Part shown: in pieces, positions 1 to 36,469 of the stretch
Position numbering within the stretch: position 1 is the stretch's first letter
How the letters are laid out: every line of letters begins with the position of its first letter
Source: an uncultured Clostridia bacterium
GTDB lineage: Bacteria; Bacillota; Clostridia; Lutisporales; Lutisporaceae
Assembly: GCA_937976095.1 (NCBI GenBank)
Contig: CALJSV010000269.1
Location: 1-36,469, forward strand
Reading direction: 5' to 3'
DNA: 36,469 bases
Notes under the pieces: generated by a model
Told to the model about the DNA's origin: nothing
What the model saw: the letters and a program-made list of their open reading frames with translations, nothing else
The model's database searches: none
Made by a program: the position numbers and the translations under genes

Positions 1-2
1 AC

Positions 3-266
3 ACTACCTCTGTGGATCAAATAATGACTCACCAGGCTCAACATGTAAACCCTTCTATTTTCCTTCCTAGAACAAATATCAATAATGAATATTATTGGGG
101 TGAAAAAGGAGGGCAATCTTCTGAAAATGAGGTTCTACCCATGGAACAAGAACTATCAAATGATGTTAGCGAATATCTGTCCTATAACAATATGGCTGAT
201 AGTGAGAACTCTTTCACTGATTTTCAGAGCACTTCGGTGGATCAAGAGATGGAATATCAGGTATAG
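3..266 (+). CDS. Unidentified hydrophilic protein fragment, 5' end outside window
   Basis: Not recognised. The frame is open from the left edge to a TAG at 264-266, about 87 codons, with no convincing start, so it would be the C-terminal part of a longer protein. The product is polar and acidic, rich in Asn, Ser, Gln and Glu, with no membrane segment or known motif. The motif (T/S)TSVDQxMxxQ appears at both ends, 75 codons apart, which suggests a repeat protein. Its last codons share DNA, in another frame, with the dihydroorotase remnant. It could be a real repeat-protein gene joined to pyrC by recombination, an assembly chimera, or a chance open frame. Confidence 0.3.
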   Translation, partial: TTSVDQIMTHQAQHVNPSIFLPRTNINNEYYWGEKGGQSSENEVLPMEQELSNDVSEYLSYNNMADSENSFTDFQSTSVDQEMEYQV

Positions 267-583
267 AGACTGCATTTACTGTTTGTAACTCAGTGCTGGT
301 CAGCTCAGGCAATATGACTCTAAGAGAGCTATCGATGAAAATGAGCTACATGCCTGCGAAGCTTCTGGGGCTTAAGGCTGGTCGCATAGCAAAGGGCTAT
401 GCTGCTGATATAGCAGTTGTAAACTCACAAGCTAAGATAGTGATTGATAAAGAGTTGTTTTTATCAAAGGGAAGGAATACACCCTTTCATGGAAGCAGCT
501 GCACTGGAGAAATATTATATACAATTTGCGGAGGTAAATTGGTATACAGCAACAAAAGCATTAATAATGAGGAGGTAAAATAA
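248..583 (+). pseudogene. pyrC: Dihydroorotase C-terminal fragment (N-terminal part missing)
   Basis: This frame encodes the C-terminal end of dihydroorotase, which closes carbamoyl-aspartate to dihydroorotate in UMP synthesis. Visible family features are GISGIETAF near the start, then NPAKxLGL-like YMPAKLLGLKAGRIAKGYAADI, split here as YMPAKLLGL and AKGYAADIAVV, and a terminal GxIxYTICGGKLVY-type strand. Only about 110 residues remain of a usual 400-430; the metal-binding TIM-barrel core is absent. Upstream the same frame carries several stops (TAA 185, TGA 197, TAG 200, TGA 203, TGA 218), so this is not simply a gene cut by the window edge. The GTG at 293 lies inside a conserved segment and is not a plausible start. 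The stop (581-583) overlaps the pyrF ATG. A single protein could not work as a dihydroorotase. Confidence 0.75.
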
Positions 584-1515
584 TGATAATAGATAAGTTA
601 ATTGAAAACGTAGTAAGGTCTAAAAACCATTCAGTGATAGGATTAGACCCGCGATTGGAATACATACCTCAGTATATCAAAGAAGAGGAGCTTGGCAGCA
701 CTGATGGATATGCAAAAGGAGTGGCAAATTCGTTTTTGAGATTTAACAAGGAGTTAATTGACAGCCTCTATGACATAGTTCCTGCAGTAAAGCCTCAGAT
801 TGCTTTCTATGAACAATATGGACCGGAGGGCTTAAGATGCTTTACTGAAACCTGTAGCTATGCAAGATCTAAGGGTCTCATAGTTATAGGCGATGTAAAG
901 AGAGGAGATATAGGCTCTACTGCAGAGGGTTATTCGGATTTTTTTCTAGGAGCTAAGGAATACTCGGCAGCTACTGATTTGATAACAATAAACCCATACC
1001 TTGGTACGGATTCTATAGCCCCTTTTATTAAAGATTGTGCTCAAAACAATAAGGGGATTTTTGTGCTTGTGAAAACATCAAACAAGTCCTCCATAGATAT
1101 TCAGGATCTGATGGCTGATGGAAAAAAGATATATGAGCATGTAGCTGATTTAGTTGTAGAGCTGGGAAGGGCTCATGTTGGCAACTCTGGATACAGCTTT
1201 GTTGGTGCTGTAGTTGGAGCAACCTTCAAGCAGGATGCAGAGAAGCTGAGAAGGCAGATGAAGCAAAGCTATTTTCTTGTACCGGGCTATGGAGCGCAGG
1301 GGGGGACAGCTCAAGATGCGGCTGCATGCTTTAATAAGGACGGGCTTGGAGCGATTGTTAATTCATCACGGGGAATAATAGCTGCATACCAAAGCAGTGA
1401 GTTTAAGGATAGGTTTAACGAAGGACAGTTTGCAGAGGCAGCAAGAGAGGCAGCTATAAAAATGAGGGACGATATTAATCAAGAACTGCAAAAACAAAGA
1501 AAAATTGCTTGGTAA
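583..1515 (+). CDS. pyrF: Orotidine 5'-phosphate decarboxylase, long (type 2) form
   Basis: Decarboxylates OMP to UMP, the last step of de novo pyrimidine synthesis, in the cytosol. The protein has 310 residues, fitting the longer type-2 OMP decarboxylases rather than the 230-240-residue type. Visible motifs are GLDPR near residue 19, the catalytic DVKRGDIG with Asp104 and Lys106, NPYLGTDS near 137, PGYGAQGG at 234-241 and NSSRG at 260-264 for phosphate binding. The ATG at 583 follows GGAGG at 571-575, and its first base is the last base of the pyrC stop (TAATG), a typical coupled junction. It heads the pyrF-pyrK-pyrD-pyrE run, so it is probably co-transcribed with it. Confidence 0.97.
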   Translation: MIIDKLIENVVRSKNHSVIGLDPRLEYIPQYIKEEELGSTDGYAKGVANSFLRFNKELIDSLYDIVPAVKPQIAFYEQYGPEGLRCFTETCSYARSKGLIVIGDVKRGDIGSTAEGYSDFFLGAKEYSAATDLITINPYLGTDSIAPFIKDCAQNNKGIFVLVKTSNKSSIDIQDLMADGKKIYEHVADLVVELGRAHVGNSGYSFVGAVVGATFKQDAEKLRRQMKQSYFLVPGYGAQGGTAQDAAACFNKDGLGAIVNSSRGIIAAYQSSEFKDRFNEGQFAEAAREAAIKMRDDINQELQKQRKIAW

Positions 1516-1531
1516 TGGGGGTATTAGTATA

Positions 1532-2317
1532 ATGAATTGTCAAAAATCTATAGTAATATCAAACAAAGAAATTTGCTCTGGAGTTTTTGAAATGGTTATA
1601 GAAGATAAGTGCATTGCAGAGAAAGCAGCTGCAGGACAATTTTTACATCTAAAGCCGGTTGAATCCAATGAGGTACTTTTGCGAAGACCTATAAGCATAC
1701 ACAGGCTTGACAGAGAAAAAGCTTTAATTACACTGCTTTATCAGCTTAAGGGAAAGGGAACCGTTGGGTTAAGCAAGATAGCAGTAAATGAATATATTGA
1801 TATTATAGGACCTATTGGTAAGGGCTTTCCTATAGAATCAGAAAAACGCTGTGCTATTGTAGGAGGAGGAATTGGTATTGCGCCACTTATGCAGCTGACA
1901 GCTGACCTGAAAGCCTTTGGAAAGCCTATTAGCTGTGATGCCTATTTAGGATTTAGATCAGATGTTTACAAGCTGGAGGAATTCAGTATGCTTTGCGATA
2001 AAACACATGTTGCAACTGAAGATGGAAGCTTCGGTGAAAAGGGTTATATAACAGATATATTTGCTGGAAATTTGCATAAATATGATGTAATATATACATG
2101 CGGACCAAAAATAATGATGAGCAAGATTAAGGAGCTGTGTAGCACAAAAAAACTAAAATGTTATGTATCCTTGGAGGAAAAAATGGGCTGTGGTGTTGGT
2201 GCCTGCTTGGTATGTGTATGTAAGACAAAAGCAGGAGATGGCGACAGCTGGCATCACAGTAAGGTATGCTGTGATGGGCCTGTATTTGACGCTGAGGAGG
2301 TGCTACTTAATGATTAA
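1532..2317 (+). CDS. pyrK: Dihydroorotate dehydrogenase B, electron transfer subunit
   Basis: FAD and [2Fe-2S] subunit that lets the class 1B dihydroorotate dehydrogenase (PyrD) pass electrons to NAD+. The 261-residue protein shows a ferredoxin-reductase-like fold: RRPISIHR for flavin binding near residue 52, GGGIGIAPL for the nucleotide domain, and a C-terminal cluster motif with Cys220, Cys225, Cys228 and Cys246 before DGPVF. I chose the ATG at 1532, preceded by a G-rich stretch (1517-1521), over an in-frame TTG at 1505 that would overlap pyrF. The end overlaps pyrD by 8 bases, consistent with stoichiometric expression of the two subunits. Confidence 0.95.
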   Translation: MNCQKSIVISNKEICSGVFEMVIEDKCIAEKAAAGQFLHLKPVESNEVLLRRPISIHRLDREKALITLLYQLKGKGTVGLSKIAVNEYIDIIGPIGKGFPIESEKRCAIVGGGIGIAPLMQLTADLKAFGKPISCDAYLGFRSDVYKLEEFSMLCDKTHVATEDGSFGEKGYITDIFAGNLHKYDVIYTCGPKIMMSKIKELCSTKKLKCYVSLEEKMGCGVGACLVCVCKTKAGDGDSWHHSKVCCDGPVFDAEEVLLND

Positions 2318-3218
2318 TACTTCTACTAATCTTGCAGGAATCAAGATGAAGAGTCCTGTAATAACAGCGTCAGGTACCTTTGGCTTTGGAAGGGAGTATG
2401 GAAGCTTTTATGATTTAAGCCTCTTAGGTGGAATAACCGTAAAAGGTCTTACCTTAAAGCCAAGAGAGGGAAATAAAGCACCGAGAATAGCAGAAGCATC
2501 TGCCAGTATACTCAACAGCGTGGGACTTCAAAATCCCGGAATAGAAGTTTTTCTTGACGAAGAGCTGCCCTTTTTAAGACAATATGACACTGCTGTTATT
2601 GCAAATATTGCCGGAAATACAATTGATGAGTACTGCGAGATGGCTGAAAGGCTGGGTAGCAGTGTGGATGGCATTGAATTGAATATCTCCTGTCCTAATG
2701 TAAAAGAGGGGGGAGTAGCTTTTGGTACTAAGAGTCAATCAGTTTATGAGATTACCAAAAGTGTTAAGAGACACAGCTGTGTTCCGCTTATTGTAAAGCT
2801 TTCGCCAAATGTAACTGATATTACTGAGATTGCTGCTGCGGCACAAGAGGCAGGAGCTGATGCACTATCTTTAATAAATACGCTCTTGGGTATGGCTATT
2901 GATGTACACACGCAAAGACCAATGCTTGCAAATAATGTAGGTGGTCTTTCTGGACCAGCAGTAAAGCCCGTAGCCCTTCGTATGGTTTGGCAGGTTTGCG
3001 GCGCTGTGAAGATACCGGTAATCGGAATGGGTGGAATAAGTACTTGGGAGGATGCAGTTGAGTTTATTTTGGCAGGAGCAAGCAGTATAGCGGTTGGTAC
3101 TGCAAGCTTTATAGATCCGTTTGCTCCTGTAAGGATAACAGAGGGAATAGTACAATATATGGAGAAATACGGCTATAGTTGTATTGATGATTTTAGAGGC
3201 AAATTAAAGGTGTTTTGA
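2310..3218 (+). CDS. pyrD: Dihydroorotate dehydrogenase B (NAD+), catalytic subunit
   Basis: FMN enzyme oxidising dihydroorotate to orotate, working with PyrK. The protein is 302 residues, normal for class 1B. It carries NISCPNVKEGG around 125-135, with Cys128 as the expected catalytic base of class 1 enzymes, NTLLGMAIDVHTQRP and GGLSGPAVKP for substrate and FMN contacts, and GMGGIST plus GAS(S)IAVGTA for FMN phosphate binding. The ATG at 2310 lies inside the end of pyrK, with GAGGAGG at 2294-2300 as ribosome binding site; a longer in-frame opening back to 2163 is just the pyrK region read in another frame. Confidence 0.97.
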   Translation: MINTSTNLAGIKMKSPVITASGTFGFGREYGSFYDLSLLGGITVKGLTLKPREGNKAPRIAEASASILNSVGLQNPGIEVFLDEELPFLRQYDTAVIANIAGNTIDEYCEMAERLGSSVDGIELNISCPNVKEGGVAFGTKSQSVYEITKSVKRHSCVPLIVKLSPNVTDITEIAAAAQEAGADALSLINTLLGMAIDVHTQRPMLANNVGGLSGPAVKPVALRMVWQVCGAVKIPVIGMGGISTWEDAVEFILAGASSIAVGTASFIDPFAPVRITEGIVQYMEKYGYSCIDDFRGKLKVF

Positions 3219-3229
3219 GGAGGAGTAGT

Positions 3230-3286
3230 GTGAAAAGATTCACTTACCACATCTTCGAGCAGACTGGAGGTTTATATGCAGACTAG
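3230..3286 (+). CDS. Possible 18-codon leader peptide overlapping the pyrE start
   Basis: A GTG at 3230 sits 6-7 bases after GGAGGAG (3219-3225) and opens an 18-codon frame, [18 protein letters not shown], ending in TAG at 3284-3286, eleven bases inside pyrE. pyrE has its own GGAGG at 3265-3269. The small frame could couple pyrE translation to pyrD or be a relic. There is no comparative evidence. Confidence 0.2.
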
Positions 3287-3851
3287 GGATAGGGTTCAGG
3301 AAATATTGGAACGAACAGGAGTACTGCAGCATGGGCACTTTGTGCTAAGCTCAGGGAAGCATAGCAACAAATATATGCAGTGTGCTAAAATATTTCAGCA
3401 TCCGGAATGCAGTGTTGAAATATCCAAGGCATTAGCAGAAAAGTTTGAAGGATATGATGTTGATATAGTAATTGGACCTGCAGTAGGAGGCATAATACTA
3501 GCATATGAGGTAGGAAGACACATGGAAGTAAAGGCTATTTATGCAGAACGTGAAAATGGTACGATGTCATTAAGACGAGGCTTCGAAATAGCAAGACGTT
3601 CTAAGGTTTTAGTAGTAGAGGATGTTATCTCAACAGGCAGATCAGTAAAAGAGGTAATTGACCTGGTCAGATCAAAGGGTGCAGAGGTTGTTGGAGTAGG
3701 CAGTGTGGTAGACAGAAGCGCTGGAAAGGTGCTTTTTGATATTCCTTACAAAAGCGTGATTAAGGTGGATGTAGAAACATATGAGCCTAGCTGCTGTCCG
3801 CTGTGCGAGGAGGGCTCTATACCATTAAAGCCCGGAGGAAGAGATTTGTAG
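3276..3851 (+). CDS. pyrE: Orotate phosphoribosyltransferase
   Basis: Joins orotate to PRPP to give OMP, the step before PyrF. The 191-residue protein contains the PRPP-binding motif [11 protein letters not shown], with Glu115, Asp116 and Gly121, the orotate/phosphate segment [13 protein letters not shown], and [15 protein letters not shown] earlier in the fold. It ends in SCCPLCEEG, a Cys-rich tail seen in some PyrE proteins. The ATG at 3276 follows GGAGG at 3265-3269. It is the last gene of the pyr run, separated from pyrD by 57 bases that include a possible leader peptide, and is followed within 15 bases by a strong terminator. Confidence 0.96.
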
Positions 3852-3860
3852 AAATTTATA

Positions 3861-3896
3861 AGTATAGCACATTTCGAAGTGTGCTATACTTTTTTG
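3861..3896 (+). terminator. Rho-independent terminator of the pyr operon
   Basis: An 11-bp perfect stem, AGTATAGCACA (3861-3871) with TGTGCTATACT (3880-3890), 8-base loop, followed by a T run through 3895. It lies just after the pyrE stop. Confidence 0.93.
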
Positions 3897-4067
3897 CTCT
3901 AAATCTACAATTATTTTGTAATATATATTGAAATAATTGAATAAATTATGTATTATAATTATATAAATTGTATATTTATTGATTTTAAGATGTTAGCATG
4001 CGAAAAGTTTAGAATTTGTTTTATTGGTGATAATATAACTTGTTAAACACAATTTCTAAAAGTGATA

Positions 4068-4096
4068 TTGACATATCAATTTTCGTGTGGTAACAT
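4068..4096 (+). promoter_or_regulatory. Sigma-A-type promoter of the symporter gene
   Basis: A perfect -35 TTGACA (4068-4073), exact 17-base spacer, and -10 TAACAT (4091-4096). Transcription would begin near 4103, giving a leader of about 150 bases. Confidence 0.75.
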
Positions 4097-4110
4097 TTAT
4101 TTTAATTTTT

Positions 4111-4125
4111 ATTTTTCTGAATTTT
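4111..4125 (+). promoter_or_regulatory. Candidate CodY box
   Basis: ATTTTTCTGAATTTT matches the CodY consensus AATTTTCWGAAAATT at 12 of 15 positions and lies just after the expected transcription start, where binding would block transcription. A weaker match (10 of 15) lies at 4050-4064, upstream of the -35. CodY control would suit an amino acid transporter, but the AT-rich background makes chance matches likely. Confidence 0.35.
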
Positions 4126-4254
4126 GCCAATAAACTAATTATTTTGTTTTGGTTTCCTGTTATTAATTGATACTTTACGTTATTAAGTGTTCAGCATTTA
4201 TAGAATGTATCTATGCTGGCATTTAAATATAAAAAATGAAGAGGAGGAAAAACA

Positions 4255-5634
4255 ATGGAAAACAACAAACTACAAAGAGATAGCTTTGGTAGCAAATTTG
4301 GTATCATAGCAGCAGCAGCAGGTTCAGCTATCGGATTAGGAAACATATGGAAGTTTCCTTACATTACAGGAGTATACGGTGGCTCAGCATTTATTATAGT
4401 TTATTTACTCTGTATTGCTGGAATAGGTTTGCCAATAATGCTATCTGAATTCCTAATTGGTAGACGTGCGCAAGCAAATGCAGTAGGTGCTTTTAAAAAG
4501 CAAGCTCCTGGAACACCATGGTTCTTAACAGGTACACTTGGATTAGCAGCAGCTGTAATCATTCTTTCATTCTACGGCGTAGTTGCTGGCTGGACACTAG
4601 ACTATGTATTCAGAGCAATTACAAATCAATTTGCAAATATGGCACCAGCACAGCTGGGAGATATGTTTGGCGGCTTTATTACAAGCCCTGTTAGACCTAT
4701 AGTATGGCAGGTAGTATTTATGCTACTTACTTTAGGTGTTGTACTTGGCGGCGTTAAAGATGGTATCGAAAAGTATTCAAAAATATTGATGCCTTTCCTA
4801 CTTGGTATTATTGTAATTCTTAATATCAGAGCTTTAACACTTCCAGGAGCTTCTGAAGGTATAAGCTTCTTATTTAAGCCTGATTTCAGCAAGCTTTCTG
4901 CAGCAGCAGTATTATCAGCACTTGGTCATGCGTTTTTCTCATTATCATTAGGTATGGGTACAATGATTACTTATGGTTCATACATAAGCAAGAAGGAAAA
5001 CCTCGGAAAGACAGCACTTCAAGTTACTATAGCTGATACAGTTATAGCACTACTAGCTGGTCTTGCGATATTCCCAGCAGTTTTTGCATTCGGCATTGAG
5101 CCAAGTGCAGGCCCTGGTCTTGTTTTCATAACATTACCTAACGTATTCAATCAAATGCCTGGCGGTTATATATTCTCTATATTGTTCTTCGTTCTCTTAG
5201 CGGTTGCAGCGTTAACTTCTTCAGTATCTATACTTGAGGTTGTTGTTGCATACTTTGCAGAGGAGAAGGGTGTATCAAGAAAGGCAGCTGCGATATGGTC
5301 AACTGTTGCAATTACCATATTGGGCGCATTTGAGTCCTTAACAAACGGTACTGTAAACTTCAAGCTTCCATTCTTAAAGTCCGGTGAGATACTTTCACTT
5401 GGATTCTTTGACTGGATGATTGAGCTTTCAGACATGATGCTTCCACTTGGCGGATTATTCATAGCTCTCTTCGTAGGCTATAAGATGCTTAGAAAAGATG
5501 TTGAAGATGAAGTTACAAATAGTGGAGCTTTCAAGGTTGGATATGTTAGTGCTTTCTTATTTGCAGTTAAGGTAATAGCTCCAATACTTATAGCTATAGT
5601 ATTCTTTAACAACCTATTCGGTTTCCTTAAATAA
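4255..5634 (+). CDS. Sodium-dependent amino acid transporter, NSS (SNF) family
   Basis: Integral membrane symporter importing an amino acid with Na+. The 459-residue protein has the family's TM1 signature GSAIGLGNIWKFPY near residues 22-35, the unwound helix that binds substrate and sodium, and a TM6 counterpart FFSLSLGMGTMITYGSY. I count 11 hydrophobic segments, the last ending at the C terminus. That matches bacterial MhsT/Tyt1-like members of about 450 residues rather than 12-segment LeuT. The substrate cannot be read from sequence; hydrophobic or aromatic amino acids are usual for this subgroup. The ATG at 4255 follows GAGGAGG at 4241-4247. It is monocistronic, with its own promoter and terminator. 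Confidence 0.93.
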   Translation: MENNKLQRDSFGSKFGIIAAAAGSAIGLGNIWKFPYITGVYGGSAFIIVYLLCIAGIGLPIMLSEFLIGRRAQANAVGAFKKQAPGTPWFLTGTLGLAAAVIILSFYGVVAGWTLDYVFRAITNQFANMAPAQLGDMFGGFITSPVRPIVWQVVFMLLTLGVVLGGVKDGIEKYSKILMPFLLGIIVILNIRALTLPGASEGISFLFKPDFSKLSAAAVLSALGHAFFSLSLGMGTMITYGSYISKKENLGKTALQVTIADTVIALLAGLAIFPAVFAFGIEPSAGPGLVFITLPNVFNQMPGGYIFSILFFVLLAVAALTSSVSILEVVVAYFAEEKGVSRKAAAIWSTVAITILGAFESLTNGTVNFKLPFLKSGEILSLGFFDWMIELSDMMLPLGGLFIALFVGYKMLRKDVEDEVTNSGAFKVGYVSAFLFAVKVIAPILIAIVFFNNLFGFLK

Positions 5635-5642
5635 GTAAAAAA

Positions 5643-5678
5643 GGAACAGCTGATTCTTATGAATCAGCTGTTCTTTTT
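5643..5678. terminator. Bidirectional terminator between symporter and rqcH
   Basis: A 13-bp perfect stem, GAACAGCTGATTC (5644-5656) with GAATCAGCTGTTC (5661-5673), 4-base loop. T6 follows on the plus strand, and A6 precedes the stem, giving a U tract on the minus strand too. The rqcH stop codon is inside the stem at 5664-5666. Confidence 0.93.
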
Positions 5679-7442
5679 TAATGCTTTAATTAGCTTTTCG
5701 TTTGGATCAATAAATATAGTGCGATAACCCTCATATATTACCATGCCTGGCTTAGCTCCGCTGGGTTTTTTTACATTTCTCTTTGGAGTATAGTCGACTG
5801 GCACCTTTGTTGAAAGCTTTGCTTTACTATAGTAGGCTGCAAGAGTAGCAGCTTCTACAAGGGTTTCATCATCCAAAGGCTTTCCGTCCAGCTTGACAAT
5901 TACATGAGAACCGGGAATGTCTTTTGTGTGAAGCCAAATGTCACTAACAACAGCAAGCTTTAAAGTTAGATAGTCATTTTGCATATTGTTTTTTCCTACA
6001 TATATATCGATGCCTGCTGAGGACGTAAAGTGCATCGGCTTTGACAGCTTTGTCTGCTTAGCTTTGATAGCCTTTCTAGTGCTTATATATCCCTGCTCAG
6101 CTAGCTCGTTTCTTATTTCGTTTATTTCCAGCTCTTCAGTACATTTATCAAGATTATCAAGCTGTGCTTCAAGATATTTTATTTCTTCGTTTGCATCCTT
6201 GAACTGCTGATCTATCAGCTTTAAGGCTGTCTTAGACTTGCCATATTGCTTGAAGTATCTTTGTGCGTTAGCTGCAGGAGACAGTTGAATATCAAGGGGG
6301 ATTTCAATGCTTTCACATTCAGGACTATAATAGTTCATTACGGCAATAGCTTGCTGGCCCTTGCTGATACTATGAATATTGGCAGTAATCAGCTCACCAT
6401 ATATCTTAAATATGTCTGAATTCTGAGCTTGTGTTAAATCATCCTGCAGCTTTTCCAGCTTTTTGTAACTTCTATCCAATCTGCTGGAGATAATACGTTG
6501 GATGTCTCCATACCTTTGCTTCAAGCGATCCTTAAGATCCTTCTCGCCATAAAAAGCTTCTACGGCTGTACTGATGCTATTAAAATATCTTTTAGCATAA
6601 CCGTTATAGGCTGTAAGATCAAAGCAGGAAAAGTCAATAGGAGCATCATTTTCAAGAATCATATTAGGTACATATTCATCATTTTTTGCCTGGTTAATGA
6701 GCCTTTCACAGGAGCTGTAAAGGCTGCTAAGCTTACTGAAGTCTATTTTTGTGAGATCTGTGTCAAGATCTATGCCTGAGTTGTAGCAGACCTCCCTTGA
6801 TATAATAGGACTGATACCGTTATATCTGTTCATAAAGTACTTTTCAGCCTTCATGCTTCCATTAAGATTTGATATATCCTTAATAAAGCTGTCAGCGTCA
6901 AGAAGAAGTGGGTTAGCCTTTGGAACCTCCTGCTTTCCTCCAGAGGGAGGGTAGACATAGGTTCTGCCTGGCAATATCTCACGAACGCTGCTGATTTCAA
7001 AGCTCACTCGCTTTATGCAGTCTATTATTTTATTATTTTCCTTATCAATAAAGATAATATTGCTGTGCCTTCCCATTATTTCAATTACAAGTGTCTTTGT
7101 ATTGCTATAACCAAGTTCGTCAATGCAGTCAAAGGTTATCTCTACAATTCTTTCATAATCAGGCTGCTTGATACTGGAAATTCTGCTTCCGGTTAGATGC
7201 TTTCTAAGCAGCATACAGAAGGAGGGGGCAACCATAGGGTTTTGCTTGCTTAGCTCTGTAAGATGTATACGCGGGTACATAGGACTGGAGCTTAAGAGCA
7301 GCTTATAGTTCTCTTTATTGCTTCTAACAGCAATAATCAGCTCATCCTTTTCGGGCTGATATATTTTTTCTATCCTTCCGTTCATAAGTTTATTGTTAAG
7401 CTCACTTACAACAGAGTGAACAACTGATCCATCAAAGGGCAT
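5664..7442 (-). CDS. rqcH: Ribosome quality control factor RqcH (NFACT family, FbpA/Rqc2 homologue)
   Basis: In the family, RqcH binds stalled 50S subunits carrying peptidyl-tRNA and directs C-terminal alanine tailing; older annotations call it fibronectin-binding protein A. The 592-residue protein has NFACT-N at the start (MPFDGSVVHS), helix-hairpin-helix and coiled-coil regions (about 300-450), and the NFACT-R/DUF814 domain with VGKNNMQND and WLHTKDIPGSHVI. The start is the ATG at 7442: GGAGGTG (complement of 7449-7455) precedes it, whereas an upstream in-frame ATG at 7457 has no such site and overlaps that box. At positions 97-98, where B. subtilis RqcH has the tRNA-recruiting Asp-Arg, this protein has Glu-Arg. 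The stop lies within the shared terminator stem. Confidence 0.93.
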   Translation of the reverse strand: MPFDGSVVHSVVSELNNKLMNGRIEKIYQPEKDELIIAVRSNKENYKLLLSSSPMYPRIHLTELSKQNPMVAPSFCMLLRKHLTGSRISSIKQPDYERIVEITFDCIDELGYSNTKTLVIEIMGRHSNIIFIDKENNKIIDCIKRVSFEISSVREILPGRTYVYPPSGGKQEVPKANPLLLDADSFIKDISNLNGSMKAEKYFMNRYNGISPIISREVCYNSGIDLDTDLTKIDFSKLSSLYSSCERLINQAKNDEYVPNMILENDAPIDFSCFDLTAYNGYAKRYFNSISTAVEAFYGEKDLKDRLKQRYGDIQRIISSRLDRSYKKLEKLQDDLTQAQNSDIFKIYGELITANIHSISKGQQAIAVMNYYSPECESIEIPLDIQLSPAANAQRYFKQYGKSKTALKLIDQQFKDANEEIKYLEAQLDNLDKCTEELEINEIRNELAEQGYISTRKAIKAKQTKLSKPMHFTSSAGIDIYVGKNNMQNDYLTLKLAVVSDIWLHTKDIPGSHVIVKLDGKPLDDETLVEAATLAAYYSKAKLSTKVPVDYTPKRNVKKPSGAKPGMVIYEGYRTIFIDPNEKLIKALKKNS

Positions 7443-7571
7443 AAATGACACCTCCATTTAATGTCGGATAAAAAATTTAGTATAGATTCTCCAATTTCAC
7501 CTAAATAGTATATCATTATTATTGATTAAATACCATGATTTATCATGCCTGTTGCATACACATCGTTATTA

Positions 7572-7646
7572 AGCGAAATACTTAGATAATTAAAGCAAAT
7601 TGAAGCAATAACTAATAAACAAAGATAATTAGCATTGAACTACTAA
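7572..7646 (+). repeat. 75-bp direct repeat, left copy
   Basis: Matches 9176-9250 at 70 of 75 positions without gaps. It contains an internal imperfect repetition, AGATAATTA..GCA..TTGA, 39 bases apart (from 7584 and 7623). The distance between corresponding points of the two copies is 1604 bp, enclosing one gene. Confidence 0.9.
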
Positions 7647-7807
7647 ACCTTGACTTCTGCAGTAAAACAGATGAAAAAGTAGACACAACCCTTCCATGGG
7701 AAGCACGACTATACTTTCCCAGACTAGTAATTAAATCTTGTGCCTTTACTAGGTATGATTTTAAACCTACTGGTGTTTTTATTTATACATATAAATTGGC
7801 ATTAATA

Positions 7808-7816
7808 TGCTAGAAT
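7808..7816 (+). promoter_or_regulatory. Extended -10 promoter of the S41-like gene
   Basis: TGCTAGAAT: TG at -15 followed by a -10 of TAGAAT (7811-7816). There is no recognisable -35, which is tolerable for extended -10 promoters. Confidence 0.45.
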
Positions 7817-7881
7817 AGAGATATGTCGGTTAATTTATAAAGCAGTAAGTGCTATCTATTAGCAAATCATAAGGAGAAGAA

Positions 7882-9054
7882 ATGAAAAATAATTGGATAG
7901 ATAAGTGGAGAGAGGATATAGAGCAGTTAGAACTAGAATTGCCAAAGCAGCATAAGCATCTGTTCTTTCATATTAAGAAAAAGGATTTTTATAAACAAAT
8001 AAAGGCTTTAAAAAATAACCTAAAAGGCTATGATAATTATATGATTGTTGCAGGTATTGCTTCAATAGTGGCTTCAGCTAGAGATGCGCATACTACAGTC
8101 ACCATGGCTATAAATAGGTTTATGCCCTTTGAGTTTTATTGGTTTAAGGAAGGGATATTTATAGTTGCTTCAATTTGCGAGCATGCATACGCTCAGAATT
8201 GTAGAGTTACACACTTTAATGGTATTTCAATAAATGAAGTGATAGATAAGGTAGAGCGTATTGTTTCTCATGAGAACGATTCCTTCCTAAAAGCACAGCT
8301 TCCTAAGTATCTTCCAGCCATTGAGGTACTTTATGGGCTTGAAATAGCTGATGGTTTTGAACATGTGGAGCTTACACTTGAGAAGCAAAACGGTGAAGCC
8401 TTTTTATTAGCTGTAGAAACCTACGATTATAGTGAAGTTAAAGGAAGAATAATCGAAAATGATGGTGTAAGTGAGGAATGTCTCCCTTTATACAGAAGGA
8501 ATAAGGATAAAAGGTACTGGAGCTTTTTTATTGAAGAACAGAAGACCTTATATTTTAACTATAATAGCTGTAGGAATATGCAGGATATTTCTGTCGAAGC
8601 GTTTTGTACAGAATTGATGAGTCGTATTGAGTCAGAGGATGTAAAAAAACTAGTAATAGACCTAAGAAATAACCTTGGAGGGAATTCAACTCTGTTAGAT
8701 CCATTTATTAAAGAGCTAAGTAAATGTATGAAGCTGAACAAAGAAGGAGGGATATTTGTAATATTGGGAAGAGAAACCTTTTCATCGGCCCTCCTAAATG
8801 CCTATTCTCTAAAAAAGAAGACAAAGGCGATATTTGTTGGTGAAGCTTCAGGTGGAAAGCCTAATTGCTATGGAGAGGTTCAGCATTTCAATCTAAAAAA
8901 CTCAATGCTAAAAGTCAGTTACTCTACTAAGTATTATGATATTATTGAGGATGATCAACTACTATCCTTCTTTCCTGATATTAACATCGAAATATCTATT
9001 AAGCATTATATTAATAGAGTGGATCCTTGCATGGAGTATATTTTAAAAGCTTGA
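7882..9054 (+). CDS. S41-family (tail-specific protease-like) peptidase domain protein
   Basis: A 390-residue protein whose C-terminal half resembles the S41 peptidase fold: DLRNNLGGNS (an acidic-Arg-x-Asn-x-Gly-Gly element typical of the family), GRETFSSALLNA with the likely nucleophile Ser301 or Ser302, and GEASGGKPNCYG after it. The N-terminal half, including SARDAHTTV (the family's conserved D-x-H-T segment), is the usual helical and beta cap. There is no signal peptide or membrane segment, so it should be cytosolic, and I see no PDZ domain motif. The ATG follows AAGGAGAAG. It stands alone between two direct repeats and has no functional link to its neighbours; its substrate is unknown. 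Confidence 0.75.
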   Translation: MKNNWIDKWREDIEQLELELPKQHKHLFFHIKKKDFYKQIKALKNNLKGYDNYMIVAGIASIVASARDAHTTVTMAINRFMPFEFYWFKEGIFIVASICEHAYAQNCRVTHFNGISINEVIDKVERIVSHENDSFLKAQLPKYLPAIEVLYGLEIADGFEHVELTLEKQNGEAFLLAVETYDYSEVKGRIIENDGVSEECLPLYRRNKDKRYWSFFIEEQKTLYFNYNSCRNMQDISVEAFCTELMSRIESEDVKKLVIDLRNNLGGNSTLLDPFIKELSKCMKLNKEGGIFVILGRETFSSALLNAYSLKKKTKAIFVGEASGGKPNCYGEVQHFNLKNSMLKVSYSTKYYDIIEDDQLLSFFPDINIEISIKHYINRVDPCMEYILKA

Positions 9055-9083
9055 GGATTGGATAAATACAGTTTAATCCATAT

Positions 9084-9098
9084 CTTGACTTCTGCAGT
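9084..9098 (+). repeat. 15-bp repeat shared with 7649-7663
   Basis: CTTGACTTCTGCAGT occurs exactly at 7649-7663, just after the left 75-bp repeat, and at 9084-9098, 77 bases before the right one. The two elements are therefore in opposite order on the two sides of the S41-like gene. Confidence 0.7.
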
Positions 9099-9175
9099 GA
9101 CAACAAAAATACCCCAAACCACCAGTAAGATCATTGGGTTTGAGTTACATCTATTCAAAAGTTGATGCATAAGGT

Positions 9176-9250
9176 AGCGAAATACTTAGATAATTAAAGC
9201 AAATTGGAGGAATAACTAATAAACAAAAATAATTTGCATTGAACTATTAA
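9176..9250 (+). repeat. 75-bp direct repeat, right copy
   Basis: Second copy of the element at 7572-7646, same orientation, five substitutions, no gaps. It ends 90 bases before the dapF start, so it may lie in the dapF promoter region. Confidence 0.9.
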
Positions 9251-9340
9251 ATATGTTAAGTTATCTTATATATAGTGGCAAGCTATGAATTCCCTCGGTT
9301 TTTAAGTGCTAAAACCCGCATAGGAAGGGAGGAAGCTTAT

Positions 9341-10192
9341 TTGTTCAGCTTTTACAAATATCACGGTTTGGGCAATGATTTTATAATTATTGACAACAGA
9401 AAAAGCAACATAAAGCTTAGCTTTAATAGTATAGTAAAAATGTGCAGTAGGAACTTTGGAATAGGTGCTGATGGTATTGTATTGGTGGAAGAAAGCATAA
9501 CTGCGGACATTAAGATGACAATTTATAATTCTGATGGAAGTAAGCCGAATATGTGCGGCAATGCATTAAGATGCTTTGGAAAGTTTGTCTATGATAGAGC
9601 TATTATAAGAAACCAGGTTTTAATGGTGGAAACACCTGCAGGTATAATGAGACTGGAGCTTAAGGTTAAAAGCAATGTTGTGGAAGCAGTACGGGTTAAT
9701 ATGGGAAGGCCGGTTTTTGACTACAAAGCTATACCATGTACAGTTGAGAAGACGCCGATAATGGGACACGATATACAAATAGCCGGAGAAAGCTATAGTA
9801 TTACAAGTCTCTTAATGGGAGTTCCACATACGGTTGTATTCGTGAATGAGCTAAATGACAATATGGTTATGGAAAAGGGCAAGTTAATTGAGAGCAACAG
9901 CTTATTCCCGCAGAAAACTAATGTAAACTTTGTTAAAGTAATGAGCAGGGATGAAATACTCTTAAGAACCTGGGAACGGGGAGCAGGCTACACATTTGCA
10001 TGCGGAACAGGTGCATGTGCAAGTGTAGTAGCGGGTATCATAAACAATATACTGGATGGAAAAGTACTGGTTCATACCAGGGGGGGAGATCTTACCATAG
10101 AATGGAAGAACAAGAAGGATGTTTTTATGGAGGGTCCGGCTGAAGAGGTTTTTATTGGCAGTTATGCAGGCTATGAAATAAATAGCTTATAA
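9341..10192 (+). CDS. dapF: Diaminopimelate epimerase
   Basis: Converts LL- to meso-diaminopimelate for peptidoglycan and lysine. The 283-residue protein begins FSFYKYHGLGNDF as expected and has both catalytic cysteines: Cys72 in NMCGNALRCFG and Cys221 in TFACGTGACAS. The start is TTG at 9341, preceded by AAGGGAGG (9326-9333); the in-frame extension to GTG 9275 adds 22 non-conserved residues without a ribosome binding site. A short inverted repeat (9296-9318) lies upstream. It leads the co-directional run of core genes, 44 bases before yicC. Confidence 0.95.
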   Translation: MFSFYKYHGLGNDFIIIDNRKSNIKLSFNSIVKMCSRNFGIGADGIVLVEESITADIKMTIYNSDGSKPNMCGNALRCFGKFVYDRAIIRNQVLMVETPAGIMRLELKVKSNVVEAVRVNMGRPVFDYKAIPCTVEKTPIMGHDIQIAGESYSITSLLMGVPHTVVFVNELNDNMVMEKGKLIESNSLFPQKTNVNFVKVMSRDEILLRTWERGAGYTFACGTGACASVVAGIINNILDGKVLVHTRGGDLTIEWKNKKDVFMEGPAEEVFIGSYAGYEINSL

Positions 10193-10236
10193 AGCTGCTG
10201 TTTTAGTTTTAACTTTTGTACGGAAGGATGATGGTA

Positions 10237-11112
10237 ATGATCAAAAGCATGACCGGATTTGGCAGAGGGGAGCATGTTCAGGATAATGTAACCTTTACAG
10301 TAGATGTCAGAACCGTAAATCATAGATATAGTGATATATCTATAAGAATACCCAGAATAATATCGACTCTTGAGGAGAAGGTCAGGGAGTACGTCAACAG
10401 CAGAGTCAGCAGAGGAAAGATCGACATATATGTAAACTACAGCTCCTTTAGTCAGGATGCTAAGGTTATGGTTGACAACAACCTTGCTGCAGCCTATGTT
10501 GAATCTCTAACCTCACTTAAAAACCAGTTTGGTCTTAGAGATGACATAAGCCTATCTGTGCTTACACGCTTTCAGGATATCCTAAAGCTTGAGACTGCAG
10601 AGCTTGATATGGACTATATATGGTCTTTGCTTAGAGTTGCCCTTGGTAATGCCTTTGATGCATTAATAGAAATGAGAAAAAGAGAAGGTGCAAGGCTTCA
10701 AGAGGATCTAGTAGGAAAGCTTGATAATATTTCTGAGAAGGTGCAATATATTAAGGAAAAATCATCACTCCTTGTTGATGAGTATAAGGCGAAGCTGTAT
10801 GATAGGATAAAGGAACTGACTAAGGATATACAGCTTGACGAAAACCGACTGCTTACAGAGGTTGCAATTTTTGCTGATAAATCCAGCATAGATGAAGAAA
10901 TAGTCAGGCTTGGAAGCCATGTGAAGGAGTTTAAAAAGGCACTTTCAATGGAAGGCTCCATAGGAAAGAAGCTTGATTTTATACTTCAGGAAATGAACAG
11001 AGAGGTAAATACTATAGGCTCAAAGGTTTCTGATATTACTATTACTAACTATGTAATAGATATGAAAACAGAGGTTGAAAAAATCAGAGAACAGGTTCAA
11101 AATATAGAGTAG
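10237..11112 (+). CDS. yicC: YicC/YloC family endoribonuclease
   Basis: Member of the YicC family, shown in E. coli and B. subtilis to be an endoribonuclease involved in RNA turnover. The 291-residue protein starts [12 protein letters not shown], the family's hallmark, and ends with the conserved DUF1732 region ([21 protein letters not shown]). Of the in-frame ATGs at 10228, 10231 and 10237, the last matches the family start and follows GGAAGG at 10222-10227. In Firmicutes it regularly precedes remA and gmk, as here. Confidence 0.93.
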
Positions 11113-11170
11113 TACACTAACCGGAAGTCATTTATTTTACATAAGTAATAAAAAATTGGGAGGTATACAT

Positions 11171-11446
11171 ATGAGTATTAAACTAATAAACATAGGATTT
11201 GGGAATATCGTTTCTGCAAACAGATTGGTGGCGATAGTAAGCCCTGAATCAGCTCCAATAAAAAGAATTATCCAGGAAGCAAGGGACAGAGGCATGCTGA
11301 TTGATGCTACCTATGGAAGAAGAACCAGAGCAGTTATAATTACTGATAGCGACCACATAATACTATCTGCTGTTCAACCTGAAACTGTAGCACACAGACT
11401 TACCGATAACAAGGAAGCTGTTGCTGATGACTCTGTAGAAGATTAG
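11171..11446 (+). CDS. remA: RemA family extracellular matrix/regulatory protein (DUF370)
   Basis: 91-residue RemA homologue. In B. subtilis RemA is a DNA-binding regulator that activates biofilm matrix operons. The sequence is strongly conserved: [20 protein letters not shown], then [29 protein letters not shown]. The ATG at 11171 follows GGGAGG (11158-11163). It lies between yicC and gmk, its conserved location. Whether it controls matrix genes in this organism is unknown. Confidence 0.94.
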
Positions 11447-11459
11447 ATTGGAGGGGTCT

Positions 11460-12071
11460 ATGAATAAAAAAGGACTTCTCATTGTAATATCTGGCCCGTC
11501 AGGCGCGGGGAAGGGTACTATTTGCAAAGAACTCATTTATCAGCAAGTACCAAATCTTGAGCTTTCTGTATCGGCTACTACAAGAAACCCAAGACCGGGC
11601 GAAATAGAAGGCAAGAGCTACTTTTTTAAGCCTAAGGAACAGTTTGTTGAAATGGTTAATAATAATGAATTTATTGAATATGCTACAGTATATGATAATT
11701 ATTATGGAACACCGAGAAAGTACGTTGTCGATAAGCTGGAAGAAGGCAAGGATGTAATCCTAGAAATAGATGTTCAAGGCGCAATGAAGGTAAAAAAGAA
11801 TACTGAAGGTGCGGTTTTTGTATTTATTTTACCGCCATCTATGGAAGAACTAAAAAATAGAATTACCTCTAGGGGTACAGAGACACTGCAGGATATTGAC
11901 AAAAGAATGCATAAGGCTTATGATGAAGTATGCTGCGCAAATAACTATGATTATGTAGTTGTTAACGATGATGTAAAGTCAGCAGCGGAGAAGATCAAAT
12001 GCATATTAATGGCAGAAAAATGCAGAGTAAACAGAGCTCAAATAGATTTTAATAGCTTTAAGGAGGTATAG
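11460..12071 (+). CDS. gmk: Guanylate kinase
   Basis: Phosphorylates GMP to GDP with ATP. 203 residues, with the P-loop GPSGAGKGT at 12-20 and GMP-binding SATTRNPRPGE and YYGTPRK. The ATG at 11460 follows GGAGGGG (11450-11456); an in-frame ATG-like start at 11448 (GTG/TTG type) would place the ribosome binding site inside the gene. It is 13 bases after remA and is followed directly by rpoZ. Confidence 0.96.
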   Translation: MNKKGLLIVISGPSGAGKGTICKELIYQQVPNLELSVSATTRNPRPGEIEGKSYFFKPKEQFVEMVNNNEFIEYATVYDNYYGTPRKYVVDKLEEGKDVILEIDVQGAMKVKKNTEGAVFVFILPPSMEELKNRITSRGTETLQDIDKRMHKAYDEVCCANNYDYVVVNDDVKSAAEKIKCILMAEKCRVNRAQIDFNSFKEV

Positions 12072-12072
12072 C

Positions 12073-12306
12073 ATGATATATCCAACTCTTACAACCCTGC
12101 TGGAAAAGGTAGACAGCAAATATACTTTGGTAGTTGCTGTTGCAAAGAGAGCCAGACAGCTGGTAGACGGGGCACAAAGGAATGTGAAGGTAAGTTCAAA
12201 CAAGCCAGTTACTATTGCTGTCCATGAAATAGCTGAGGATAAGGTAGGCTATGAAAGACATATTGTAGTAAAGCCTGCTGGTGAAGAAAATGTTAAGGAC
12301 CTGTAA
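12073..12306 (+). CDS. rpoZ: RNA polymerase omega subunit
   Basis: 77-residue omega subunit, which aids assembly of the beta' subunit into RNA polymerase. MIYPTLTTLLEKVDSKYTLVVAVAKRARQ is the family core: a start region, then the conserved YTLV..AKRARQL helix and VxIAVHEIAEDKV later. The ATG at 12073 follows AAGGAGGT (12060-12067). It begins one base after the gmk stop and its end overlaps coaBC. Confidence 0.93.
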   Translation: MIYPTLTTLLEKVDSKYTLVVAVAKRARQLVDGAQRNVKVSSNKPVTIAVHEIAEDKVGYERHIVVKPAGEENVKDL

Positions 12307-13522
12307 GCCTGAGAGTATAAACCTATCAGGAAAAAATATTGTACTTGGAGTTAGCGGTGGAATTGCTGCTTATAAGGCATGTGAGCTGACCAGCAGATTA
12401 AAAAAGCTTAATGCCAACATTGATGTAATAATGACAAGGTCAGCAGCTGAATTTGTAGCACCGCTGACCTTTCAGTCATTGTCGCTAAATCAGGTAGTTA
12501 CTGATATGTTTGATGCACCAAAGTATTGGGAGGTTGAGCATATTTCCCTTGCTAAAAAAGCAGATGTTTTTGTAATTGCACCTGCTACTGCAAACATTAT
12601 AGGAAAGCTTGCAAACGGCATAGCTGATGATATGCTGAGTACTACGGCAATGGCTACTAAAGCGCAAGTTGTAATAGTGCCAGCTATGAATGTAAATATG
12701 TATGAAAATCCTGTGGTGCAGAAAAATATAGAAGCATTAAAGGAGCTTGGCTACATTATTATTGATCCTGATGAGGGCAGGCTTGCCTGCGGAGATATCG
12801 GAAAGGGGAAAATGGCTGAGCCGGCTGAAATAGTTGAGAAGCTTGTAGAGGTATTGATGCCTAAAAGAGACCTAGAGGGCAAAACAGTAATAGTGACTGC
12901 AGGACCTACAAGAGAGGCTATAGATCCTGTTAGATATATCTCAAATCATTCCTCAGGCAAAATGGGATATGCTATAGCTGATAAGGCAGCCAAAAGGGGT
13001 GCCAGGGTATTGCTTGTTTCCGGGCCAACTAACCTGGCGACACCTACCGGTGTAGAGAGGATTGATATTGAGTCTACAGCTGATATGCTTTCAAAGGTTC
13101 TTATGCATTTTCAAAATGCAGATATTATAATCAAAAGTGCTGCTCCTGCTGATTATACAGTTGAAGAGTATTCTTCACAGAAGATTAAAAAGTCTTCAGA
13201 TGAACTTACTCTAAAGCTTAAGAAAAATCCTGATATAGCTTATGAGTTAGGAAAAATCAAGGGCCATAGGATATTAGTAGGCTTTGCGGCGGAGACCAAT
13301 GACCTTATCGAAAATGCAAAGACTAAAGTAAACAAAAAGAATTTTGACTTTATAGTCGCCAACGATGTTACTGCTGAAGGGGCGGGCTTTGGAACGGACA
13401 CAAATGTTGTTAAGCTAATTGATAAAGATGGTGAAGTCGTAGACGTTCCAAAGATGCAAAAAACCGAACTGGCGGATGTTATATTAGATAAGGTAAGTGA
13501 AATAATCAGCAAGCGTGCCTGA
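12290..13522 (+). CDS. coaBC: Bifunctional phosphopantothenoylcysteine decarboxylase/phosphopantothenate-cysteine ligase
   Basis: Two consecutive steps of coenzyme A synthesis. The N-terminal CoaC flavoprotein domain has GVSGGIAAYKA, the catalytic His84 in WEVEHISL, APATANIIGKLANGIADD, PAMNVNMY and the active-site Cys167 in GRLACGDIGKGKMAE. The C-terminal CoaB domain has VTAGPTREAIDPVRYISN, AAPADY and FVGFAAET-like VGFAAET, then ANDVT. I chose ATG 12290 (410 residues), which overlaps rpoZ by 17 bases; GTG 12281 is possible and neither has a strong ribosome binding site, so translation may be coupled to rpoZ. Confidence 0.95.
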   Translation: MLRTCKPESINLSGKNIVLGVSGGIAAYKACELTSRLKKLNANIDVIMTRSAAEFVAPLTFQSLSLNQVVTDMFDAPKYWEVEHISLAKKADVFVIAPATANIIGKLANGIADDMLSTTAMATKAQVVIVPAMNVNMYENPVVQKNIEALKELGYIIIDPDEGRLACGDIGKGKMAEPAEIVEKLVEVLMPKRDLEGKTVIVTAGPTREAIDPVRYISNHSSGKMGYAIADKAAKRGARVLLVSGPTNLATPTGVERIDIESTADMLSKVLMHFQNADIIIKSAAPADYTVEEYSSQKIKKSSDELTLKLKKNPDIAYELGKIKGHRILVGFAAETNDLIENAKTKVNKKNFDFIVANDVTAEGAGFGTDTNVVKLIDKDGEVVDVPKMQKTELADVILDKVSEIISKRA

Positions 13523-13540
13523 AGGGTGCGCTTGTTTCTT
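13510..13540 (+). terminator. Weak terminator-like hairpin at the coaBC end
   Basis: AAGCG (13511-13515) pairs with CGCTT (13529-13533) around an imperfect inner stem; the coaBC stop lies in the loop, and GTTTCTTTT follows. It may partly reduce read-through into priA, which has its own -10. Confidence 0.35.
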
Positions 13541-13558
13541 TTGAATTGATTGCTTTTA

Positions 13559-13567
13559 TGCTATAAT
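13559..13567 (+). promoter_or_regulatory. Extended -10 promoter upstream of priA
   Basis: TGCTATAAT: a perfect TATAAT (13562-13567) with the extended TG. A TTGAAT 15 bases upstream is a poor -35. It would start a transcript about 40 bases before priA. Confidence 0.5.
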
Positions 13568-13611
13568 TTGTATAAAGCATAAATAATTGGTCACGGGATG
13601 AGGGGATAAGC

Positions 13612-16050
13612 TTGAGCACTCAGATATATGCAGAAATAGTCGTTGATAATAAATGCAGGGAAACAGATAGGATATATACATATATAATACCGGAAGAGTT
13701 TTCTCAGGTAATAAAGCTAGGCTGCAGAGTCCTTGTACCCTTTGGAATAAGCAATAAAAAAACAGAAGCTTATGTAATTGGATTTAAGGACTATACAGAT
13801 GTAAGCCATAATCGTTTAAAGCGAATATTGAAAATTATTGATAATGAGCCTGTACTTTCAAAGCAGCTGATTGAGCTGGCTAAGTGGATAAAGGATACAT
13901 ATTTATGCTACTATATAGAAGCCATACAGACAATAGTACCGGCAACTGTAAGGATAAAAAGCAGTTATACAATAGAGCTAAATTTAGAAGTAAATGCTGA
14001 AGTGCTATTGGGAGGCTATACCTCTGAAAAAGCTCTTCAGATACTGGAATATCTTGAGCTAAACAATGGAGTCGTACCACTTGAGGAATTAAGGTCCTAC
14101 TTTAGTGATATCAAGCTTGATTATTATCTTAAAAAGCTTTTAGAACTGAATATTATAATTAAAAGCCAAGCCATAAAGCAAAAGACAAATAAAAAGCTGC
14201 AGAAGCTTTTATATGCAGTAGATGCTTCAGTACCGGAGCTGCCTAAAAATGCACAAAAGCAAAAGGAGCTTTATGACTATATATATAGCAAGCCTGGGAC
14301 ATGTCTTGAGGACTTAAGAATTGTGTTTAAGAATGCAGATGCTTCCTTAAAGGCACTTCTTAATAAGGGGTTAATAAGATATGAGGAACACGAAGCCTAT
14401 AGGTATAGCTTTGCTGGAGCTACTGACAATAGGAGGCATGAGCTTACTGAGCTTCAAAGCACAGCATTAGAAGAGATTAAGGCTCATTTCACTTCTTGCA
14501 GAAATGTTCTTCTGCATGGGGTCACAGGCAGCGGTAAGACTGAAATCTATCTTGAATTGATAGAAGAAAGTCTTAAAGAAGGCAAGGATGCCATAGTACT
14601 TGTACCTGAGATAGCTTTGACTCCCCAGATGATAAGCAGGTTCAGAGGAAGATTTGGGGATTGTATTGCTGTATTGCACAGCAATTTGTCTGAAGGGGAG
14701 AAGTACGATGAGTGGAGAAAGATTAGGTCTGGGCTTGTTAAACTGGTTGTTGGCGCAAGATCAGCAATTTTTGCGCCCTTTAAAAACCTAGGAATAATAA
14801 TAATAGATGAAGAGCACGAAGGTACATACAAATCAGATATTAAGCCTAAATATTTAACCAGAGAGGTAGCTGACAAGAGATGTCAGCTTGAGGGTGCAAG
14901 GTTGGTATTAGGCTCGGCTACACCTTCCATTGAGACCTACTACAAAGCTCAAAATGGAGAATATGGTCTTGTTAAGCTTTTAGAGAGAGTTATGAATAGA
15001 CCAATGCCGATGGTAGAAGTAATTGACATGCGGGAAGAGCTTAAAAACGGCAATAAAACAATATTCAGTGAAAGAATGACAGAGGAAATACTGCATACAC
15101 TAAATAATGAAAACCAACTGATACTATTTCTAAACAGAAGAGGACACTCAACCTTTGTATCATGCCGACAATGCGGTCTTGTTATGAAATGTCCCAGCTG
15201 CAGTATTTCACTTACATATCACATGCATAATGAAAGACTTACGTGCCACTACTGCGGCTTTGAAAGGACAAATCCCAAGACCTGTCCAAAATGCAGCAGT
15301 GTAAATATAAGATACTTTGGGGTTGGAACACAAAAGCTTGAAAAGGAATTTCAGACAAGATTTAATATTTCAAATACCCTAAGAATGGATGCTGATACTA
15401 CCAGTAAGAAATCCTCTCATGAAAAGATATTGGATAAGTTTAGAAACAAGGAGTCTAACGTGCTTCTTGGGACTCAGATGATTTCTAAGGGCTTGGACTT
15501 TCATGATGTAACACTTGTGGGAGTAATAACTGCAGATACCAGCATGAACCTGCCGGACTTTAGAGCTGCCGAAAGAACCTTTCAGATGATAGCACAGGTT
15601 GCAGGCAGGTCAGGGCGCGGAGAAAAGCTGGGAACAGTTATTGTACAGACTTATTCACCAGACCACTATAGTATAAAATATGCAAAGGATCATGATTATG
15701 AGGGCTTTTATGAGCAAGAGATAATGCTTCGCAGAGAGCTGTCCTACCCTCCCTTCTCAAGCATGTCCAGTATAGTACTAAGTGGAATAGACAAGGAAAA
15801 GGTAAGGAAGGCAGCAATGCTTCTGGGTGAATTCATAGAAAGATCAAACCAAAGGGAAATGCTGGAGGTCCTTGGGCCAGCAGCAGCACCTCTGGCAAAA
15901 ATAAAGAATAGACACAGATGGCAAATCATTATAAAAAGTAAGGAACAAGCCCCTATCAAAAAGCTATTATATGATATAATTAATTCCAATGAAGTTAGCT
16001 TTGGGGATGTTAGTTTAAATATAGATATGAATCCATATAGTATGTTGTAA
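13612..16050 (+). CDS. priA: Primosomal protein N', replication restart helicase
   Basis: 3'-to-5' superfamily 2 DNA helicase that reloads the replisome at stalled forks. The 812-residue protein has an N-terminal DNA-binding part, Walker A GVTGSGKT at 303-310, DEEH box at 399-402, and the eight-cysteine zinc-binding insert between about 518 and 563 (CRQCG, CPSC, CHYCG, CPKC). Helicase motifs [12 protein letters not shown] and QVAGRSGRG follow. The start is TTG 13612 after GAGGGGAT (13600-13607); no nearer ATG fits the conserved N terminus. Confidence 0.96.
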
Positions 16051-16064
16051 AGAGGAGGATAAAA

Positions 16065-16529
16065 ATGGCAATTAGAATAATAAGAAAAGATGATGATGAA
16101 ATCTTAAGAAAGGTTTCTAAAAAGGTAGAGGTTATAGATGATAGAATTCTAACTCTTTTAGATGATATGAAGGATACACTTTATGATGCCCAGGGTGTTG
16201 GGCTTGCTGCGCCGCAGATAGGAGTGCTTCGCAGGGTTGTAGTGGTTGATATTGGAGAAGGTATTATAGAGCTCATCAATCCGGTTATCGTATATGAAAA
16301 CGGTGAACAGGTTGATGAGGAAGGCTGCTTAAGCTTGCCAGGAAGAAGCGGAATAGTAAAAAGACCTGAAAAGGTAATAGTAAGAGCTATGGACAGAGAA
16401 GGAAAGACTTTTGAAATGTCAGGTACAGAGCTTTTGGCAAGAGCGTTTTGCCATGAGGTGGATCACCTTAATGGAGTACTATACACAGATAAGATGATAA
16501 GAGATACTACCGACTCAAGCGAGGAATAG
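16065..16529 (+). CDS. def: Peptide deformylase
   Basis: Metal-dependent removal of the formyl group from nascent N-terminal methionine. 154 residues, with the three family motifs [18 protein letters not shown] (metal ligand Cys88) and HEVDHLNG (His130, Glu131, His134). The ATG follows GAGGAGG at 16052-16058. It is adjacent to fmt, which adds the same formyl group to initiator tRNA, and the two are probably co-transcribed with priA. Confidence 0.96.
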
Positions 16530-16556
16530 CTGCAGTCTTATGAAAGGATGATGTAT

Positions 16557-17498
16557 GTGACTCAAATGAAGATTGTATATATGGGAACTCCTGATTTTGC
16601 AGTTCCTTGTTTAGATATACTTGTTAAGAACAGCTTTGATGTATGTGCAGTGGTAACACAGCCAGACAGAGAGAAGGGAAGAGGAAAAAAGCTGGCGGCT
16701 CCTCCTGTTAAGCAGCTTGCTGAAAGCCTCGGGATACCGATTTATCAGCCAGAGAGGGTGAAGACTCCTGAGTTTACTGAGGTTTTAAGACAAATAAACC
16801 CTGACCTTATAATAGTAGTTGCCTTTGGACAGATATTGCCCAAGGCGGTATTAGAAATACCAAGGCTTGGCTGTGTAAATGTTCATGCTTCACTGCTTCC
16901 AAAGTACAGAGGAGCTGCACCAATAAACTGGTGTATAATCAATGGCGAAAAGGTAACAGGAGTTACTACGATGTATATGGATGTAGGTCTTGATACCGGT
17001 GATATGATATTAAAAAAGGAAATGCCTATAGGAGAGGAAGAGACCTTCCTTGGACTTTATGAAAAGCTTTCTAAAATGGGAGCTGAAATACTTCTGGAAA
17101 CAGTCGGAATGATACAAAGTGGAACAGCTCCGAGAGAAAAGCAGGAGGACAGCCTATCAAGCTACGCACCTATAATGACAAAGGCTCTAGGGCATATTGA
17201 CTGGTCTAAGGATGCTTGGGCTATAAGGAACCTTATTAGAGGTACTCAGCCTTGGCCAAGTGCTTATACCAGTTATAAGGGTACGAATTTTAAGGTTTTC
17301 GAGTGTGAAGCTGAAAGCTTAGATAAGGTTAATGAAAGCTTTGGCTGCATAGAGGAAATACAAAAGGACGGATTAGTAGTTTCTTGTGGCAGAGGTTTTC
17401 TTAAGGTTAAGGAGCTGCAGTTTGAAAATGAAAAAAGAATGAGTGTTGAAGCTTACCTAAGAGGGCATAATATTGAAATAAATACACAATTGGTTTAG
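16557..17498 (+). CDS. fmt: Methionyl-tRNA formyltransferase
   Basis: Formylates Met-tRNA(fMet) using 10-formyl-tetrahydrofolate. About 313 residues, with GTPDFAVP near the N terminus and the folate/catalytic segment HASLLPKYRGAAPINW from His110, followed by the C-terminal tRNA-binding domain. Several in-frame starts cluster (ATG 16548, ATG 16551, GTG 16557, ATG 16566). I prefer GTG 16557 because GAAAGGA (16543-16549) is correctly spaced for it; MKIVYMGTPDF from 16566 is the minimal conserved start. Confidence 0.94.
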   Translation: MTQMKIVYMGTPDFAVPCLDILVKNSFDVCAVVTQPDREKGRGKKLAAPPVKQLAESLGIPIYQPERVKTPEFTEVLRQINPDLIIVVAFGQILPKAVLEIPRLGCVNVHASLLPKYRGAAPINWCIINGEKVTGVTTMYMDVGLDTGDMILKKEMPIGEEETFLGLYEKLSKMGAEILLETVGMIQSGTAPREKQEDSLSSYAPIMTKALGHIDWSKDAWAIRNLIRGTQPWPSAYTSYKGTNFKVFECEAESLDKVNESFGCIEEIQKDGLVVSCGRGFLKVKELQFENEKRMSVEAYLRGHNIEINTQLV

Positions 17499-17511
17499 TA
17501 GGAGGATATTT

Positions 17512-18201
17512 ATGGGCTATGGTTTATTTTACGACTCAACAATGCTGCTGCTTATTCCAGCAATGATATTTGCATTTTATGCTCAGGGAAAAATCAATAC
17601 AACCTTTAATAAATATCTGCAGGTCCCTAACAGATATGGTTATTCAGGCTTTGAGGCAGCGAGGATAATACTTGATGCAAATGGCTTGATGGACGTAAAT
17701 ATTGAGCTGATAAAGGGACGTTTATCCGATCACTATGATCCAAGGCATAAGGTAATCAGACTTTCAAACGAGGTATATTATGGAAAGTCTCTTGCGGCTG
17801 TGGGAGTTGCTGCCCATGAGTGTGGTCATGCACTTCAGCATGCAGACGCATATGCTCCCCTTAGCATCAGAAATGCAATAGCACCTGTAGCTTCAATTGG
17901 CTCGCAGGCTGCATTTCTATTCATTATAGGTGGCATGGTACTAAATACACTGCAGCTTTTTGATATTGGCATACTTCTATTTTCAGCTGCTGTAATATTT
18001 CAGTTAATAACCTTGCCGGTGGAGTTCAATGCCAGCAGCAGGGCTGTAGCTATTATGGGAAGCAATAATATAGTACCGCCGGAAGAAATAGCTCCTGCAA
18101 GGAAGGTGTTAAGTGCCGCAGCACTTACTTATGTCGCTGCAACTATAACTGCAGTGCTTCAGCTTGCTAGGCTGCTTTTGCTGCGTGGAAGAAGAAGATA
18201 A
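17512..18201 (+). CDS. yugP: YugP family membrane zinc metallopeptidase
   Basis: 229-residue member of the Zn_peptidase_2/YugP family. It has an N-terminal membrane segment (about 8-24), the zinc motif HECGH at 102-106, and two further hydrophobic segments (about 135-170) and one near the C terminus. The segment SDHYDP and PVEFNASSRA, conserved in the family, are also present; the Glu of the latter is a candidate third zinc ligand. Its physiological substrate is unknown. The ATG follows AGGAGG (17500-17505), and the gene is inserted between fmt and rsmB, a common clostridial arrangement that is absent from B. subtilis. Confidence 0.9.
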   Translation: MGYGLFYDSTMLLLIPAMIFAFYAQGKINTTFNKYLQVPNRYGYSGFEAARIILDANGLMDVNIELIKGRLSDHYDPRHKVIRLSNEVYYGKSLAAVGVAAHECGHALQHADAYAPLSIRNAIAPVASIGSQAAFLFIIGGMVLNTLQLFDIGILLFSAAVIFQLITLPVEFNASSRAVAIMGSNNIVPPEEIAPARKVLSAAALTYVAATITAVLQLARLLLLRGRRR

Positions 18202-18205
18202 GAAC

Positions 18206-18257
18206 AGCTAATGTGGTGGATTCGAGCTTAAGGATCAATCGCATTAGCTTTATTTAG
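18206..18257 (+). terminator. Inverted repeat between yugP and rsmB, possible attenuating hairpin
   Basis: AGCTAATG (18206-18213) pairs with CATTAGCT (18242-18249), with an inner GATT/AATC pairing, followed by TTATTT. The short, interrupted T run makes efficient termination doubtful; it may be an RNA-processing or attenuating structure. Confidence 0.4.
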
Positions 18258-18283
18258 TAAAAGAACAAAAGGAGCAAATACGA

Positions 18284-19633
18284 ATGAAGAAAAACAATTG
18301 GGCAAGAGAGTCTGCCGTAAAGATAGTAAATAAGGTGCTTAGGGAAGATGCCTACTCAAATATTGCTCTCAGGCAAGAGCTTTCGGGCAGTGAAATGAAC
18401 AGGCTTGATAAAGCTCTGGTTACGGAGATTGTAAATGGAACCATTAAAAACCTTACCAGATTAGATTGGGTCCTTGGGCAGTTTGCCAAAAGTAAAAAAA
18501 AGCTGGACCCTTGGGTTGAAGACATAATAAGAGCCGGTATATATCAAATCTTATATTTGGACAGGATACCTGATTCAGCTGTATGCAATGAAAGCTCGGA
18601 GCTTGCCAGAAAGTATGGGCATGAAGGCTCGGTAAAGTTTGTAAATGGAGTGCTTAGAAACATAAGCAGAAGTAAGGATTTAATAAAGTATCCTGATCAG
18701 AAGAATCAGCCGGTCAAATACCTTTCTGTATATTACTCGCATCCTGAATGGATGATAAAGAAGCTAATTAAGGATTATGGCTATGAATTTACTGAAGACA
18801 TTTTAACGGCCAACAATGAAACTCCTCCCTTTACTATTCGGGCAAATAAACTAAAAACAGATAAAGAAGCCTTAATAGACATCTTAACTAAGGAGGGTAT
18901 GGAGGCAGAAGCAGGAACTTATAATCCGGAAGCGATAAGGATTAGAGGAACCTCATCCCTTGAAGATAAAGAGTCCTTTAAGAACGGATTATACCAGGTA
19001 CAGGATGAGAGTTCTATTCTTGTGTCGCATATTGTAGATCCTAAGCCCGGAGAGCTTATTATAGATTTGTGCAGTGCACCGGGCGGTAAATCTACACATA
19101 TGGCAGAGCTAATGGGAAATAAGGGGACGGTAATTGCAAGAGATATACACCAGCATAAGCTTAAGCTGATAGAAGACAGCTGCAAGCGGCTTGGCATAGG
19201 GATCGTAAAAACAGAGCTGTTTGATGCATATAAGCTTGATGAGTCTCTGATTGATAAGGCAGACAGAGTGCTTTTAGATGCCCCATGCAGCGGGTTGGGA
19301 GTTATTAGAAGAAAGCCGGATTTGCGTTTTAAAAAGAACGCCGAAAACTTTAGTGATTTAGCTAAGCTTCAGCTGGCAATACTTAAAAATGCAGCCAGAT
19401 ATGTAAAACCTGAAGGAGTTTTAGTATACAGTACATGTACTACTAACAAAGAGGAAAACATAAAAGTTATTGAGGACTTCCTGAAGGAAAGTGCTGATTT
19501 TTATATGGAAGATATAAGTGAACTTTTACCAGAACAGCTTAAATGCGACACTGCTGAAAAGGGTTATATAGAGCTATATCCAAATTTACATAACACAGAC
19601 GGATTTTTTATATCAAGATTAAGGAGACGATAG
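18284..19633 (+). CDS. rsmB: 16S rRNA m5C967 methyltransferase
   Basis: SAM-dependent methylation of 16S rRNA C967 (E. coli numbering). 449 residues: an N-terminal NusB-like RNA-binding domain (about 1-140), and a C-terminal Rossmann methyltransferase with CSAPGGKS from 263, DAPCSGLGVIRRKPD (Cys335) and STCTTNKEEN (catalytic Cys385). Both cysteines expected for m5C enzymes are present. The ATG at 18284 follows AAAGGAGC. It is four bases before rlmN, another ribosome modification gene, so the two are probably translated from one message. Confidence 0.95.
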   Translation: MKKNNWARESAVKIVNKVLREDAYSNIALRQELSGSEMNRLDKALVTEIVNGTIKNLTRLDWVLGQFAKSKKKLDPWVEDIIRAGIYQILYLDRIPDSAVCNESSELARKYGHEGSVKFVNGVLRNISRSKDLIKYPDQKNQPVKYLSVYYSHPEWMIKKLIKDYGYEFTEDILTANNETPPFTIRANKLKTDKEALIDILTKEGMEAEAGTYNPEAIRIRGTSSLEDKESFKNGLYQVQDESSILVSHIVDPKPGELIIDLCSAPGGKSTHMAELMGNKGTVIARDIHQHKLKLIEDSCKRLGIGIVKTELFDAYKLDESLIDKADRVLLDAPCSGLGVIRRKPDLRFKKNAENFSDLAKLQLAILKNAARYVKPEGVLVYSTCTTNKEENIKVIEDFLKESADFYMEDISELLPEQLKCDTAEKGYIELYPNLHNTDGFFISRLRRR

Positions 19634-19636
19634 ATA

Positions 19637-20665
19637 ATGGAACAAAAGATGAATATCAAGGATTATGACATACAGGATCTTGAGCATTATTTTACAGAAA
19701 AGAAGCTGCCGAAGTTTAGGGCAAGCCAGGTTTTTGAGTGGATTTATAAGGATGCAGCACATTTTTGTGAAATGACAAATCTGCCAAAGCAGGTTATTGA
19801 AGAGCTGGATAAGGATTTTTATATAGCTCGTCATAAAATAGTGGAGCTTCAGCATTCTAAAAATGATAATACAAGGAAGTATCTCTTTGAGCTAAGTGAT
19901 AGCTCTACTGTAGAATGTGTGCTCATGGAGTATACCTACGGCAAAACTGCGTGCATATCAACTCAGGTAGGCTGCAAGATGGCGTGTACTTTTTGCGCAT
20001 CAGCCATAGGAGGCTTTATCAGAAATCTAAGCTGTGGTGAGATGCTTGAAGAGGTTATGGCAATATCAAGAGATGTTAAGGATAGGATATCAAATATTGT
20101 TTTGATGGGTATGGGAGAGCCCTTTGACAATTACGAGGAGATAATAAAGTTCCTTAAGCTTGTTAACAGCAGTAAAGGCTTAAATGTTGGCATGAGGCAT
20201 ATTACATTGTCTACATCTGGAATTGTGCCAAAGATTTATGACTTTGCAGATGAGCAGCTTCAATGCACCCTTGCAATTTCGCTGCATGCATCAGATGATG
20301 CTACTAGAAATGCACTTATGCCGGTTAATAAAAAGTACAATATTGGAAAGCTTATGGAAGCTTGCAAATACTATATCAATAAAACTAACAGAAGAATAAC
20401 CTATGAATACGCCCTGATAAAAGATATAAATGATAGTGCAGATGCTGCGGATAAGCTTGCAAGGCTTCTAAGGGGTCAGCTTTGTCATGTAAATCTTATA
20501 CCAATGAACACTGTCGAGGGAAAGGGCTTTGAAAAGTCTACAAAGCAGGCAGTTGCAAAATTTAGGGATGTTTTGGAGAAGCAGGGCATAGAAGTAACTG
20601 TGAGGAGAGAGCTTGGAAGTGAGATAGACGCAGCTTGCGGGCAACTACGCAGGAGGGTGCAGTAG
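19637..20665 (+). CDS. rlmN: Dual-specificity 23S rRNA A2503/tRNA A37 C2-methyltransferase (radical SAM)
   Basis: Radical SAM enzyme methylating C2 of A2503 in 23S rRNA and A37 in some tRNAs. 342 residues, with the iron-sulfur motif CKMACTFC (Cys113, Cys117, Cys120), GMGEPFDNYE, SLHASDD, and the C-terminal methyl-carrying Cys334 in AACGQLRRR. The ATG follows AAGGAG (19619-19624). Cfr resistance proteins share this fold, but the location and sequence fit RlmN. Confidence 0.96.
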   Translation: MEQKMNIKDYDIQDLEHYFTEKKLPKFRASQVFEWIYKDAAHFCEMTNLPKQVIEELDKDFYIARHKIVELQHSKNDNTRKYLFELSDSSTVECVLMEYTYGKTACISTQVGCKMACTFCASAIGGFIRNLSCGEMLEEVMAISRDVKDRISNIVLMGMGEPFDNYEEIIKFLKLVNSSKGLNVGMRHITLSTSGIVPKIYDFADEQLQCTLAISLHASDDATRNALMPVNKKYNIGKLMEACKYYINKTNRRITYEYALIKDINDSADAADKLARLLRGQLCHVNLIPMNTVEGKGFEKSTKQAVAKFRDVLEKQGIEVTVRRELGSEIDAACGQLRRRVQ

Positions 20666-20778
20666 GAGATGCAGTAGGAATTTTATATATTTATTTGGTT
20701 ATTTTGGAGGTTTTTTTGGCTATTTGTCGAAGTAAGTGCAGGATAAGGATAGATTTAATAACGTATTGAGGTGATTTG

Positions 20779-21570
20779 ATGAGGTCTGCCGGAAAATCAG
20801 ATGTTGGACTGGTTAGAAAAATAAACGAAGACAGCTTTGCCTGTATAAATCTTAGCCAAAAGCTAGGCCTAACCGAAGAAGATGTTCAGCTATTTATAGT
20901 CGCTGACGGAATGGGAGGACACAACGCGGGAGAGGTTGCAAGCTCAATGGCTATTGATGAAATAGCAGGTTATATAATAGATAGATATGCTAAGCTAGAC
21001 AAAAATGAAGACTTTGAGATTGGGATTAATACTCTAATAAAAGAGGCTATTAGTCATGCAAACGATAAGATATATAAAAAGTCACTGCTTGAAAGCAGCT
21101 GCTTTGGAATGGGCACTACCTTGTCATTGGTGTTTATCATAAATTATGCTGTTTACATAGGCCATATCGGAGATAGTAGAATTTATCTGATAAGAAATAA
21201 TACAATTACAAGGCTGACTGATGATCATTCACTTGTTGCAGAGCTGGTAAAGAATGGTACCATAAAGCCTGAGGAGGCTCATAACCATCCTCAAAAGAAT
21301 ATTATAACCAGATCATTAGGTACAGAATACAGTATCCAATCAGATGCAAAGCAGCTAATCGCTAATGAAGGGGATTTATTGCTAATCTGCTCTGATGGAC
21401 TTACAAATATGCTGGAGGATGAAGAAATACTCAATATTGTTAATAATATTGGAAACATAGATAGAAGCTGTATAGAGCTCATAAATGAAGCGAAAAACAG
21501 AGGTGGAAATGACAATATTACTGCCATAGTTATACAAATAGGCAAGGGTGGTGAAGCTGATGATAGGTAA
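20779..21570 (+). CDS. prpC: PP2C-family protein Ser/Thr phosphatase
   Basis: Metal-dependent phosphatase that reverses PrkC phosphorylation. 263 residues, with the PP2C motifs VRKINEDS at the N terminus, DGMGGHNAGEVAS (metal ligand Asp43), GHIGDSRIYL, LICSDGLTN (Asp206) and GGNDNITAIVI (Asp245). The ATG at 20779 follows GAGGTG (20768-20773); the adjacent TTG 20776 is less likely. Its stop lies inside prkC (11-base overlap), typical of this phosphatase/kinase pair. The 110 bases upstream contain no convincing promoter. Confidence 0.95.
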   Translation: MRSAGKSDVGLVRKINEDSFACINLSQKLGLTEEDVQLFIVADGMGGHNAGEVASSMAIDEIAGYIIDRYAKLDKNEDFEIGINTLIKEAISHANDKIYKKSLLESSCFGMGTTLSLVFIINYAVYIGHIGDSRIYLIRNNTITRLTDDHSLVAELVKNGTIKPEEAHNHPQKNIITRSLGTEYSIQSDAKQLIANEGDLLLICSDGLTNMLEDEEILNIVNNIGNIDRSCIELINEAKNRGGNDNITAIVIQIGKGGEADDR

Positions 21571-23500
21571 AGTGCTTGGAGATAGATATGAAATAATTGA
21601 AAGAATTGGCGGAGGCGGAATGGCACTTGTCTATAAAGCTAAGTGCAGATTGCTAAACAGGTTTGTCGCCATTAAGATATTGCGTTCTGAGTTCACAGAG
21701 GATGAGGAGTTTGTCAAAAAGTTTAAAAGAGAGGCACAGGCAGCTGCCAGTTTGTCTCATCCAAATATTGTAGGGATTTATGATGTAGGAATTGAAGATG
21801 GGATTCACTATATCGTAATGGAATATGTAAAGGGACAGACGCTTAAGGACCTGATAAAATCCAAGGCAGCACTTAGTGTAGACCAGGCAACTAGCCTTGG
21901 TGTCCAGATATCCTCAGCAATAGAACACGCGCATAAAAATCATATAGTACACAGAGACATAAAGTCACACAACATACTGATAAGAGAAGATAATTCAGTG
22001 AAGGTTACTGATTTTGGTATAGCCAGAGCAGTATCCTCATGTACTATTACAAATACGGGAAACATCATCGGCTCAGTTCACTATTTTTCACCTGAGCAGG
22101 CTAGGGGAGGCTATACAGACGAAAAGTCTGATATATACTCTCTTGGAGTTGTTATGTATGAAATGGTTACCGGAATGCTGCCATTTGAAGGCGAATCCCC
22201 AATTGCAATAGCACTAAAGCACATACAGGAGGAGCCAGTTAAGCCTTCACAGCTTAATTCAAGGGTGCCAAGAAGCATAGAAGACATTGTGCTAAAGTGT
22301 ATGGAGAAGGATGTTTCCAGGCGCTATAACAGCGCAGGGGATATTATTAGCGATCTAAGGCAGTCCCTTGTGATGCCAAATGGGAGCTTTGTAAAAAGAC
22401 AGGCCTCGTATACTGATGAAAACACCAGAGTACTAGAGCCCATAAAAATATCACCTACCCTGCCAAGAGCAGATGCAAATATTGAAAGCAGAGCTACAGA
22501 GTCTAATTTGATATCCTCGCAGGATATGAATGAAGCACCTATAGCAAACGAGAAGAAGAGTAAATCTATAGTAGTAGGCATAGTGCTTAGTGCCTTACTT
22601 TTAGCCATGCTTGTATTTGGAGGTTTCTTATATATAAGGAGTCTCTTAAGCGTGGATGAAGTAGTAGTGCCTGATATAACCAATATGACTGAGATTGCAG
22701 CCAAAGATACGCTTAAGGAGCTTGGTCTCTTTATGGAAGTAGTTGAAAGAGTTCATAATACAGATTATGAGGATGGGTCTATCATTAGTCAGGATCCTAA
22801 GCCAAACAGCAAAAACAAGGTGACTAACCCCATAAAGGTCGTAATCAGTAAAGGGCCAATGAAGGTAGATGTACCAATGCTTATAAGCAGGAACTATGAT
22901 GAGGTTAAGCTGATACTTGATAAGGTTAACCTTGTTGAAGGAGAATTCACACAAAAATACAGCGATTTTCCATTTGGTGTGGTAGTAGATCAAAGTATAA
23001 CTGCAGGCGTAAAGGTTGATGAGGGAACTGTAATAGACTATGTTATCAGTATGGGACCCGAAAAGTTTATTGTACCTAATTATGTAGGACAGAACATAAT
23101 TGCAGTTAGGGATGATTTGATTGCAAATGAGATAATCATTCAGAATACAACCAGGGATTATAGTGATGAGTATCCGATAGATACAGTAATTATGCAAAGC
23201 ATAAAGCCTGGTACTGAGGTTAGCCGTAAGAGTTTGATAGACCTTACTGTAAGCCTTGGAAAGAAGCCGGAGGAAGCTAAGTCTTTCTATCTGAGCATTC
23301 CTTTGCCTAGTGGTCTCGAAGACGCAAAGATTACTGTGTTTAAGGTGCAAGGAGATGAGCGGGCAAAGATTTATGAAAATTATCATGATTCCAAGGACAG
23401 TCCTATTATGAAGCCCGAAAGCGGAAGAGGATTAGTAACCTATGAGGTGTACATAAATGGAACTCTTCATGGAACAGTACAGAAGGATTTTGGTCAGTAG
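21560..23500 (+). CDS. prkC: PASTA-domain transmembrane Ser/Thr protein kinase
   Basis: Membrane kinase that senses muropeptides or lipid II through extracellular PASTA repeats; in B. subtilis it triggers spore germination. 646 residues: kinase domain about 10-275 with the glycine loop GGGGMALVYKA, Lys39, HRDIKSHN (catalytic Asp133), VTDFG and YFSPEQA; a membrane segment at about 335-362; three PASTA repeats at roughly 367-434, 435-501 and 502-570; and a 75-residue C-terminal domain. The catalytic loop has Ser136 where HRDxKP proline is usual. The start is ATG 21560, overlapping prpC, with GGTGGTG before it. Confidence 0.95.
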   Translation: MIGKVLGDRYEIIERIGGGGMALVYKAKCRLLNRFVAIKILRSEFTEDEEFVKKFKREAQAAASLSHPNIVGIYDVGIEDGIHYIVMEYVKGQTLKDLIKSKAALSVDQATSLGVQISSAIEHAHKNHIVHRDIKSHNILIREDNSVKVTDFGIARAVSSCTITNTGNIIGSVHYFSPEQARGGYTDEKSDIYSLGVVMYEMVTGMLPFEGESPIAIALKHIQEEPVKPSQLNSRVPRSIEDIVLKCMEKDVSRRYNSAGDIISDLRQSLVMPNGSFVKRQASYTDENTRVLEPIKISPTLPRADANIESRATESNLISSQDMNEAPIANEKKSKSIVVGIVLSALLLAMLVFGGFLYIRSLLSVDEVVVPDITNMTEIAAKDTLKELGLFMEVVERVHNTDYEDGSIISQDPKPNSKNKVTNPIKVVISKGPMKVDVPMLISRNYDEVKLILDKVNLVEGEFTQKYSDFPFGVVVDQSITAGVKVDEGTVIDYVISMGPEKFIVPNYVGQNIIAVRDDLIANEIIIQNTTRDYSDEYPIDTVIMQSIKPGTEVSRKSLIDLTVSLGKKPEEAKSFYLSIPLPSGLEDAKITVFKVQGDERAKIYENYHDSKDSPIMKPESGRGLVTYEVYINGTLHGTVQKDFGQ

Positions 23501-23559
23501 AGCTAAGGGAGGCAAAGGTTTAAAGAGATAAAAAAAACAATAAAGGAGGTACCGAGTCC

Positions 23560-23583
23560 ATGCAGTTCTGTCATGTGGGTTAG
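23560..23583 (+). CDS. Possible 7-codon leader peptide ahead of rsgA
   Basis: A strong ribosome binding site, AAAGGAGGT (23542-23550), precedes ATG 23560, which opens MQFCHVG and ends at TAG 23581-23583. It is in the same frame as rsgA, whose own start 28 bases on has only a weak binding site. It could be a leader that feeds rsgA by reinitiation, or the relic of a longer N terminus. Confidence 0.3.
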   Translation: MQFCHVG

Positions 23584-23610
23584 TGCAAATTGCTGGGCAT
23601 GGGCATATTT

Positions 23611-24483
23611 ATGATTAAGGGTGTTATAACTAAAGGCATAGGTGGATTTTACTATGTTGATACAGGCAATGAGGTTATAGAATGCCGTGCCAGGGGGAAA
23701 TTTAGGCTGGACAATATAACACCAATGGTAGGAGATGTTGTATTAATTGATGAAGCAACTGCTTCTAAGCAAGGGTATGTTATAAGCATTGAAGAAAGAA
23801 AAAACCAAATGCTAAGACCAACAATAGCCAATGTTGATCAAGTAATAATTACCGTTGCTGCAAAAAAGCCTGATATCAACATGCTGCTTTTGCAAAAGCT
23901 ACTGGTATATGCAGAGTATATAAGGCTTGAGGTGATAATCTGCATCAACAAAATAGATATTGATACAGAGGGCGACTATATAAGGATTGCTTCAATGCTT
24001 GAAGGGGTGCCTTACAAGGTAGTTTTGACCAATGCCAAGAGCGGCGCTGGTATTGATGAGCTGAAGCAGGCTTTAAAGGATAGGGTATCGGTTTTTGCCG
24101 GTCCTTCAGGCGCGGGAAAGTCTACACTTCTCAATAACATTCAGCCCGGCTTGACCCTAAAGACCGGTGAATTAAGCAAAAAAATTGATAGAGGTACTCA
24201 TACCACAAGACATGCAGAGCTTATCAAGCTGGATTTTGGCGGAATGGTAGCTGATACACCCGGCTTTACCTCGATGGATATAACAAAGATAAACCAAGAG
24301 GAGCTAAGAGCTTGCTTTCCTGAGTTTGAGAGGTATGCTGACTGTAAATTCAACAGCTGCATTCATAATAAGGAACCCCAATGCGGTGTGAAAGAGGCTG
24401 TAGAAGCTGGTAATATAAATGAGGAAAGGTATAAGCACTATATAGCTTTTCTCGATGAAATAAAAGGTATAAGGAGGTATTAG
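23611..24483 (+). CDS. rsgA: Ribosome small subunit-dependent GTPase A
   Basis: Circularly permuted GTPase acting in late 30S assembly. 290 residues: N-terminal OB fold, then G4 NKID (113-116), G1 GPSGAGKST (164-172) and G3 DTPGF in permuted order, and a C-terminal zinc-binding element with Cys245, Cys250, His252 and Cys258. ATG 23611 begins the conserved MIKGVITKGIGGFYYV; TTG 23590 and ATG 23599 are in frame but none has a good ribosome binding site. The best one lies further upstream before a 7-codon frame. PrkC phosphorylates RsgA (CpgA) in B. subtilis, which fits the neighbourhood. Confidence 0.95.
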   Translation: MIKGVITKGIGGFYYVDTGNEVIECRARGKFRLDNITPMVGDVVLIDEATASKQGYVISIEERKNQMLRPTIANVDQVIITVAAKKPDINMLLLQKLLVYAEYIRLEVIICINKIDIDTEGDYIRIASMLEGVPYKVVLTNAKSGAGIDELKQALKDRVSVFAGPSGAGKSTLLNNIQPGLTLKTGELSKKIDRGTHTTRHAELIKLDFGGMVADTPGFTSMDITKINQEELRACFPEFERYADCKFNSCIHNKEPQCGVKEAVEAGNINEERYKHYIAFLDEIKGIRRY

Positions 24484-24484
24484 G

Positions 24485-25144
24485 GTGATAAAAATAGCCC
24501 CATCTATATTGTCGGCAGACTTTGCAAACCTGGAAAGAGATATAAGACTTGTAGAGGAAGCAGGTGCTGACATGCTTCATATAGATGTAATGGATGGGCA
24601 CTTTGTGCCAAACATTACAATTGGACATCCTGTTGTAAAAAGCTTAAGAAAAAAAAGCAAGCTTATTTTTGACTGCCATCTGATGATAAATAATCCCGAA
24701 AGCTACATTGATGCTTTTGCAGATAGCGGCGCAGATATAATAACAGTACATGCGGAGGCAACAGTGCATTTACATAGACTGATTCAAATGATAAAGGATA
24801 AGGGTAAAAAAGCAGGGGTAGCGCTTAATCCTGCGACTCCTGTGGATGTACTTCAGCATGTAATAAGTGATTTAGATATGGTGCTGATAATGAGTGTAAA
24901 TCCGGGCTTTGGAGGTCAGCGCTTTATTAGTGCCGCCCATCAGAAGCTTTCAAAGGTAAGGTCTATGACACAGGAATTAGGAAAAAACATAGATGTTCAG
25001 GTTGATGGAGGCGTTGGGCTGGATAATATTTATGATATAGCCAAAAGTGGTGCAAACATAATGGTAGCCGGCTCTGCTGTTTTTAGTTCCGGAGATATTC
25101 CTTATACCATAAAAGAAATGAAAAGATTATGCGAAAAGCTATGA
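24485..25144 (+). CDS. rpe: Ribulose-phosphate 3-epimerase
   Basis: Interconverts ribulose 5-phosphate and xylulose 5-phosphate in the pentose phosphate pathway. 219-residue TIM barrel with APSILSADFANL, HIDVMDGHFVPN (metal His and Asp), CHLMI, MSVNPGFGGQ and DGGV. The GTG start at 24485 follows AAGGAGGT (24470-24477), one base after the rsgA stop, and the end overlaps thiN (ATGA). Confidence 0.96.
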   Translation: MIKIAPSILSADFANLERDIRLVEEAGADMLHIDVMDGHFVPNITIGHPVVKSLRKKSKLIFDCHLMINNPESYIDAFADSGADIITVHAEATVHLHRLIQMIKDKGKKAGVALNPATPVDVLQHVISDLDMVLIMSVNPGFGGQRFISAAHQKLSKVRSMTQELGKNIDVQVDGGVGLDNIYDIAKSGANIMVAGSAVFSSGDIPYTIKEMKRLCEKL

Positions 25145-25773
25145 AAACTGTAATTATTAGCAGTGGTGCAATCAACAGCTATGATTATATGAAAGATGTT
25201 ATAAGCAAGGCAGATTATATAATATGTGCAGATGGTGGTATGAGACATGCTTTTCATATGAATATTGTACCAAATCTTATAATTGGAGACCTTGATTCAG
25301 CTGCAATTGAGCACATACAACATTTTAGATCATGTGGAGTTCAGTTTTTAGAATATGACGCAGATAAAGACAAGACAGATACCCAAATATGCCTGGAACA
25401 TGCACTAAAGCTTGCAAGTGAAATAATACTTATCGGGTCATTGGGAACCCGAATAGATCATTCCATAGCAAATATTTCCTTGCTAAAGCTTGCACTGGAT
25501 ACTAAGGTGCCTGCTTCTATTATGGATGAGAAGAATACAATTTATATGACTAATGGTACGCTTTCTATAAGTGGAAAGAAGGGTGAATATCTTTCCCTTA
25601 TACCCATTTCCGAAAGAGTTGAAGGCGTATGCTGCAGTGGTGTTATGTATCCCCTGGAAGAGGCAGAAATGGTGATAGGCAATCCATATGGTGTAAGTAA
25701 TCGCTTTGAAAATGATACTGCACTCATAAGTATAACTAAGGGTTACTTATTGGTTATAAAGTCTAGGGACTAG
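25141..25773 (+). CDS. thiN: Thiamine pyrophosphokinase
   Basis: Transfers pyrophosphate from ATP to thiamine. 210 residues with CADGGM, IGDLDS, DKDKTDTQ and GSLGTRIDHSIAN, the characteristic motifs of the catalytic domain. I chose ATG 25141, which overlaps the rpe stop as ATGA; ATG 25129 is in frame but adds four residues inside rpe. It is the last gene before a strong terminator. Confidence 0.94.
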   Translation: MKTVIISSGAINSYDYMKDVISKADYIICADGGMRHAFHMNIVPNLIIGDLDSAAIEHIQHFRSCGVQFLEYDADKDKTDTQICLEHALKLASEIILIGSLGTRIDHSIANISLLKLALDTKVPASIMDEKNTIYMTNGTLSISGKKGEYLSLIPISERVEGVCCSGVMYPLEEAEMVIGNPYGVSNRFENDTALISITKGYLLVIKSRD

Positions 25774-25791
25774 TTAATATAAATATTAAGC

Positions 25792-25835
25792 TTATAGCTA
25801 TGTATGAAAGCACATACATAGCTATAATTTTTTTT
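25792..25835 (+). terminator. Rho-independent terminator after thiN
   Basis: A 15-bp perfect stem, TTATAGCTATGTATG (25792-25806) with CATACATAGCTATAA (25813-25827), 6-base loop AAAGCA, followed by T7 or more. It closes the long core-gene run. Confidence 0.95.
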
Positions 25836-25930
25836 GAATAGTGTCAAAACAAGCAGCGGTTGAATATTATATATAGTGAAGCAATATTTTTAGAATTTGT
25901 GGACATAACTGCAGTATGGGGGGTATGAGA

Positions 25931-26086
25931 ATGAGATATACCAGCAGGAAGTACGCAGGCTATCTATGCGTAGCGCTTTCAGTAATAATAATTTCAAGGT
26001 TTATTCCCATCTGGGTATTTGGATTTGTTTCATTACTCATAGTTTCAGCCATAGGATATCTGCTGTTCAACTATTTATATAGTTAG
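25931..26086 (+). CDS. Small hydrophobic membrane protein (51 aa)
   Basis: Not recognised. MRYTSRKYAG gives a basic N terminus, followed by two hydrophobic stretches (about 11-22 and 26-48) separated around RFIPIW, so it could form a membrane hairpin. ATG 25931 lies 8 bases after a run of six G (25918-25923); ATG 25925 would be too close. It has the same plan (basic start, Gly, hydrophobic, Pro turn, Gly-rich hydrophobic) as the next small gene. It sits where B. subtilis has spoVM but is twice as long and shows no SpoVM-like sequence. Confidence 0.55.
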   Translation: MRYTSRKYAGYLCVALSVIIISRFIPIWVFGFVSLLIVSAIGYLLFNYLYS

Positions 26087-26119
26087 GCAGCAGAACACTA
26101 ATATACGAGGAGGGTTAAT

Positions 26120-26272
26120 ATGAAGCTATTCAGACGTCAAAGAGTTGTAGGAATACTTATACTATCTATAGGCTCGGGAATCCTGCTAGCCATGATAGTA
26201 CCTATAGTGGGGTGGATTATTTTCTCTGCCATTTGCCTTATATGCATAGGTGCATATCTCCTGAAATGTTAG
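26120..26272 (+). CDS. Small hydrophobic membrane protein (50 aa)
   Basis: Not assigned to a named family. MKLFRRQRVVG is strongly basic, followed by two hydrophobic segments (about 11-29 and 31-47) around a MIVPIVGW turn, ending in LLKC. AGGAGGG (26109-26115) is correctly spaced before ATG 26120, a strong sign of translation. It follows the preceding small gene by 33 bases and is probably co-transcribed with it. The function is unknown; the position next to rpmB suggests comparison with small sporulation membrane proteins. Confidence 0.65.
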   Translation: MKLFRRQRVVGILILSIGSGILLAMIVPIVGWIIFSAICLICIGAYLLKC

Positions 26273-26290
26273 GTTAACAAAAAATACAAA

Positions 26291-26316
26291 GAGCGCGTTT
26301 AACGCGCCTTTTAACA
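26291..26316. terminator. Shared terminator between the small genes and rpmB
   Basis: GCGCGTT (26293-26299) pairs with AACGCGC (26301-26307) in a nearly continuous palindrome. CCTTTT follows on the plus strand; on the minus strand CTTTGTATTTTT follows. It separates two convergent units. Confidence 0.7.
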
Positions 26317-26321
26317 TGTTG

Positions 26322-26513
26322 TTAGACAGCTCTTTGAACCTTTCCGGATCTTAAGCATCTTGTGCAAACGTGTAATCTTTGTGGAGTTCCGTTTACAACT
26401 GCTCTTACTGTTCTAATATTAGGAAGCCATACTCTTCTGGACTTTCTATTAGAGTGACTAACCTTATTACCTGAAATCATGCCTTTTCCGCAAACCTCGC
26501 AATGTCTTGACAT
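26322..26513 (-). CDS. rpmB: 50S ribosomal protein L28
   Basis: 63-residue L28 of the zinc-ribbon (C+) type: Cys5 and Cys8 (HCEVCGKG) with Cys50 and Cys53 (HVCTRC), plus the RRVWLPNIRTVR core. It is oriented against its neighbours, as rpmB is in B. subtilis. ATG at 26513 is preceded by AAGGAGGTG (complement of 26521-26529). Confidence 0.96.
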   Translation of the reverse strand: MSRHCEVCGKGMISGNKVSHSNRKSRRVWLPNIRTVRAVVNGTPQRLHVCTRCLRSGKVQRAV

Positions 26514-26561
26514 ATGTTAACACCTCCTTCAGTAGCGTCCTTTCCATATAAAAACAATACT

Positions 26562-26590
26562 ATAATATCATAATGTAATATAATTGGCAA
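26562..26590 (-). promoter_or_regulatory. Promoter of rpmB
   Basis: On the minus strand, -35 TTGCCA (complement of 26585-26590), 17-base spacer, -10 TATTAT (complement of 26562-26567). The start would lie about 40 bases before the rpmB ATG. Confidence 0.6.
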
Positions 26591-26916
26591 CAGAATATTA
26601 TAGAAAACACATGCATTTCTTATTATAATTTGCGATTAATAACCATATTATTTATATTATTGATAAATTTGTTGAAGAAAAAGGGTATATAATATACAAT
26701 ATATATGAGGAAATACAATATTTCGCAAATTGAGCTTGCTATTTCATGACTTTGTGCCATAGCAAGCATGTACGAGTATTGATTTTTTCTTTTATCATGC
26801 TTTGGTAGGATATTTAATATATGCCAAAATGATGCTGTAGAAATGGAAGCGTTATCAGTTCACAGACTGTATATGCTTTCTGAAAAGCATAACATATAAG
26901 GTTGGGAGGAGAAATA
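26591..26916 (+). other. Intergenic region and structured leader of yloU
   Basis: About 325 AT-rich bases with no gene. It contains two hairpins: GCTTGCTAT (26734-26742) with ATAGCAAGC (26759-26767), and ATGCTTT (26873-26879) with AAAGCAT (26884-26890). The second is 16 bases before GGGAGGAG of yloU. No clear promoter or known riboswitch was recognised. Confidence 0.5.
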
Positions 26917-27267
26917 ATGTCAGCAAAAATTAAAACTCAATATGGTGAGATATTTATTTCTGACGATGTTATTGCAACTATTGCTGGACTTGCTACTACA
27001 GAATGCTATGGCTTGGTCGGCATGGCTGTTAAGAACACTAAAGACGGAATTGTAGAGCTCTTAAAAAGAGATAGTCTAAGCAAGGGTGTTAAGGTTACTG
27101 CAGAAGAAGATCAGATAATAGTTGATCTTTATATAATTGTGGAATTCGGAACGAAGATTTCTACAGTTGCAGACAATATTATAAGCAAGGTCAAATACAC
27201 TATGGAGACTATGACAGGACTAAAGGTTAAGAGTGTAAATATCAACGTGCAAGGCGTTAGAGTTTAG
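26917..27267 (+). CDS. yloU: Asp23/Gls24 family envelope stress protein
   Basis: 116-residue protein of the Asp23 (DUF322) family. It starts with KTQYGEIFISDDVIATIAG and has the family's GVKV and VDLYIIVEFG strands, with SVNINVQGVRV at the end. In staphylococci Asp23 is a membrane-associated cell-envelope stress protein; the role here is not established. ATG 26917 follows GGGAGGAG (26904-26911). It is paired with yloV, as is usual in Firmicutes, with 24 bases between them. Confidence 0.92.
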   Translation: MSAKIKTQYGEIFISDDVIATIAGLATTECYGLVGMAVKNTKDGIVELLKRDSLSKGVKVTAEEDQIIVDLYIIVEFGTKISTVADNIISKVKYTMETMTGLKVKSVNINVQGVRV

Positions 27268-27291
27268 CTCTATGTAAGGAGGTTTACAATT

Positions 27292-28935
27292 TTGTTGAGG
27301 CAGAACATAAACGGTACAACACTTAAAAATATGATAATATCAGGTGCAATTAACTTAGAAAATAATAAAAATATGGTAAACTCACTTAATGTATATCCGG
27401 TGCCTGACGGAGATACTGGCACAAATATGTCTCTTACAATGATTTCGGCTGTCAGAGAGATAAAGGACCTAAAATCCGATGACTATCATGCTGTTTTCGA
27501 AGCTGCAGCCAATGGGACACTTATGGGTGCAAGAGGAAATTCAGGTGTAATACTATCACAAATTTTCAGAGGCTTCTCAAGAGGCATAAAGGACTCAACA
27601 GAGCTTGACTGCACTGCGCTGGCTAAAGCCTTTATGGAGGGCTCAAACACAGCTTACAAGGCAATTATGAAGCCTACAGAGGGTACTATACTTACTGTTA
27701 TTCGTGAAACTGCAGAATATGCCGTAAAGATAGCAGAAGGCTGCTCAAGCATTTTAATGCTTTTAGAAGAAGCAATAGATAAGGCCAATGAAGTACTAAA
27801 CAGAACCCCAGAGATGCTTCCGGTCCTAAAAAGCGCAGGCGTGGTGGATGCGGGAGGTAGAGGTCTTATATGTATTTTTGAGGGTATGCATTACGCTTTG
27901 AAGACAGGTAATATCCTTGAAGCACAGACTATAGAGGAAGATATAGAACAACCGTCAGGAGCAGCACTGGTTCACACTGGTGAGATTGAGTTTGGTTATT
28001 GCACAGAGTTCTTTATAAAGGCTAATCATGTAGATATGAATGCACTTAAGCTTCAGTTTGATGCTATGGGTGATTCCCTTCTGGTAGTAGGCGATGAAAA
28101 GCTTGTAAAGATACATATTCATACAAATAACCCAGGAAGAGTCCTAGAAATAGCTATGGAGCAAGGGGAGCTTTCAAAAATTAAAATAGACAACATGAGA
28201 GAACAACACAGGGAGCTTTTGATAAGCGAGGAAGAAAAAACGGAGGCCCTTTTGGAGGAAGAAGTATCACAGGAATTTAAAAAGTATGCTGTAATAACAG
28301 TTGCAATGGGTGAGGGTATATCCAGCATATTTAAGGATATTGGTGCTGATATAGTTATTCAAGGTGGACAGACCATGAACCCGAGCACCGAGGATATGAT
28401 TAAGAGCATTAACAAGCTAAATGCAGAAAACATAATTATACTTCCAAACAACAGCAATATAATATTGGCTGCAAACCAGGCAAAAACCCTGACTGATAAA
28501 AATGTCATAGTTGCACCTACTAAGACTATCCCACAAGGTATAGCTGCACTTATGGCACTTGATACTGAAAAAACACCAGAGGAAAACATTAAGAAGCTTG
28601 AAAGAGCTATCTCAGGTGTTGCTACAGGGCTTGTGACCTATGCAGTAAGAAACTCCAATTACGACGGCATAAATATCGAAGAGGGAAATGTTCTTGGACT
28701 TATTGAAGGTAAGATAAAGAAGGTAGGAGAAGGTGTTCTTGAGGTAAGCAAGGGAGTTATAGCCGAGATGATAAATGAGGATTCTTCATTGGTATCCATT
28801 TATTATGGCAGCGAGCTGTCTGAGGAAGAAGCTCAAGAGCTTTATGATTATGTTGAGGAAACCTATCCTGACTGCGAAATAGATATGCATTATGGCGGAC
28901 AGCCATTATACTATTATATATTATCAGTAGAATAG
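27292..28935 (+). CDS. yloV: DAK2-domain protein, fatty acid kinase FakA-like
   Basis: 547-residue homologue of B. subtilis YloV and S. aureus FakA, which phosphorylates fatty acids bound to FakB (DegV-family) partners. The N-terminal DAK2/DhaL domain has NVYPVPDGDTGTNM for Mg-ATP binding and GARGNSGVILSQ; the middle and C-terminal DAK1-like regions include IHIHTNNPG and LPNNSNI. The start is TTG 27292 after AAGGAGG (27277-27283); the next codon, TTG 27295, is equally possible. No FakB is in the window. Confidence 0.92.
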   Translation: MLRQNINGTTLKNMIISGAINLENNKNMVNSLNVYPVPDGDTGTNMSLTMISAVREIKDLKSDDYHAVFEAAANGTLMGARGNSGVILSQIFRGFSRGIKDSTELDCTALAKAFMEGSNTAYKAIMKPTEGTILTVIRETAEYAVKIAEGCSSILMLLEEAIDKANEVLNRTPEMLPVLKSAGVVDAGGRGLICIFEGMHYALKTGNILEAQTIEEDIEQPSGAALVHTGEIEFGYCTEFFIKANHVDMNALKLQFDAMGDSLLVVGDEKLVKIHIHTNNPGRVLEIAMEQGELSKIKIDNMREQHRELLISEEEKTEALLEEEVSQEFKKYAVITVAMGEGISSIFKDIGADIVIQGGQTMNPSTEDMIKSINKLNAENIIILPNNSNIILAANQAKTLTDKNVIVAPTKTIPQGIAALMALDTEKTPEENIKKLERAISGVATGLVTYAVRNSNYDGINIEEGNVLGLIEGKIKKVGEGVLEVSKGVIAEMINEDSSLVSIYYGSELSEEEAQELYDYVEETYPDCEIDMHYGGQPLYYYILSVE

Positions 28936-28964
28936 CTCTGATAGAAGAGAAAGCTATGTTGTCA

Positions 28965-29020
28965 AAGCGTAAACCAAAAGGTCTACAGGCGTAAACCAAA
29001 AGGTTTACGCTTTATATTTT
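28965..29020 (+). terminator. Terminator with duplicated left arm after yloV
   Basis: GCGTAAACC (28989-28997), loop AAAA, GGTTTACGC (29002-29010), then T-rich TTTATATTTTTT. A second copy of the left arm, AAGCGTAAACC, lies at 28965-28975 and can also pair with the right arm. Confidence 0.8.
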
Positions 29021-29061
29021 TTATGCTATATATATTTATATAAAGTCATAAGAGGTGTAGT

Positions 29062-31125
29062 ATGGAGATTTTACATAAAGATGTGAAAAGTATAAAGGGT
29101 ATTGGAGAAGCTAAAGCTAAGCTGATGGCGAAGCTTGGCATTTATTTATTGGAGGATCTTTTGTACTTTTACCCAAGAGGATATAAGGATAAGAGTATTA
29201 TTACTGATATCGACAAGCTGCAAAATGAAGAAACCTATACAATAAGAGCAATAGTAGAAGGAAGACTGAAGGAAAGCAGGTCAAGAAACGGAATGCTGTT
29301 TACTAAATGCAGGGTTAAGGATTCTACAGGCTGTGCCAGCCTTGTATGGTTTAATAACAGATATATAAAAAACTCTCTTGTAAGTGATCTAGAGTACTTC
29401 TTTCATGGAAAAGTCAAGCGTGTAGGAAAGGAGATCGTTCTTGAGTCTCCTGAATTTGAACAGGCCTCAGCGGGTGGAAGCCTTAATCTCAATAGAATAG
29501 TACCTTACTATAGCCTAACTGAAGGACTCTCTCAAAAAGAGCTTAGAAAGGCAGTGAGATCGGTTATAGAGGCTATATATGAGAAGTCTGCTGATGTTTT
29601 TCCAGAAGAATTCAGAAAGCTCTATAGCCTTGCTGAAATCAATTTTTCTTTTAACAATATACACTTTCCCGAAAGCATATATAACCTTAAGCTAGCTGAA
29701 AGACGTTTTAAGTTTGAAGAGCTTTTTATGCTCCAGTCAGGACTTATCCATATTAAAAGAATGAACCATGAAAGCAAGAAGGGTATACGCTTTTTGAATT
29801 CTGATAAGGTTTATGATTTCATGAAGTCACTACCCTTTAGTCTGACTAATGCCCAGCAAAGGGTTATCGGTGAAATCTTTGAGGATATGGATAATGATAA
29901 TATTATGAACAGGCTGGTGCAAGGAGATGTAGGCTCCGGTAAAACAATCGTAGCCTTTCTTGCACTATATAAGTGCGTACTAAGCGGTTATCAAGGTATA
30001 ATGATGGCGCCTACCGAAATTCTGGCTGAACAGCACTACCTTTCCTTCTGCCAGCTTATGGGTCATACAGGACTCAGAGCTGGTATGCTTAAGGGAAGCA
30101 TGACAGCGAGACAAAAGCAGAAGGTATATGAACAAATAAAGTCAGGTGAGCTCGATGTGGTTATTGGAACTCATGCATTGATACAGGAAGGAGTTGAGTT
30201 TTGCAGGCTTGGACTCGCTATAACTGATGAGCAGCACAGGTTTGGTGTCAGACAGCGTGCTATGCTTTCGGCTAAGGGAGAAAATCCTGATATGCTGGTA
30301 ATGACAGCAACTCCAATACCGAGGACTCTTTCGCTTATACTGTATGGTGATCTTGATATTTCTGTAATTGATGAAATGCCTCCCGGAAGGAAAAAGGTAG
30401 ATACCTATTATATTGATTCAAGCAAAAAAGATAGAATGTTTAACTTTATCAAAAAGGAACTAGATGCGGGCAGGCAGGCTTATATTGTTTGTCCTCTTGT
30501 CGAAGAATCTGAAAAGCTGGAGCTTAGCTCTGCTGTAGAGTATAGAGCTTCTCTTCAAGAGAAGTATTTTAAGGATTATAAAGTAGGACTTCTTCACGGT
30601 AAGATGAAGGCCTCTGAAAAGAATGAGGTTATGGAAAGCTTTAGAGTAAATGAAGCTAAGATTATGGTAGCTACAACTGTTATAGAAGTTGGAGTAAATA
30701 TCCCTAATGCTACTATTATGGTAATTGAGAACGCAGAACGCTTTGGCCTTGCTCAGCTGCATCAGCTTCGTGGACGTGTCGGCAGAGGCTCAAGCCAATC
30801 CTACTGCATTTTGGTATCTGATGCTGACAACGAAGTAGCCCGAGAAAGACTGAGTTATATGACAAAAACAGAAAATGGCTTTGATATAGCAGAAAAGGAT
30901 CTTGTGCTTCGTGGCGGTGGAGAAATCTTAGGAAAGAGACAGCATGGACTGCCAGAGCTAAAGATAGCAGATATAGTGCAGGATGCGGAGCTTTTAAAGC
31001 TATCCAGAAAGGCAGTAGAATACCTGTATGACAACAATAAGCTGGAGGAACCGGAATATTCTAGAATGAAAAAGATTTTGGATCAGCGCTTCAGTCGAGT
31101 TTTAGAGGAGATAACTCTAAATTAA
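29062..31125 (+). CDS. recG: ATP-dependent DNA helicase RecG
   Basis: Branch-migrating helicase for fork reversal and recombination intermediates. 687 residues: N-terminal wedge/OB domain with KGIGEAKAKLMAKLGI and LLYFYPRGYKD, Walker A GDVGSGKT at 288-295, DEQH at 389-392, TATPIPRTL, and C-terminal LHQLRGRVGRG and LRGGGEILGKRQHG. The ATG follows AGAGGTG. It comes directly after yloV; the serine dehydratase genes sdaAB-sdaAA found between them in B. subtilis are absent. Confidence 0.96.
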   Translation: MEILHKDVKSIKGIGEAKAKLMAKLGIYLLEDLLYFYPRGYKDKSIITDIDKLQNEETYTIRAIVEGRLKESRSRNGMLFTKCRVKDSTGCASLVWFNNRYIKNSLVSDLEYFFHGKVKRVGKEIVLESPEFEQASAGGSLNLNRIVPYYSLTEGLSQKELRKAVRSVIEAIYEKSADVFPEEFRKLYSLAEINFSFNNIHFPESIYNLKLAERRFKFEELFMLQSGLIHIKRMNHESKKGIRFLNSDKVYDFMKSLPFSLTNAQQRVIGEIFEDMDNDNIMNRLVQGDVGSGKTIVAFLALYKCVLSGYQGIMMAPTEILAEQHYLSFCQLMGHTGLRAGMLKGSMTARQKQKVYEQIKSGELDVVIGTHALIQEGVEFCRLGLAITDEQHRFGVRQRAMLSAKGENPDMLVMTATPIPRTLSLILYGDLDISVIDEMPPGRKKVDTYYIDSSKKDRMFNFIKKELDAGRQAYIVCPLVEESEKLELSSAVEYRASLQEKYFKDYKVGLLHGKMKASEKNEVMESFRVNEAKIMVATTVIEVGVNIPNATIMVIENAERFGLAQLHQLRGRVGRGSSQSYCILVSDADNEVARERLSYMTKTENGFDIAEKDLVLRGGGEILGKRQHGLPELKIADIVQDAELLKLSRKAVEYLYDNNKLEEPEYSRMKKILDQRFSRVLEEITLN

Positions 31126-31254
31126 CTTAGCATTGGGACTTTTAATTGCACAGCCTGTGTTGGTTTTTTTGTCAGCAATGGCACAAATTACAACGTTTAA
31201 AAAATTCTATTAAAGGAAAATTAATATTACAAAATAAAACAGGAGGTGCTACAT

Positions 31255-31500
31255 ATGCAAAGAATAACTCAACAAACTTCAAACCAAAGTTCACAAAACA
31301 CTACACTTGTTCCTGAAGCTAAAGCAGCTTTAAGAAAATTCAGAGATCAAGTTGCTACAGAATTCGGCCTTGACTTTACTGGCTACAATGGAGAAAAGAC
31401 TTCATGGGAATGTGGTAAGGTTGGCGGAGAAATGGTTAGAAGAATGATTGAAACAGCTGAAAGAAGCATGTCTGGAACAACTACTACTACAAGAAGATAA
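31255..31500 (+). CDS. Alpha/beta-type small acid-soluble spore protein
   Basis: 81-residue DNA-binding spore core protein that protects DNA in the dormant spore. It has the Gln/Asn/Ser-rich N terminus, LVPEAKAALRKFRDQVATEFG with the germination protease site region at TEFG, and GGEMVRRMIETAE near the end. The region usually written TSRxNGxVGG reads TSWECGKVGG, with Trp51 and Cys53, unusual for this family. ATG 31255 follows AGGAGGTG (31241-31248). It should be expressed in the forespore under sigma-G, but I could not identify a convincing sigma-G promoter. Confidence 0.93.
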   Translation: MQRITQQTSNQSSQNTTLVPEAKAALRKFRDQVATEFGLDFTGYNGEKTSWECGKVGGEMVRRMIETAERSMSGTTTTTRR

Positions 31501-31521
31501 TTTTAAGGTTTTTTACTCTGT

Positions 31522-31556
31522 AGGCGGCTAATTGCTAAGGCAATTAGCCGCCTTTA
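31522..31556 (+). terminator. Terminator of the spore protein gene
   Basis: A 14-bp perfect GC-rich stem, AGGCGGCTAATTGC (31522-31535) with GCAATTAGCCGCCT (31540-31553), 4-base loop TAAG, followed by a short TTTAT. Confidence 0.85.
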
Positions 31557-31796
31557 TAGATTCAATCCCAAAAATAATACTGGTGCTTGCTGCGGCTACA
31601 ACAAGCACCAGTACGGGAGAGGAGAAATTGAAGGAAGAGCTCTATGGGGAAATATAGTTTTGAATAACTAATATCCCTAAACATAGGATGTTCAATTTGA
31701 ATATTTTTATACTCAACATTTAATATTTCAGTTTTAGATGGAAATCGACAAGAACCAATTAAATGATTGAAATGGCAAAAAAATTGTCAATAAATT
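31557..31796 (+). other. Gene-poor region with a second large hairpin
   Basis: No gene is evident. An 11-bp perfect stem, ACTGGTGCTTG (31579-31589) with CAAGCACCAGT (31602-31612), is followed not by Ts but by GAGAGGAG (31616-31623) and TTG 31628, which opens only nine codons (LKEELYGEI) before TAG 31655-31657. The rest to 31796 is AT-rich with nothing recognisable. Confidence 0.4.
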
Positions 31797-31825
31797 TTGT
31801 ATAAAACTAGTATTTGTGCTAAAAT
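31797..31825 (+). promoter_or_regulatory. Promoter of rsmD-coaD
   Basis: -35 TTGTAT (31797-31802), 17-base spacer, -10 TAAAAT (31820-31825) with an extended TG two bases before it. The start would be about 25 bases upstream of the rsmD TTG. Confidence 0.6.
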
Positions 31826-31854
31826 TATATTGATATAAAAAAGGAGGAGTCCAA

Positions 31855-32415
31855 TTGCGTGTAATTGCTGGAAAATATAGAGGTAGAAAGCTTGAAAACT
31901 TTGAGGGCATGGATATCAGACCAACCTCTGATAGAGTTAAGGAATCTCTTTTTAATATATTAGGACACAAGCTTATGGGATGCAGCTTTTTAGACCTTTT
32001 TGGTGGAACCGGAAGCATAGGCATAGAGGCAGTAAGCCGCGGTGCAGAAAAGGTAGTATTTGTTGATACTGGTGTTAAGAGTATCAAGGTGCTTAGGAGC
32101 AATCTTGAGAGCTTAAAAATAACTGAGAGAGTTGAAATATATAATACAGACTATGAGAATGCCCTTTCTAAAATGGGAAGCGCAAATAGTTTATTTGATT
32201 TTATATTTATTGATCCGCCATATAATAAGCAGATTGCACAAAACGCTCTGGGGATTATAAGTGACTTAGGTATTTTACACTCTGAGGGAATTATAGTAGT
32301 TGAGCATGATGTCTTGGATAGTATGCCTGATAGGGTGGGGATACTTGTAAAGGATAGAGAGAAGAAGTATGGTAGCACAATGCTTTCGATGTATATATAT
32401 GAAGACAATAAATAG
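31855..32415 (+). CDS. rsmD: 16S rRNA m2G966 methyltransferase
   Basis: SAM-dependent methylation of G966 in 16S rRNA (E. coli numbering). 186 residues with [12 protein letters not shown] and [15 protein letters not shown] at the N terminus, [20 protein letters not shown] for SAM binding, and the catalytic DPPY at 120-123. TTG 31855 follows AAGGAGGA (31840-31847). It pairs with coaD, as ylbH-coaD does in B. subtilis. Confidence 0.95.
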
Positions 32416-32438
32416 TTCTTACAACAGGAGGTAATAAA

Positions 32439-32915
32439 TTGAGAATTGCAGTTTGTCCGGGTAGCTTTGATCCGGTTACAAGAGGACATTTGGATATTAT
32501 TGAGAGGGCTGCAGGTATGTTTGATAAGGTCATAGTTGCAGTACTTAATAACTCTGGTAAAAACTCATTGTTTACCATCGAGGAGAGGATTGAGCTACTT
32601 AAGAGTACCTGTGCACATATAGAAAATGTTGAGGTAGACACATTTCCACGGCTTTTGATTGATTATATGAAGCAGAAAAATGCAAGTGTAATAGTAAAAG
32701 GCTTAAGGGCTGTATCGGATTTTGAATATGAGATGCAAATGGCACTAATGAATAGAAAGCTTGCTCCAAGTATAGAAACGGTTTTTTTAATGACCAACAG
32801 CAGATATTCCTTCTTAAGCTCAAGCCTAGTAAGAGAAGTAGCCAGGCTTGGAGGGGATATAACTGGTATGGTTCCTGAATTAATACAAGAAGAAATATAT
32901 AAAAGATTTAGTTAG
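32439..32915 (+). CDS. coaD: Phosphopantetheine adenylyltransferase
   Basis: Adenylates 4'-phosphopantetheine to dephospho-CoA, the penultimate CoA step; coaBC earlier in the window catalyses the preceding ones. 158 residues, with the nucleotidyltransferase motif [11 protein letters not shown] (His17), [12 protein letters not shown] and a C-terminal SSSLVREVA in place of the usual ISSTxVRE. The start is TTG 32439 after AGGAGGT (32426-32432), 23 bases after rsmD. Confidence 0.95.
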
Positions 32916-32926
32916 GGGGAAAACAA

Positions 32927-33463
32927 ATGGATGTTATGTTATTGATTGATGCATTGGAAGATATACTGGATAAGTCAGCCGGTATACCGCTTTCAAATAA
33001 AGTAATTGTGCATAAGGAAGAGCTACTGGATATCATAAAAGAAATCAGGATGAAGATACCTGATGAAGTAAAGCAGGCACAATGGATCAAGGAAGAGAGA
33101 CAAAAAATCCTGATTGAAGCAAAGAAGGAAGCTGAGAGCATCAGGAAAGAATGTGAGGATAAGCTTCAAAGACTAAAGGATGAGAGACAAAGGATACTGG
33201 CAGAAGCAGAAAAGGAAGCTGAAATAATGCGTATGGAGGCAGACCAAAAGCTTCAAAGCCTTATTGATGAGAGTGAAATAACAAAAAAGGCTACAGAGCA
33301 AGCAAAAGAACTAATAACTGCTGCTCAGCAGGATGCCAAAAAAATCAGACTCGGCTCTAAGATATACGCAGATGATGTACTGGCTGACCTGGAGGATAGG
33401 GTATACAATGTAATGGAAACAATTCGAAACAACAGAGAAGAGTTAAAAAACAAAAAGAGCTAG
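32927..33463 (+). CDS. Coiled-coil protein with a 29-residue tandem repeat
   Basis: 178-residue soluble protein with no enzymatic motif. The N-terminal 50 residues (MDVMLLIDALEDILDKSAGIP) resemble short DivIVA/SepIVA-like starts seen in clostridial proteins at this locus, often loosely annotated as ATPase. Residues 50-150 are a charged coiled coil containing two tandem 29-residue units (56-84 and 85-113), both with ERQ(K/R)IL.EA.KEAE. The ATG follows GGGGGA. It lies 11 bases after coaD and is followed by a terminator. A scaffold or septum-related role is only a guess. Confidence 0.7.
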   Translation: MDVMLLIDALEDILDKSAGIPLSNKVIVHKEELLDIIKEIRMKIPDEVKQAQWIKEERQKILIEAKKEAESIRKECEDKLQRLKDERQRILAEAEKEAEIMRMEADQKLQSLIDESEITKKATEQAKELITAAQQDAKKIRLGSKIYADDVLADLEDRVYNVMETIRNNREELKNKKS

Positions 33464-33472
33464 GATATTGTT

Positions 33473-34699
33473 TTAGACAGTCAGTTTGGACTGTCTTTTG
33501 TTTTTTGACTTAAGGGGCTGCCAAGAAGCAATTAGCCCTATAAGCATAATAAAAGTAAGCATCATCCCCATGCTTATAAAAGAATTGTACATTGTATCAA
33601 GCCAATAGAAGCTGCTGTATGGAGCAGAAACAGACCTTCCTAAAACAGCATAGCTTTCTTGCATAAACTGAAGCTTAACAAAGCTTGCAGATAAAACAAA
33701 TGTTAAGAAAGAAGCTACAGCTCCCTGCAAAAGCTTCAAAAACAAATACAAGCCAAAGCTTAGATCAGTCTCAGAAATAATGCTGAGGACCTGTGCGTTT
33801 ACCGATAAGCCACCAAAGCCTATCATAAAGCTTACAAGAATGGCCTGAATGATTGCTGGAAGCTTGAGGGCTGCACATTCCTTTATACCGTTAGTCACTT
33901 CGAGCATACCGACTATTACGCAGGAGACCAGCTTTTGATCAAGTTTAACAAAAGGTATTATGCTTGAAATGATGTATGCTGCAGCATTTAATACTCCTGA
34001 AATCTTAAGTATAGCTGTAATAACTGAAAAGAAAATTATAAAGCCCCCTATCATCAGGATAAGATTAACACCGCTTTTTACGGCATCACCCATCAGTACA
34101 CCAAGACTCCTATTATCTCTCTTACGGTAGTCCAGCATATCTCTGAGTGGACTTATTCTGTATAAGCTGCCGCTACTGCTTTTATCCCTTTTGTAGAACC
34201 TCATTATAAAGCCCATGGCTATTGCAGAAAGATAGTGAGATACTGCAAGCAAAAAACCAATACTTGGGTTACCCAGTATTCCTGTGGCAACTGCTCCAAT
34301 AATAAACAAGGGACCTGAGGTGCTGCATAGACTTAGCATCCTCTGTCCTTCTGACTGACTGCATTTTTTGTTGAGTCTAAGGTCAGTGGTAATTTTTGAG
34401 CCTACAGGATAACCTGAAGATATACTCATAAAAAAAGCAAAGGAGGCTTCTCCAGGTACGTTGAAAACAGGCTTCATAATACCCTTGAACATTCCGCCAA
34501 GCAAGCTTACAACTCCCAGCCCTATAAGAATCTCAATACATATAAAAAAAGGCAGCAAAGCAGGACAAACTACATTTAACCATAGCTTGAGTCCATCTAG
34601 TGCTGCCTGATAGGCTTCACTTGGGTAAGCAATAATGCTTAGAACTATAAAGCAAAATATAACTGCCATTGTAATAGTAGAAAGGGTACTGCTTTTCAT
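33473..34699 (-). CDS. ylbJ: Sporulation integral membrane protein YlbJ
   Basis: 408-residue multi-pass membrane protein of the nucleoside-recognition (Gate) fold; in B. subtilis it is needed for spore cortex formation and is made in the mother cell. Features include several membrane segments, FFICIEILIGLGVV near the start, SSGYPVGSKI, GPLFIIGAVATG and ISFMIGFGGLSVNAQVLS-like segments near the end. ATG 34699 follows GAGGTG (complement of 34704-34709); TTG 34711 is in frame but would swallow that site. It is transcribed leftwards, opposite to coaD, with tmcAL upstream in the same direction. Confidence 0.92.
   Translation of the reverse strand: MKSSTLSTITMAVIFCFIVLSIIAYPSEAYQAALDGLKLWLNVVCPALLPFFICIEILIGLGVVSLLGGMFKGIMKPVFNVPGEASFAFFMSISSGYPVGSKITTDLRLNKKCSQSEGQRMLSLCSTSGPLFIIGAVATGILGNPSIGFLLAVSHYLSAIAMGFIMRFYKRDKSSSGSLYRISPLRDMLDYRKRDNRSLGVLMGDAVKSGVNLILMIGGFIIFFSVITAILKISGVLNAAAYIISSIIPFVKLDQKLVSCVIVGMLEVTNGIKECAALKLPAIIQAILVSFMIGFGGLSVNAQVLSIISETDLSFGLYLFLKLLQGAVASFLTFVLSASFVKLQFMQESYAVLGRSVSAPYSSFYWLDTMYNSFISMGMMLTFIMLIGLIASWQPLKSKNKRQSKLTV
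33475..33507 (+). terminator. Terminator of the rsmD-coaD-coiled-coil unit
   Basis: AGACAGTC (33475-33482) pairs with GACTGTCT (33489-33496), 6-base loop, followed by TTTGTTTTTT. It overlaps the 3' end of ylbJ on the other strand, whose stop is at 33473-33475. Confidence 0.8.
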
Positions 34700-34775
34700 T
34701 TCGCACCTCAAATATACGATATAGGGGGCTTTTTATAGCTGCCCGATATTATATATATATTAAGCTGCAGCAATA

Positions 34776-36038
34776 TTATTCAGTAAAGCCGTAGTTTTTG
34801 AGATAAGCTGGAGAAACCAAAAAATCTAATCCCGCCTTTTTATATTCATGCTGATTATAGCAAAGACTATACACATCTGTTGATCTTAGATCAAACTTTA
34901 ACATTGACTCAAGGAAGCTATTGTTAGGCTTATAGTTTGCCACCTTAGTAATAATGCTGAGCTCTTCGTTTTGTTTCATTTTCTTTAAAATCTGAGTTCC
35001 TCTGTCGTTAAAGGCCAGCACCCTAGCATACATTAGATGGGTATCCTGCTTAAAGGTTTGGATATGCTTAGTCTTAAGCCCAAGCAGCATATGGATTAGA
35101 AGTCTTTGCAGGAAGGCTCTTGTATATCTTTTTGTTTTAACTGAAGAGAGTAGCTCTTCAATATTACTTGAGGCAGTAGCAAATCTTTTAAGTCTGTGCT
35201 CTATTCCCTCTACTGCATTCATGTATTCATTCATTTCCTCTAAATCCATACTTCTGACTCGATAAAGGAGAATGTCGGATAAATTCCCCATAAAAATAGA
35301 ATTTTTACCCGAGGACAAATACTCTTGGATGATATTTAAGCTTTTCTCAGGAACACTTAGCTTAACCTTATCCGAAACTCCGTATGCCTTTATTTCTCTT
35401 CGTACTGAGGTAGCACTTGCTATAGAGCTTTTAATGTCGAGCTCGTTATAATCACTAACAATACGCTTAACTGCAACTGGCTTAATGTTGCTATCAAGCT
35501 TTTTTATTGCCTTTATATACTCAATACCCAGAAGGTTATTGGGCTTTTTTAGTATATCGCTCATAATATCGTTGCCGATAGAATTGTAATAATCAGAAAG
35601 TGCAAGGTTAACTGCCTTTGGATAAGTATTGCCGGCATCAAGATGATTTTTGATGTAAGCCTTCAAGCTATCAGGCTCATCTGATAATAGCTCAGAAAGC
35701 TCATATAGAGGTTCAGTGCTGCCAAGCTCGCTGCCGAAGCAGACATTATCAACTACACCAATATCATTAAGTAGCTTTACTGCACCATATGCAAATATTT
35801 CTGCAGGCTGGCAGGAATACACAACTGGCAGCTCAAGCACCAGATCAGCTCCTGACAAAACTGCCATTTTGGCTCTTGACCACTTATCAATTATGGCAGG
35901 CTCGCCTCTTTGCACAAAGCTTCCGCTCATTACGCAAACAACCGCTTCTGCATTGCAAGCCTCACGTGCTACCTGTATGTGATACTTATGTCCATTATGA
36001 AATGGGTTATATTCTGATATGATTCCTACTGTTTTCAT
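34776..36038 (-). CDS. tmcAL: tRNA(Met) cytidine acetate ligase
   Basis: Forms N4-acetylcytidine at the wobble position of elongator tRNA(Met) from acetate and ATP in B. subtilis (formerly YlbM). 420 residues with the nucleotidyltransferase start GIISEYNPFHNGH (HIGH-like), MSGSFVQRGEPA, ELP and conserved GSE near residue 100, then SATSVRR. ATG 36038 is preceded by AGGAG. It is divergent from ackA, whose product makes or uses acetate, which is the substrate here; this is a suggestive but unproven link. Confidence 0.94.
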   Translation of the reverse strand: MKTVGIISEYNPFHNGHKYHIQVAREACNAEAVVCVMSGSFVQRGEPAIIDKWSRAKMAVLSGADLVLELPVVYSCQPAEIFAYGAVKLLNDIGVVDNVCFGSELGSTEPLYELSELLSDEPDSLKAYIKNHLDAGNTYPKAVNLALSDYYNSIGNDIMSDILKKPNNLLGIEYIKAIKKLDSNIKPVAVKRIVSDYNELDIKSSIASATSVRREIKAYGVSDKVKLSVPEKSLNIIQEYLSSGKNSIFMGNLSDILLYRVRSMDLEEMNEYMNAVEGIEHRLKRFATASSNIEELLSSVKTKRYTRAFLQRLLIHMLLGLKTKHIQTFKQDTHLMYARVLAFNDRGTQILKKMKQNEELSIITKVANYKPNNSFLESMLKFDLRSTDVYSLCYNQHEYKKAGLDFLVSPAYLKNYGFTE

Positions 36039-36212
36039 GAAACGCTCCTTTAAGTAAAGTATACTAATATAATAACATACTGCTTATGCATAAATGCATG
36101 AAATTTGCATAAAAAGCAAATAATTTAAGATTATAAGAAGGAAAAATCTTTTTTATGCAGAAGTCTATATATGAAAAATACTGTATACAAAATCGCCAGG
36201 GAGGTAGTATAA
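36039..36212. promoter_or_regulatory. Divergent control region of tmcAL and ackA
   Basis: 174 AT-rich bases containing the start signals of both genes. An imperfect inverted repeat, TGCTTATGCA (36081-36090) and TGCATAAAAAGCA (36106-36118), surrounds an ATGCAT palindrome. No unambiguous promoter pair could be assigned. Confidence 0.35.
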
Positions 36213-36469
36213 ATGAAAGTTCTCGTTATAAACTGCGGTAGTTCTTCATTAAAATACCAGTTCATCAGCATGGAAAATGAAGAAGTACTAGCAAAGGGCC
36301 TTGCTGAGAGAATAGGTCTTGAAGGCTCGGTTGTAAAGCATACACCAGGAGAGGGAGACAAGGTTGTTATTGAAAGACCTATGCCTACGCATAAGGAAGC
36401 TATACAATGCGTGCTTGAAGCTCTTACTCACGAAAGCTATGGTGTAATCAGAGACATGAAAGAAATCAG
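36213..36469 (+). CDS. ackA: Acetate kinase, N-terminal part (runs off window)
   Basis: Interconverts acetyl phosphate and acetate with ADP/ATP, the ATP-yielding end of acetate fermentation. Only 85 complete codons are present, beginning [16 protein letters not shown], the ASKHA-family phosphate loop that identifies Ack[11 protein letters not shown] follows. ATG 36213 follows GGGAGGT (36199-36205). No pta gene lies upstream in the window. Confidence 0.94.

Follow-up and report, generated by a model that had tools for sequence, protein, structure and literature searches.

The window, by which we mean the whole stretch of DNA analyzed (36,469 nt from an uncultured Clostridia bacterium), contains two small open reading frames, here called A and B, in tandem on the plus strand between thiN and rpmB. 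The upstream neighbor thiN (25129–25773, plus strand) encodes thiamine diphosphokinase, or thiamine pyrophosphokinase (TIGR01378 with 163 bits, PF04263, PF04265), and the convergent neighbor rpmB (26322–26513, minus strand) encodes ribosomal protein L28 (PF00830, TIGR00009); both identities are given by Pfam as well as NCBIfam. An intrinsic terminator recovered in a terminator scan follows thiN on the plus strand (25792–25827), in which a 15-pair stem precedes eight T residues (-19.4 kcal/mol, z -5.6). Since thiN has its own terminator, A and B need a separate promoter. A promoter-like element, TGTCAAA-N14-AATATTATA, is located ahead of A at 25842–25871 (plus strand) and corresponds to a class-wide motif upstream of B-spoVM genes. 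B and rpmB are separated by a short GC stem (26292–26308), a terminator-like site for the minus strand. The sequence of this stem, aaaagcgcg..cgcgctttt, is present in most genomes of the window's family.

ORF A (25931–26086, plus strand) encodes a hydrophobic protein of 51 amino acids with a basic N terminus and two hydrophobic stretches flanking an Arg-x-x-Pro. The 50-amino acid hydrophobic protein encoded by ORF B (26120–26272, plus strand) also has a basic N terminus, followed by G-x-G, Pro-x-x-Gly-Trp, and Gly. The start of A is the conserved ATG at 25931 and its stop codon is at 26084–26086. Further in-frame ATGs occur at 25925 and 25916; the alignment of relatives begins at 25931. Both ribosome-binding sites are strong and purine-rich (GGGGGG at 25918–25923 for A, GAGGAGGG at 26107–26114 for B). 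The sequence-only reading had described two small hydrophobic proteins here that may escape annotation. Both ORFs are present at that place and on that strand, and neither matches any Pfam or NCBIfam family above its cut-off. Low-scoring matches, among them Bax1-I, PSI_8 and SepX/GlpR, were rejected as identities because they are compositional.

A and B are real conserved genes. Within the window's family, B has a match in each of the 22 genomes and A in all but one; every one of the 21 genomes with both ORFs shows the order thiN-A-B followed by convergent rpmB. The co-conservation with thiN and rpmB that the sequence-only reading proposed looking for in relatives therefore holds. The sole exception, G006 (L021:744–1644), has rpe-B followed by convergent rpmB, with neither thiN nor A at the locus. 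M1, R23 and P26 are invariant among the 21 A sequences, and the 22 B sequences have 11 invariant columns.

Differences at the first, second and third codon positions are 0.42, 0.30 and 0.61 for A and 0.40, 0.27 and 0.64 for B. The third position thus varies most and the second least, which is a coding pattern. This bears on whether the short ORFs could be a translated leader that sets the expression of the next gene, with no need for the peptides themselves. Such a leader would suit short ORFs that immediately precede a gene and are separated from it by small gaps. However, in the window's family there is no gene between B and the convergent rpmB, yet both proteins are kept, and the low rate of change at codon position 2 also speaks for the peptides. 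We regard a leader as very improbable.

The B family and its neighbors

To place B in a wider context we used a sample of 391 genomes of the class, 19 of which belong to the window's family. B was found in 60 of these with a profile of B sequences from the window's family and in 88 with an iterated profile. A scan of genome contigs with a narrower alignment matched only seven named relatives. Removing from the 88 the 19 genomes of the window's family and two false matches (G267 and G355, where the match falls within a longer, different ORF) leaves 67 B-positive genomes outside the family. The SpoVM model NF033436 gave 129 matches in the 391 genomes at E 0.01, 15 of them over its curated cut-off.

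In all 35 class genomes outside the window's family that have both matches, spoVM follows B immediately on the same strand, across a gap of 19–76 nt. Another 34 B matches come from genomes without a match to the SpoVM model. By eye, a SpoVM-like peptide is found just downstream of B in 31 of these, and the remaining three are the two false B matches and G323. B therefore serves as a synteny marker for spoVM, having pointed to 31 genes in this sample that the public model missed. Approached from the other side, a small hydrophobic ORF ends within 130 nt upstream of 71 of the 129 SpoVM matches, whereas for random anchors placed in these loci the count is 48 of 2087; the count of 71 still includes G194 and G234, which are ends of larger genes. 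No small hydrophobic ORF precedes the other 58 SpoVM matches, and B, though widespread, is therefore not found at every spoVM locus.

Beyond the class, eight genomes gave matches and five loci were inspected, with the three weak phylum matches G437, G438 and G449 left out. In three of the five, B directly precedes a SpoVM-like peptide. The other two (L305 and L308) were rejected because they encode larger proteins, PspC-like by eye. Outside the window's family, B is almost always found as the immediate upstream neighbor of spoVM, usually across a gap of less than 100 nt. Members of the B family are expected to have thiN, nth or rpe on one side and rpmB on the other, and this is the location of B in the window.

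The flanking genes vary. In families f38, f47 and f57, whose genomes are 1.1–2.0 Mb, thiN beside the cluster is often replaced by nth, which encodes endonuclease III. At most of these nth-flanked loci (e.g. L080, L081, L103) rpmB still adjoins. In six genomes of a single genus (f17/g23; L253, L252, L234, L246, L237, L203), B-spoVM is divergent from spoIVA, with B 204–210 nt away, an arrangement that brings basement-layer genes together.

A also exists outside the window's family. The A profile matches five genomes of family f22 (G172, G128, G101, G075 and G042, E 1.5e-7 to 9e-4). In the first four, the A match is followed by a second small ORF, so that the order is thiN-A-B-spoVM, and the same order is found by eye in G150. 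In a tree built from 63 proteins and 55 alignment columns, the A proteins of the window's family group with those of f22 (85/90), and the single A-type genes of G040, G057 and G084 join them; the long branches and few columns make this grouping only suggestive.

The sequence-only reading regarded A and B as diverged duplicates. A comparison of A and B profiles with alignments from the window's family only gave a probability of 13.5%, which is not significant. The comparison was extended by adding A sequences from the second family and by using a 100-protein model of B, in which the window's family is not represented and from which G194 and G234 were set aside. With these alignments hhalign gives a probability of 96.8, and 15 of 17 A sequences outscore every one of 1020 shuffles in which the hydrophobic pattern is preserved. 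The window's own ORF A scores 20.8 bits against the 100-protein model, compared with a maximum of 11.1 among the 1020 shuffles. ORF B matches the 27-row B profile with E 2.9e-21, although this profile includes ORF B itself. The extended profile comparison and the shuffle scores thus bear out the suggestion of duplication, and indicate that A and B are distant paralogues whose mutual homology goes beyond composition.

Taken together, the best explanation of these arrangements is that (A)-B-spoVM is an old sporulation gene cluster with rpmB on one side and thiN, nth or rpe on the other.

SpoVM and SpoIVA in the window's family

SpoVM, the textbook spore-coat anchor, binds positively curved membrane and SpoIVA. 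The sequence-only reading had seen no SpoVM-like peptide between thiN and rpmB, and indeed none is found in the window's interval, where the gap between B and rpmB is only 49 nt. Unlike at the usual B loci, spoVM does not lie directly downstream of B. Model NF033436 matches nothing in the genome of the window itself, nor in any of the 19 genomes that represent its family in the class sample. We also collected 125 SpoVM peptides, 69 of which entered a clostridial alignment. The resulting profile found nothing credible in the 22 family genomes, the best hit having E 0.04 over 11 residues. The search for spoVM elsewhere that the sequence-only reading had proposed therefore returned none in any of the 22 genomes. 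SpoIVA, on the other hand, is over its cut-off in 21 of the 22. A failure to find spoVM in some clostridia has been reported (Galperin et al. 2012, PMC3533761), and spoVM appears to have been lost in the window's lineage.

Alternatively, SpoVM could still be present in the window's family, either moved or diverged beyond recognition, and A and B would be its former neighbors only. SpoVM is a peptide of about 23–26 residues, the public model is weak in Clostridia (its cut-off was passed by 15 of 129 matches), and it missed the 31 peptides adjoining B that were found by eye. Against this, the 69-sequence profile also gave nothing credible, and in 10 of the 22 genomes B and rpmB are separated by less than the 78 nt (26 codons) that would hold the peptide. 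SpoIVA itself provides a further argument. Its C-terminal tail is reported to contain the SpoVM contact in B. subtilis (PMC5607322), and the differences described here lie close to the residue linked with SpoVM binding. This tail carries N[DN]x[KR] in all 12 members of the window's family examined, compared with NEG in all 8 others, and the family sequences (L310–L321) have an ending of the type ...III where other clostridia have ...IIL or ILL. In one family member, G016, the tail motif is followed by KS instead of KG. Such a change might follow the loss of the partner SpoVM, though it is suggestive only. We consider a hidden SpoVM unlikely and the loss of spoVM the better account.

The description of A and B as occupying the spoVM position is correct for the slot. 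It does not hold in the sense that they stand by nature in place of SpoVM, as B normally adjoins SpoVM on its upstream side. What is unusual in the window's family is the apparent absence of SpoVM.

Promoter, sporulation and a proposed role

A motif search in 104 upstream regions outside the window's family (best of 12 starts) identified a class-wide motif ahead of B-spoVM genes, TGT[CA]ACA, 14–17 nt, [CA]ATATAATA. The window's family was outside the training set. With the matrix trained only on the 104 regions, the element in the window scores 15.3, while the maximum of 30 shuffles is 12.1. Among the 21 regions ahead of A in the window's family, 14 exceed the 95% point of the shuffles (mean 12.0 compared with 5.1), and the seven misses are five genomes of genus g2 together with L006 and L011. 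A shared promoter of mother-cell type therefore seems to precede the cluster, and most genomes of the window's family seem to retain a recognizable copy upstream of A.

In 20 of 21 genomes of the window's family (L002–L022; all but the window), the -10 of this putative promoter (TATTAT or TATGAT) is located within or next to a hairpin loop. These hairpins (e.g. L017:1823–1876) have energies of -10 to -25 kcal/mol, their arms covary, and T runs mostly follow. They look like a thiN terminator that encloses the promoter of the next gene. In the window the terminator is separate, with no hairpin at the -10 of A (-0.7).

The sigma E and sigma K promoters of C. difficile are reported to have common -10 elements and to differ in the -35, with ATA and AC, respectively (PMC3789822). 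With its -35 AC and its -10 CATA/AATA, the class-wide motif resembles this mother-cell consensus (PMC3789822), and the AC makes it sigma K-like. The window's own element does not keep this AC, and it can also be read as the sigma A-like GTGTCA-N18-TATTAT, which matches 9 of 12 consensus positions; chance alone would give 3.3 sites of this kind in that stretch. Sigma E as the factor for the A-B promoter is not favored by comparison with the spoIVA sites of the window's family, which by eye are of the type TAATATT-N13-CATATATAT and unlike the A-B element. However, in C. difficile spoVM is reported to be cotranscribed with CD25622, which encodes a 50-amino acid protein of unknown function, and its transcription to need sigma E (Ribis et al. 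2017, PMC5607322). The -35 of the motif fits sigma K better, yet C. difficile spoVM is reported to depend on sigma E, so neither is preferred here.

SpoIVA occurs in 60 of the 67 B-positive genomes outside the family, compared with 39 of 80 genomes sampled among those that match neither B nor SpoVM (Fisher p 8e-8, in a test that ignores shared ancestry). Three of the seven B-positive genomes without a SpoIVA match are 61–85% complete. These seven, the persistence of B without SpoVM in the window's family, and the sigma A reading of the window's element would fit a different account, in which A and B are general small envelope proteins transcribed during growth from a sigma A promoter, with an inherited linkage to spoVM and no role in sporulation. 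However, B accompanies spoVM across different flanks (thiN, nth, and in one genus beside spoIVA), the class-wide motif keeps a -35 that is sigma K-like rather than sigma A-like, and SpoIVA is enriched where B occurs. The cotranscription of a B-like gene with the sigma E-dependent spoVM of C. difficile (PMC5607322) likewise argues against a general envelope function, which we think rather improbable. A link of A and B to sporulation, which the sequence-only reading had offered as one option, is instead supported by the spoVM neighborhood, the putative shared promoter, and the co-occurrence with SpoIVA.

We propose, with moderate confidence, that A and B are mother-cell membrane proteins of a sporulation gene cluster which act at the forespore/coat interface and have outlived SpoVM. 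A and B would be made in the mother cell during sporulation and would each form a short helical hairpin in the membrane that surrounds the forespore. Their basic ends would face the mother cell, on the coat side of the outer forespore membrane. Two features suggest a short hairpin whose ends both remain on the side where the protein is synthesized, namely basic N termini and a Pro/Gly-Trp break that separates the hydrophobic stretches. AlphaFold2 models B as one long helix and A as two helices, both with low confidence; these models disagree and are too weak to serve in choosing between a hairpin and a single helix. SpoIVA would build the base of the coat at the membrane holding A and B, and the two proteins would help to anchor or shape the SpoIVA layer or its membrane. 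Part of this job at least would be SpoVM-independent, since A and B outlive SpoVM in the window's family. Given their place, putative promoter and partners, help to the SpoIVA coat base is the most likely function.

A stronger form of the proposal, in which the SpoVM anchor is lost and the A-B pair is itself the membrane anchor of the SpoIVA coat basement in the window's lineage, seems to us doubtful. Disruption of CD25622, which is polar on spoVM, is reported to cause a 3–4-fold defect in heat resistance, the same as disruption of spoVM alone, so that little effect was attributed to CD25622 (PMC5607322). By analogy, this result would not favor A-B as a replacement for SpoVM. SpoVM is also reported to be nearly dispensable in C. 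difficile, where according to Ribis et al. SpoIVA might be assisted by a redundant factor when SpoVM is absent (PMC5607322). If A and B do anchor SpoIVA, they would be this redundant factor, through which SpoIVA might encase the forespore in the absence of SpoVM. They would also represent a transmembrane alternative to the amphipathic, curvature-sensing peptide that elsewhere performs the task. The B family, widespread, almost unannotated and fixed beside spoVM, is a concrete candidate for the means by which SpoIVA reaches the forespore in clostridia where SpoVM is nearly dispensable or was not found. A sporulating lineage that retains the family after the apparent loss of spoVM offers a natural experiment.

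Comparison with known systems

A and B share with SpoVM (NF033436) the slot between thiN and rpmB and the character of a short basic-hydrophobic membrane peptide. However, SpoVM is amphipathic and about 23–26 amino acids long, whereas A and B have 51 and 50 amino acids and two hydrophobic stretches. The SpoVM model does not appear among the NCBIfam results for A or B, and B coexists with SpoVM in other genomes. Bacillus has a small sporulation protein, CmpA, that acts around the SpoVM/SpoIVA basement layer. A and B as proposed here would resemble it in role. CmpA is reported to be exclusive to Bacillales (PMC5607322).

The closest known counterpart of B is CD25622, which is probably a member of the B family; we infer this from its published description. 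Like B, CD25622 has 50 amino acids and lies directly upstream of spoVM and near rpmB, and the two genes are cotranscribed (PMC5607322). In our sample, G309 has a 50-amino acid B homologue 35 nt before a SpoVM peptide, and its SpoIVA has an Asn at the site given as Asn491 in the published account (PMC5607322). CD25622 is described there as unique to the Peptostreptococcaceae (PMC5607322), whereas the B family, which we define by sequence, occurs in many families of the class and extends to other classes. Among open-license articles in PubMed Central, as far as their accessible text goes, we found no paper on the wider B family, on A, or on a lineage that keeps the family without spoVM. The window's lineage differs from the CD25622 locus in having a second paralogue and in lacking spoVM. 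The A-B pair is thus a variant of a little-studied, already known arrangement.
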